Shown piece by piece: positions 1-64,000 of a DNA stretch of 64,000 bases. Numbering within the stretch: position 1 is the stretch's first letter; each line of letters opens with the position of its first letter. The stretch is from Naganishia liquefaciens (Eukaryota > Basidiomycota > Tremellomycetes > Filobasidiales > Filobasidiaceae), in contig BLZA01000032.1 in the NCBI GenBank assembly GCA_013423385.1, positions 701,595 through 765,594 of the forward strand, written 5' to 3'. Under the pieces are notes generated by a model. It was not told the origin of the DNA and did not search any database. It was given only the letters and a program-made list of their open reading frames with translations. The position numbers and the translations under genes were made by a program.

Positions 1-58
1 TGAGCCACCCCACCTCCGATCCGACTACATGTCACAACCCTAAACTCTGCCCACGTCC

Positions 59-1788
59 ATGCGACCAGCCACATCCATCATCCGCAGAATGACAGCCCTC
101 CCACCCATCGAAGCCGCCAAACGTCTCGCCGCGTACGCCGCAGTCGACCGACACGTCAAGCCGGAGCACAAGGTGATCGGTATCGGAAGCGGGAGCACGG
201 TACCGTTCGTGGTGGACAGGATCAAGGAAAAGGGCGGAAATGAATCGAGAGTGTTTGTGCCGACGGGTGAGTGCTTCAGCTGTGGATGTTGAAATTTGCT
301 CCGATGAGGAGTATGCGCTGTGGAAGGGCGAGAATCCGGTTTGGCGTTTAATGAGCGTACACTATCGGGCGAGGACGGGATCTGCCCCGAATGTCTCCAG
401 GAGGACGGCCCCAAGCGAAAAGGGCTCATCCTTTTCCGAACGTTATCCGATACAAATTGCGCAGTAACCGCAAAATGGAAGCGTGGCGGGATCCCTTCGC
501 AGCCGGTCATGTCACAGCCGGCGATAGGTGGATACCTCTGCAACATGCATGGTCGTCGTCATATGGCGATCTGGCGGTCGTTCTTGTCATTGCGCCTCTT
601 GTACCGGCATGCATGTATTCCACTCCGGATCTTGCAGCGAATTCGAGAGACGACCAAAGAGGACGTGCAGACGCATTTGGTTTCGTCCGGTCGGGAGGTC
701 GTACGTGGTGAACGTTTTCGCATTTGGCCGTCCTTGCGGGACCAAAGGAGACCAGTGAGACGGTGACAGTCGATATCAACCAAGATCAAGTCGGCGGGGT
801 CTTGCCAATGAGGTCTCACAGTAAACCGTAGAGGCCAAGAATAGCGCACGTACCTCTTTCAGCCTTACAGGATCCAGCTTCGAGGTCTCTCGTATCTCTA
901 AAATTCCCTCGATGGGCGTAAGACGGTCGTAACAGCTGACCTGACCTCCTCTGATAGGTTTCCAATCTCAGGAACTGATCGTCATGGCCGGCCTCAACCT
1001 CGGCGACGTTTCTCAGTACCCGGTGATTGACGTCACCATTGACGGAGCAGATGAGTGAGAGGCGTTGGGAAACAGGCTTGGGACGTACTGACTGTCTTGA
1101 TTGCAAAGGGTCGATGCTCACTTGAACTCCATCAAGGGCGGTGGCGCATGCCAGCTGCGAGAAAAAGTACTCGCCGAAGCAGCCGAGACGTAAGTCCTGC
1201 GCGGATCTTGGTGTTATACGTGCATTCTCACATCCGATTGCCAGATGGATCATGGTCGCCGACTATCGTAAAAACAGCCAAATCCTCGGTGAAACCGTAC
1301 GTGCTCGTCCGTCCGCTTCGTCAGTCCGGGAACTGACCCCCATCGCAGTGGACACAAGGCATCCCCATCGAAGTCGCGCCCTTTGCCTATGTCTCCGTCC
1401 TCCGTAAACTTGCCGCCTTGGGATCACCTACGACTCCGGAAGCCTCGACAGCATGCGGGGCCCAGGGCAAGGTCTTGACATTGCGTATGGGCAAGGCCAA
1501 GGCCGGACCGGTTGTCAGTGATAATGGCAACTTTATCGTCGATGCGCCATTCCCGCGGGAGATGATGCTCAAGCCCGCAGAGGTGAGTTCCTCGGATCCG
1601 CCCTTTTTGTTCTTCGTCCCGCTGATGCTCCGCGGGTATAGCTCTTAACAAAGATCAAGCTCTTGACGGGTGTTGTCGAAGTCGGACTCTTCTGCAACCT
1701 GGCCAAGGCTGCCTACTTTGGCAATGAGGATGGTTCCGTGACGGCGCGGTTGGCGGATGGAAGCGTGGAGACGCTCAAGGCGGAGTAG
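59..1788 (+). CDS. RKI1: Ribose-5-phosphate isomerase A
   Basis: Interconverts ribose-5-phosphate and ribulose-5-phosphate in the non-oxidative pentose phosphate pathway; cytosolic. Six exons fit: 59-266, 958-1054, 1109-1189, 1245-1296, 1349-1582 and 1642-1788, all GT..AG and in phase, giving 272 residues (yeast Rki1 is about 258). The start could also be the in-frame ATG at 89, which begins nearer the conserved part. Family marks are the GIGSGST phosphate-binding loop in exon 1, the [10 protein letters not shown] segment across exons 2-3 with the catalytic Asp, and [14 protein letters not shown] in exon 3 with the catalytic Glu region. The C-terminus keeps the conserved [16 protein letters not shown] stretch. 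The first intron is 691 nt, about ten times longer than the others. Identification is from recalled family motifs and is firm. Confidence 0.95.
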
Positions 1789-2128
1789 ACGGGAAATAAA
1801 AAAGTGCAATTGGATTCTGCAGGGTTATATACACAATAATCTTGCGACGTTGGGTGGAATGAAGGGGCATCTATTAGCACTTTCCTGATCATAATGACCT
1901 GTACACCGTCCTGCGCCTTGCATACGCTTTGACATCAGCATTCGAGGTAATCTCAAGCTTCTTTTACAACTGTGAGCAAAAAGCGACTCTCGTTTCTACT
2001 CTTCTCATTCGTTCGGCCTCGAAAACGAGCATGCCTGTGAACTCTGCGTGCCAAGTTGGGGCTCAGTGCCCAACCGACGAGGCGCAAAGATCAACGCAGA
2101 GCCGGGACGCAAGAACAGATAAAAAGCG

Positions 2129-2212
2129 ATGCCGATCCAGGATTCGAACCAGGGTATTCAGAATGCTGAATTGAATCAGAATCTGATATGCTAACCACTA
2201 CATCAATCAGCA
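2129..2212 (-). tRNA. tRNA-Gln (anticodon CUG) with short intron
   Basis: On the minus strand the sequence folds as a tRNA. It has a 7-bp acceptor stem (TGCTGAT with ATCGGCA), a D arm with AGTGGTTAG, an anticodon stem TCAGA/TCTGA with loop TTCTGA..T, and a T arm containing GGTTCGAATC. The loop puts CTG at positions 34-36. About 12 nt lie between positions 37 and 38, the normal place for a eukaryotic tRNA intron. The T stem has one T-T mismatch. A TTTTT pol III terminator follows the 3' end (about 2120-2126). Confidence 0.85.
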
Positions 2213-3060
2213 GGCGATGTTTTTGCTAGATAAAGTCAAACTCTGGGCCTATAGCGGGGTTCTGGGTCTTTCGCCTGCACGTCTTGTTCCCCTCGTGATT
2301 CGCCAAACTCAGGATGTTTGGGGGTTTGGCGTTCATCTGCAGTAGGGCGTGATGACGAGACGATATGAATGGCTTTACAGACCCCTGTCCATCACCGAGC
2401 TAAATCGCCAGAGGTGCTTACATTCGAGGGAAGATGCAGACGAAGAGCTTGGTCCGATGGAGTATCCAGAGATCACATGCTATGTATTCCTCCTGAGTGC
2501 GAATAAGTACCGCTTTGAATTCCAACTTGCCATAATCAGGCTGCTTAACCCTGACCTCAGACTGTGTCATACTGCATAACAAGACAGCCGTCAAGCTCTC
2601 GGACAGGATGATGGGGCTGGTTGATTATGCGTTGGCGATCTGCGCAAGACTGGGAAGACATCAGAGGTGTCTAGCATATTCGCACACTTCCTGGGTCCTT
2701 TAAGACCCGCCGGAGATCGCGAGAATCGACATGAGACCTGAGAGGTCGTCAAAGTCTATAGTGAGAGCAAGCCTAAAGCGCTACTATCTCCACGTTTAGA
2801 TGATTGTTCGGAATAAAAGTTAACAGCGAATGCAACCTTCTCACGTTCTTTGATTCGGCCGAGAATCGCTAATTCGCTTAGAACTTATCGCACTTCTGCC
2901 GTCTCAGAGACTGAGGGCAGCGAGCTCCGAGGCAAGATGTACGATGTAGTATGGGCGAATTCCATAGCGGGATATGTCATAGGCAAAAAACGATTCCAAC
3001 GGGCCAGGTTCTTCGCCTCGACGGTTTCCTGGTAAAATGGACAAAAAGTGTATTCCTACT
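2213..3060. other. Intergenic, no gene seen
   Basis: Between the tRNA-Gln and the first tRNA-Arg gene. Only short open frames without codon pattern, splice logic or family motifs were found. The 340 bases between RKI1 and the tRNA-Gln (1789-2128) are likewise empty apart from the pol III terminator. Confidence 0.6.
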
Positions 3061-3159
3061 AGATCCCTGCCGGATTCGAACCGACGACCGACAGATGTCC
3101 ATTTGTTGGTTGGAAACCAGACGTCGAAGTCTGCTATGCTACCACTGCACCAAGGGACC
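3061..3159 (-). tRNA. tRNA-Arg (anticodon UCG), copy 1, with intron
   Basis: The minus strand gives acceptor stem GGTCCCT/AGGGATC, D arm with AGTGGTAG, anticodon stem GCAGA/TCTGT with loop CTTCGA..A (anticodon TCG), a 5-nt variable loop and T arm GTCGGTTCGAATCCGGC. An intron of about 27 nt sits between positions 37 and 38; its CGTCTGG can pair near the anticodon arm. This is the first of three near-identical copies in 1.8 kb on the same strand. Confidence 0.88.
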
Positions 3160-3950
3160 GGGTTGATGTCTGGGTTTAATAATACAATATAGATAGCATT
3201 CACGCGTTTGTTCTTGTCGAAGACCTGGTAGAATTGAAAGAATGAGGTGCAGACATCAGGTCACATCTCACCACAGGGGGCTGTTATCAGAAGGGCACAC
3301 CGGCAGACGTGCTGTGATACGATTGCGTTATAGGATTGTCTATGCTGTGCAAACGGCGTCTCAGCTGGCATGTGTGTCCGTAAAATGAGGAGACATCTTG
3401 ATCGGGAAGAACGGCGAGGAGATAGGCGTATTTGTCTCTATCTTTGAGAACCTACACCCGGATCCGCAACTGCCTCTCTTCGTGACGTTAGATGGATGGA
3501 TAACCATTGTACTCGTGTGCAAATATTTCATGAACCTGATCGACAGCTGAGAGCGGGGGGTCGTTGCGGCATTCCGGGAGGGAGTATTGGAATCGTTCAA
3601 GTATCTGGATTGGCTACTGTACTAACGGCCATCATGCCGTCAAGCCACGAGAGCATAGCACCTGGGCCATATGGCAAGCATACATTCGATGGCAAAGAGT
3701 ATGCGACCGAGTTGACACGACCCTCTTACCCGAGCGAGCGACCGCTTGATCGCCACGCAGCTCCCCCAGCATCGCAAACCTCGGGAGATCGGCTCACAGG
3801 CACCTTCGACCGATGCGGATTCGATGGCCAGCAAGATCTGCATCTCTCCACCAGCTATCGCGGACCACCACTTACACAGATGCGAAAAATAGTTTGCAGC
3901 CATGCAAAAAGAACTCTTGCCGTCTCGCAAGCCAAAAATGTATTCCTACT
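3160..3950. other. Spacer between tRNA-Arg copies 1 and 2
   Basis: About 790 bases with no supported gene. It is not obviously similar to the spacer between copies 2 and 3, so the tRNA copies do not look like units of a simple long tandem repeat. Confidence 0.55.
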
Positions 3951-4049
3951 AGATCCCTGCCGGATTCGAACCGACGACCGACAGATGTCCATTTGTTGGT
4001 TAGAAACCAGACGTCGAAGTCTGCTATGCTACCACTGCACCAAGGGACC
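3951..4049 (-). tRNA. tRNA-Arg (anticodon UCG), copy 2, with intron
   Basis: Same fold and anticodon as the copy at 3061-3159, with the same intron apart from one base (TTGGTT becomes TTAGTT-like on the plus strand around 4002). The 3' flank TATTCCTACT on the plus strand is shared with copy 1, so the duplicated block is slightly longer than the tRNA itself. Confidence 0.88.
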
Positions 4050-4789
4050 AGTTGATGTTTAGTTTCAAATGTTTTATATATCACCAGCAAAAAAGAGCGC
4101 TTTTTTGCATTGTTTCTCCCACATGCCTGACAGCTCTGATCGCGTTCACCTGTGTCTCGCTGATCTTGACATCCCGCCATTAGATGCTATAGCGGGGAAA
4201 GGCAGCGGACTTGCTCATATCCGCGCTGAGACGTTAGAAGAGCTGTGCAACGATCGTGACTGCTGAAAATACCGCAAGGCAGTTAGAAAACCGCTCCTCT
4301 GACGCTTCCGCTTGAATACGATTGGAATACGATTGAAGCTTTGTCCACCTGCACTGACCACTAGAATAGGTGTAATAATGCCGCCGCCCCAGCTCCCTTC
4401 ATGGAAGCGTTTGCGGGTCGGGCTCCAGAAGTCTAACTTGGAGGTCATCATGCGTTGCCAAGCCCCTAATGTTTGATGGGAACTATTATCGCCAGCCAAC
4501 TCAGAATGTCATTGTCCCTGAGTTTCAGACTGAAAAAGGGGATGCTCTCGACCGGGACTGTTCGCTTTCATTGCTCTGATCGTGTCAAAGAGTTGACAAC
4601 TCGCTTACTTCACATCGCCAAGTCACCATTCGCATCCGACAACAAATACATGAATCCAAGGAGCATGATGCAGCGGTCTTGGTCGGGGTCGGAAGAGTCT
4701 TGTTGAAGCAAAAGGAGCAAGTCCACATCTCATACCTCGGATCATAAGCTTTCCAGGGTCCCCGAATGGAAAAAAGAAGTACTCCTACT
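4050..4789. other. Spacer between tRNA-Arg copies 2 and 3
   Basis: About 740 bases. Open frames on both strands are short and show no motif or splice pattern. No gene called. Confidence 0.55.
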
Positions 4790-4888
4790 AGATCCCTGCC
4801 GGATTCGAACCGACGACCGACAGATGTCCATATGTTGGCTTGAAACCAGACGTCGAAGTCTGCTATGCTACCACTGCACCAAGGGACC
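4790..4888 (-). tRNA. tRNA-Arg (anticodon UCG), copy 3, with intron
   Basis: Third copy. The mature tRNA part matches copies 1 and 2, while the intron differs at a few positions (plus-strand CATATGTTGGCTTG against CATTTGTTGGTTGG). Exons are conserved more than the intron, which suggests all three copies are under selection and probably functional. Confidence 0.87.
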
Positions 4889-5641
4889 GGTTGATGTTTG
4901 GTTTCGGCGTTTGCGTTCATGTCGCTTTTCAAATGCAGCTGATTGGGTTGCGATCTTCTTTCCACGTCTGCGTCTCCACATGAGAGCCCTCTCTGTGATC
5001 GTATGCAATCCCGGTTAGGCGTCGCAAAGTAGGCAAGGGTAATCTCGAGCGGGTTTAAGCGTTGTTGATGGATGGAGGTCCCCGGCGGCCGGATCGTGGC
5101 TTAGTCAGTAGGTTGGCAGGCTTAGGCTCTCCCATCCCTTGCGGGGATAGAGAGGGGTTGCCACTCAGTTGTAGCCAGACAGGCTCTGTAGCTCAAGCCA
5201 TCCCATTGCCAGCTGTCTCAGCTCTTCGTTTCTCTCTTCCTATACAGCGTTTCAGGCTAAGGCGCAAAAGCGGATCTCAATCCTTGATCCTATCCGTTTG
5301 TCTTCAGCTTGACACGGCTAAGGGGCTCAGAGGTCTGAGGGCCGAGGGTCTCTTGTGCGGTATATGATGAGTCGTTAAAGAACTGTGGACGTCGCTGAGG
5401 GAGGGATTACACCACGATACACCGCGTTGGCCGAGAACCATGAGGAGAAGTCGACATGTACAGGAGAACAATGCATTCGTGCCGTTCTGGTTTGATGGCG
5501 AGTGAGACATGGTTGATGCGAGGTGGTCAATCTCTTCTTTTTCCGCCAAAGACAACGCAGCTGAAAAGGCGAATTCTCTGATGATCGCTCTTCCGATGTC
5601 TTGACATCGCTCGTTACTTTTTTGCCTCGATATCTATCAGC
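4889..5641. other. Intergenic upstream of the glycosyltransferase-like gene
   Basis: No supported gene. It should hold the promoter of the gene starting at 5642, but no recognisable element was found. Confidence 0.5.
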
Positions 5642-7420
5642 ATGACGCCTGCGCCTTCCCGCCTTGGTCGTCACTTTCGCCATATCCTTCTTGGGTGCGC
5701 GCTGACGGCCATTCTCCTCGTATCGTATTCACACGACTTTGGAGGCGCGCCTTTGATCAACGAGATAGGACTCGAAGCCTTCCTTGAGCAACAACAGACA
5801 TTGCTTGATGCCGCGGGAACCATCAAGCATCAGCCGTACACTGTCCCCGCGCAATTCGGCCCAGGAACGCGTGCAGCAATGTCATCGAAGCTCTTTCCGG
5901 AGCTCGTCCTCGGTCACGTATTCCATCCTCTTCCTCTCAACAAATCCGCCCTAGTTACACGCCCAGGGGATCCACCAGCAGTGAAGATGAATGGCGAGGC
6001 CTTCAATCCCGCGATCATGAAAATGCCATGTGGCGTAAAGGAGGGATGGGAATACATCGTTGTGGCGCGAGGACCGAGGGTGGAGAGGCGGGATATATGG
6101 GTGCCCGAGGCCGAGAGGTATGCCGAGGAGCATGGTCTCGTCGCGTGAGTCTTTCCAAGGTTCTGTGGGTCTATAACAGGCGAGTTGCTAAAGTCCCCGT
6201 CGGCATAATTTCAGGTTTCCTGCGGCATTGACGAATAACGGATTCATACCCTCCGGCGCCTCGCCTCCCCGATTCTTGGCCATCACGACATCGCGGAACA
6301 ATACTTCTTGTGGACACTGGACGTTCCCCTTTGGCCCGGAGGATCCGCGGCTGTATTGGACGGATGATCATCGACCGGCAATGAGCATGAGCATGAACGC
6401 TGGGGATAGGTCACGGTGCCGCAGCGTTGGATATGTGGAAGACCTGAGGGATGTGTGGGAAGAGCTGGGGGATGCGATGAGCGGGATGGATGAGGATGTG
6501 GCGAAGCGTTGGGAGCGAAAGGAAAGTGGAGAATGGCAAGGCGTGAAAGAACTGCGTCATCAGTTCATGCCGAACATGTGAGTCCTTGTGTTTCGCATGG
6601 CGCGTTATGCAAACAACTCCTGATGATGGGGTGGCCGCAGTGAGAAAAATTGGATGGGCTTCTTTCCTGGCTCAAGCCAAGACGCGCATCAAACGGTCCC
6701 GACATTCCATCACTCGCTCGTCCCGGCGCGCATCCTCCATCGGCCAACGCACGCGACAATACATGCCGAAGACGCGTCGATCCTTTTCTACACTCTGGTA
6801 GAGCCTCGCCACTCTCGCGTCTCGTGTGTTGCAGAAAAGCTACGTACAGATGTACCGAACCCGGGGCATATTCACCATGCGACGCCTCTGTACCGGCTCA
6901 CCCTCTGCGCTCGAGGGGCTCGGCGGTGTGTGCCTGATGCGGAAAATACCGTCATGATTGGTGTCGGGCAGGTCAAAGTGGTGCATCCCATGGGACAGCG
7001 GTATCAGCGGTGAGTCTAGGTCAGCGTTGGATAGAACAAGTTAGTAGACTAAGGATACATTGTCTAGATTCTTCGTGCTCTGGAATGTCACAGAGCCGTT
7101 CGAGTACCTCGCAGTTGGACCGCTCTTCCGGTGGCGTGCGTCTCTCGCCTCGGCACCGCGTTCAGCCCGCTCACTGACCTCTGCTGATAGACGACACGCC
7201 CGATGCCGACATCGTCTACGCCATGTCCCTTGTCTTCGTACCAGCGCCGGATCCCAACCCTTACATCGCTGGCATCAGACACAAACGGGAAAGAACGTAC
7301 GGGCCGACGCACGGGTTCATCGATGACGAGGTGTTTGTCACCTTGGGTCTGAGGGACAACGAGATGGCGACAGTGAAGCTGTCGGCGGCGGAGATGCTGT
7401 ATGGAATGAGCGTTTGTTAG
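5642..7420 (+). CDS. Putative type II membrane glycosyltransferase (GPEDPR-motif)
   Basis: Five exons fit in phase: 5642-6144, 6215-6577, 6641-7009, 7068-7135 and 7191-7420, for 510 residues. The N-terminus has basic residues and then one hydrophobic segment (HILLGCALTAILLVSYS, about residues 14-30), a type II signal anchor as in Golgi enzymes. The luminal part carries GPEDPRLYW and later MEKNWMGFFPG, then HGFIDDEVFVTLGLRDNE near the C-terminus. I associate these with fungal beta-mannosyltransferase-like or five-bladed-propeller carbohydrate enzymes, which would place it in the Golgi making cell-wall or glycoprotein mannan. The family assignment is from memory and only moderately sure; the gene itself is very solid. 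The donor substrate cannot be read from sequence. Confidence 0.75.
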
Positions 7421-7735
7421 CTACTGGAGATGCTGGTGTTTCGCTGACATACTACGAGACATGGGTCATAGAAGCGCTGTCGGAGACGAAACGTACATGG
7501 GATCCATAGCGAACACTTAATGGCATCATCACGACAATTTAGCAAGATGCCCATTTTCGACTCAAAATCCCGTCAGAGATGAGATTCAACGTGCCGCTTC
7601 AGAGCCGAGCTCAAGACTGACTATGGATGAGTGAAGGGCATTTCAGTGGGTCTGCAACGTCCCTTGGCACCAATGTTTCGTAAAGGAAGATACCCTCTAT
7701 CTGAAACGGGATCCCATACGTTATAGCACAGCACT

Positions 7736-8560
7736 ATGACGAGATTGCGGGAGTTAAAGGAGTACGCCGAACGCCTGAGTCTCCCATGCGAGCAATGTAC
7801 GAAGTATATCAGCAGCTCTGGTGGTGAGATCACCAAAGCTGGAGACTGGAAGCATGTACCCTCGTCTCGGTTGAACAGCACCGTGACAGTCCACTCATAG
7901 TCTGCCTACCGCCAGCACATAGCCAAGTAGACGATTTGCCGCACCGATCGATACGATGTCGTACTTGGCTACAAAAAAGGTTCAAACTGGGTCTCGCGCA
8001 AGTTCCCCGACAGAGTCTTTTCGGCCTGGACGGCGAGGGGGACCGCGTCTTGAGCGATGCATGGAGAAGGTGACGTTGCCATCGACCAAGACTCGTCCAA
8101 TCGGAGACCGAGTCAAGAGGAAGAATGGTACCAGCCTGACATTCCAGGAGTATGTGGCCGCCATCGCCGCTCTGGGCAGAAATCAGCCGACGCATGCTTG
8201 CGAGAGATGCAGCGCAAGCCCGTGAAGATGCATTCTCGCGGACAAGTAGATCATCATTGCCCAGCAACCCGTCAGAGGCCGAGCAATCATTGGCTAGCGG
8301 CCTTGGCTACGGTGAGCGACCGAGGCTGTCCCGGCCAAAGTCTCGACTGACCCTTTGTTTACAGATGATACCGCCTGGACGACACCGTCTTCCGCAAATC
8401 ACCGCAAGGATTCGGAGTGGGATGAGATCTCGGATCTCATAGACAAAATTCGACTGGAGGTGAACAGTCAGTCACAGCATCGAGCGATGCATTGGCTCGG
8501 GCTAATTCCGCATCCACAGGCTATCCCGGGACGCTGAACGATGAGCGTTCGAAAGCAAGT
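7736..8560 (+). CDS. Unresolved multi-exon coding candidate
   Basis: I do not recognise this gene and could not fix its structure. A short frame starts at ATG 7736 and includes LPCEQCTKYISSSG before a possible GTGAGA donor. A second ATG frame begins at 7956 and ends in THACERCSAS. Further down, a Ser-rich segment is joined by a convincing intron (GTGAGC..TTTACAG, about 8311-8364) to a segment containing SEWDEISDLIDKIRLE. A second possible intron of 60 nt follows (about 8461-8520). The intermediate exon frames conflict, so the true model needs RNA data. It may encode a small Cys-containing protein. The long open frame on the opposite strand here looks like a shadow. Confidence 0.3.
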
Positions 8561-9178
8561 GCGACCTTGTCCTGTTGAAGCTCCATACAGCCATATATCA
8601 TGAGCTGCAGCGACGAGCGATCGATCCGCGTCTTACGCAAAGCCAAACCCATCGCTCCGATAGCGGATTTAGTGATCGAGTCACGTCTCATACACGCTAG
8701 TCTTGCGAGTTTCCCCTCCTCCCCCCATCGATCGTGGTTAAAGAGCCCAGTAGACTAAAACACCAACAATCCACACGAATTTTCAACGACGGCCACATGG
8801 GACTTGATCCATGGAAAGCGGGACGTCGTTTGATCCCTTTCATCGCGAGGCTTCTTGGGGTTGCCCCTGTCCCCAAGCGTCGGTTTCACAAAGTCTAGCA
8901 GGATGCCCTGCGGACGATCCTATCTGAGCAGGGTCAGGGCATCCGACTCTCTCTCTCTCTCTCTCTTGAAGCCGCAAGTTCCTCTCGAGTAGAATAGGAT
9001 GAAAAGCCGTGTGTCACCGGGTCGCACGTTTGCCCGCCGCAGGAAAGCTCGAGACCTTTCCCCATCCTCCTCACGCATCGCTGCCCCGCGTACCCCGATC
9101 CGTGCCGTTAAAATGTTCTCCATGATCATTCCAGCTTCTTACAACCCTCCCCCACTATCGCACGAGTCTCCCCCCGGC
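8561..9178. other. Intergenic with a CT microsatellite
   Basis: No supported gene. It holds a (CT)n run at about 8947-8966 and pyrimidine-rich stretches. The rest shows no coding pattern. Confidence 0.5.
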
Positions 9179-10265
9179 TCATTCCTTCCTGACGCCGATC
9201 TCTGCGGCATGCGGCGACCACTACCGGGAACGACAAGAGAGGTTCACACATCAGCTTTCCCGCGCGTCTTTGGCCGACCTTGAGGTGAGGGGAACAGGGG
9301 AACGTACCATCGCCGACGGAATCTCCTTTGTCGGTCGTGCGTGTCGGATCTGGCCGGGGGTGTCCATCGTCAGCCACGACAAGCGCCGGGGGAGGGGGAG
9401 GGGGGGGAGGGGGGAAACGTACCTCGTTCCGAGCAGAGATCTTCCATACGCCGGCGGTGGCGACGATGATGCCGGTGATACAGACAAAGGTGTTGGTGCG
9501 CCAGTTGGCAGGGCGGGACCACCAGCCGCCTGTGTGGGAGCGGGGGGGGAGGAGGGGTTAGCGTTCCCCGGAGCGAGTGTGCGGATGCGGAGGGAGTATC
9601 GAGGATTTGGTGTTTGGGCGGCCGGTGACGTGGTGGAGCGCCGGTGTTTACCGTTTGGGGCCGTTTTTTGAACAATCGCTTGTCTGCGCGCGTGTGACGA
9701 ACGAACGAACGAACGAACGAACGAACGACGGCGAGGACGAACGACGCGCGCGGACGAATCAACGTTGGCATCCATAAATCCCAAGAGCGCGCCCGAATTC
9801 GTGGGGTGCAAGTGGGATTCCCCCGCTTTCCGTTTACACGTTTGTCTGTTCCCCCATCTTGCTGCGCATCTCTTCTCGATCTCGTACGAGCTTCTGCACC
9901 CCTCCACATCCCCCCCCCCCACGGAAAAGACACGGCGAGGAAAACCAAAAAGAGCGGGAACGTACCTGCTGGTGACCATACTTCTTTCGGATAAGGATAC
10001 TGTCCGCCGCCGCCCTGTTGGTGTTGTTTCGATCGGGTGTGTCGTCGTACGGTTGTCCCATAGATGGGTTGAGGGATGCGATCGGGAGCGACGACGAAGA
10101 GGAGGAGGAGGAGAGGAGGTCGTCGTGCAAGGGGATCCAAAGGCGAGTTGACAAAGAGGAATCAAACGGGAAAAAAAGGGGGAAAAAACGCATCATGAAA
10201 TCCCGTCAGCGTGTGCGAGTTTCCGGCGCAGGGAGTGCTTAGACGGATTCCCCGGGGCGTACCAT
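9179..10265 (-). CDS. Small single-pass membrane protein, 80 residues over five exons
   Basis: Pieced together from splice signals: ATG at 10263-10265 directly followed by GTACGC, then exons 9966-10014, 9423-9529, 9308-9349 and 9179-9220, all in phase with GT..AG introns. The 80-residue product has a Gly-rich start, then YPYPKEVWSPAG, GWWSRPANWRTNT, one transmembrane helix (about residues 35-52), a basic KISARNE tail and IPSAMWSPH near the C-terminus. This matches my memory of a small conserved fungal family, possibly a mitochondrial inner-membrane or respiratory-complex accessory protein; the location is inference. Its introns (up to about 430 nt, 248 nt for the first) are far longer than those of neighbouring genes and contain G/C tracts and a tetranucleotide repeat. 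The first exon is uncertain. Confidence 0.65.
9697..9728. repeat. (ACGA)8 microsatellite
   Basis: Eight perfect ACGA units inside the second intron of the five-exon gene on the minus strand. Confidence 0.95.
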
Positions 10266-10783
10266 TATTGTGAATGCTCTCTCTGTGTGTGTGTGTGATG
10301 ACGAGCGGTATGACTTTTGGACGGACGATGATCACGGGGAAGCGATGAATACCGCAGGGCGGATGCGCGGGTCGCTCGGTCGGGCGCACCGAGGCCCCGT
10401 GGTCACGTGATTGGCGAGGCAGCGGGAGGGGAGGGGACAAGGGGGAGGGGGGGGCAGGTGTCGAGGGCAAGGTGGTCGAGGGGAGATGTCCTGTTGGATG
10501 GATGCAACGAGTGTTCGGGGCATGGGCGCAAAGGGGTAGACGGATAAAGGGGAATGTTGTGCTTTTCATATCTGATCCGTTGTAACACCGAATGTCGGCC
10601 ACTTGGTCGACTGTGGAGCGGAGAGGACAGACGGTCGTGCGTGCGGATCTACAACATCTGCACGTCATGTGTCCGTTTGTGTGTGCCTTGTGCTCTCGAT
10701 CCGGACGATGCGTGATAAACCCTCTCCTGACCGCTGTGACATTGCTGGGGATGCGTCGTCACGTGACAGCAACCACCGACGTC
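10266..10783. other. Divergent intergenic region
   Basis: Lies between the minus-strand small membrane protein and the plus-strand gene at 10784, so it probably carries both promoters. It has G-rich tracts (about 10427-10460) and a GT repeat (about 10286-10300). No gene seen. Confidence 0.5.
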
Positions 10784-11542
10784 ATGGACGCTCATCCGTC
10801 GAATGCGTTGCCGAAATCTAGGCAACGCAGGGCACGGAGAGCAGACGACCGAGCCCGACAAGTAACGAAACACGAGATGGAAAACGTCCCGCCCGAGGAG
10901 CCACCACACGATGACGACGACGACCCCAACGACGACGACGACGACGGGGAAATGACATACGAGGAACAACGACTCGCGACGATTCGGTACGTTTCCCCCC
11001 CGGGAGGTGGCTTCCCTTTTCGCTCGACGGCCTCCTCGCTGACCACGCCCCAGATAGCGCCAATGAACAGCTCTTGAAAGAACTAGGCCTCGTCACCGCG
11101 CCGTCCATCCCACGTCCCCCATCCGCCGTCGCACGCTCAGGCGGCGGCGGCGGCGGCGGCGGCACCGCGAAACGCACCGTTCCGAAACGCAGCAGGCCAG
11201 CCACGACGACGGCAACGCACGCCGCCGGACCCATCCGCAAGAGCGCACGCCTATCGGCCGTCCAGGCCCGAGAAGACCGGAAATCGAGGCCCCGTGCGGC
11301 GCGGAATCCGAGTAGTTTGACGAGTCTGAGTGGGGCCGCCGGGTCCGGGTCTGAATTCAGTTCGGGGGATGAGGGGCCGTCGGGCGAGAGGGCCGGGGGA
11401 GGACGGCAAGCGGTGACTTTACCGCCTGGCGAAAGGCTGCGGATTCCCGTGCAGAGTGTTCAGTATGCGGCCGTGTCCGAGGGCGAGGAGGGGCAAGGGG
11501 AGGATTATTCCGTCGTGCAGCCGCTGCCGACGCGGCAAGGCG

Positions 11543-11574
<32 letters not shown>

Positions 11575-12319
11575 GGCAGCGGCGCGGGAAGACTCATCTT
11601 CAAGGGTCCGTTCGAGGGCGTGTTTGTCCCGAATCTTACCCCGGAAGAGGTCCTTCGTGGGGGAGCGTTTGGCGGCAACTATTATGCGTGAGTGAGGCGG
11701 CGTCCTATTTCGTTTTCCGCTGACTATTGGACGCGCGTCAAAGGGATACGTATTCGAGCGTGCTCAAGCGATCGTTGAACGGTCAAGAAGACGTCGCGGC
11801 TTTACCCTCCGAATGGACCCGTGAAGACCCGTCCGACGCAGACGCCAACCGTCCCCCCTTCCGGATCTCGACCCACTTGACAGCACCAGAGCGGGACCCC
11901 GCTGTGAACCGATACGGCGTGGCCGCGGGTCAGGGCCTGAAAGAGTGGGAAAAGAGCGGGTGGATATGGCAAGGGGATCCGCGCGGGTGGATGCAGTGGT
12001 ACGTCAGGTTCTATCAGGGCCGGCGGTGCGAGGATGATGAGCGACAGGTGCAGAGATGTGAGTCCCTTGCGCGGCGCCAAGGGTTTGCGTGGCTGAAGAT
12101 GCGAGCACAGGGCTGAATCTGGCGGGACCGACCGGCCGATTCTCGCGCATGCTCATGAAAAAAATCGCCCAGCATCCCGGGTCGGGCGGGGCCGTGGTGG
12201 ATAATACGGCGGTCGAGGATGAGAATGTGGGCAGGGTGTTGCGGCAGGTGTGTTGGCAGTGGGGGCTCGTGATGGATCGGGAGGAATGGCGCAGGAGGAT
12301 TGAGGGCGCAGGGTTGTAG
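10784..12319 (+). CDS. Conserved protein of unknown function, 451 residues
   Basis: Four exons fit in phase: 10784-10986, 11058-11687, 11744-12057 and 12111-12319. The N-terminal half is low complexity: an Asp-rich stretch (about residues 44-56), a Gly8 run, Arg/Ser-rich basic patches (KSARLSA) typical of nuclear proteins, and a GNGNGNGN run. The C-terminal half is ordered and conserved-looking, with YSSVLKRSLNGQEDVAALP, DPAVNRYGVAAGQGLKEWEK and DPRGWMQWYVRFYQGRRC, ending in a basic helical tail. I recall similar domains in other fungi and some algae without an assigned function. Probably nuclear, from the basic low-complexity part. An ATG 33 nt upstream is also in frame. Confidence 0.8.
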
Positions 12320-12573
12320 GGGGTGGGCGGGGGGGGGGAAGGCGTCGTGGCCGTCTCGGCGGTGCACTTGGGCATTCCCGTACTACATAGATGACGGACG
12401 ACCGGCGGCACGGGATTCCCTTTTAAGACGACCAACTAAAGGTTGAGGTTGTGCGTCATGACTTGTGATATGTGCCCTTCAACGTAGACAGATACAACGT
12501 ATATACATAATGCTACATTTCAAACCACCTGGGTATATGCACAATGCTAATTCAAATTACCTAGGACATCCCG

Positions 12574-14682
12574 TCAGACTAGAATCGACCTTTTGCTCGC
12601 ACCAAGACTCACATAGAAGAAATCCGGGTTCTCCCGATCCGTCAAGTCGTCAAACGAGTCCTGGTTCAAGTCATTGACGTCCTTGCCCTCGGCGAGTAGC
12701 GCCAGCTTGAGCTCCTCCTTGTACGCTCGCGCTTCTTCAAGAGACATGACACTCGTATCCTTGACTTGCGCCGGGCGTCCAAGGGCGACTCGTCGGCGCT
12801 CTTGTCGTCGATTCAGTGCCTTGAGGTGGAAGCCCATGGAAAGCGCAAGAATGCAGAGGAGACACCAGCAGGCAATGTCGACGTAAAGACCTGCGAGAGA
12901 GGTCAGCTCGGCCTTGCTGGGTTTGACCTGGAGAGTGCTTACCGGTGCTGTATCGCGGGTACTCTCGGGCGAGGTATACCTGCGGGCCGATAATGTTGCC
13001 GACGCATTGAAAGACAAACGCCAGGGACATGGTGACGACCTTCTTGGTGTGGCCCGCGGCGTTCAAGTTGGCCCAGCTGGAAAAGGGTCAGGTCGTTTTC
13101 TATACTTTTTCGCGGGCGTACTCACGAATACATCAACGGCTGAAGTACACCGAGAACCAAGGCGACATAATAGCAGCCCAACAGCGACTTTGGCTGGCTC
13201 CTAGGCACCATCAACAGGCCGACGGCGCCTCCGATGGGGAACAGGGTCATCACGGCGACGACCGGGAACCGCATTTTGATCTTGTTGGTGACCCAGATGC
13301 AGAAGACCAAGCAGATGATTTGAATACAGCCTGTCGGCATCTGCATGAGCACGCTGGAGAGAGAGAGAGAGAGAGGTAAGCCAGAGTCTGCTGCAAGACA
13401 CCTTCCACCCACCTTTCGAACGCTGAAAAGCCGAAGCCTTTGGTGATGATACCACCGAATGCACTGAGACCACCAGAAGGAATGGAGCACATCATGTACA
13501 TGAGCGCCCACTGTACAGCTATCAGCACTGCACGTGGCGCCATGGGAAAAACTCACACCCCAGGTCCTAGGTTCGCTCAAGCATTCCCGGACTTGATACC
13601 ACTTCCACGTAGAGTTCTTCGTACCCGTGTTGTTCTCCCGCAGTCGCTCGATGGCAATAGCACGGTCGTTGCCGTGTCGCAGAAACTTGGCCGTCGCGGG
13701 ATGATTCGGCAGCAGCCACATGACGATCGGGACCGAGGCGACTCCCAAAAGACCCTGGAGGGAGGGTTAGATTCGTTCCGGATCCCAGGTCGGCACACGT
13801 ACTAGGCAGATGAAGATGGCCTGGTATGCGTAAATTGACCCCGACTTGGCTGCATGGCCAACGCCATACGCCAGCAAGGGACCAATAATGGCGGCACACG
13901 AATTGGCGATTTGCCATGCGATCAGTCGGTAACTCTGACGGGTGCTGCGTGAGATTTTGCCTCTACGGAAGCCGCCCGCACTACTCACCTGCTCTCGTCG
14001 ACGCCACCACATTTGCGTGATCGCAACGAAACTGGCCGCGATGGTCGATTCAAACATTCCAAGGAGGAATCGACAGATCATCAGACCGGTAAAATTATGG
14101 GCGGCGGCTCCGACGGCCGTGCACGCACTCCCTGCAAGCCCCGACTCAGCTCTATTTCTTTGGCAGTATCGGGCAGACTTACAGCCAAACAAGTTGAACA
14201 AAACCCACCACTTGACGGGGAACTTTACCAGTGCAAAAGAACTAAGCGGCTGGAAGGCGAGTTGCGCAATGTAGACGATGGACGTCAGCCAGCTGTACTG
14301 CTGGCCTTTCAAGTTGGTTGCCTCTCCTGCAGAGTAGCAATTCAGCCAACCTCCACGACTCGATGCAGGAACACGTACGAAGATCAAAAACCGCGGCATA
14401 CGAGACTGACGACTTGTCAAGTTGCTGCACCCAGTACACGAGACAAAGCACCGGCAATATCCATGTATCAATCTTCCTCAGCACGGCCTTGTCCTCGGCC
14501 AATGTATACTCGACCTTTCCGGCGTTGGCCATGACTTGCGCGGCTTCATCCATGTTCCCCACTTTCCCATGCAGAGCGGCCGGTTGCTTCTCCAGCGTTT
14601 CATCAAAGGAGAGGACGTGCTCGAGGTGGGATGCCGCGGGTTTCTCCTTTTCATCTTGAGGCGTGTATGGTGGTACAGACAT
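12574..14682 (-). CDS. MFS permease, allantoate/DAL5 (anion:cation symporter) type
   Basis: Nine exons, all GT..AG and in phase: 14379-14682, 14183-14326, 13989-14131, 13803-13934, 13557-13754, 13413-13510, 13126-13353, 12943-13076 and 12574-12890, for 565 residues. A soluble N-terminal tail of about 70 residues precedes LRKIDTWILPVLCLVYWVQQ. After that come DKSSVSYAAVFDLREATNL and QQYSWLTSIVYIAQL, the usual opening of the Dal5/Tna1/Vht1 branch. About 12 hydrophobic segments follow, with a central loop between TM6 and TM7. This branch imports organic anions such as allantoate, nicotinate, biotin or panthothenate across the plasma membrane; the substrate here is not predictable. Intron 6 ends in a GA microsatellite (about 13357-13376). 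Confidence 0.92.
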
Positions 14683-16264
14683 GTTGACTTTCAGTGGGAG
14701 CTTGACACTGGGATCTAGTGATACCTAGGTCTTAGGCAATCGTGGGCTCCTGCTGGCCAGCGAGAATCTCAAATCAGGCCGTCGAACGGATATATAGTCA
14801 TGCCTTCGTTGGTCAATTACCGAAGACACAAAGATTCGGAAGGCTGTCCGGGGCCACGAGAGGATCTGCGGGGCACATTGGGCAGACAGGGAGCTTGCCA
14901 GAGGGACAACGCCAAGGCGACCCGGTCCTGTCCTCCGGCCCAACATCATTTCATGTGCACTGCGCGAGACGCCAGGAACTGATAGTGGAACAAGATACCG
15001 AGCGGCGATATTGACCGGTGTGAATGGTTATTTTAGTCAGAATCTTGCTTTGACTTGCGGTTGTTGTTTGTGGCCCTGTTAGCAGCGCGGACAATGTTCG
15101 TCCGGGGGTTCGTGCGGACTCCAGATGCATATGGTCGAGATGCAGCCTACAGACTAGATACAGTGGACTGACAAGAGGCCGATCAGTACCCTTAGCGGTG
15201 TCTTAACTGTGGCGGGCTGAACATCAATGCAGTGTCGAAAGGGCTCCCAGGAGCGGCCGGCAAGTTCAACCCGTCAGGCACAATGTAGAAAGCTAGACTA
15301 ACCGCTAGACCGTGGAAGGCTTTGCTTGAAAGACGCGGAAGAATACGTTTTTAGCCTTTGACTACCGAGCTTACTACCACCTCAACGCTATATCAATATA
15401 CCGAGCGGTATGAAAGTACCGGCAGGGTCCCCCTATGCAGCAAACATGTGTTTTTATGAAGAGTCGACCACCTCCGTCTCCAGACTTATGACATCCCGTA
15501 TGCCATACGCCAATAGCTCGACAGAATGCAGCTTGAGCTGGGGAGAGGTACGTCATTCGAAGACGGAATATCCAACACCTATTTCCGTGTGCCAGATCTG
15601 TCTATCGGCAGGTCAAGCACGTTTCCGAGCGCTACACCCTCTGAGACACCTGCGGGCCGGGCCTCCGCGGGACTTCGCTGCATTGTTGCCCCTATATCGC
15701 GCGCTGAATCCCGCTCGGCGATTTATCGGCCCTACGTTTCGCCCTGCGGAAGCGGGATCGGCGAAATTGACTAGCGCGATGTCGGTGTTTCAGCCTTTCG
15801 CAACCTTCAAGCTGCTCTTCATCAGCTTCTTCCGGTTCCTCGATACTTTGCTCATGTTCTGTTCAGCTCTCTGGTCTGGCATAATGATTGGATGACGCAG
15901 GGATGCTGCAGCACGTCAAGGACCGCGGCAAAGGACGCCTTTACCGCTAGTCCCCCCGGTCATCGTCTGCGTCTGCGGGTCATGCGTCCTGACAATGTTA
16001 TTTTTTCAGAGACGGCGTTGTGAACTGGTGCCTTTTCACCCGCGACCGTGCGTTCACGACCTTTGCGAATCGGTCCGATACATCCGGCAGAGGCTTGAAG
16101 TACTTGAAGAGGCTCTCGACGAGATGGTCGAGCAGGTGTTCAACCCACATGTTCCGTGATACTGCATTCATCGGTAATTGTCGTCCCATAAGTAAGTCAT
16201 CGCCCACGTAGCAGGAATAAACTTCTGAGACTCGCATCATTGTCGATATACCCAGACTTTCACC
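14683..16264. other. Shared upstream region of the MFS and GH31 genes
   Basis: A 1.58-kb stretch between two divergent genes. It has no open frame with coding character and no recognisable RNA gene. It must contain both promoters and is unusually long for this window. Confidence 0.5.
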
Positions 16265-19200
16265 ATGTTCGAACGACTCCTAGAGGACTTTGACGTCAAA
16301 GACATCTCCCAAGACGCCATCGCCCTTGTCAACAAGCAAGGATACACCTACGAACTTACGCTCGCGTCCTCCTTTCCTCCAATCTTGCATACGACATTGA
16401 CAGGTCCAGAACGGCCACGTCCCCCGCAAAGCAATATCATCTCTCCTGAGCACTGGAAGGCACCGTTGCCGGCTTCGCTTCGACATGAAAAGGGATCCAA
16501 GATCGTAACTTTTGAGCTCGCCGACGGGAAGAAAGTCACCCTTGACTATTCGTCGGATATTCATCTCCGTGTTACAGAGAGCCTGGTCAATGAAGATGGA
16601 GAGCAGGATGATGAGCGTCTAGTCTTTGGTACAGTGCCTCGTAGAGGCTATGTGCTAGGCGAGCATGGAATGATCCGGTACTCGAGGTTGATCGAGGGGA
16701 ACCTTCACGTCGGCCTGGGCGAGAAGGGCGCCCCTTTGGGTGAGCAATTGTTGCGGTCTCTCCCGTGGTCTCAGGCTGATACGTACCGCCTGCAGACCTC
16801 ACTGGTCGCCTGTTTGAGCTGACTGGGACCGACGCTGCAGCATACGATGCGTATGACACAGACCCTGTAAGCTCGAAAACGCCTAAAAATCAAGTCCATG
16901 GCTGATCCCCATTCAGCTTTACAAACATACGCCCTACCTCATCAGTCTTGCCAAGCCCTACAAGACAGATTTCGGCGTTGTCCAGCCCGCCTCATACGCC
17001 CAATATCAGACATCGAATTCGGACGGTACATGGGATATCCATCATAAGAGATCCGACCCGCAGGGTTACTTTTCCCGATACTCGCAAGATTGGGGAGGTC
17101 TTGATGAGTATCTCATCTTTGATAGTCCCTGTGGACGTGCGAATGAGGCGGAAAGCCTCACAAACGGAGTGAATGCAGAGTGGAAGACCGAGAAGGAGGC
17201 TCTGGATCTGCAGAGGACGAGCGCCAATGCGACGGCGGGGTTGAGGTACTTTACACGGACGTTCGCAGAAATGGTGGGTAAGCCGTTGTTGGTGCCCCGA
17301 GATTGGCTTGGCTACCTGGCAAGTGGAATGGGCCTAGGAGAAAGTGTGAGTTGAGCGATGCGCCAGGTCATACGCAGGGACTGATCCAAAAATAAGGATG
17401 AACCGCGGGCGCAGTCGTTGCTGGAGCAGTGGCCAGAAATGTGCAGGGAAAACGATATTCCCTGCTCCGGTATGCATCTCTCTTCCGGTTATACCGTCGG
17501 TGAGGAGGATGGCAACAGATATGTCTTTACTATGAACAAGTGGGTGTGTCATTCATCCCATGAGATTGCTGTATTGACGTGCTCGACGTTGAATAGGAAG
17601 AGATATCCCGATTTCAAGGCGATGGCGGCTACGTTCCATCGAGCTGGTATCAAGATTGCACCCAACATCAAGCCTTGTATGTAAAGTCGAGCCATTCAGG
17701 CAGCCATTCTGACCTCGCTCGCATCCAGACCTCTTGTCAACCCATCCCGACTATAAAAAGTTGGAAGCCGCTGGCGCCCTGTTCAAAGATCCTTTCTACG
17801 ATCCTCCTGCAACCGTTACCACATCGATCTGGTCTTCCGGAGTCGGTTCTTCCGAGAAGGGTTCTTGGTCAGATATGACTTCTGCCGCTACCAGGAAGTG
17901 GTGGCACGATGGCGTAAAGTCTTTGGTTGAGATCGGATGCGATGCCATGTGGAAGTGAGTTTCCTTCGTGAGGCATTTAGTGCAGTACCTAACGGAGACC
18001 GCCTTGAAGCGATAACAACGAATATCTGCTGCACAACGATACATATCTGGCCGAGGGTGACGAGGAGAGCCGACCTCGCAACGCTCCTCAGGGGCCCATC
18101 CAGGTCGGATTGCTTGGACGAATGTACCATGTATGTCATCGTTCCCGTGGAGCACATGAGACCGGCTTAACCTCTTGCTCCAGACAGAGCTCATGGGGAA
18201 AATTAGCCACGATACCTGCGTGGAGATGCACCCTGACCGACGGCCATTCGTTTTGACGAGATCCGGCAACGTCGGTACCTTCAAGTACGCTGCTTCAACT
18301 TGGTCGGGCGATAACGTGAGTCAAGGGGCTTGTGATGTCGTTCTCGTCTGCTAATTAGGTTTCCAATCAGTACACAAGTTGGAAGACACTCCAGGGCAGT
18401 GTCGCTATGGGATTGAACGCTGGTCTATCGTTGATCCAAGTAGGTACCGGATGGCGAGAGCCTCGATTTTCTCTAACCTGCTGTATACAGTGCTACGGCA
18501 CGGATGTCGGTGGCTTTGCCGGACCTCTCCCATCGCCAGAGCTATTTGTCCGCTGGGTGCAATTCGGCTGCGTGAACCAACGGTTCTGCATTCACAGCTT
18601 CAAGCCTAACAAGAAGGATCCTTCTGGAGCAAAGGCGACCAATATGCCCTGGATGGTAAGTCTCCTTGTCAACTTAGTTCTCGCGCGGCTCACGCTCTTC
18701 GACCCTTTTCCCAGTATCCCGAGGTTACACCCATGGTCCGAAAAGCCATCAAACGAAGATACGAGCTCTTGCCATTCTTGTGAGTGTCATCCTTTATGTC
18801 CTGCGGTTCTTTGCTAATCTGGATGACGGGTGCTTAGTAATTCGCTCAACTGGGAGTCGCATCTACATGCTGAGCCACCAAACTCCTGGCTTGGTCATGG
18901 CGAATTCGGTCGAGATTACAACCTGTACACGGACGAAATCCTCAACGGCTTCGACTTCTGGCTGGGCACAGGAAGACTGCTCGTCGCCGGCGCCTACTTT
19001 CCGGGACAAACGTCGAAGACCGTCTACTTCCCCCAAACAAACCCGGAAGACAAGACGCCGTATATTAGGGTTTCGCAAGATCCCCACGCCAAGACTCAAA
19101 AGTTCTCGGCTGGTACGACGGCGCAAGTCGATATCCCACTGAATGAATTCGCCATCTTCGCGAGAGCAGGGACGGTCTTGCCTATCGGCAAGGACCACGC

Positions 19201-19597
19201 CACTGTCACCGCATTGTCGGGTATCGCACGCACTGCGGTAGATGGCGTCGAGGTTGTGCTGAAGGAGGATGGTGGAATGGTGTCTCTGGACGACTGGCGT
19301 GGGGTGGAAATCTACCCTCCGACCGGTTCTGAGGCTTCCGCCTGTGTTGGACAAGGTACTTGGATTGAAGACGACGGAGCAAGCCGGGTCCCCAAGACTA
19401 CAATCGTCCGGGTCGAATACAGTGCAAGCACAGATAGCGTCAAGGTCTCCGCCAAGTTCACAAAGCGCGACTTCGATGTCGCTTGGGGAAGCGATCTTTG
19501 GGTTGTCCTTCCACCCGGAGATGATCGAAAGGTACAAGATGCGACTGAGGGGAAAGATTCTCATGGCAGGCGAGCGTGGAGGATTCAAGTTGTATAG
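16265..19597 (+). CDS. Glycoside hydrolase family 31 (alpha-glucosidase type)
   Basis: Twelve exons fit in phase: 16265-16739, 16796-16866, 16917-17345, 17397-17539, 17597-17676, 17729-17954, 18010-18130, 18184-18315, 18371-18439, 18491-18655, 18715-18779 and 18838-19597, for 911 residues. The GH31 nucleophile motif WxDxNE reads WNDNNE, with Asp at about residue 476 and split by intron 6. The acid/base motif is LTRSGNVG..TWSGDN with Asp at about residue 558. Downstream CYGTDVGGFAG and ESHLHAEPPNSW fit the family barrel and C-terminal beta domains. There is no signal peptide, so the enzyme is probably cytosolic or exported unconventionally. Expected activity is release of glucose (or a related sugar) from alpha-linked glycosides; substrate choice within GH31 cannot be read. 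Confidence 0.92.
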
Positions 19598-20439
19598 GCA
19601 GGCGCAAGGAGTTGGCTATGACGCCAATCTCGAAAATATCGATCCTTCTAGAACACGATCATCTGCGATCCCGTCAAAGTCCTCAGATACATTCAGCTCA
19701 ACAAAGGATATCTGAAATCTCCGTGAGATTCCCTCAAGTGCAAGAGACGGAATAAGCCACAGGGAGTTTACTGTCTCTCGTCAGGTCTAGGAACAGTGTG
19801 AAGGAGCTCATGCCCATCGTCAGAATCCTACTTATCGTTTTCATGCGTCTCCCGGAGACAACGGGAAAGATGGTAAGATCACCATTTTACCGGAAGCAGC
19901 TTTATCTTTAGCGATTCGTTGAAACCCCATCTGGTCACGCTATTGTTCGGTCGAGCATCTTTTATGCCTGTTAGATCGACTTACACAGACATGGAAGGCC
20001 TGCCTGAAGGATGCGTGTCAAGGTATTCAGCAAAGGACTGCGTGTGAACATCCTTGATTTCTCCGTCAGCGCTAAAGGCCTCTCTCCATAAGCCTTTTGT
20101 CGAAATTCCTCCATATAGTCATGAAGACGATGCCGAGTCGGCAAATTGGAGCATGTAGGGCCTGGTCAGGGAGGAGGACCCGTCCGATACCACTTGGAAA
20201 GGCGTGAGAAAGGCATTTGAGGTGGACTCTTCGAGGTAAGATTTCTGACGAAAAGCTCAATAGAGTTCTGCCCTTTCTATTCAATGCCTTTCCTTCTCCC
20301 ATAAGAAGACTACTCTTACGACGGCTTGTCATATAGATCCTGGATGCCGTCCGCCCCGAGAATGAGGGCTTTTCCGGTCGGCCCTTGACCACAGCTTGTG
20401 CTTTCCCAAAAGAAACGTAGCAACCAGCCCCCCCCCCCC
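19598..20439. other. Intergenic upstream of the PriA-like gene
   Basis: No supported gene in 840 bases. A run of about 12 C residues (about 20428-20439) ends exactly at the ATG at 20440. Confidence 0.5.
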
Positions 20440-21710
20440 ATGGTCGCCTTAAGATCGCTCCTGCTTGTTCTATCGACGACTTCCCTTGTTCTTGCCACTT
20501 TCACTCGGAACCAGGAGACTAAATGGGCAGTATCTACCTGGAATGAGGCCTCCAAGGAGGAGCGAGCCGACTGCTCTGGACGGAGCGGCTTCTACGTGAA
20601 TGGTCAAGGCGGGAGACAAATTTGCTGTTCCGAGAAAACGAGAGTCCCACCGAACGATAAGCATTGTCCAAAAGAATGGTCTCAGCACAAGCGCACGGGG
20701 GCGTGCATCCCGCCCGTAGGTTGATCTAAGGGCAGTGACTCTCCGCGAGAGGCTTTGACACAAGTGATGCCTCTACAGAAACCGAGTTTCACATGCGACT
20801 GTCGAGAAGGATATACCTGGAATGCAAAATCCTGGAAATGCGACAAGAACACGTCCTCCAAATGCAGACGTGGACAGTGGTAGGTCTCCCCGGCCTGTCT
20901 ATCGGGCCCAAAAGACGCTGACGAGGGATGGCAGGTGGCACAAGCGATCCAAAACCTGTCTCCCTGACCACGCGGATACTCTTGGCAAATGTCCTCCAGG
21001 AAAATCCTGTCCGAAAGGTATTGCTCTGGATTTTTCGCCGCGCATTGTAACGACTGACTCCAAGGCCGGTATCGATAGGATGGCAATGGAATAAAAAGAC
21101 CAGCCGCTGCGTCCCGGTAGATTGCGAAGCTCCCGAGCCGGACTGCAATGACTGGGACGATAGGCAACAATGCTGTCATGCAAAGCCGGGTCCTTCCCCG
21201 ACACCGAAGCATCCCGTTCACGGCGGTGGTTACGATACGGGTAAAAATGACAGCTATGGATCGTGGCGTAAGCGGGGTCCGACCACAAGATCACCCAAGG
21301 CTCCCTCTCAGGATGGCTTTCGAGACGATGTTGATGAGACGCTCTGTCCTGCGCCATTGAAGGCTTGGTAAGCATCGACTGACTCAAAGCGATAAATATG
21401 GCTGATGAGCTCGAATGCTATAGCGCCGTGACCGATCAGCACTCCTTGTCTTCGTTTAATTTGGATTACGAATGCATTGATATCGGTACCGATGTGGATT
21501 CCTGCGGCGGTTGCGCTTCTGAAGGAACTGGCGTGGACTGTAACAGTTTACCGGCCGTCGTCTCTTCCCGTTGTGACAAGGGCGTTTGTAAAGGCAAGTA
21601 TTTATGTCCTGGACCGTCTGCCTTGTTCCCGGAACTCATGTACCGTCATACCAGTCCTTCAGTGTTCCCACGGGTACATCAATACCGGAAGCTCTTGCGT
21701 CAAGGCATGA
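20440..21710 (+). CDS. Secreted cysteine-rich PriA-like protein
   Basis: Six exons: 20440-20715, 20779-20879, 20935-21017, 21079-21367, 21424-21593 and 21655-21710, for 324 residues. A signal peptide (VALRSLLLVLSTTSLVLA) is followed by repeats of a Cys-Pro/Trp-His-Lys pattern (CPKEWSQHKRTGACIPP, FTCDCREGYTWNAKSW, QWWHKRSKTCLP, WQWNKKTSRCVP). The C-terminal domain has YECIDIGTDVDSCGGC. This layout matches basidiomycete PriA-type proteins, first known from fruiting-body-induced genes; they are extracellular and of unknown mechanism. The last intron begins with GC (AAAG|GCAAGT), the only choice that keeps the conserved CSHGYINTG tail in frame. It converges on CAB4 with 187 bases between stops. 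Confidence 0.82.
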
Positions 21711-21897
21711 CTGCCCTCTTGTGGGTGCGGCGTTCCGCAGAAGATTCCCACAGTGACTTTGACTATATGGACCATATTACTTTGCCTGAAAAATACCCTG
21801 CGCATGCGTATATCATAGATAATACACTCTGAACAGCATTCCGGGCATCCAAGCCATGCGCAGCGAGAAGAAATCCCTGATTGATCACCACTCACTG

Positions 21898-23247
21898 CTA
21901 TGCGATACCGCCCGCTTCGCCACCCTCCGCCAACCATTTGCGGATATACGAACTGCTCATCTTTCCCTCCTTCAGTCTCCGCTGATCCGTCTCGCCAACC
22001 AGTGACGTCGATGCCGCGTTTCCATTCGCGGAGCCGTCGGCGCCTTCGGTGATTGGAATGAGCGAGTCGGTCGAGGATGAGATGACGTCGATGACGTAGA
22101 CGTCTAGTGGTGGGAGGTTGCGGTCTTTCCGAATGGCAGCGACTGTCACGAGGATTAGCGTCCGTCCCGGCTGAGCACGTAACGGACCTACTGGCATCTC
22201 CCCCACTGGCACTCTCTCTACTGACGACCAATGCCTGTACATCCGGGTCCGTCCCCGTCGGCCCTGCAACATCGCGCAATTCGACAAGATCGTATTCCAG
22301 TCGGGGTTCGAGAAGATGCAGGAATTCCCGTGTACGTTCTATGCGTAGTTCCAGAGGCTCGAGGTGTTCCGAATGTGCCTTGGAGACGAGGAGGTCGTCG
22401 GCTGGTGCGAGGGATCAACCAAGGGAATGGCGTATCATCTGGGATACGTACCAGAGATACCAACGATGAGTTTCCGGCCGGTGATCCAGACGGCCATCGA
22501 CAATAAGATCTTGTGCCCGGCATGGATGTGGTCAAAGGTGCCGCCGAGTGCGACGACAGGGTATTTGCCGTCTACGAGCGATGAAGGGTATGTTGAGCGG
22601 GGATGTGGGGATGGAATGATAGATTGTCCTGGCGGGCGGAGAGCTGGAATGGAGGTGATGGGTATTGACAAAGGCTTGGCGAAGATGGAATCGATGTTGA
22701 TATCTACAGAAGAGATAAATTAGTGTTGGAATCGCCAAAAAGGGATGCGGATGAAGAGTGAAGCGCCGCTGTCGGTTTTTCACGGTAGGTCCTGAAGGGT
22801 GGAATTCCGTCCAACTCCGCTTCATCCTCTCCGCTTTTCAGAGCCTCTCGACTCCATTCATGTCCCCGACAACTCTTACTCACCTACTCCAACCACTCGA
22901 TCCCAAGTCCCATCTACCCATCCCTCCCCATCATCGCCTCCCCATCCCTCCATCAACACATCAACCCCCATCGCAACCCTTCCCACCCTCATCGCCTCCT
23001 GACTCGCAAACCCATAAACACATCCCAAGAAACGCTGCAGCGTCTCCCACGCCGCGAGCCTATTGGATCCTATCGGTCCATCGGGGCGGAAGAGCGGAGA
23101 TGTAAAGATGATGGAGAGGGAGTCTGTGGTTTCCCAGAGGGCGATCCGGATAGGATGAGAGTACGGCGTTGGGTCGAGAATGTGAGCGAGCGTCGGAAGG
23201 GGTAGGACGAGCGCCGTGCGGCGGTAGGTGGTGGTGGTGGTGGTCAT
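21898..23247 (-). CDS. CAB4: Pantetheine-phosphate adenylyltransferase
   Basis: Transfers AMP from ATP to 4'-phosphopantetheine, the fourth step of coenzyme A synthesis. Four exons fit in phase: 22884-23247, 22452-22703, 22192-22401 and 21898-22142, for 356 residues. The nucleotidyltransferase core shows KYPVVALGGTFDHIHAGHK with the catalytic HAGH at about residues 182-185, ADDLLVSKAHSEHLEPLEL, AGPTGTDPDVQALVVSRE and the C-terminal KMSSSYIRKWL, equivalent to the ATP-binding ISSTxxR motif. About 165 residues precede the core, as usual for the eukaryotic single-domain form. The start is the ATG before a poly-Thr stretch; in-frame ATGs further upstream are possible. Confidence 0.94.
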
Positions 23248-23868
23248 GACGATGGATTGAGCCGAGGTATGCTTTGACGAGTCTGGCTGTATGGGATTCA
23301 TCATCAGCCTGCCTCGACTCGACGCCGGGAAGGGGGAAGGTTGTTTTCTTTTTTGGCAGGTCGGCTTAGACACGTCATATCGTCATAAAGGTGGCTCTCG
23401 CTCGCCATCCCGCCGTGGTTGCCTTTGGACCCATGACAACTCTTCTTCATATCAAAGACCTACTACATTACTCCAAAGCAACTGAAAAAACACTTCGGCT
23501 TTCTTCTCAAGAGAAAGATTATACGATGTCTCCAGTCGTAAAGCTGATATGACACCTTGGCAAGATGGATCCGGAGGAAATACTCTCCTTTCGCTATGGC
23601 ATCAATATCTCCTGACTCTCAAGGGAGGACCAGGCTTTCGAGATCTTCTTGAATTTGGAGAGACACCTATATAGCAGTCCCTGTGTAACTATTTAGATTC
23701 TTTCGTCGATTGGCGACCCGCTTTTCATCTGAGGTAATGTCTTGCCCTTGAAGCAATCTTGAAATGACTTTCACCTCAAGCTCCATAAATACATCCGGCA
23801 CAGGGACTCAGACGAACGGTAGGCCCTCCCCTTCTGTTATCTCGCTTTAGAGAAAGTATAGACAGGGA
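23248..23868. other. Intergenic, possible 5' exon of the next gene
   Basis: No complete gene. The short ATG frames near 23530-23640 might supply the missing first exon of the gene whose main exon begins near 23869, but no splice pairing could be confirmed. Confidence 0.4.
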
Positions 23869-24462
23869 TTGAAGCTCAGCAATGTTCCAGTGCCAGACCC
23901 AAGGGACAACGTCTCGCTCCTCTCGAGCTCTTCAGCCGAAACTCTGGTCGAAAATGACTTGGATTCTGCGCACTCAGGGGAACCGTCCGTGTCGAACACG
24001 CAACTTGAAGAGGCCGGCTTTCGGCAACTTTATGTGGGCAGGCTTCAGCCAACGCTACACAAAGCCAGTTTCAAGACAAGCTACCACTCGAGTCATTATG
24101 GCATCGTCTCTCTGCTCCTGAAGAATCTTGCAAAGCTGCAGTCGTTGCAATATGCGGAGGAGGAGTCGCTTCAATTCCAGCTCTTCGTCTACGCAGCTTT
24201 TTGCTATTGGATTGTGAAATCCAAAGTTTTCACTGACTCTTCCCTGACTGCTGCAGCAATGGGGATGTCTTGGAATTTTAGAGCTGAAAATTTAGCTCTA
24301 ATCCTGGGACAGTATTCAGTCGAACAGCTGATTGAGCAGGGGGATCGTTATCTAGCTTCTGCGGCTCCTTCAACATCCTTGGTAAAAACGCTGAAGGGCA
24401 AGTTCGCGAAGAAGGAAGATGCATCGGACGCGGAATTTCGAAAGGAGATCACCGACGACTGA
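23869..24462 (+). CDS. Hypothetical protein, main exon (start unresolved)
   Basis: I do not recognise this protein. A clean open frame of about 197 codons ends at TGA 24460-24462. It has no ATG near its 5' end and is preceded by an acceptor-like TAGACAG, so at least one upstream coding exon is missing from the model. The product is Ser/Glu-rich at first (about 45 residues), then helical: GIVSLLLKNLAKLQSL, a mildly hydrophobic stretch (FQLFVYAAFCYWIV) and a basic, Lys-rich C-terminus. No close relative was found in the window. Confidence 0.5.
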   Translation: MKLSNVPVPDPRDNVSLLSSSSAETLVENDLDSAHSGEPSVSNTQLEEAGFRQLYVGRLQPTLHKASFKTSYHSSHYGIVSLLLKNLAKLQSLQYAEEESLQFQLFVYAAFCYWIVKSKVFTDSSLTAAAMGMSWNFRAENLALILGQYSVEQLIEQGDRYLASAAPSTSLVKTLKGKFAKKEDASDAEFRKEITDD

Positions 24463-25288
24463 AAGAAGTTGAGAAAATTGCTCGAAGGTGTAAGTCAGCG
24501 GGTTGCGACCGACTCTTATGACCAATACCAGCCATCTTGGTGACATGCACAGCTTTACTGATTACCTTGGCAGCTCCCACACGCACGAGTATAACTCGTT
24601 TCGCTTCTGTAGATGGACTCTTGGACGTGAGTATAGCGAGCTGTTAGGGAAGAGGTCCCAGAACCTGCCACAGACGCTCGGACATAGTCCGCATGTATCG
24701 TTTCGAAGAGGAACGTTATCACAAATTCACAATGAGCCACCCGCTAATCCGAGTCTGCGCTATCACGATCTGTCGGACTCTGTCGCCATCGCTGTGCTTT
24801 GCTACGCAATGGCAGACCTGCCAAGGGAGATGCAGGTCCAGTTAGCCATATAGAATCTTCGAAAGTTCGAAGTGGTTGGAATCGGCGTGACGCTGTTGAA
24901 AGCTCTTTAATGCCCTTACAATCACTGGCCGAGCAGATCCCACGATAAGATATCGGCTCAGTAACATAAGTGGAGGTGGGCTCTCACTGTGATCAAGCAT
25001 ATGGGTCTTCTACTGATGTCACCAGGGCGTCAACGTCACGGTCTTGCTCTGAGTGCGTGACTAGAAGATTCGGAGCCCAGTTGAGCCTGACTAAACTCAA
25101 TTGTTCTGGACGTTCGAAAGTCAGAGTTTAGCTTGAAGTGGGGAGTCGGTTTAAGTGTAATCCTTTAGTGGGCTACTACCAAGCAGGGAGTCCCTTCCCA
25201 GCTATGCATTCATTCAACGGACAATGCACAAGGCGAGGTGTATCTGTACATTGGATTCCTTCGGTCCCCAGCGATCCCCTTCTCCTCT
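24463..25288. other. Intergenic between two convergent hypothetical genes
   Basis: Nothing convincing. An open stretch at about 24503-24853 has some coding-like composition but no motif and no good splice sites. Confidence 0.45.
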
Positions 25289-25858
25289 CTATCGACTACA
25301 TCGGCCCTGCTCCCCTCTCATCTGCTCGATGACATCGATACCCTTTTGCCCCACGGTTTCCAACACCTGATTGACGAGATTTTCCTCATTCTTCCTCTTG
25401 GTCCAGGTATTCGCTCTTCGAATGTTGTGAAGCTCTCGAGCCCTTTTTAACATTTTCGCAAATTTCTCCTGGCCATCGGGACTTCTAACCAGATCAGAGA
25501 TGTCCTCCGGGACTTCGTCACGTTCCACAGCTTCTCTGCCCCATTTCTCAAGTGTGAACTGGAGGACCTTCTTTGCCTTGGAATCACCAGAAAACCTTTC
25601 ACAAAGAGAAAGAACATCCTGTTCGTGCTCGAAATGCAGCGAATGATGCTTGCACAGCTCACGCAGACTTTCCTCGATGGCTCTCGGATCGATAATGACC
25701 GAGCTTCCGTTCTTCATCGACTTTACCGAATCCAGACAGGCTAACCACTCCCACTTAGACTTCATATAGCTGGCATTGGTTGGAGCCTGCGATAAGAGCT
25801 CTTCATATTCAGTTTGCACGGAGCTAAGAGTGCTTGCAGCATTCGAAGTGATAGACAT
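25289..25858 (-). CDS. Hypothetical helical protein, 189 residues
   Basis: Unrecognised single-exon gene with ATG at 25858 and TGA at 25289-25291. The product is charged and predicted mostly helical, with heptad-like stretches (VQTEYEELLSQ near the N-terminus, AKMLKRARELHNIRRANTW near the C-terminus). There is no signal peptide or membrane segment. It lies tail to tail with another unrecognised gene, and the two proteins are not visibly similar. Confidence 0.6.
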   Translation of the reverse strand: MSITSNAASTLSSVQTEYEELLSQAPTNASYMKSKWEWLACLDSVKSMKNGSSVIIDPRAIEESLRELCKHHSLHFEHEQDVLSLCERFSGDSKAKKVLQFTLEKWGREAVERDEVPEDISDLVRSPDGQEKFAKMLKRARELHNIRRANTWTKRKNEENLVNQVLETVGQKGIDVIEQMRGEQGRCSR

Positions 25859-26793
25859 TGTCCTGATGAGCAAGCGGAGATGAGTTGTATGCGCTGTGAC
25901 AGGTTTGAAGTCAAGATGAGGGGCACAAGCGAAAGGGGGGGGGGGAGGGTAATGCCTGAGTACCTCTGTCTCGGATATTTATAGGTAAGAAAGGTCGACG
26001 GCCTTAGCTCTCATGATGCAAAAAGGGACAAGGGATGGCGCTCAAACAATCGCAGCTCAGGACTTTGTTGCAGCACTTGTGGTTGTCCTCCTTTCTGAAT
26101 CGAGAAAAAGGCGGTTGACGCGTATTCAAAGTCCTTTGCATTACCAAGTGGTTCGCCCTGGCCAGCCTGAGCGCTCGTTTATCGCATCTGACGAGAAAGC
26201 AGATGCAAAGGTAGAAAGGTAGCTCTTGATGATTGGAGCGGACAGGAAATTTCCCCTTTTGCCGAGAGCAAAGTTAGGTCCTGTGAGGAATTCTGAGATC
26301 TGTACGAGAAGCTCGTGATCTGGTTTTTGGTTCGCACATAAAACTCGCGGTTTTGGAAGATAGAAGCTAGTATCAGCTATTTGATTGGCTTTATGCTGTC
26401 AGCGAGGATGCTTGTAGTGTACTGAAATGTCGAGGAGCTGTCGGAAACCGTCATTAGGTATGATAGACACTCCTCTTCATGCCGGATCACCATCAGCCAT
26501 TCGTATATCGAAACCCTTCACTTCTTGAGCTGATAATTTTTCGGCACGTACCCTCTTACCAATATGCCTGCCTCTGAAGCTGCGACTACGATGGGACAGA
26601 GATTGATCAATGAGCCGAGTTGGAAGGGATCATGAATGATTTATATGTGTGTATAGAGAGAGATCGTGCAAACCCCCTTCCGATCGAGACACGAACCCCC
26701 ACGATTCAACGGCCAACGCCGTTTCTGAAATTTATGTCGTCCCCCCCTCCTCATCGTCAACGGCTCAGTGACCTGTGCGGACTCGATTCAGCC
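25859..26793. other. Intergenic, poly-G tract
   Basis: No supported gene in about 930 bases. A G-run of about 12 lies at 25937-25948. It should contain promoters for both flanking divergent genes. Confidence 0.5.
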
Positions 26794-27172
26794 ATGTCAG
26801 GTATGTCTTGCTGCAGCTCATGCATAATCGAGAGCTCAAGTTTTCCCCACAGACATCAAAGCTCAGCTCGCCGAGCTCGCCGCGCGACAATCAGGCGGAA
26901 AGACAAGCGACCCGGCAGCCGTCCAAGGCGTCTCGAAGCTCAACGCCAAGGTTCCCGCGATCGCTGGACAGGATGAGAAAAAGATGGATGGCAAGGGAAA
27001 GGGAAAGAAGTCGTCGGCGAGGCAGAAGCAGCGGGCGGAAAAGTTGAAGGAACGGGCGATGGATTTGGGGGGAAAGTTGGAAAAGAAGGTGGCGGCCAAG
27101 GAGGGAAGGAAGGTGAGTTTTTTCTTCGGATATGGTGGATTGTCGTGCTTGGATGGTCAGGAGGGGACGTGA
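26794..27172 (+). CDS. Small lysine-rich protein, 92 residues
   Basis: Three exons: 26794-26800 (ATG TCA G only), 26853-27112 and 27161-27172 (the last three residues and stop). Both introns are GT..AG and in phase. The product starts with IKAQLAELAARQSGG, a short amphipathic helix, followed by a Lys/Arg/Ala-rich helix (KGKGKKSSARQKQRAEKLKE, then MDLGGKLEKKVAAKEGRK). The basic composition suggests a nucleic-acid-binding or ribosome-biogenesis role, but no family was recognised. The tiny first and last exons make this gene easy to miss. Confidence 0.6.
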
Positions 27173-28621
27173 TCTTCTACGAATCAAGGATGTCGCTGAC
27201 GAACGGCCATGATGTGAAACGGAGCGACGGAAGCGTACACCACCAGGTTGAATGAAGCAGTATGGGCAGTATTATAGCAATGCTGCACCACCTTTGCGAT
27301 GCGATGCCATCAGCCATAGCACTAGGGCTTGCAAGTGATGAACAGCATGAATCAGGAGAGCGATGCTCCGGATAGCGAATGGCGAGAAACACACAAGGCG
27401 GTCAAAGACGGCCATCGATCAACCTGCCATGTGTCATGGGGTACCCGACTCAGGGTGATTTGCGTTGATATTGACGACGTGCAGTCGAGAATTCTGACGA
27501 TCATGTCGGCCACGGTTGTCGAGCGGTGTATGATACCTTGCCGAGCCGAAAGCGTCCACCAAAAAAAATCAGTCGTCATTTTCCCGGAGGGATTTTGACG
27601 TCTTCCTTTGCGGCGGAAGCCTCTTGCGATGCTTCTCGCTTCGCATGCTTCATCTCGGGCGACATTACAAATTCTCGTGGTCACAGACGGTTCGGGTATT
27701 GCAGGCAGAACGACATGACGGTGCCAGACGAGATGGACCTCTCGGGATGCCTACCGGTTGCATGTCAGGTGATCGGCTGCAAGAGTCATGAGGTCTTGTC
27801 CGCCCCGGGCAAGAAACCCGTCCATAGTCGGGTGACAGGCAACGATGTGACGGGTCCGTGGATCACTCGGCTTCTGGACGAGACGCCCGCACACGACAAC
27901 TTCCTTTTTTCGCAGTACCGAGCGAACGCTAACGCTCAGACTTGTCCCTTTCCACAGGCTCGACGAGATCGCGCAAAGAAGGCATGGGAATAAATCTACT
28001 TTAGACACCGGGGAAACCGCTCGAGATGCGGACTCCCATCAGAGGGGAAACGAGGCATGCGACCAGCAGGGTTGGCCGAGGTTCGGGTTTATGCGACCAG
28101 GGCAGCGAGGCATGAAGTGTCGGGCAGCTGGTGTTGGCAGGCCTAATGGGGTATCCCGCCGTGCGGATGGGATGCGTCCCGTACAATCGAGGGAGGGCTC
28201 GAGCGGCGAGTGGATCGCCCGCGGCTTGCGGGACATTTGCGCTGCCATGCGATGTGTGAGAATTGTTGGAGACGCCTGGAAAATGTCGTTGTATGAACAA
28301 GCTGTACACTGTGTCAATTCGATAGATGCGAAGCCTTTGAGCGGCATGCGCGCGCGCGCGCGCGCGTGCGTTACATTGCATCGTGCGGCTGGTGGAGTAT
28401 GTTCTATGTTTGGGTGCGTTGATACAACTGGGATAATCTTGTACAGTGGTGGGAATCTCGAACATGCTGGTGATGGATTCGGTTTTCTAAAGCGAATGCT
28501 GGTAGCAGAGTGGATGCCCACAGTGTCTTGAAAGGGATGCCCGCCGTCATCTTTGTGTCTCGTCGACGGTCCTTGTCCGGAACCGCTTGATAAACGTATC
28601 AGCCTTTCAACGCAAACACCA
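27173..28621. other. Intergenic, no gene assigned
   Basis: About 1.4 kb. Open frames exist on both strands (for example 27526-27993 plus, 28001-28465 minus) but start at non-ATG codons or overlap each other and show no motif. It contains a perfect GC dinucleotide run at 28348-28366. Confidence 0.45.
28348..28366. repeat. (GC)n dinucleotide run
   Basis: Nineteen bases of strict G/C alternation, a sequence type prone to Z-DNA. Confidence 0.95.
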
Positions 28622-29258
28622 TCAGCTATCGCCCACCCCATCGTCAAAGAGTCTCAACGGCACCTTGGCATCTAATACAGACCACCTGACACCCTGTTTC
28701 CCATTCAGCACCAAGAGGATCCGTCCCGTCGTATCTTCCTGCGAGGGCAAGGGCGTCGTTTCGTCCGGCGGGAGACGACGGGAGAGGGTGTCGGGGGATG
28801 ATATGCGCGGGGCGGGCACGATGAGCGGGATGATGAGGATTTTGCCGATCTATAGGTGGGTTGAAGGAAGTGAGTGAGATGAGAGGAGAGGAGAGGGGGA
28901 AAGACTGTGGACTCACGTCACATTGGAGTCTGACGCGCTCGGTATCCTTGCCGCCTTGCTCGATATGATCCTTCCATTCCTTGTTGGCCATCCCGCGCAA
29001 CGTTCTTCTCCACTCTGGCATACTCAAATCCGGCTCCACATCATCTTCTTGCTCCACCTCATCCTCTTCATCCTGCGCATCATCCTCGGCCGCATCTGGC
29101 CGCTCGAGGGATTCATCCCAGTCCGGATCGTACGTGCTTCCACTGACGTACAGCACGCCCTGTACCGAGGTGAGGAGGCCGGTGTGCGGGCCATCGTCGG
29201 CGGAGGCGGTGAGGACCGAGTGGAGGGAGGCGCGGAGGTGGGAGGGAATGAGGAACAT
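28622..29258 (-). CDS. Putative Roadblock/LC7-like protein (Ragulator LAMTOR-like)
   Basis: Two exons, 28917-29258 and 28622-28849, give 189 residues. The N-terminal SVLTASADDGPHTGLLTSVQ and GVLYVSGS resemble the first helix and strands of a Roadblock fold. An acidic Asp/Glu-rich insertion (about residues 45-75) follows. The C-terminal part has ILLVLNGKQGVRWSVLDAKV, like the strand-helix end of LC7 proteins. If correct, it would act in a vacuolar/lysosomal Rag-GTPase scaffold for TORC1 signalling. The assignment rests on pattern only; another small scaffolding protein is possible. Confidence 0.5.
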
Positions 29259-29637
29259 GGCGGTGGTGGTGCAATGGGATGGGGTTGGGGGGTTGTTTGT
29301 GTGGGACGAGGGGGATGAATCAAGTGGCCGCGGGATGACTCATCCGCCGCGGGCGCACCCCAAGCCACTCAGTCGCCCCTCGAGTGCCTCACCGAGCGTT
29401 ACGTTTCAACAGGATGGGTGTGTTTATCGGTTGGCAATATGCTGGAGTCATCCGATGGAATTGTCCAGAACTAGTATATATGATGTACGCCTTGGTACAA
29501 CTAGAAATATCAAACCCGGGCGCGTCGACTGGAAGCAGCCAACGCCGCCGCGCGATGACTAGATACACGGGATCTCACAGAAAAAGCAAAATAGTCGGAG
29601 ATGGGGGAGAGACGAGATGGATGCTTCGACATCAAGG
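29259..29637. other. Intergenic
   Basis: No gene seen between the LC7-like gene start and the stop of the low-complexity gene. Confidence 0.5.
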
Positions 29638-30813
29638 TTAATAGCCATTTCCAGAACCCGAAGGAGCGCCCCACGGGCGGCCATCTCCCGCAGGGGGCTG
29701 GCCGGCAGCTGCTTCCCAGGCTGAAGGCACGTTCGCGTTGTGAGAATAGGCATCCGTAAAAGCTGTAGGAGAGGAATAGTAGGATTGATCGGTTTGATGA
29801 GGCGGAGCAGGCGGAGCCCAGCTCTGTGACCCATAGCCCGAGGGATAGTACGAGTAATTAGCAGAAGGCTTGACCGAGTTGGCCGGGTAACCCTGTTGCA
29901 CGCTGCCATACGAGGCATTCGACGCATACATGGACTCGTGAGAATCGAACTGATATGGGGGATTGTTGTCGGCCGAGAAGATGTCCGATGGCTATCTGCT
30001 TGTAAGCCAATGTTCGCGCAAGAAACACATATCAAACGGTAGGGCGGCTCACCTCGTTGTAGCCGGGGTACGCGCTCGCTGCTGTTCACAAAACATTCAA
30101 TATACAATCAGCCGCGATAGACTTCCCTGACGGAGAGCAAAGATCGTCCTGAACTGCTTACCCGAATTTGCAAAAGCGGAATTTGGCTGAGGGCATAGAA
30201 TATGTCCAGAAAAGTTCGGATTTGTGGCGGAGGCGTTCACATGCTGTTGAGAGTAGTTACCATAACCCGCCGATTGCGAAGGGTCGGATGAGTTCGAACT
30301 CACAGAGGCATGAGGGAGATGACCATAAGCTGTTCATAAGCAGATCATCAGTATCCTTACATGTTTTTCTCGTCATCTAACCAGTACTTGCCCCCACTGT
30401 TCTGTCCTGATTGCTGCGGGTAGCCATAGCCAGAGGGTCCTGGCGAGTCAACGACATCGATCGATTGAACACGAGCGATCGTCCGTACATGTTTCCAGCG
30501 AGATGAAAGTATCAGCTGATGCAAAAGTCGAGACTCCCTTCGAGCAAGACGAAGTTGAATTGGACAAGGATGACTGACCTTGTCCACCCGCTCCAACGGA
30601 CGCGAGCACAGAGGGGCTGTTCGCCGCGCTATGGGTTCCTCCCGGCTTCGTATCGGGCAGCATCATGCCAGCAATGAGATTGTGCGCCATCTGGACAAAG
30701 CTTCCACCGTTGAATCCGGCCGCACGGCAAGAAGTACATTTCCCACATCTTAGATTTTGATTTCGGAGCGTGGTAACTTTGCAATCGGATTGCCCTGGAG
30801 CACCTGGAGGCAT
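29638..30813 (-). CDS. Low-complexity Q/G/S/Y-rich hypothetical protein
   Basis: ATG at 30811-30813, stop TAA at 29638-29640, probably five or more exons. The first exon carries a Cys cluster (SDCKVTTLRNQNLRCGKCTS followed by CR) that could bind zinc, then a linker rich in Gly, Ser and Ala. Later exons read GPSGYGYPQQSGQNSGGKYW, HASVSSNSSDPSQSAGYGNY and a final Tyr/Ser/Pro-rich tail ending PWGAPSGSGNGY. Such composition is typical of prion-like, phase-separating transcription or RNA factors; that is inference. The exact borders of the two short middle exons are uncertain, and I do not recognise the family. Confidence 0.5.
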
Positions 30814-31284
30814 CTTTCATAAAAGAACTGTTAATCTAGCAAGGATCGTAATATGCGCCGCCTCTTTAGCCGAAACTCTGTAGCCTTTATGGCTTCTGAG
30901 GCCCCAGTTTATATACTGCAGCATGTTACGCTCAGCGATGTCCCTTTGGCATTTCTCCATTCTGCTTAGGAAGGGCACAAAGGAAAACAGCTCAGAACTC
31001 AAGTATTATCATATTTTCAGTAAAGAATCTGCTCGAAGAGCTCCTTCGCCTGACTACCTGCAGACTCATTCTCCAATGTAATAGGCTCACCACACCAAGG
31101 TGCGTGCAAGTCCACCTAGCAAATAGAAAGCGGGTAAGATCCGCAAATAGTGTGTTTGTCTTGGCCGGGATTGGTTACTCAGAACGAACAGAGTCGTCCG
31201 ATATATGCTATACTGCAATCAAGCGGTAACCTGACATTTCCATGAAAAACAGTATAATGCAGTCTGCCTTCGCGCATCTTATTA
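30814..31284. other. Intergenic
   Basis: No supported gene between the MON2 stop and the low-complexity gene start. Confidence 0.5.
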
Positions 31285-34200
31285 TCAGAATCCCACGTCC
31301 TTGCTAATCGCCTTCAAGCACGCCTTGGCGACCGCCTTAGCGTCCACTTCGACAGCATCGTCCGACGAGTCGTCATCCTCGTACGGGGCCTCTCCCGCCT
31401 CTGTATGCGAGTTCTTGCTGTCCTTGGCGACGGTCGGTTGTCGATCATCACCCGTTGGGCCATTTCGTGTAGCGACCCAAATTTTGGGCAAGACCCCGGG
31501 ACCATCGTATGTGGCGATATCGAGCAAGATGGGATAAAGATGGAGGAGGTGGGCTCGTGGGGATGCCAGTAGTGCCTGCTTGATAGCTGAAGAACCAGCA
31601 TTTCCTGCTACGAGAAAAAATTAGTGCTGGGACAAAAGGAAGAGGCATTTACGTACTTTGACCCTGTGCTACGGCTCTCAATCCATCCTCCCAGACCTCC
31701 AAATCCAGCAGCCGCTGCAACACGTAGATCAATTCTTCCTCGCGCGCCCGCTCAAATGGCATTGCTCCTCGCAGCGGTAGATCCTCGAGCATTTCTATAA
31801 GGACCATCTTGCATCTAGTTACCAAGAGTGGCAGGAAGAACTCGGATGTACGTCGCGCCGATGCAGGATCCTCCACTAGATCCCAGAAGTCAGCGACGGT
31901 CAAGTGCTATACTCCGCAACGTACCTATTGAATGCCTCGAAGTCACGATAAACAACATATCGAAGCACCAGTAGTGAAGGGCCTCTCTCGGGAGGGTTTG
32001 GGCCGCTTCCGTCTCCGGATCTCTTGCCCAGAGCTGTGTTGTCGCATGCAGGATTTCTGCCAATGTTTGTAGCGTTGTGTCGTTCATTTGCGGATAACCC
32101 AGAATAGGTAGGAGGCTGGTCTCGAGCACTTGCAAGAAAGGGTAGTCAAGGGCTTCTTCCCTTTCACGTTCGGCAGGAGTCATGTCGAGAAGGTGGGAAC
32201 TATTCAGACTCGTGAGCAGTGCAAACGTAGAGACTCGGCAAGACATACCTGTCGGTCAACAGAGATGCCCGTACAATCTCAACAATTTGCTGCCATAATG
32301 CATCGTGTTGATCCCTCGAGAGATCTAACCCAGACTTGTTAGAATGTTCTTCAGCGGAAAAATAAGATTCTCACCTTTGGCGTTCGTCGCGATGGTCTTC
32401 GGGGCGTCTTGCAGTACTTTTGTTGCACATATCAATGCCTGAATGCTGATGGGTCAGTTGCGAACCGACCTGACGAGCGCCCGACTCACTGTCTGCCATA
32501 GCGGCGGATCTTCGCCAAATTTGCTTGATGGAGGACATTCATACCTCAGCTTGATCGGAAGTGCTAAAGCCTGAGGCAGGTAGGGTCAGGAAGCTGCGCC
32601 ACGCCTCAGATAAGAGACTTACTCCCATCAGACGCTCGAATGCGCCTGTCTCGTAGAGCGATGCCTCGTGCTGATACTTTGCGAAGACTGACGCTGCGAG
32701 TGGCATGGCCCCTTTGCTCAAGGCGATGAATGTAACCTGTTTCTTGACTTGCTTTTTGCTGTTGGCATATGGCATCGAGGTGTCAAGATACTCGAATGCG
32801 CCGATGAATGCAAGGGTAATGTATTCCGCGAGATCGCACACCAGGCTGGGTGTCGCTGATGTATAACCAGAGTCGGCACCCGCCTTGATGAAATTGATCG
32901 CGGACGTCTGTACCGGGGTCATGTTGTCAATATCGGCAGGATATGTCGGCGATCTGCTGTATGTAACCGCTTCCTTGACCAGGTTCAGGAGTATATCCGT
33001 ACGAGACGCCTCGACGATAGGGAACGCTGTCGTGATGTCCTCGGCGACCTGTATCAAGCTCGAGAGTGTCTCCTGGCTGTATGCAGAGTCCGAGGTTGCC
33101 GAATCGAGATGAGCATTGTTAACGAGACTGATTTTCATTTTGTCCACAGACTGCCAAAGCATTTCTTCCAAGTTGGCAGTTGACGAATCCTTAACGAGAG
33201 CGACAAGTTGACGGAACATAATCAAGCTGGCCGCACAAGACTTGTCACCTGCGCGACCGAAAAAGTCTATCGACAAGTCGGCGAGACGAGATATCGTTTG
33301 ACCGAAATCCTGCATGTTTGCCAGTTGTTTCTTGAAGTTCGCTAGTATCGTCGCGAAAGAATTGAAGGCAAGTGCGGTTGTATCCGCCCACAGCGATTGT
33401 GGATCATGAGTTGTGAATGGAATAGACTGGATGTCTTCTCGCGAGCTGTCAGAGACAGCTTCCGGACCCTGCTTGATTCTGTCAAACAGAGGAAAGAGGA
33501 TGCGATGCAGCACTGATGACCATGTGCCTTCGGGCAGCTTGTTGCCATGTAACTCTAGACACTTAAACAAGGTCTGGAGAGCGCTTGTCCGCACCTCGCT
33601 GCGATTGTCCGTGCCCAACACCAACAAGCAGTCGAGCAGTTTGAGCCAAAGGCGATCTCGAGCCTCGGACGGCAGATCCACAGCAGGCGATCGAACGGTA
33701 TCGGATACATTCCATATCAGGCCGATAGCTGATAGCGTGATGTTGACGTCGAGGCGTTGCTGGCCATATCTCTGAAGAGTATTGATAGCGCATTCCATGG
33801 CGGCCGCATCAAAGCTGAGCACGAAGTCGCTGCAGATCAGGTTGACGCTCGGGAATGCCGTTCTCAGCATTTGTGTTTGGCTTTTGCTAGATAGCACGGT
33901 GAGATCGAGAGGTGGCAGATCAGAGTTCCTTCGGCTTTTTAAAGAATTTTGATCTGAGACTGAAATAGGTTCGGTAAAGATGGAGCCGAGAATCTCGAAC
34001 ACAGACGGCCAGACCATTGTCAAGGCATGCCCGCAAGTTTCCAAAACGACTTGAAGTGTCTGAAGACCCGCGAGTCTGACATCGACATCCGCAAGACTGA
34101 CAGGCCCACTTTCTTTAGGCCGTATTTCTCGGCTAAGAACATCGAATAGCTGTCGTTCCACCTGTTTCGCATCTATCACTCCATCGGGATCCGAGACGGC

Positions 34201-37200
34201 ATTGGCTGCAGCCACTAGGATATTGTTTAGTACTTCTGCAGCTTGCGTCCTGATTATGGACGGCGCTATAGAGCAATAGGCAACGTCGAGTAGGTGGTTT
34301 GTGATGTTGTTCCAAGCGAGCTCGGGATCGCCGCCAAGCAGCCTAGAGATGTTGTTCATGGCAACATTGTCCAGCATGGCGATGGCGAAAGACTTTTCGC
34401 CTGGCCGCGTCACTTGCGACATGTGAAGGCCGCTCGTCCGCCGGCGTGACGCTGAGGGTATTTGTAGATGTAGCTCCCGCAACCCTGTCCGGGGAGAAGA
34501 AGCCGCTGAAGATGCCTCTCGAGCGGGAGATGAAGCGCCTGTAGTCGTGACACTATGCGGCCCGTACGAGGGATTGACGCCTATCATATCCTCGCTGAGA
34601 CGGCACAATGCGTTTGTGAAATGCCTAAAGGCGTCGTTGTTGAAAGTGTTGGACGATCCAAATAGCTCCTGGATGTCAAGCTGAATGGCATCGATCTCGC
34701 CTTCCATGGACGAAGGCGCACGCTCTAGCTGGAACGAGCTGTTACGGCCCCTACCGGGTGACTGTGGAATAACTGGAGTCGACGAACTTGCTGTGCGTCG
34801 AGTACTGGATGTCTTTTTGCTAAGCACATAGTTGGCGTTTTGCAGGACCTCGAGCAGATCGTGCCAGCTTTCATTCAGTGTCGGGCTGCATGTACGGATG
34901 ATCTCCACGAGTGTCCGCAAGCACAAGAGGTTGCGTTCGGAGAGATTTGGCGGATGGTAGGATCCTGATGTGATACCAATCGAGCTCAAGCCAAGAGCGT
35001 CGACACCCAGAACACCCCCACTACGGGCTGCAGATGGTCCCTCAGAGTACGCCTGCATCGCTTTGACAACCGCTGCCGGCACAGCATATCGCGCGAGACT
35101 ATTCAGAAACGTATTTCGAGCTGTCGTGTGGCCTATTCTGTCTGAGGCTATGATAAGGGCCTTGAAGGTTGTCAGTAGGTGCAGGAATAGGTCGTCTGAC
35201 AAGTTGACGCCCATAAGGAACGTGAGAGCGGCAAGAAGTGCTGGCCATGCGGCTTCCATAATCGCTGTCTGGTTTCCGGTAGGAGACTGATCTGGCTTCC
35301 CGTCCTGCTCCTCCGAAAGGTCAATGACACCTTCATCTCGATGGGGTATCTGTTCAAGAAGAGGCGAAGATGTCGATGCAACTGGCAAGTGTGCAAAACT
35401 GGCCGCAATCTCCTCCAATACCTCGAGAGCAAGAAGGTAGATATATCGCTCTGGTATTGTCGGAGGTTCCGCCTTGTCATGTTGCTCCAGGCTATGTGAT
35501 GGTCAGTGCAGAATCGTACGAAAAATCACTAGACGTACCATGGTGTCTTGATTGCACACGATGAATCGAGCTTCCCCTCATCCTCATTACCGATCATGGC
35601 ATTCACGGTATTGACTCCGACACTCGCAGCGGTGGCAACCGCACTCAGTCCCATATCGAGGTATCCGGACGCGCTCTGTCTGTTCGTGCTCGCCGAATTG
35701 GCGCTCTGTCCTGCCGTATGCGGGTGCGGCGTACCGAAAACATCTGTCGAGCCTTGAGGGACGTGAAGTCCGCCAATGGTGTGATTGATGCCGAGAAGAT
35801 GAGGCTTTTCGGTGATGATTCTGTTGAGGGTGAACACGAGGTTGGTAAATATGGCGGATTTGTCGGGCGCCATGTCGTAACGTTGCCACAAGCCGAAGAG
35901 GAACGCTGGATCGTGACAGAGGCTGAAATAGTGTGAGATTGCCAATTCAACGGAGAATTCTGTGCCACCTACGCCTTGAAAACCTCCAAAGCCAATGCTC
36001 TGAACCAGATACAGCTGCCCCCGACCTTTTCCACCTGAACACCAGCAAGCACCTCGGCATCACCGGCAATCGCCCTGATCAGGAACGTCAGAAAAACTTC
36101 GCATTCATCTCGCAGATGATCGAGGAATGATCGGAGAAGAAGGAAAATGAGCCGGATTGTGCGCAGGGTCAGGGGAAAGGATGAGGATTTTTCCATTAGG
36201 TTGCGGACGAGGAGAGGACACAGGCCATTTTTGAGCAAGTCGACTAGCGGAGGATGCTGTGGGAATGGTCTCAGCTGTGAGCGTATCGATTGTCCATAGA
36301 CTTACAGCTTTCAGACACCCTTCAAAGCCTCCTAACAGACTTTCGATCAACTCTAGGCCAAACGCCTTGCCCACCCCGCTCAAATTCTTCAATAACCGAA
36401 CCTTTCCGCCTTCATTCTGGTTCGCTCCAATCGCGCCAAACAGGTTTCCAAGGCCGAGCGTCCCGGCACCCTGTGACCGCGTCAAAAGGCACAAGTCAGA
36501 GAAGAGATCGTACGCGTCTTGAAGCGCCGGCGAGAAGGTTCCTGATGGCGGTTCTGTTGGAGAATGCTGTTTGTCCTCGGCAACGACGCGTTCGAAAATG
36601 AGCATGATGGCTTGTCGCAGGGTGGCTGCTGCCGTGCTGTTCACCACTGTTGGCTTTGCCTCGTGAAGCTTGAAGCTTATGAGGAGTGCCTATCCAAACG
36701 GAGGAGAATAAGCCGTGTAACAAACGGGGATCAAACCGGCGACTTACGTTCCCGAGAACATCGCCATGAACGTCGCCACAGTAAGTGAGCACACTCAGAA
36801 TCGTCTGAAGGACCTTGAGCTGGATATCAACGCCCTGGTTGACAACCGAATCAAGGGTCACGAGGATCGCAGGAACTGCTTCCTGCAAACACAAAACATA
36901 CAATTTAGCAACCGAGAACCGAGATATCAATAAGACATAAGACGCACAGAGTCAACACCCTTCATTCCCACGAGTCTTTGCAAAGCGCCAACACATAGCC
37001 CTATCACACGGGGATTTTTCGTACGGCATCCGAGAGTTATCGGTTCCATGAGAACCGTGGCATCTGCAAATGGTCCGGATTGTTGAGTCGATAGTATGGG
37101 TCGCGGGTGAATTTACGAGCTTACCGCGTTGACTATCCCTTTGAGCTGTAGTTCCAGCTTTGAGTACCTCGAGAGCTTTTTCTGCGGCCTAATGAAGAGG

Positions 37201-37543
37201 ACGGATCGTGTTGAGAATGAAAATACCGTGACGATGATGGGCGCAAGCGAGAGGACGAGAATGATACACTCCCGTTAGCATAGATGTCTCTCATACGCAG
37301 CAAACGCTCTCGCTCTCAGCCGTTCCTTTCCCGAACATGCCCTTCCGTACCATCCGCTCCATCCCCAACAACACAGAACCAGGAACTCACCTCTCGGACT
37401 TCTGGAAACTTGCGCTTCGTCTCCGCCGCGAGCGCCTGAAGCTCGGACACCAAGAACGCACGGTCCTATCACCAGAGATCTCAGTACATCAAACACGATG
37501 AGAGACGTCTTGATCTGAATGGGCAATCTGTGAGGCTTACCAT
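31285..37543 (-). CDS. MON2: MON2, Golgi trafficking scaffold (Arf-GEF-like)
   Basis: A large HEAT-repeat protein related to the Sec7/BIG Arf-GEFs but lacking the Sec7 domain; it works at the trans-Golgi and endosome with Dopey/Neo1 in vesicle sorting. The N-terminal DCB domain starts FLVSELQALAAETKRKFPEV and continues into AAEKALEVLKAG. The HUS region is seen in LEVFKALCHDPAFLFGLWQR followed by YD. The longest exon (about 32623-35493) holds the middle HEAT array with a Ser-rich insertion, and the tail ends DAKAVAKACLKAISKDVGF at TGA 31285-31287. About fifteen exons are needed. The best start is the ATG at 37541-37543, directly followed by GTAAGC, so intron 1 separates Met1 from the next residue. 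Total length is roughly 1,650 residues, close to family size. Confidence 0.88.
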
Positions 37544-38033
37544 TTCGCTCAAAGGTGAACGATATCACGGATGATGCCAAGCCTTGCCGGTTGTGTTGTT
37601 TGGGATGCGAGGACGAGGCGGATCTCCAGAGTCTCTTACCTGCACAGCAGACGGCACATTCCTCGGGGTGGTGTATGGGTCTCGTCGTGGAGCAAGGCTT
37701 GATGAATCCATACCTCTGGTATTCTGGCCAAGAGCAACAACAGGTTCATAGACGTGTCCAGGTGACGAATAGCGATCGGACCAACGCGTATTAGTCAGCA
37801 CGAGGCATCTCGTCGGGTATATAGTCGATATCCATAGCATACACGATACAGAACATGAGAAGAAAAGGGGAATATATCCTCGCTCCATCGTAAAGACGGC
37901 GAAGCGAAGGGGTCCGGCTCTATGCTACACCGAAAAAACCACACCCAAACAACGTCCGTGCCATCTGCATCCACTGCGCAAATCCTCGCCTCATCCATCT
38001 TCCGAATCCTCGATATACGCGTTTGCGAGGCGC
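37544..38033. other. Intergenic
   Basis: Holds the MON2 5' region and the ROT1 3' end. No gene seen. Confidence 0.5.
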
Positions 38034-39257
38034 TCAGAGCACGAGTCCGACGGCACCAACGAGAAGCGTGCCGAGCGAGGCGGCGAGGAGAACCGGGAGG
38101 TCGAGAGAGACAGCCTGCGCGCCAGAGCGTTTTGTAAGGCCATCGAGGTCTCGTTTACGCGCGGCCTGGCCGGATGCCTTGTGGGGAGGAATCAACGTCA
38201 GCAGGTGATGCGAGGACAAAGCGGTGAAACTCACGTTGACGCCGGTGAGATATTGCGTTGGGAGCATGTTGGGCGGATTCGCCATAAGCCACATCGGCGG
38301 CATCTTGGCTCCGTCGAACCGGTTCAACTCCAACTTGTAGTTCCCGCGCGTCGAGTCCATGATGATCCCCCAATCGGCGTAGAGCGTCACCTGGTTGTAT
38401 TCCGTGATCAAGTTGGTGACGGCCGCGCACGGGTCTTGCACCTGGATCCGACCATCCGAGGGGAACGGGTAGAGCGTCATGGAGCCGTTGTTGTTGAGTT
38501 GGTAGGTACCGTGTTGCCAGAGGATGTAGGCAGTGATGCAGGAAGGGTTACTGGCGTTGGATGTGAAGCGGTATTGGGCTTCCTCGAAGAAACCCGTATC
38601 GGTGCTGCGGAGCGGTCAGCGAGACGTGAATAGGATGCGCGATGCAAGACTTACAAACTATAGCTGATACCCGTGGTCGCAGGGTATGTAAATGAATAGT
38701 TGGCAGGGTTGCAGAATGCCTGTATGAGAGGTGTCAGCCAATGTAAGCATCGGAACATCAAAGTCGAAATTCGCCGGAAAACAGCCCAAGTGCATGGGAG
38801 CAATCCCATGATGACACGTATCGGCTTCTCTGCTACATTGTTCCCTGTTCACCAATGATCGCCATCATCTGGATCCCCTCTACGACCGTACGAGCGATGC
38901 ACCGATCTCGCGCTTCGTGCTATTGTGCAGACATCTGCGGGAAGCTTCCGTTGAACAAAGATTGCTCTGACATCGTCGATTCCAGTATGTCCCCAACCTT
39001 CCTGGTTCCCATCATACCAGCCTCACAATGCCAGCTCTCTCATCGCACTAAGACCGGCCCTTCCTCACCCAAACAAAGGCAACGAAAAACAAAAGACTCA
39101 CCCCGCCTGTCTGCACATGCTGATTCGAACTCCACGTTCCTTCAATCGACGTAATGTTATTCGTCGAGCTGAGATCCCCCTGAGCAGATACTGTCGTCGT
39201 GGCCGCCGCGAGCAGAGCGAGCGCAGTCGTCAATGACGACGGAGAGAGGCCAAACAT
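38034..39257 (-). CDS. ROT1: ROT1, ER membrane chaperone for cell-wall biogenesis
   Basis: Four exons in phase: 39102-39257, 38655-38719, 38235-38604 and 38034-38177, for 244 residues. A signal peptide (SLTTALALLAAATTTVSA) is followed by SIEGTWSSNQHVQTGG, FCNPANYSFTYPATTGISYS, DTGFFEEAQYRFTSNASNPS and LNRFDGAKMPPMWLMANPP, all hallmark Rot1 segments with several N-glycosylation sites. The last 20 residues are hydrophobic (LLAASLGTLLVGAVGLVL), a C-terminal membrane anchor. In yeast Rot1 is an essential ER-lumenal chaperone for O-mannosylation and beta-1,6-glucan assembly. Intron 1 is 382 nt, long for this window. Confidence 0.93.
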
Positions 39258-41147
39258 TTCTTCTTTCCGTTCCGGGGCAGGGGAAACGTCAGCGGACAAA
39301 GGGCAACGGCGAGCGGCGAACGGCGAGCGAGCGGGCACAAAAAGGGCGGTCGATACGCGCGACGTTTGGCACGAATGTATCGAGTAAGCGAGTGTAGATG
39401 GGTGTCCGTGTGGTGGTGTCGATGCAGATGAACCGCTGCGAATGAACAAGGACGACGATGACCGAATCGAACGCCCTACGCTACGCGCAAAAGACGCCCA
39501 GTCACGCGGGGCGCGCCAGGGGGAATGGCTGTGTTGTTTGTGGCGGATGCAGATGGGGAATTAGGTAAGCAGCGTGACCGGGGACTTAGAGCTCGAAATA
39601 CAATACCCATTCATTGATATCTAGCTGACACAACCTACAACGACGGCATCGACCCTGGCTCGCTATAGACGGGCGGATCCATGCGTCTGGTCGCGAGCGT
39701 GTAGAGACAGAAAGCCCATTGTCTGTTACATGCTGAAAAGACAATTCATCACTGTGCTGAGTGACAGCAACATTTGAACACTGGGAATGCTGCCAGTGTC
39801 AGCAGAGGCCAAAATAGGATTCCACGATTCCTCTACTGGCCATTGTCAAATCAACGTCGCGCAGCAGAATTCCGTCTGGCTCGCTTCTTTGCACAAGATC
39901 TCGATATCGAGTGCCACTAGAATGGGACTGCATGCCTCCTCCGCCGAGGTTATACGGCTCAAAAGGACCCGATGAATGGAATTCGCTTGTTCCATTCGAT
40001 GTTCAGTGTGATCTGGCTGAGCAAACTGGAATCTGTCGGGCATGTTGGATCGCCCGTCTGGAGGACGTCTTCTAGGACACCGAGCTGGACCGCCAAATCC
40101 AAGGGTTTTGCTGTAGCATTAGGAACCTTTTTCACGAGCGCCTCAACTCGCTGCTTGCGGAGAAAATTCCGCCAGCATCAGATTGCTGCTTCCCAGCGGG
40201 GGGAACCCAGTATCTCTGCCCCGGCACCAAGCCGACCCAGTCGCAGCCCCTTGTCGGGGTTGCCAAGCCATCGGAGATGACGTTCAGGAAAAGCAGACAT
40301 TCTTGTAGTAGGCACCTGATGTCGTGGGTTCTCGTCAATTAGGCACTTCGGTTCTATACTGTTGGGACGAGATGCGTGATGAAGGCTTGAGTGTGAGAGC
40401 CTGCATGAGGAGCCCATACTCCTGTCTTTTTGTTCACTTTGGGGGCTTGTAGCCTTTGAATCGTTACTCAGCAGCTGAGTTATTGTTCGCCTTGCGAACC
40501 GATCTGGGTGCTTCTAGCATCGGTTTGACGTGCTGTACCAGTCTTGGGTGGCATACAAGAGGAAACGAATGGCATATAGCGACCTTCCGCGCGTTTCTTC
40601 TTGCAGATGTGAGGGACGTAGTTGATTGTAGGACATCGGAATGCTCAGTTAACGTGATATCCACCGAAAACTCAGTAAGTGCTTGCGTCGCGTGCTCTGA
40701 AGACCTTCGGAAAGCCCTGGAAGCAGGCTTCAACGCTTCAATTCATATAGGTTTATGGATTGGGTAGAGTGCGAACTGCGAAGCAAGAAGGTACAGCGGG
40801 GCTGTATGGCGCTACTCTTATAGCAAAGTCGCGGAGGCGATTCGCTCCTCCAGAGTTACTAAAGCTTGGACTGGAGTAAGAGGGGCACCCAGTACCAATT
40901 CTCCTTGAGACTCTGGCTTTGAAGCACCTTTGGTTACGCAACATGTAGAGCTTCGTTCAAACAGAAGACACAGCATTTTTCCTTTCTTTGCCGTCAGTCG
41001 GATATCCGGCTCCTTCCGGCTGGCTGCTTCCAGATTGACCGCTATACCTTCAAAGTGTACATATTCTGCACGAAGCCGGCCAGACCAGCTTCCTCCCGTC
41101 CTTCGATCGACCCGTACCATCCATCAAATGTCGGCCGATCCAACACC
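39258..41147. other. Gene-poor stretch flanking the paralogue island
   Basis: About 1.9 kb without an intact gene. Fragmentary open frames on the minus strand (around 40464-40733 and 40818-41120) are coding-like in places but have no recognised motif. A possible relic of the neighbouring family lies at its left end and is listed separately. Confidence 0.45.
39846..39960 (-). pseudogene. Possible relic of the 285-residue paralogue family
   Basis: One short minus-strand stretch reads ACSPILVALDIEILCKEAS, which resembles IATSLDIEILSGVKH in the broken copy at 42565-43428 and KLDVKILSANLYG in the intact copy at 44042-44902. Nothing else of the gene is recognisable around it. Weak evidence; it could be chance. 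Confidence 0.25.
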
Positions 41148-42002
41148 TCAGCACAACTCTATACTTGGGGGAGGTTGACTGAAAACCAGGCTCGTCGACA
41201 GGCTTGCAGAAATGGGTGGTGCTATGCTCATTGTGAACATCGATTTTAGGCTACGCTGTCTTGCGTTTTCCGGGTCTTCAGAGAATGTGTACGCAAGGGT
41301 ATTCGTCTCCTGAAGAGTAGAGAGTGTTTGTGTTACACCCCCTATCTGACTGGGGCTCGTTTCGTGCGAAAGGTATAAGGTCCAATTACAAGCAGGATCC
41401 CTATGTCGAGAATCCGCGGTCTTTATCGAACCAGAAACTTGTATTTCAGCGCTACCGTCTTCGTGCTTAGTGCTGCTCAGCATCTCGAGATCCAGCATCA
41501 TCGTGATATTCAGCCAGTAATGATTGCAATCCAGCAATTGGGTACGAAGCCGTTTGATGATATCGGGCGAGTCGCTCGATCTTGAAGGCCTAGGCAGTTG
41601 TTGCAGGATCAAAGTCACCATATCCACCGCCAGATTCGTGCGACGGGACACAGTGACAGGAAACAAAAAGTATCCGCTGTGCAGGAAGGCTCCTGTGATG
41701 ATCGGATCGTGTTTGACAATTCCCTCTGCTGCACCCAGTGACACAAAGCTTTCAAAAATCTCCACACCTTTCGTCCAGCACTCAATCAAGCTCAGAAAAC
41801 AACGTCTTTCCCAGTAAGTCTCGGACTCGTTATACATTGCATCGGTATATATCCATCCCAACGATAAGGTGACCTGTTGGAGACTCTTGAGGGTGCTCAG
41901 CAGCAGTCTGGCGAGCTCTTCGATCTGACTAGAGACTATCTGTTCCTCTTCTGGGCCCCGTAACTGTGACGAACGGGTCTCCGAATAGCTTCGCGAAGAC
42001 AT
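41148..42002 (-). CDS. Lineage-specific family protein, copy A (284 residues)
   Basis: Unrecognised single-exon gene with ATG at 42000-42002. It shares blocks with the two neighbours on the same strand: IECWTKGVEIFESFVS, KHDPIITGAFLHSGYFLFP, a helical IIKRLRTQLLDCNHYWLNI, LDLEMLSS, ACNWTLYLSHET and a closing PPPSIELC. Order and spacing are the same as in the copy at 44042-44902, so they are paralogues. No signal peptide or membrane segment; the CNWTLHxSHE block and the fixed C-terminal Cys are the most distinctive marks. Function unknown. Confidence 0.7.
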   Translation of the reverse strand: MSSRSYSETRSSQLRGPEEEQIVSSQIEELARLLLSTLKSLQQVTLSLGWIYTDAMYNESETYWERRCFLSLIECWTKGVEIFESFVSLGAAEGIVKHDPIITGAFLHSGYFLFPVTVSRRTNLAVDMVTLILQQLPRPSRSSDSPDIIKRLRTQLLDCNHYWLNITMMLDLEMLSSTKHEDGSAEIQVSGSIKTADSRHRDPACNWTLYLSHETSPSQIGGVTQTLSTLQETNTLAYTFSEDPENARQRSLKSMFTMSIAPPISASLSTSLVFSQPPPSIELC

Positions 42003-42564
42003 GTCTTTCTGTGATGTCGACCTCTGGTCCCAGAGTCTGTGTACAGCACTAGCGCAGCGGAATAGAACACGGGAATACTGATCTAAGCATCGATCTGCTT
42101 AATAGAGAACGATGACATCGATGACCAAGTCCTTCCTTTAGCGACTGGAATCTCGAGAACCGCTTTGTAGAAGCGAGCTCAGGATCTGTCAATAGAGCAC
42201 AATTCTCAGGTTCCCCATATAACAAAGAAAGGAGATTATTTATCAATCTATCTTTGGCGCGCTCTCCGTCACAGAAAAGCAGTTGCCTCGCTGATGATGC
42301 ACAACGCTTCGATTGAGCACTGCAACCTGCAGTGATTAAAAAGAGGAAATTTTCCCCTCGTCTCCCCAGATTGGCACGAAGATGATTATAACGATGATTT
42401 CGCTGAACATCTTATCCAATTTCCGCAAAATTTCCCTTATGGCTATAACACCCCAGAAGAAACCGTCACCGTCAGAAATACAGCAGACTATACATCAAGG
42501 AGAGCGAGGCAAAAATCTTTGGGCTATCGCAGGCTCTTGGATAAAGGAGACTCAGCTGCAGACC
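42003..42564. other. Spacer between family copies A and B
   Basis: No gene. Somewhat AT-rich compared with the rest of the window. Confidence 0.5.
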
Positions 42565-43428
42565 TCAACAAAAGTCAATTGTCGAAGGGGGTCGAACGAA
42601 GGCTAGGCTTGTTTGCAGGCTTGTGGCAGAAGGTGACGTCATGCTCACCGTGGAGATGGATGGCAAGGAAGACCTGCCGGGAGTCCCATCGCTTTCGGAG
42701 TAGGTGTATGCAACAGCAGTGGCTCTTCTGCTACGCCAAATATCGGCGCGATAGAGCCTCGCTGGGAAAGATGCAACCCCCATATGCCCGTAGAATCTTC
42801 CCTTTCCAGAGTCGCTTGTTTGTGGATGCCGCATATCTTGATCTCGGCGTTTCATAGATCATGTTTGACGCCTGACAGTATTTCAATATCCAAAGAAGTT
42901 GCGATATTCTTCCAGGTTTCTGCACAGTCATGTAGTATCGCTTCGAGCTTAGAAGGGGCGGTCAAGAGGTTAAACTGGCTGAGAGGGCAAGTGTACCAGA
43001 TGCGGGTAAACAAATCCACTTCCAGGTTCAAGGGAACGTTGCAATTATTGAAGACAGGAAACAATTCGTGGGCGGTATGTAGAAAAGCTCCCATTACGAT
43101 GGGATCGCTACCGATGATTTCTCCGTCGAAAAATATAGCTCTTGAAAACAGCAACATCGCTTGACCAGCAGTTGACGACGTTCGTCAAGCAAGGGCCTTC
43201 CCAGGAAACTGGGGATGGGTCGTCTTCTGGGTTATGTCTCAGACGTTGTAGCCTGAAGGTAACTACTTTCAGCCTCCTATCAAGTCGCTCTAGCGCTTGA
43301 ATCAGCTCGCAGACCCGCTTGTGATTCTGCCCCAAATCGGAAGGATTAGGAGTGATGCAAGTGTGATGGTCGACTCGTGGGGTGCTTGCATGCTTCGCTC
43401 GTTGGAGGAAAGGGGGTCTGACACCCAC
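42565..43428 (-). pseudogene. Lineage-specific family protein, copy B (broken)
   Basis: Aligns end to end with copies A and C but in pieces. The N-terminal part (DRRLKVVTFRLQRLR, SWEGPCLTNVVNCWSSDVAV) is in one frame. The frame then shifts at a short T run near 43135 to continue as GSDPIVMGAFLHTAHELFP and ATSLDIEILSGVKH, and a stop follows near 42855. A degraded CNWTLHxSHE-like region and an intact-looking tail (SATSLQTSLAFVRPPSTIDF plus C) lie in other frames. At least one frameshift and one stop make it a pseudogene, unless sequencing errors are to blame. Confidence 0.7.
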
Positions 43429-44041
43429 AGCGAGCTCCAGGTTAAATGAGGAACTTGCATCGTAAGGACTTCCTGCCTGTCTTCAGGAAAAGTCACTCGG
43501 CGGCGGAATTGCACCTTTGTCGGTCAGAGATTAGCAATCCTTCGACAGCCAGAGCTCAGGACTGATCAATGCATATCCAGTACGGCTGTTCGACATTGAC
43601 AAGCCATTCCATTATAGACTGCAATTTTAGATATTACAGCATAACGCCGACGATGTTGGAACGTCTCTTTGCTGCTTCAAGGGCCCACTTACGACAGTCG
43701 TGAGATGCTCCAGTCGCGTTTATGATCATTTGCAGGCGGATGGCAGGTGTAGCGAACATGTAAACTGAAATGGTTTTTCGTTCGCCAGAGTCTTTGCGGC
43801 AGATTCGCCCTAGAGGAGGGGAAGGAGCTTGGTCGAGTCGACAGCGTGTTAGGCGCGCTTGATCTCAGTTGCTGCCCGGTGAGGATCATAGGAGGAGTCT
43901 ACTATCGAACGGCTCTCTATAAAGCCTTAGCATCCCAAGAAACTCGTCATATATGTCATATAATACAAGCGAGAGAGCGTGAAAAGCGTTTTCGTTGCCT
44001 GATTACGTTTACCTCGGAAACATAAGACGCAGCTCGGAATC
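43429..44041. other. Spacer between family copies B and C
   Basis: No gene seen. It contains the presumed upstream region of copy B. Confidence 0.5.
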
Positions 44042-44902
44042 TTAGCAGAAATGGAGTGCCGGAGGCGGTACAGTCAAAGCCATGCTTGTCTCTAAGCTCT
44101 TTGAAGAGCCTGGAGCCATGCTCACAGTAAATATGGGCTCTATACCAGAGTCTGGGTGCGCATACGCAATGACGTCTGTCTCCTGTGCGGTGGAGCTTCT
44201 TTTTATGACGCCCGCGATGCAATTGAAGCTGGATTCGTGTGAGAAGTGTAACGTCCAATTGCAAGAGGGATTTCGCTCAACCTGGCTTTGAATGTCTCCG
44301 TCCGAGTGGGAACCTTCTCGTCCAGAGTTCGCTTTGAAACCAATGCGGGAAATCTGGATCTCCCCATCGGCATCACCATACAAGTTGGCACTCAATATCT
44401 TCACATCCAACTTTTCCATGATATCGAACCAGTCCCGCACGCAGTCATGCAATACACCTCGAAGCCTTATAATGGCGCTGGGGAGGTCGGCATCTGACTG
44501 CGAAGGCAAGCTCTCCAGGGTCCCAGTGATCAAATCCACTTTCAGGTCCCCCGATCCGTCGGTCGATGCAGGAAACAACATGTATGCGGTATGTAGAAAG
44601 GCTCCCATCACCATGGGGTCGTTGCTGACGATTTTCTGCACCATTTGCGGTGAAATGAAGCTCCTGAAGGATTCGACACCACTAGACCAACTTTGAATGA
44701 CTTCTGTCAAGTCAGGGCCGTCCCAGAACACTTCGTCCGATTCGGCTCCTGCAGCATTCCTCAGACTTTGTAACTTCGAGGGCACTTTCTCCAGAGCGTT
44801 GGAGACGCAGTTAAGCAACTGCGTCATTTCGCGAAGAGGGTCGTCGTTTGTTGAACGAGGAGTTTGTACAGTAGAGGCTGTCCAATGGCATCGCAGTGGC
44901 AT
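44042..44902 (-). CDS. Lineage-specific family protein, copy C (286 residues)
   Basis: Single exon with ATG at 44900-44902. Shared blocks with copies A and B: ALEKVPSKLQSLRN, FWDGPDLTEVIQSWSSGVES, NDPMVMGAFLHTAYMLFP, IIRLRGVLHDCVRDWFDI, KLDVKILSAN, SCNWTLHFSHES and the closing PPPALHFC. Length almost equals copy A. No known domain recognised; likely soluble. The conserved blocks despite many changes suggest that A and C are under selection. Confidence 0.7.
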   Translation of the reverse strand: MPLRCHWTASTVQTPRSTNDDPLREMTQLLNCVSNALEKVPSKLQSLRNAAGAESDEVFWDGPDLTEVIQSWSSGVESFRSFISPQMVQKIVSNDPMVMGAFLHTAYMLFPASTDGSGDLKVDLITGTLESLPSQSDADLPSAIIRLRGVLHDCVRDWFDIMEKLDVKILSANLYGDADGEIQISRIGFKANSGREGSHSDGDIQSQVERNPSCNWTLHFSHESSFNCIAGVIKRSSTAQETDVIAYAHPDSGIEPIFTVSMAPGSSKSLETSMALTVPPPALHFC

Positions 44903-45133
44903 GGTTTGTTCACTTTGGGTCTTGCTCTGCTCGCTCAGCGCGAGGCCAAATTGAAGGAAAGGAAACAAGAAACTCCTTGCTTATAATCAAACAACCAAGC
45001 TTGTTGGCGCACTTGATCACTTCATGATCACAAACAGGAATCCTTTGACGGCCATAAATCTGGAACGCATATATGCATATTGAGTCGCGGCTGTGCAGCA
45101 AACAGCCAATCGATCATTTGAATGCTTCGGATA

Positions 45134-47492
45134 TCAGAGCATGACGACACCGATCTTGGACGTCTCTTTGGTCTTCCAGGAGTCCCGTGCTCCATCTATC
45201 GGAGCGCATCTCCAGTTGTAGAGATAGTCTGCAACAACGAATGATCAATCTCATGGCAAGGGTTAGACGAGACGCCTGGATAGCACTTACAGTTCTGTCG
45301 GACAACACGGAAACAGGAGACATATCCGTGAGCTGTGGCTTCATTCGACTGCAAAAGACTTACGAGGTATCCATCGCCAGGTCCAAACTGTGAAATTTGC
45401 AGTAGATCAGTCTTACATTGTTTTATAGCAGCAGCCATGCGTACCAATTGTTCGTGCAGGAATAAGTTGTTATCCATGAGCGATAGCGCATTGAAGACGT
45501 CGAAACCAGCCTGAATATTTCATCGAGATCAGTGGTACCCGCAAGACAGCTCATGGATACGTACCTGCTTGGCAACAATCAACGAATCCTTCATGAGCGC
45601 ATTCAGCCGGACACCCAGGCGCGCCTTGTCTTCTGGCGTATCCCGAGCCGAGTGCGATGATTCCGGCACAGCGTCGCTCGCGTAGTAGAATGCGTAGGCC
45701 GTATTGAGGGATTTATGAGTCGGGTGTTTCATGATGAGGGATGGGAGCGAGTAAAAAGACATGAAGTCGGTGATTGTATGTGTTGATGGATCCTACAGGA
45801 GAGTTAGCGAAATGATTTCCGTATACGTGATGGAGTACGTACCTCGACGACATATGCCCAGACGACCTGACCCTCCCTTCCTCGCCCCTCAACAGTGTCA
45901 CCCGTACCGCGCCCACTAAGGAACCAATGCCTGACCTCGTCATCCGTTGCAAAGACCTGCTGCATCTCGAATCGCTGCATGTACCGCCGCAAGAGCGTCG
46001 CCACCACGGGCACATCTGCTTCGGTCATTTCGCGCCATCCGGGCGTGAGAGGAGCAGTGGGGAGGGCGTATTTCCGGACGAGGCGGGAGATGGTCTCGCC
46101 GCGGCCGATAGGAGTGAAGCCGATGTCGACGAGTTTTGCCGGGTTGAGGTTCCGGTGGTAGTACCTGGGCGAGCGGGCGGTGAGCAGGGGAGGACACGCA
46201 TTTTGTGGCGGAACTTACCGGCAAGTGGAGATGGGCGTGGGAATGACGACGCCGGCCGTGTAGACGGCTTGCCAGATGCCCTTCAAGTTGACGCGCCGTG
46301 TGACTTCTTTGATGAGGACCGGTGCCAGACGCTTATTTCGGAGCTTCTTGTGCGCGCAGAGGAAATTGATCTCCGCAGCTTTAAAGGAGCTAGGAGAAGA
46401 CAGCGCGTGAGTACGAGAAGTCTAGAGTGCAGAGATGACGGAGAGATTGAAATAGCCTCTTCAAAGACCATCATGATTGCCTCGGCCTGTCCCTCATCAT
46501 CCAATGCGTGACCGGCACAGAAGCCACTGAACTCCCCTCAGATTCAGAGAAAGCTTCGACTTCGGCCGCGGGGCTTCGTTTCGAGTGAGAAGGCTGCTGT
46601 GCGAATCGCCGGACGCTTTCCTTGCGAACGCGCTCTCCTATCCTCAACCGCAAGCGCTAAAGGCTGGATCGAATGTCGATATTACTCACTTATCCCTGAC
46701 GCCCACATCCATCGGAATACCACTGATGAACGCGATAAGCTTTCCGCTACCCTTGACCCGCACGCCAATGTGCCAATCCTCGACATATCCCGGCGGACCC
46801 AACGCCCATCGTAAAAACTCGTCCGTGTACCCGAGCCGGAAACTCGCGTCCGGGTCCTCGACATAGTTTTCCGAGAGCAATTGTTGTGTTTCGCGAAGTT
46901 GAGTAGGGGAAGTAATGTCGATGGTGGACCATTCGTAACCTGATGGAAGGGCTAGCGGGTCTTTGCGTACGGATTCGACGGTGCGCGGGGGATCAATCGG
47001 GCCTTCGGCGGGCTCAGAGGCGGATGAGGAGGAGGACGCGACCGTCTGGATGACGGGTTGCGTTTTCCAAAACTTGTGTTCCCCGAGATCTTTGGTGTTC
47101 TGGGCGTTGCCGAGCGCAGATTTACCCTCGAGAAGCTTGATCAGGTCGACGGCTTGCAAGGCGCGCTTGATCTCGGCTTCATTGATGGTTGGGGGTGCAG
47201 AACCAGCAGGGGTATCGTTCACGATTTGCTGCTGCACCTGAGCGACAAGCGCGTCGGGAACGGAGCCCGAGGAGATATCCTTGAGCTTTTGGATTGCTTT
47301 GGATGCCTTGTTCTTGGATTTCTTCTTCTTCTTCTTGGACGAACCGGCCGCTGCAGGGGCCTGATCATTGACTTCTTCCTCTTCCTCTCCTGCCTCGCCT
47401 TCCGCGTCCGCCTCGGCCTGGAGGTCGGCGAACTTGTCGAGCAGGTCACGCAGGTTGGCTGGGTCGTCTATCTTGGGCTGGTCGGCAGGCAT
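45134..47492 (-). CDS. NMT1: Glycylpeptide N-tetradecanoyltransferase (N-myristoyltransferase)
   Basis: Adds myristate from myristoyl-CoA to N-terminal glycines; cytosolic and ribosome-associated. Eight exons fit in phase: 46690-47492, 46219-46389, 45843-46164, 45565-45792, 45445-45510, 45364-45387 (24 nt), 45291-45294 (4 nt) and 45134-45228, for 570 residues. The N-terminus has the usual acidic and poly-Lys region ([16 protein letters not shown]). The core shows [72 protein letters not shown] and the terminal KIGVVML, whose end carboxylate is catalytic in this family. The conserved LNYYLYNWR stretch exists only if the 4-nt exon AACT is included. Intron 1 is 300 nt. Confidence 0.95.
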
Positions 47493-48582
47493 GATGCGCA
47501 AGGACGAGGGGTGTACGGGTCAGGCAAGAATGCGAGTCGTCAGTCATGTCGACGTTGATGTCGCCCAGTCGAGTTCGATCATGTTCGACAATATTCGCGT
47601 ATCAGACACAAGCCAGAAATTGTCGATTTTGGCGGAAAAGGGGGATCTCAAGCGGAAATATGCGACACAGTTAGAATTCGCTCATTGCAGCGGTTCGGAT
47701 CACCGCTGACTACCGTCAAAGGTCAGGCCGCCGTCCTTTCTTGACTCGGGTCGAGCCAGATACTGGACCAATCAAAATTGCCGCAGCGGGAAGCTCGCAA
47801 CGTCCTACCGGATCTGAATGAAATCGGGTGGTCATATTCAGCAAGCTATGCGAGCGATTGGGTTGCTCCTTTCTTCCGATAAAGGGGAATCGAAAGTGTT
47901 TCCTTTGCAACGATCACCTGATTTGGTGAACGAAAATTTGTTCATCATTTGTACGGCAAAGTCCCGCGAAGAAATTCAATCTATCGCTCATTGCACTACG
48001 TGCTTTTGTGAGAATTGGTTACGACCAAGTCTGTCGTATTCTGAGATGCGCCACACGTATCAGAGACCGTAAAGGGATTGATAATGGTGGGCAAACATCT
48101 CAGAAGGCAGAGAAAAAGGAATTGTTCAACCTTGTGGATATGTACCGTTGGGCTCGGATACTTGGACAGAGAGAAGAATGAATGCGAACAAAGTAGAAAT
48201 GAAATAGACTTTGTGTGGCGGTTAGTGATTCACATGAGTGACGAGCGTGTATTCACGACAAAGTCATGCGTGCTCAATCGCTTCATTGGATAGGTCCCGA
48301 GCTCAGTGTCATTAAATGTGCAACGTTGCAGCATCGACAACTGTTTCAGATGCTTTTAGGATTCTAGTGAGCATCTGACAGGTCCCTTTGACGAGGAGGG
48401 AGCATGTATCCTTTGTATGTTCCCCACATCGAGCGATTCACTTTTCCTACCGCGATCTCGTTGGATGCGCTATATATTGAGGGACGAAGCGGGGGGGGGG
48501 GGACAGAACGACGAAGAGATATCTTTCGAAACCTCCTTCCTTCCCTCTAAGCGCCTCGCTACCGACGAAATTACTTCACGAA
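47493..48582. other. Intergenic
   Basis: About 1.1 kb, AT-richer than its surroundings, no gene seen. A run of about 12 G lies near 48491-48502, upstream of the next gene. Confidence 0.5.
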
Positions 48583-49128
48583 ATGTTGTCAGAATCACAA
48601 CGCGAAGCCTTGGTAACAACAATGGCAGGTAGAGCGGACGAGTGGGATGAGAAAATCGATAAATTGGACGCAAGTCTGGAGAGCATCAGGACGTATGTGA
48701 CGGAGCGTAAGACGAGCTCCGCCATTCCTGGCACAGAAGACCTGTCGAAAGCACAAATGTCAATCTTTGACTGCGAATCCGTCCTTGAAGAGTACATCAA
48801 ATTCCTCGATCAACTGAGCAACTTTGTGACAGAGAATTCGCAAACTATCGACTCTTATTTCCAAGCGAGAGACTCTCCCTCCAGCGATCCCAAGGAAATC
48901 GATGAGTGGACTCCCTATACTCACCATGATGTGATACAGGTGATAAACGAAGATGGGCTTGATGGGCGAAAGACTTTCCTCGAGCAAGTGCAAGAGGTGA
49001 TTGACACCTTGACCAGTCAATGGAACCTGAGCGGGGAAACGGTCCTCATAGTGCCGCAGAGTCTGAGGGAAGACGTATCTGGGGAAGAAACGACTGGGAA
49101 GGGACACAAGGAAAGCAAGGAAAGTTAG
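48583..49128 (+). CDS. Hypothetical helical protein, tandem paralogue 1 (181 residues)
   Basis: Single exon with ATG at 48583. Unrecognised; acidic and strongly helical (DEWDEKIDKLDASLESIRTY, CESVLEEYIKFLDQLSNFV), suggesting coiled coil. A C-terminal QWNLSGETVLIVPQSL block and the nearby FLEQVQEVIDTL align with the paralogue at 50558-51070. It ends in a Lys/Ser/Glu tail. The 3' flank is also similar to that of the paralogue, so the two came from one duplication. Confidence 0.65.
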   Translation: MLSESQREALVTTMAGRADEWDEKIDKLDASLESIRTYVTERKTSSAIPGTEDLSKAQMSIFDCESVLEEYIKFLDQLSNFVTENSQTIDSYFQARDSPSSDPKEIDEWTPYTHHDVIQVINEDGLDGRKTFLEQVQEVIDTLTSQWNLSGETVLIVPQSLREDVSGEETTGKGHKESKES

Positions 49129-50557
49129 AGGCAGGCAAGCGCAGCAGACCGGAAACAGGCCGGAAGCAATGATCTGAAAGCATTACAGCATTTAGAAGAG
49201 CCGGATGTCGTGAAGAAGATTATAGTATAGTCTTTGACTTGACTGCTGTGATTGACGGTAGTAACGGGCAATCTACGTTCATGCGTTCAGGTCAATTTTG
49301 AGGCTTCCAGTCCGCTCGTTCCATCAGGTCTTTGCACCAGCTATTGTACCCTGCTGGGCTGGTCGTACCACGCTCCTTTCAGAGAACGCTTTGTACGCGG
49401 GTAACGCGTCTGGGGGCACCCCTTCAAAAGCTAACCGAACATGCGTCTAAAGATTAGATCAGTCTGGGCGATCGGCTGTGGGCCTTGTGTCAGCTTTTGT
49501 CTACCTGAGCGAGAATATTTGGAATATTTGGCTGCGTTTTAAGCCACAAGAGCTGTTACAATCTGGTGAAGCTGCTAGTCGTATAACCTTAATTCGACCT
49601 TGACAAATGCAGCCACATTTCTGCCCACCATGAGTCGAAAAGCGCCCTGGGTGACGCATATGCCCCGCACCGCGTGTTGCGTCTACTTGTAATCCCATTG
49701 TGCTGTATGATACAACCCAATATAGGTCTCCGATAGATCCAGTTCAAACGATGTTGAGGACCGGTAACCTGATCCATAAAAGCGGATTCCACCATTGTTA
49801 TGTAGATGATCTAGCACTAGCGATGCGCAGACAGCACAGTTGATAGCTCAAGACAGCATCTCATTTTACCCAAAGTCGAAGTTAACAGTAACTGATCCAG
49901 AACAAATTGTGCATTCACAAAGGCTTCGTGATCGAAGGAACTTAAAGAGGGAATCACAGGAACAAATTGGGAATCACAGGATATGATGGCTAACACAGCA
50001 TATCATAACAAGACAGGATTACCTCTATATAAGCTTTCCCGAGTATACAAGACACGTATGGGAAAATTGTGCCTCCCTGAATTAACCAAAGAGATGGAAA
50101 TGCCGCGAGTCGCTCAAAGGCTTCAGGTATGCACGCTCTCAGGTCGTTAAAAGTAGCTTAGCTGATACCTATTTCTACAACGACCTTAGTTGTGCTGTTC
50201 GAGCTCAGGGTGCCAAGGCAGTATAGTCTCCTACAAGCACTGAGCCAGGACACGCGGTGAGCATCGGGTACTTTCGGCAGCAGAGAAACGAAGGAAATCA
50301 GAGCTGTACTCAAAAGTTATGGGCAATACGTTCCCTTTGTTGATGAACCCCTCAATACCCTTGTCGTTGACTCCTTCAACGACAAATCTGCCGACGGTAT
50401 CCTTTGTCGTCGACCCCCTCAATAACAAATCTGGTTGCGTCACAACACAACCGCTCGTCGCCGTGAAATTATATAACGCGCTCAAGCGGTGGAAGAGTAG
50501 ATCTGAAGAATTTGTCGGAATAGAACACTTGAACATTCCTCGAACCCACCTATCATC
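49129..50557. other. Duplicated 3' flank and spacer
   Basis: The first part (about 49130-49320) matches the flank after 51071, including TTTGACTTGACTGCTGTGAT and TTCAGGTCA..CCGCTCG. The remainder has no gene. Just before the second paralogue (about 50332-50440) lie two to three imperfect ~43-bp repeats sharing TTGTCGTTGAC../CGACAAATCTG. Confidence 0.55.
49600..49685 (+). repeat. Orphan copy of the EMC2 upstream sequence
   Basis: This stretch matches 51530-51615, which lies just upstream of the EMC2 start. Shared strings include ACCTTGACAAA, CTGGGTGACGC and GCCCCGCACCGCGTGTT. No EMC2 coding sequence follows here, so it is a promoter-proximal remnant carried along by the tandem duplication. 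Confidence 0.7.
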
Positions 50558-51070
50558 ATGTCAGAACTCTCGCAATTCACAGAATACAAGCAGCAGTTAG
50601 AAGAAGCATTGACTGCATATGAGGGAGTAGCCGATGCCCTAGTTCAGACAATCGGCGAGTTACAGTCATTTGCAACTGAAGTGGAAAATGGTCAAACCAC
50701 GTTCAATGAGCAGGAGTCATGCCGAGCTCAGAAACTCATCGAACAGTGTTCCACGGCAATGTCCGAATTCAAGAAGCCGTTCATTGATGTCTTGCAGTTC
50801 CTGGAGGATAATTCTGACGTCGCGGAGTCATACATAAGCATGCGTACTAACGAATCGAAAGCTCCAAACAAGAAAGATGGGCTCAGCTTCAGAGCTAGAC
50901 ATGACAAAGTGAAGGCTGGAGGCCTAAAGGACCGAGCAGACTTCGCTAGAGAAACGCGCCTCCTTATCCAAAAAATCAATATGGAATGGAATTTAAAGGG
51001 GAAAACGGCTCTAAAAGTTCCTGAGATTTTAGAGAATGAAGCTGGCATGGAAAGGGAATCAATGTCGTAG
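50558..51070 (+). CDS. Hypothetical helical protein, tandem paralogue 2 (170 residues)
   Basis: Single exon with ATG at 50558. It aligns with the gene at 48583-49128 over most of its length: FLEDNSDVAESYISMR against FVTENSQTIDSYFQAR, and MEWNLKGKTALKVPEILE against SQWNLSGETVLIVPQSL. The N-terminal half is coiled-coil-like (YKQQLEEALTAYEGVADALV). Function unknown. Divergence of the proteins is large compared with the still alignable 3' flank, which hints at fast protein change. Confidence 0.65.
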   Translation: MSELSQFTEYKQQLEEALTAYEGVADALVQTIGELQSFATEVENGQTTFNEQESCRAQKLIEQCSTAMSEFKKPFIDVLQFLEDNSDVAESYISMRTNESKAPNKKDGLSFRARHDKVKAGGLKDRADFARETRLLIQKINMEWNLKGKTALKVPEILENEAGMERESMS

Positions 51071-51678
51071 AAAGAATCGAGAAAGGAAGGGAGACGCAAG
51101 GAAAGCAAGGAAAGCCAGAGACAGGAGGGGCATGAATGCGCAAGAAGCAGTCGGGGGACAAGCTTTGTCAAACGGAAGCGATAGTTTGAGCATTACAGCA
51201 CACAGAAGAGCCGGCTGAAGCGAAGAAGGCTATATGGTTGTAGTTTTCGACTTGACTGCTGTATTGACGATAGTCATGGGCATTTTATGCTTCGGCGTTC
51301 AGGTCAGTTCTGAGCCTTCGGTCCGCTCGCTAAGATCAGGTGATTGGATACTGCTGCTTTGCTGAATGTGGTCCGACGACGCTGCTCCGAGAAAACGCTA
51401 CAGGCGGGCAAGGTGACTTGGGTACCGATTCAACAGCTAGATGGACAGGCGTCTGAAAATTATGAGCGAATACTTTGTGACTGCTCTTTCGTGCCCTCAA
51501 GTCAGCCTAGCTGCTCGCCATAAATCCACCTTGACAAAATGAAGCATTTTGTGCTCAATTATGGGCCAAAAAGCGCACTGGGTGACGCTCGTTGCCCCGC
51601 ACCGCGTGTTACGTCTTTGATATAGTCCACCTCCATTCCTCATCGACCCCAATCCTCCGGTATTACCAGCCATTCGCA
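51071..51678. other. Second copy of duplicated flank, running into the EMC2 promoter
   Basis: The first 250 bases match the flank after 49129; 51530-51615 match 49600-49685. No gene here. The EMC2 promoter lies at its right end. Confidence 0.6.
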
Positions 51679-53114
51679 ATGACAGCATCAGCACTCGACA
51701 CTCTCGCGCGGTATCGTACGATCAACGCTCGGCAGTCGGCAGAGGTCATTCGCCTAGGAAAGCAGGTGCTGGCACAAGGGACGCGGCTGGGTGCGCAAGG
51801 TGGGTTTGTGTGTTTAGGATTCCTCGGAGGTATAGCTGACTTGGGTGGTAGAATGGGCTGTGAGAGAGCAGATTGCGATCGCTGCGCTGGATGAAGGAGA
51901 TATCCCGTTCGCGCAGGCAAGTCCTGTCTTGGTATCGTTGTCAAGGTCAAATTGCTAATCTCGTGATACAGGACCAACTCGCCCGCCTGTCGAAAAAGTT
52001 CCCGTCGTCACCTCGGTTACTCGTACTGCAGGGAATGTACCTCGAAGTTCGTGGACAGTATGCGTCGGCGCGAATCATCTATCATGGGCTGTTGGGCAAG
52101 CGGGAGGGAGTAGTGGTGGATGAAGTGGAGGGGGATGACGGGTCGGATGGCAGGAGGGTGATGGATCTCTGGCGCGGGGAGCCGGACGAGTGTTTGGTGG
52201 TAAGTATCCTGTCATCAAGCTGGGCTGTCCCCCCAAGAGCCTAACGCTCCGGCAGACGGCTCATCAACGTCTCATCACGTTGGAGCTTTATCCGCCGAGC
52301 AAAGGAACGGGCGAGAAACGGCAACTATCGCGATGGCCACCAACACCGACGGATCAGGCAATCGCTCGTACCGTACCACTCTTGACTGCCTATCTCGATA
52401 CATTCCACAGCGATCCGGACGCATGGTCCCTTCTGGCGGATCTGTATGTGCAATCAACGCCCGGGATGCGCACGGCAGAAGGATGGGGTGTCGATGCGCT
52501 GTGGGAGGCGGGGAAAGTCGTGCGACGGGCGTGGGAAGGAAAGCAGGTGGGGAGTGGGTACTTGGAGCAGGCGCTGGCGTGTTGTGCGCAGAGGGTGTTG
52601 CTGGAGCCGTGGGATGTCAAGGCGCTTGTGAGGTTTGCCGAAGTGGGGCTGTTGAACGGGTGAGTAGGAAGTAGTGTCCATACGCAAGGAGAGCTCATGC
52701 GCTATGCAGGGATGTGATCTTTGCGTACAAGACCCTGTTACGAGCGGTCGAGATGCTGTCGGAGCCGTATCCGGCGAGCAACGATCCCGCAGCAGCGGAT
52801 GCGGAAGTCAAGGTCGAGGGCATAGAGGGGATGAATTGGTCAGATTTGATGTGCGTGGGAGGCTGGAAGACACGAGTATGGTGGGATCTTGCTGTTGTGA
52901 GTACTATGAACGGTGATCAAACGCAAGCTGACGGGAATCGCAGTGTACCGCCGCGCTGGCGCGCTCCACATCGGCCGACGGCATGTCAAGCGATCCGCCG
53001 ACGCAGGTGCCGGCTGTGAGGAAGCTGGTAGAGACGAGGCTGGATGCGCTGCTGAAGACCAAGGGTGTGGTGGCGAGATGGCAGGCCGAGGCCGAGGCAG
53101 AGAGCACCCCATAG
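51679..53114 (+). CDS. EMC2: ER membrane protein complex subunit 2
   Basis: TPR scaffold on the cytosolic face of the EMC, which inserts tail-anchored and multipass proteins into the ER. Six exons in phase: 51679-51799, 51852-51916, 51972-52199, 52256-52659, 52710-52896 and 52944-53114, for 391 residues. Family marks are LARYRTINARQSAEVIRLGK, EWAVREQIAIAALDEGD, DQLARLSKKFPSSPRLLVLQ, the TPR with TAYLDTFHSDPDAWSLLADL and CAQRVLLEPWDVKALVRFAE. Intron 2 starts with GC (CGCAG|GCAAGT); no GT donor keeps the frame. A Gly/Pro-containing insertion after LELYPPS is longer than in yeast. Its promoter is part of a duplicated unit. Confidence 0.92.
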
Positions 53115-53285
53115 CGGTGGCGGCGTGTCCGACTCTGGGCGCGGGTCGGCTGTTTACTTTGTGGTTCCCGATCCCGCTTCGCACTGTGGATTTATTATGA
53201 AACGCTTCCTTCATGCCACCTGGGCTGAAACTCGTGGCCATCCCGTCATCCTGTCCCCACCGACGACACCTGTCGCGCCGTCGAC

Positions 53286-56200
53286 ATGCTGTTCCGAATA
53301 CCCATCACTCGCGCGCAGGCGGCACAGCTTTTCCCGCCCGTGCTTGCAGCATTCTTGTCGTGCCTCTTCATCGTCATCCGACCCATCGCCGATCTCAGTC
53401 CGCCCTACTCGTTCCTGATTCTCACCATTCAGATCCTGTACTTTTATCCTTCGGGAACGCTTGTGGCTCAAGTCGAGTCGTCGGCATTGGCGTTTGTCGG
53501 TGCGCTCTTCAGTCTTGGATACGCGAATCTCTTTCTCTGGTTTGCGGTGTTGGCCAATCGGGGCCACAATGACGGTGAATCGGTATGGGCGCGGGTCGCA
53601 TGTTCGCTGGGTTTGGCGGCATTGGCAATCAGCAGTGAGTTCTCGGGGAGTATCAGGGAGCGAAGCTGATATCATGTAGCGGGATGGATACGGTCAAAAT
53701 CGCCGCGCCTGATGAACGCCGCGAGGATTGTTCTTTTCCACGGCGTATGGCTGCTTGTCGATACTTCCAATATCCGAGAGGTGAGCCTGAACCAATCTCG
53801 TCTCATCGTAAAATGCCGACTTTCCCGCAGATGTCATCTGCCAATTTCCTCCACCTCTTCTATCCGACGCTCTTCGCCATGCTCGTTTCCCTGCTCTCAT
53901 CCGTCATCGGACATTTCCTCATTCCGCCATATCAAGCCTCTCTCCGGGACGTCCTTCATGAAGCGATCGATTCGCTGCAACATGAAATACAGATTCAAGT
54001 CAAGGGTGCACTGCCGCGGCAGGAAACATCGACTCCGACAGACGCCAGCGAGTCACCAGGACTCTCTGAGGGCCCGGAGCCCAACCTTCCACGACCGATC
54101 ACCCAGGCCCGACTGCTGAACATTTCGAAACCCGCCCGCTCGTTGCCCAAGCTGACGCCCGTTTTGCGGAACTTGTACAACGCGAGGCGGCATAGCGTCA
54201 CATATGCTCCGCTCGGACCCACAGCGATTCGGCCATTCTTGACATTGCTGGGAACGAGAATCGGACGGAATGCGGTGGCCAAGGGGGCTGGAAGCGATTT
54301 GCACACGGCATTCGCCCAGAGGAAAGGCAGGAGGGGCGAGGAAGAGACGAGCCCACCCTTTGTGGAGAGCTTGCCCTTGTTGGCGGCCACGATGACTGCG
54401 GCGCTTTCGGTGTGCGCCAGGGCGGTCGAGGATGCGTACGGATGGTCGGAGACACGGAGAGAGTTCAATCTTCGGGCGCTATGGAAACGTCTTGGACAAC
54501 CGTCGGCGCGGAAATCATTTCAGTCCGGCACATTCCGCTCCGGAGACGAACTTCGGACGATTCGTAGCGAGATGGAGACCGCCGTCGCGGCTTTTGAAGC
54601 CGACCTTCTCATCTGGCTCGAGATGGATGTTTTCGCCGCTTGGCCCGGGTCCGCTGCAAAGTGTCCCGTTGCAAGAGTCTCGCTGGCAGACCTACCCTCT
54701 GGCTCGGCTCGGGCTATTTTTGAGCAAAAGCTTCAATCTGGTGCACATGGCCTAGATCCGGACAAGATGAAGAGAGCACATGATGCCAGGTTGAAGGCGA
54801 CGTCATGGCTAGTAGCGATGCTAGATGTAGGTCTAATTCCGAACCTGCCCTGCTTCTCAGCTGACGGTGTCAAAGCTTTCTTCCGATATCTCGCAACTGG
54901 TGGCAATATCTCGGTCACTGGTGGATCAGGCTGATGAGCTAGGGTATGCGGAAAGCGGGAAGAGACAGAGCAGAATATGGCTGCCCAAGCTTGGCAAGCA
55001 CTGGCTCATGAAGGCACCTGGCAAGGGGAGATTAGTCGACGACGTGGGAGCGTCTAATTCGGCAGGTGCGTCTTTATCTTTGCCCCGCGTTCTATGCCGA
55101 CTTGGGTCGCACAGTCCAACGGCACGCAGAGCTAGAGTCGGCTGTCAGAGAGGAAACCGAGGATGCCGAATACATTGCCCAGCATCGTCTCGCCCGAGAC
55201 ATCTCCCGAGATGATCATGACCGACACCTGCAAGAACGGGACGGCATTCAACGCTCTAAGGGCAATCAGAAACACAGCAAAAATGAAAAGGGAGATATCA
55301 GGGAGACGAAAGAACATTGGGGGTCACTTTGGGACATGGCGCATGGGTGGAGACGTTGGCAGCTGCGGTGGAAGCTGTGGTGGACGTCGGAACAGACATT
55401 GCAAAGTGAGTCGAATCTTCCACGAAGGAAGTGAGCTTGTCTGACGTCAACCCAGGGCGAATTCGTCTCAGCAAGTGGCTGGCGAGCGGAAAGCATTCCA
55501 AGCATGTTCATTACGCTTTTAAGATGGCCTTGGGAGTCATGCTGCTCGGGTTGCCAGCATACTTACCGTTAGGATCAGCAGGTCTGTTCCATATCGAGCG
55601 CTTCTCAAACATTTCAGCTTATCCCTTTCAGGACGAGACTGGTTCACGGAGTCTCGGGGTCAATGGGTAAGGCGTGAAAGTCTTCCGTCGAGACGCGGGT
55701 TCTGACCTCCTTAATCGCTCAGGCTTTGATTAGTTAGTGAGTATCTCCTTGCAACCATATGCCTTTATTACTGATGATCTCCCAGCCTCTACGTCTTGGA
55801 TATAACCACCGGGGCGACGTTTCGCGTTGGTATATGGCGATTGATTGGAACCATTAGCGGAGGTATTGTCGGCTATGTCGTAAGTCGCTTCACTGTGGTT
55901 GTCGCGGCGAATTGACGCCTCTGTTAGGGCTTTGTTATCGCACGTGGAACTGCATACGGCTTGACCGCAGTCGCAACGGTCGCCAGCTTACCCATCGCCT
56001 GGATCATGCTCTACTCCACATATCCCGGTGTCGGCATTGTAGCAGGAATCACATTGCCGCCGATCCTTTTTATTCCGTATATCGAACGAAGCTCGTACTC
56101 TGAAGTCATCATCATTGCGCTGTGGAGAGCCGAGCAAGTCTCTGTAGGGTAAGTAGAACACGCGGCGCGAGATCGTTTACTGGACGACTTTGTTAGGATC

Positions 56201-57174
56201 ATCGGCGCGTTTCTTGTGAATTCTTTTATCTTCCCATATCATGCCCGTGTCCGGTACTTCCATTGTCTCGCCACAACCTTGGACAAGCTTGCCGAACTAT
56301 GTAAGTCGACAGAAAGCGTATCAGATGCGAAGCTGAAGAAGAATTGCAGATCTTACCATGAGCCGGGATAATCTTCGTCCTTCCCTGGTTTACACTGGCA
56401 ATGTGGAGCAATATATGACTCTGGAGCAGAATATCGATGTAAGCATTAGCCGGTATGCGGCACTTCAGACCTGATACTCGGTAACAGGCTGGAATCGGAC
56501 AATGCCAATCTCTGGCCCAGATACAACATCTCGAGATCTCGCTATTGCCAAAACCCTACAAGCTGCATTTGCGCGTGAACGCATCGTTATCCAGCATACT
56601 GGAAGTTTTGGTTGAAATCCGAACACTGAGACTGAGTATACCTCGGCGTGAGACCGTATTGGATGTTTTGCCTCTGAGGCAAGATCTGGTGAGTCAAAGA
56701 CCGTCACCTTGAAGGCGGCAGCTGAATGTTGTCTGCAGGTGTCCTCAGTATACATCACACTCTTCGCCTTATCTCATGCATCCCGCTCACGCTCGCCGTT
56801 GCCTCAATTTCTCCCATCGCCTCGCGAGGCACTCACAAAGTGGGGCAAAGCAGTCGAAAAGCTTCTCGCAGACTCCCGTCCCGCATCAGTCGCGCCGTCG
56901 CCCACAGGCAGCGAGTTCAATATACACTCTCCTCGACGGCGACCGCGCACACCGACCGCTATGGATCTTGCCGCCCTCTATGCATTTGCGGAGCGTGAAG
57001 CCTTGTCTCGGTTGTGCGATGTTCTGGAAGAGGTAAATATCGAACGCATTCGTTATCGCAAGCCCGCTAACAGCATACCATTAGACCGTTGAACTTGCTC
57101 GGGAACTCTTTGGCGTTCAAGCTTTCCTCGCCCCACAAGTCGTTGCCGCTCCGCAAGAGGAGGATGACCTATAG
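53286..57174 (+). CDS. FUSC/DUF2421-type membrane transporter (Bre4-like)
   Basis: A large fungal relative of aromatic-acid exporters and plant ALMT channels. An N-terminal six-helix block (RAQAAQLFPPVLAAFLSC, LILTIQILYFYPSGTLV, LSVFA-like FVGALFSLGYANLFLW) is followed by a cytosolic domain of about 450 residues (for example GWSETRREFNLRALWKRLG). A second membrane block has YAFKMALGVMLLGLPAYLP, YVLDITTGATFRVGIWRLIG, YGLTAVATVASLPIAWIMLY and SYSEVIIIALWRAEQ, and then a helical C-terminal domain ends at TAG 57172-57174. About twelve exons. An in-frame stop at 53226 supports the ATG at 53286. Substrate unknown; in yeast the relative Bre4 affects brefeldin A sensitivity. It ends 110 bases from the convergent SLT11 stop. 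Confidence 0.85.
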
Positions 57175-57284
57175 TACCTTGTTCTTGACCGACAACACTG
57201 TATCCATAGCGCATAGACTACAAATGTATCGCATTATAGAACTTACAACATGGTATAATCTAGCATCTCGATTCTGCGTCTTGA

Positions 57285-58796
57285 TCATGCGGCTGTCGTC
57301 GCTTTTGCTTTGCCGGCCGCAGCGGCCGCAGCGCCCCTCGCTGGCCTTGCCTTGCCCCAAACAACCTTTCCGCGTTTGCCCAGAACCTCAATTCCACCCT
57401 GAGCCGTAAGTGCTTCGGCTACACGTTCGGCTACGGAACGCTGGTTAAAGACGACGAACGCACAATCTGGATTATCGCGTTAGCACGTGTGTTGGAGACG
57501 GGAGCGGGCAACTCACGGCTGGCGGCCACTATAGTCAACGACTTGACCTGCCCCTGCTGTACGAAAGGACAAGCGCTCATTAACGATGTCTTGACGTCCT
57601 GTTCCTGACACTCCGGCAGCCCAAGGAAGATCAACGTAGTCTATGCGCAAAGTCAGTATGATGTGGGATGGATTAAAGTGCAAAGGCTTACAATGGACTG
57701 ATCTTCCGGCGCCGTCAAGCCCTTGCTCTCCGCGTGCTCCCGCAAAATCTTCTTGGCAACCGGGTCGTTGTTGCCGTGGTACCGATCCACAATGTTCTGC
57801 TTCTCCAGCCCATTTGCCTGCGGCACCTCATGCCTGTCACACGAATCAGCTCGAGTCCAGAATAGCAGCGAGGAGGCCTACCTGAAGGGACACTCGTTGC
57901 CACGCTTGCATTCCCCCTTGACGAAAAAGCTGCAAATATGTGGTCGATTACGCTTGTAGTACGGGTCCTTGCGCGCGAGGTCTTTGAGCATCTCTTTGGC
58001 GGCGGAAGACGCCATTCGTGCGTCGGGAGTATCTTGCAGTAAACCGGAAGACGTATTTGACATCTGTCATTGAGCGACCGTAAGCAATTTCAAGGCGAAT
58101 TCCTAGCATTTGAGGCTTACAGCTTGTTCCATCACCTGCGTGTAGTACTGCTTATTGATGTCCGACGTAGGCGCCTCGTTCAGCCTACCCAAAGCTGCGT
58201 CTCGCACTTGTGTTGGCAAGCCGTATTCCCTGAGCGCTGCAGTATCAACGACGGCCACCACTCAAGATACACTCAGGACCCACAGATCCAGAAGACACGT
58301 CTGGCACACGTTCTTGATTTTGGCGCATGTAGTGCAAATCTCGGTCTTCTTGAATCTAGCACCCGCTCCGGGATTCCAACGGAAGACAGTGAAGGGACGA
58401 GTGCAGATCTGGTTAAATGCAGTAACAGAGGGCATGGGGTAAGCTACGATCAGTTCGAAGCCGTGATCATTGCCTGATTTATGCGCACCTTGCATTCCTT
58501 GCCGTATTCTTGCTTGCTCTGCGCGGGAGAGCATCAGCACGTCAAGCATCCAGTCTGCAGCGAGGAGAGCCTACCATTCGGACATAAGGGTTCTCCCCCA
58601 GACATGATTCGCACCTGTATCGAAGGATCGTCAGCGACCTGTCAAGCACGCTGCCAGACTCATCAGGACTTGCAGAATCGGGAAGTCGGACGATTCCGAT
58701 CCTACTTTCTGTGGCAAGACGGCGCATTAGCGCTGGATCGTATGAGTATGAGGACCAGACAAGCAGACGTACGTTGAGATCTGCTTTAGGCGGCAT
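57285..58796 (-). CDS. SLT11: Pre-mRNA-splicing factor SLT11/ECM2 (RBM22 family)
   Basis: Spliceosomal protein that contacts U6 and the 5' splice site in the active complex. The N-terminal zinc ribbon region reads [20 protein letters not shown], then [15 protein letters not shown]-like [20 protein letters not shown] and [24 protein letters not shown] zinc finger follows: [20 protein letters not shown] and RH. The RRM is at the C-terminus ([20 protein letters not shown]), ending with an Ala/Lys tail and TGA at 57285-57287. The first coding exon (58773-58796) encodes MPPKADLN; the second is 58674-58708. The next intron (58615-58673, 59 nt) begins with GC and is the only way to join ILCESCLGE. 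Gene has roughly eight to nine exons. Confidence 0.9.
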
Positions 58797-59122
58797 ATCC
58801 GATGGTGTCGTTTGGAGATCGATAATCCAACCGCAGCTACCGTCGTCGACGACTGTCAAGGCCGCATCAACTTGGAAAGCAGCACAGACAGCCAGCCAGA
58901 GCGATCGAGCTGACTAATATCCGCGCCACTTCAGATCAAGAGTATGCGCGCGACTGATCATTCACACAGGTGCGCGTCATCGAGTTTCGTACGGCCGCCG
59001 AAACCCGCTTTTGTAACCATCTATATTGCTGATTGAAGTTGTCTATCATACGTGCCATAGGACAGCTACTGCTACAAGACTCGGCATGAAGGTAGATATG
59101 TATATGAAATAATTTTGCGAAA
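58797..59122. other. Intergenic
   Basis: SLT11 upstream region. No gene seen. Confidence 0.5.
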
Positions 59123-59505
59123 TCACCACTTGGTGTGAAAACCTTTTGAAGCTACAACTTCCAATCTTCTTTCCTCAATTCCATCAATCCACCCATCAAT
59201 TACATCTCGAGGTATAGCATCCCAATGCTCCTGGATTGACTTCCAGAGCTCATTTTCACTGGAGGGCTTGCCGGGCAATCGCCTGATGTGTTCTTTGACG
59301 TAAGCCAGCAATTCTCGATGGCATTCAAGTCGGGTGAAGACCCTGGGTGCTTGAGATTGATAATGCCTAAGTCTCGTCTGACCCCTGCGAAGCCCGCAAT
59401 ACGGTGGGGACCAGCCTCATCTTCGAGCACAAGGGGCTCTAGACCCTGATGAAGAGCCCAGCCCACAGCGCTGACCAGCGGCCCCTTTATGATCTGATGA
59501 AGTTA
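59123..59505 (-). pseudogene. Tc1/mariner-type transposase fragment, frameshifted
   Basis: The minus strand reads VLEDEAGPHRIAGFAGVRRD and then KHPGSSPDLNAIENCW, the second and third DDE catalytic blocks of DDE_3-type transposases. The frame then slips by one base near 59305, and the C-terminal EHIRRLPGKPSSENELWKSI to ASKGFHTKW continues in another frame to the stop at 59123-59125. The N-terminal two thirds, including the first catalytic Asp and the DNA-binding domain, are absent; an in-frame stop lies just upstream. A dead, 5'-truncated copy. Terminal inverted repeats were not found. Confidence 0.75.
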
Positions 59506-60163
59506 GACTGGCGCTGTCGCGGACAAGTAGTTAGTGTTGCGAGAGCAAGACTATACCGTCGTTGTATTGGGATCTAGCACTAGCGATGTACTCTTATTAC
59601 GTAAGACGCGATCCGAATACCTATTTGTGTAAGACAAAGGGTAGCTAATCCTGAGAAAGTCTTGCACTCAAGGAGGCTTCGGAGTTAAAGGTGAATTAAG
59701 GGGTCAATCATAAGGCATAAGAGCTATTACAAGAAGTGAAGAGGACTTCTATATATACCTAACCTAGCTATTCAGAATCGCTTGGAGAAGGGCGAGGTGC
59801 CGGCTTCGTCATTCCATAGTCCGGCGAAGCGTGTGCGTGTCGCCAGGCTCTTCGTCTATCCTAACTTCGGCGAAGCGTGTGGTGTCGTACTATCGGACAG
59901 TGAGGCAGCTTCGCCACTCCTAGCTTCTGCGAAGCGTACGCAGGCGAAGTCACAGGAGTCACTGCCAAGAGCTCGATTAGTCAGCCACGGCAATGGTGAC
60001 GATGTAATGTCATCGTGACGACTATGGCATACAATGGGCACTGGTGAGGCTGTATCACTACAACTTCCCACCCCCACAAGGAAAACAGCGCCCTCGCTGT
60101 TGAAGTGGCGGAGCATCGATGTCAGACGAGGTACATGGTAGGCGAGTCTGGAAATATCGTGCA
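59506..60163. other. Intergenic with short GGCGAAGCGT repeats
   Basis: No gene. Between about 59770 and 59950 the string GGCGAAGCGT (or TGCGAAGCGT) recurs three times at about 47-57 base intervals. It is possibly an internal repeat of a decayed element. Confidence 0.5.
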
Positions 60164-61432
60164 TCAAAAGAAAAAGGTATGCAACTTGGCTGCGGCCTTG
60201 AGCTCCATTAGCATGCGGTACATCCGTCTGGGCAAAAGATGGTAGAGGCATTCGCGCAAGGGTCCGGTGTGGCCGTACGAAGAGAAGTACTGCATAATCT
60301 TGAACTCGGAGATGGAACCTTGTCGTTTGATATCCCAATATCCCTTCAGGGCGTCAATCAAGCCGGGAAAACGCGGCAGCATCTGTTCCGCCGTCATGTA
60401 GTACTTCCGGCCGTCGTGCAAGAACCTGCAGAGCTGTAAGCGATATGTAGGCCCGAGAGTCGTCTATCCATACCAGTACTTTAGATTCTTTCCTCTCCAG
60501 TAGTGTCGCTTAATATCACACGCTTGGAGAGGCGTAGGGCCATCCACGTCAGACGAGGCGACGCTGCTCGTGTCGGAGTCCTCCGGGGCTTCGTTGAGGA
60601 GTCGGATATCGTTCAGGTCCGTGCTATCGACGGGTAAGGCCCCATGCGACGACACGAGCTGTTAAGAGACCGCTCGGATCAGTGACGGAGACGGAGGGGC
60701 TCCGGAGAAAACCATCATCCGTGTATATCATCCTGTCCTTGATCGGGCGCCGTCCCTCGGTGCTTGACGGTGTTGCTCAAGAGGACGGAGGGGTCGAAAG
60801 TCCCGAAAGATCCGGTGCCGGGGAGAACGACGGAGGGTTCGCCAAGAGTAGGGCAGGGGTTGAAGGCGGAGGTGGAGAAGAAGTCAAGACCCTGGAGATC
60901 TTGAAAGAGTCGATGTCATGGAAACCGGAGACCAACAGAGTGGAAGGACTAACCCCGGACGCCAGATGCTCGCCGTACCAGTCGAGGAACGTTTGAGACG
61001 CGAAGAAGTTAGTCCACACCGCGTCGTCTAAGTCGGCCGAGCTGGTAACGGAGAAAGAGTCTCCCATTGGAGGAGCGGCAGACGAAGCCGCGTCGGGTTC
61101 AGCGGCGGGTTCAGCGGCGGGCGAGGAGTGGGCGAGACCCGCGTAGACGTAGTTGGAGATGGCGGTCTCAGGTGTCTCTTCCGGCAGCTGAGGGGACGGG
61201 GGCGGTCAGACAACCCGAGGTATAGGACGAAGGACAATCATACCAGCTCGAAATCCAAGAACTGTAGCCAGTCGGCATCGTGCACGTATCCCGGATTACC
61301 AGGAGAGTAGGGTTCGTTGAAGAGGTTGAAGATGTCGGACAGGACGCCGTCGTCGGACTACGCCACTGACAACGGCGTGGGGGGAGGAGTCAATGGGGGG
61401 TTTCCGGGAGTCTTGTCGTCTGATTCGGCCAT
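60164..61432 (-). CDS. Hypothetical protein, structure uncertain, possibly decaying
   Basis: Several good coding segments on the minus strand look like exons of one gene. They are ATG 61430-61432 with PGNPPLTPPPTPLSVA, then GVLSDIFNLFNEPYSPGNPG and HDADWLQFLDFEL up to a GTATGA donor at 61243, then LPEETPETAISNYVYAGLAH onward from 61187. SSHGALPVDSTDLNDIRLLN follows after an acceptor near 60660, and GRKYYMTAEQMLPRFPGL to HTFFF plus stop at 60164. An in-frame TAG (61358-61360) separates the first two segments without a usable intron, and no GT donor closes the gap after 60790. Either an intron was missed or the gene is degenerating. Ser/Pro/Ala-rich middle; no family recognised. Confidence 0.4.
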
Positions 61433-61456
61433 TGTTCAGATTGTAGGGCTGTGGTC

Positions 61457-61489
61457 GAACGAGTGTGGAACGAGTGTGGAACGAGTGTG
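61457..61489. repeat. 11-bp tandem repeat, three copies
   Basis: Three perfect copies of GAACGAGTGTG, just upstream of the start of the uncertain minus-strand gene. Confidence 0.9.
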
Positions 61490-62025
61490 GGGCGGACTGT
61501 AAGCCAGATGTGTGCAAGAGAGCGGGTGGTAGAACTGACCACGGAGGCAATGGGTCTCACGGCTCCCGTCCCCATTATATCCTTCCCAAATGCGGCGGTC
61601 CGGACAGGTCCCTTCGGGGCGCGACTTGAGGGCAGCGGGAGGATAGCGGAAGGACAGCTCGAGAAGGGTTAGAGGACAAGGAGAAGAACAAGGATGATGG
61701 CGAAAACATACGCACGATGTTGTACGTGGAGCCATTGTTCTCCCTGATTGCATTTATCCGCACCGTTGTCCGGCCACGGACAATGGCAGCTGTGATTGCA
61801 GCGCCCGGCGCCAGAAAGCTGTCGGCTCTTGCAGTTGTTAGAAGCGCGTCGAATAACCATTATTGTGAATCCGTAGGGGAGACGCGAGAGTTCGGGGTTA
61901 GGGGTGTATCAGATACCAGCATTGAACTAACGTATACATTCAAAGACTAATCTACCAAGAGCAAAAGTTCCTCCTCGTCGAGAACCGAAACTCATCACTG
62001 GTGAGGTATCTCCTCCTTTATCCGT
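61490..62025. other. Spacer downstream of the retrotransposon frame
   Basis: No gene seen. It would be the 3' untranslated part of the retroelement plus flanking DNA; the element end could not be placed, as no poly-A or simple-repeat tail is evident. Confidence 0.45.
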
Positions 62026-63819
62026 CTACAGCACAAACGACCTTGCTCGAGCCTTCAGCAGAATCAGGGACAACTGCTGACAAAGCGTCGAGAAGGCCGC
62101 GGGAGGCATCGTATCCTGCCACAACCTCATTACCTCTACGGTACCCTTGTCCATCATCCCTCCGACCGTGAACACAAGCGGGGTGAAGGGAATTCCGTTG
62201 CGAGGTAGTCGACGAATTTTGTCCTCCGCCTTCGAGTCGAGGAATTTGGCGATCAGAGCATAACATCGTGCTACTGGATCCTCAGGGAGCAGATTGGGAG
62301 GGATTCTAGTGTTGACCGAATCACGTGTCGAAAGAGACACCACCGTGACGTCGTATTCGTGACGCGCCACACCTGACATCGGATTTCCGGTGATTCTGAT
62401 GTCGTTCCGTCTAGCTGTTCCGCCAATCAGGGGCTCCACGACCACGGCCACACCCTGAATTTTGCTGAGGGCGGAGGCGATCGCTCGCTTGACCTGTTCA
62501 TGTCGGGCCGTACTCCAATTGTGTCGGTGTACACAAACTTCCGCGTGGCCGACTTCGAGGGTTTGCAGACCGCATTGGTTGCAGACTGCGCCGGGTCCCG
62601 GAATCAGGGTCTTGACATGTAAGCCGGTCGAGACTTGGAAGTCGGTAAGTTGCAATTGAGCGTGAAAAGGAACAATGGACAGCCATTTCTTCCCCAAACC
62701 TATAGCCGACTCTAGTACTGTTTTGATTTGTTGGTCGGTCAGTTTGAGAAAGAGTTGCTTTCGTGTTTCTTCGAACGCCTTGTTGCAACGCTCTCTTTGT
62801 CGAACAATGATAGGTTGTCCGTCATCATTGAATTCTTGATACAGTTCGGGGCCTGGGCCAAGCAAGGGTTCGAGCAACTGATCCGCAACGTCTTGTGCCG
62901 CGCTGTAAGCCAAAGGAGCACAGGTCTCATATGATAAGAGACCAAGGCCGCCTAATCTGACTGGCAGGGAATAAAGAATGTCGGTCGTTTGTGACTGGAA
63001 TTCTGTGAGGTTGTCGGTATTGGCACCACGAATGAGGTTGGCGGTATCCCAGATTGATCGGTATGAACGTTTCCAGAGATCTTCTAGTCCATCGCCAAGA
63101 AGGCACCTTTGAAGGTGTCGGAGTTCTTGTTGTAAGCACTGGCGCAGCAACAGCAGGCTGTGCTGATGAGGCAATCCTGCCAACCTCGTCATCTTCTCCT
63201 CGAGCTTGACGATCTTGGCCTCGAGGAACTTTCGTCGTGCCTCGGCCGAGCCAATGCAGGATCCCAAAATTTCCATCCCAGAAGATTTGATGTCCGCCAG
63301 CGTTACGATTGATGTCTTTGCGTGGTTCAGTTGTAATGAAACATTATCGGTGTTGAAGAAGTTGAAGATCTCTTGAAGGGTATCCGAGGACTTGCTGAGG
63401 ACGTAGATATCGTCCAAATAGGCCAAGGCTACGGCGTCGTGTCCGAGGGCGGTGGTGAGCTCGTCCAGCATGGGCCGAATTCCGACTGAGAAAAGCAAAG
63501 GGCCCAGAGGGTCGCCTTGTCGAACTCCTTGGCTTGACTGAATGACTTCGGGGGCATCTTCCAAACCACCGAAGACGAGATCAGACGGCTCGTTGTAAGC
63601 CCATTTGGCGACCTTCCATAGTCCAGGGGCGTATTTGTTGATGGAGTTGGCCATTTCTCGCCGGCTGAGGGTGTTGAAGGCGTTGCGGAAGTCCAAGGAC
63701 GCAGCGTGGGTAAAATTCTCGTCCGAGATGGTACCGTCCATCGCCCGTTGTACTGCTCGAATCAGAGGTTCGACTCCGCTTCGAGTACCCATGTAAAGCT
63801 CCCTAGTACGGGGCGCCAA
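62026..63819 (-). mobile_element. Non-LTR retrotransposon reverse transcriptase with CCHC/endonuclease-like tail
   Basis: An open frame of about 597 codons on the minus strand. Reverse-transcriptase motifs: A as SLDFRNAFNTLSR (about residues 41-53), B as SSQGVRQGDPLGPLLF (95-110), C as LAYLDDIYVL (132-141). The C-terminus has a CCHC knuckle, CNQCGLQTLEVGHAEVC (about residue 415), followed by RRNDIRITG and RHEYDVTVVSL, resembling the restriction-like endonuclease of R2/CRE-type elements. The frame begins directly after a TAG, at a TTG; the part N-terminal to SGVEPLIRAVQRAM (fingers and any zinc fingers) is missing, so the copy is 5'-truncated or broken upstream. The downstream 1.8 kb is intact, suggesting recent insertion. 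Confidence 0.8.
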
Positions 63820-64000
63820 CTAGCGGCCTTGTATGACTAAGCAGTGACCGATTATGAGATCGGATGAGTCCGGCTACTCTCGGAATATCCGGAGAAACTG
63901 GCACGTTCAACGATCTTCTACTTCGGTGTCAGAACTGACACAATGACAAGTGCTAGAGTGGGGCTACTGAAGGGTTCACAATAGCGGGGCTGAAGACAAG
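63820..64000. other. Window edge upstream of the reverse transcriptase frame
   Basis: These 181 bases do not continue the reverse transcriptase in any frame I can see. They may be target DNA or a decayed 5' part of the element. Confidence 0.4.

Follow-up and report, generated by a model that had tools for sequence, protein, structure and literature searches.

The N-myristoyltransferase (NMT) gene of this intron-rich fungus, otherwise an ordinary one, very probably has a genuine coding microexon of only four nucleotides, AACT, constitutively included between two short introns. We analysed a stretch of 64,000 nucleotides (the window), in which the coordinates of the exon, its splice signals, the fit of the resulting protein and the preference of a gene model that uses no homology were established. 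As modelled, AACT would be classed as a spliceosomal microexon, that is, a very short exon flanked by canonical GT-AG introns. Extraction of the bases and reconstruction of the gene placed AACT, both introns and the preceding 24-nt exon exactly, to the base, where a sequence-only reading had put them, and the GTAAGT donors and CAG acceptors that it had described were found in both introns (Table 1).

Table 1. Coding part of the NMT gene and the features around the four-nucleotide exon (positions in the window)
Feature	Position	Strand	Remarks
NMT coding part	45134..47492	-	8 exons, 570 aa; both NMT domains in Pfam; same exons from the homology-free gene finder
24-nt exon TTTGGACCTGGCGATGGATACCTC (FGPGDGYL)	45364..45387	-	Phase 0 on both sides
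Intron 6, 69 nt, GTAAGT...CGACAG	45295..45363	-	Multiple of 3, stop-free in frame; branch candidate GCTCAC
Microexon AACT, 4 nt	45291..45294	-	Asn codon plus base 1 of a Tyr codon, GDGYL-N-Y-YLYNW
Intron 7, 62 nt, GTAAGT...TTGCAG	45229..45290	-	Branch candidates TCTAAC, ATTGAT
Terminal exon, 95 nt, ending ...IGVVML*	45134..45228	-	Gene model

Gene model and encoded protein

The gene lies on the minus strand, with its ATG at 47492 and its TGA at 45134. Its eight exons, of 803, 171, 322, 228, 66, 24, 4 and 95 nt, together encode 570 residues. The seven introns (300, 54, 50, 54, 57, 69 and 62 nt) are all GT-AG, with intron 6 in phase 0 after codon 538 and intron 7 in phase 1 after codon 539. The predicted protein matched PF01233 (NMT) over profile positions 1-160 of 160 (240.1 bits) and, in the microexon model, PF02799 (NMT_C) over positions 1-198 of 198 (252.0 bits). 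A comparison with the PDB set returned 44 distinct NMT sequences at E < 0.001, the best at 427 bits. Both domains are common to the predicted protein and the family members 8hbs, 2p6e, 4cav and 1iic, and the invariant motifs EINFLC, GDGxL and YLxN are present together with the terminal GVVML. The predicted chain ends in VVML, and 2p6e and 1iic likewise end in GVVML in the PDB alignments; judged by position only, the C-terminal carboxylate is predicted to lie at the fixed end expected of the family. The enzyme itself appears ordinary, and its gene structure alone would be unusual. At the junction, the PDB alignments among the matches listed (5 of 44) are free of gaps, and the G-D-G-x-L and Y-L-x-N columns on its two sides are invariant in a three-sequence alignment with two fungal sequences.

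Splice paths of one or two introns were enumerated from the fixed start of the 24-nt exon, allowing GT or GC donors, AG acceptors and introns of at least 30 nt. Within this scope, 726 stop-free paths led to the VVML end (55 with a single intron; 168 with GT donors only). Just one of these contains GDGYLNYYLYNW, which bears out the earlier claim that the conserved stretch is restored by AACT alone. Its junctions read CTC+AACT+ACTATC, and the predicted mRNA is GGATACCTC-AACT-ACTATC. The remaining 725 break, lengthen or shorten the motif and were dropped, apart from two kept as rivals. The frame is a less exclusive property: AACT does carry it to the terminal VVML, as had been proposed, but the same holds if the 69-nt intron is kept or a donor 4 nt downstream is used, two routes absent from the sequence-only reading.

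Splice signals and gene finding

Relative to 83 training introns, the four splice sites flanking AACT ranked between the 48th and the 92nd percentile. The donor of intron 6 (45363) scored 9.5 bits (69th percentile) and its acceptor 5.32 bits (48th); the corresponding values for intron 7 (donor at 45290) were 10.04 bits (78th) and 7.06 bits (92nd). The best branch candidate of intron 6 is GCTCAC (7.28 bits, 58th percentile), with its A 35 nt from the exon. In intron 7 the candidates are TCTAAC and ATTGAT, respectively 35 and 17 nt from the exon, with a branch score of 6.21 bits (40th percentile). A branch-acceptor distance of 35 nt, as in introns 6 and 7, is long and is reached by 5 of 89 introns, including these two. 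Of the 14 GTs that follow the 24-nt exon and precede the last acceptor, only those at 45363 and 45290 resemble donors, the other twelve ranking in the 0-1st percentile. In intron 6, no AG occurs between the branch candidate and the microexon acceptor; the AGs available further upstream are at distances from the donor of 5, 15, 25 and 31 nt, all below the 40 nt of the shortest called intron.

How often such an arrangement arises by chance was estimated by dinucleotide shuffling of the 135-nt block (30,000 replicates), with 8 nt preserved at each end and an exon of 1-12 nt as the target. At an acceptor score of at least 5.3 bits and a donor score of at least 9.9 bits, any such exon appeared in 48 of the 30,000 shuffles, a frame-restoring exon in 16 and a 4-nt exon restoring an aromatic Y/F in 4. 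The respective counts at laxer cut-offs (4 and 6 bits) were 1341, 458 and 53 of 30,000. No internal acceptor/donor pair scoring at least 4 and 6 bits and lying 1-12 nt apart was found in any of the 93 introns of the 14 models scoring at least 30, NMT included.

A gene finder was trained on the window itself in four rounds (codon usage and matrices for donors, acceptors and branch sites), with seed matrices, length prior and gene penalties of our own choice. The calls comprised 26 genes with 109 introns, of which 102 measured 40-75 nt (median 53.5) and seven exceeded 150 nt. Introns so short and so closely spaced, together with the genes present, suggest a fungus, probably a basidiomycete. Genes scoring below 30 (12 of 26) were excluded from refitting and from the counts, leaving 14 well-scored ones. 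Using no protein comparison, the gene finder arrived at the same eight exons for NMT. When its parameters were refitted on 83 introns from the 13 other well-scored genes, NMT being removed from this final refit but present in the earlier rounds that chose the training set, the same eight exons were again preferred, at 105.81 nats versus 102.22 for the next best. That runner-up, which is also the best path when the microexon acceptor is withheld, keeps intron 6. When the donor was withheld, intron 7 was kept and the protein truncated (99.36 nats), and when both sites were withheld, AACT was skipped (96.37 nats). The 4-nt exon between two ordinary introns, as first proposed from the letters alone, was thus the best solution by protein family, by the homology-free model and by splice-site scores.

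It had also been argued that exons this small are missed by gene predictors, with truncation of the enzyme as the result. This worry is justified in principle, as far as our own simple gene finder goes, because a minimum exon length makes it truncate the protein or insert residues. With no minimum, or one of 3 nt, for internal exons it found AACT. Minimum lengths of 5, 10 or 20 nt led to a truncated NMT, and one of 30 nt to an insertion of 23 residues.

Alternative readings of the junction

Two other splice models that keep the reading frame count as serious rivals, and both are weaker than the microexon model. Intron 6 could be kept, always or in one isoform, so that 45295-45363 would be coding within a 97-nt exon and 23 extra residues would stand between GDGYL and NYYLYNW (predicted mRNA GGATACCTCGTAAGTC). 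The frame survives because intron 6 is 69 nt long, a multiple of three, and has no in-frame stop, a property shared by 6 of the 93 introns in well-scored models. Moreover, retained introns are the commonest fungal splice variant in the portion of the survey consulted (PMC2397502), and this is the second-best homology-free model, a modest 3.6 nats behind when protein homology is left aside. The protein family nevertheless speaks against it: the NMT_C score drops from 252.0 bits to 231.7, the profile being matched only up to the insertion (position 172 of 198), and no insertion is seen there among the PDB matches listed (5 of 44 alignments). The stretch also starts with GTAAGT, ends with CAG and has a good branch site, and as codons it scores -0.02 per codon, a value as low as or lower than which is found in 4.2% of 23-codon windows of NMT. 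We consider retention, constant or partial, very unlikely. Still harder to credit, and in our view close to excluded, is a single 131-nt intron (45229-45359) with the donor GTCTTT 4 nt downstream, which would dispense with the microexon and give GDGYL-VNYLYNW (protein GDGYLVNYLYNW, predicted junction GGATACCTCGTAA-ACTATC). Overlapping donors 4 nt apart are a familiar form of splice variation, and frame, length and the VVML end would all be unchanged. However, at -6.6 bits this donor ranks lower than any in the training set (minimum -3.2), and it adjoins a perfect GTAAGT; the fungal N-[YF] would become V-N, at a cost of 8.6 Pfam bits (243.4 versus 252.0), and a 131-nt intron falls outside the 40-75 nt spanned by 102 of the 109 called introns.

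The microexon might, on the other hand, be real but often skipped or mis-spliced, with skipping lowering NMT output through nonsense-mediated decay. Joining CTC directly to ACTATC shifts the frame and brings a stop after 10 further residues, with loss of the C-terminus. In human NMT1, the C-terminal carboxylate is reported, in the part of the study available, to be the catalytic base, removal of the last three residues nearly abolishing activity (PMC7048800), and a poor or dead product would be expected. Transcripts without AACT, or with intron 7 still in place, should therefore encode an inactive enzyme. Against frequent skipping, there is no sign of regulation and all four splice sites are strong; the joint intron, at 135 nt, would be longer than the 40-75 nt of 102 of the 109 called introns, and cassette exons are rare in fungi, at least in the passages seen of PMC2397502. 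There is little chance that skipping plays such a part. A regulated, switch-like microexon was rejected on the ground that 4 nt is not a multiple of three and that skipping shifts the frame into a stop, and a recursive splice site (a zero-length exon) on the ground that the four bases are needed to restore both the conserved motif and the frame.

Tandem duplication of an intron as the origin of introns 6 and 7 was set aside for now, the two being no more alike (score 5.0) than 16.5% of 3,915 other pairs. No further copies of intron 6 or intron 7 were detected in the window, the best other match extending over 12 nt (E 0.16).

Small exons and their removal

Internal exons of 24 nt or less numbered 5 among the 80 of the 14 well-scored models (3, 4, 14, 21 and 24 nt). 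The 3-nt exon proved to be a gene-finder error, a false N-terminus in the gene at 57285-58796 (minus strand), which encodes an SLT11/ECM2/RBM22-type spliceosome protein. After correction the model of this gene, with a Pfam STL11_N score up from 63.6 to 101.9 bits, starts with four consecutive small exons (24, 35, 40 and 30 nt) and contains a GC-AG intron at 58615-58673 (GCAAGT...ATACAG). Small exons are not confined to NMT in the window, since the SLT11-like gene has four of them. A gene for a FUSC-like membrane protein has a predicted 14-nt internal exon, GCTTTGATTAGTTA, at 55723-55736 (plus strand), adjoined in the gene-finder model by a 35-nt exon at 55632-55666.

The window also holds other genes. 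Two neighbouring single-exon genes on the minus strand, 41148-42002 and 44042-44827, are related (35.7% identity over 269 residues, E 5e-56), as are two predicted genes on the plus strand, 48583-49128 and 50319-51070 (27.4% identity over 164 residues, E 1e-15). A single open frame at 62026-63792 (minus strand) carries a reverse transcriptase domain (RVT_1, 53.4 bits) and is probably part of a retroelement.

Very small exons are already known from fungi, and AACT in NMT is very probably a further, striking example, to go by the genomic sequence. A close parallel is the 1-nt exon of Fusarium CYP621A, whose RNA support is described in the accessible text of PMC12940212; the introduction to that report also cites exons of 2-5 bp for Arabidopsis, Drosophila and humans. 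Like AACT, the CYP621A exon is of sub-codon size, lies between two short introns within a conserved protein motif and is needed for the frame, and it too came to light when the gene was annotated by hand with an invariant motif as guide, according to the same text (PMC12940212). It differs in measuring 1 nt rather than 4 and in belonging to an ascomycete P450, and it is backed by 20 orthologues and RNA reads in the sections available, whereas AACT is known here from one genomic sequence. Another intron-rich basidiomycete, Phanerochaete chrysosporium, has very small coding exons next to short introns in its P450 genes, with microexons in nearly one third of the P450ome; the shortest exon given in the portion of the article at hand has 6 bp and encodes whole residues (PMC1184071), in contrast to the 4 nt of AACT, which split a codon in a housekeeping gene. 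The 20-nt microexon of Trichoderma virens Xlr2 was missed by automatic annotation and, like AACT, is needed for a conserved domain, but it is longer and, as far as the text seen goes, acts as a glucose-regulated switch (PMC11121469), and no hint of regulation accompanies AACT. Two other papers mention microexons merely as a read-mapping setting (PMC3990503, PMC4014442). A literature search with the hyphenated spelling 'micro-exon' only returned no NMT microexon. Single-sequence and alignment-based scans of the prokaryotic and viral collections genome_contigs and viral_contigs yielded no relatives; pattern matches numbered 30 and 46 in genome_contigs and 14 and 193 in viral_contigs, none of them a relative.

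How could so short an exon be joined? The sequence-only reading had regarded AACT as too short for ordinary exon definition, which is probably not the relevant rule. Fungi are thought to use mainly intron definition, a view argued, in the part of the survey available, on the ground that intron retention predominates in ascomycetes, basidiomycetes and zygomycetes (PMC2397502). Each of the two flanking introns is short and would be recognised across the intron by its own strong donor, branch site and acceptor. The limit set by exon definition would not be at issue, because intron definition allows removal whatever the length left between two introns. Introns 6 and 7 may then be removed one after the other, with AACT finally joined as an ordinary exon; sequential removal is probable because two spliceosomal complexes probably cannot occupy a 4-nt exon together. 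That the spliceosome acts in this way in the cell, in some such order and with constitutive inclusion of AACT, is what we infer from these signals.

A broader proposal, which we regard as unlikely, is that AACT arose long ago, has been conserved in NMT across this fungal lineage and serves as a gate for splicing fidelity. Inclusion would give NMT; if AACT were skipped or intron 7 kept, the products would be truncated and exposed to nonsense-mediated decay, and if intron 6 were kept, an isoform with 23 residues inserted beside the catalytic core would result.

NMT is an essential, drug-targeted enzyme, and knowledge of the enzyme itself is unchanged by the finding. If RNA confirms AACT, it would rank among the smaller exons so far recorded in fungi. 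It would also provide a clean test case for annotation, in which a minimum exon length, as with our own gene finder, would lead to a truncated enzyme or to 23 false residues, and a simple system for the removal of two introns that lie four bases apart.
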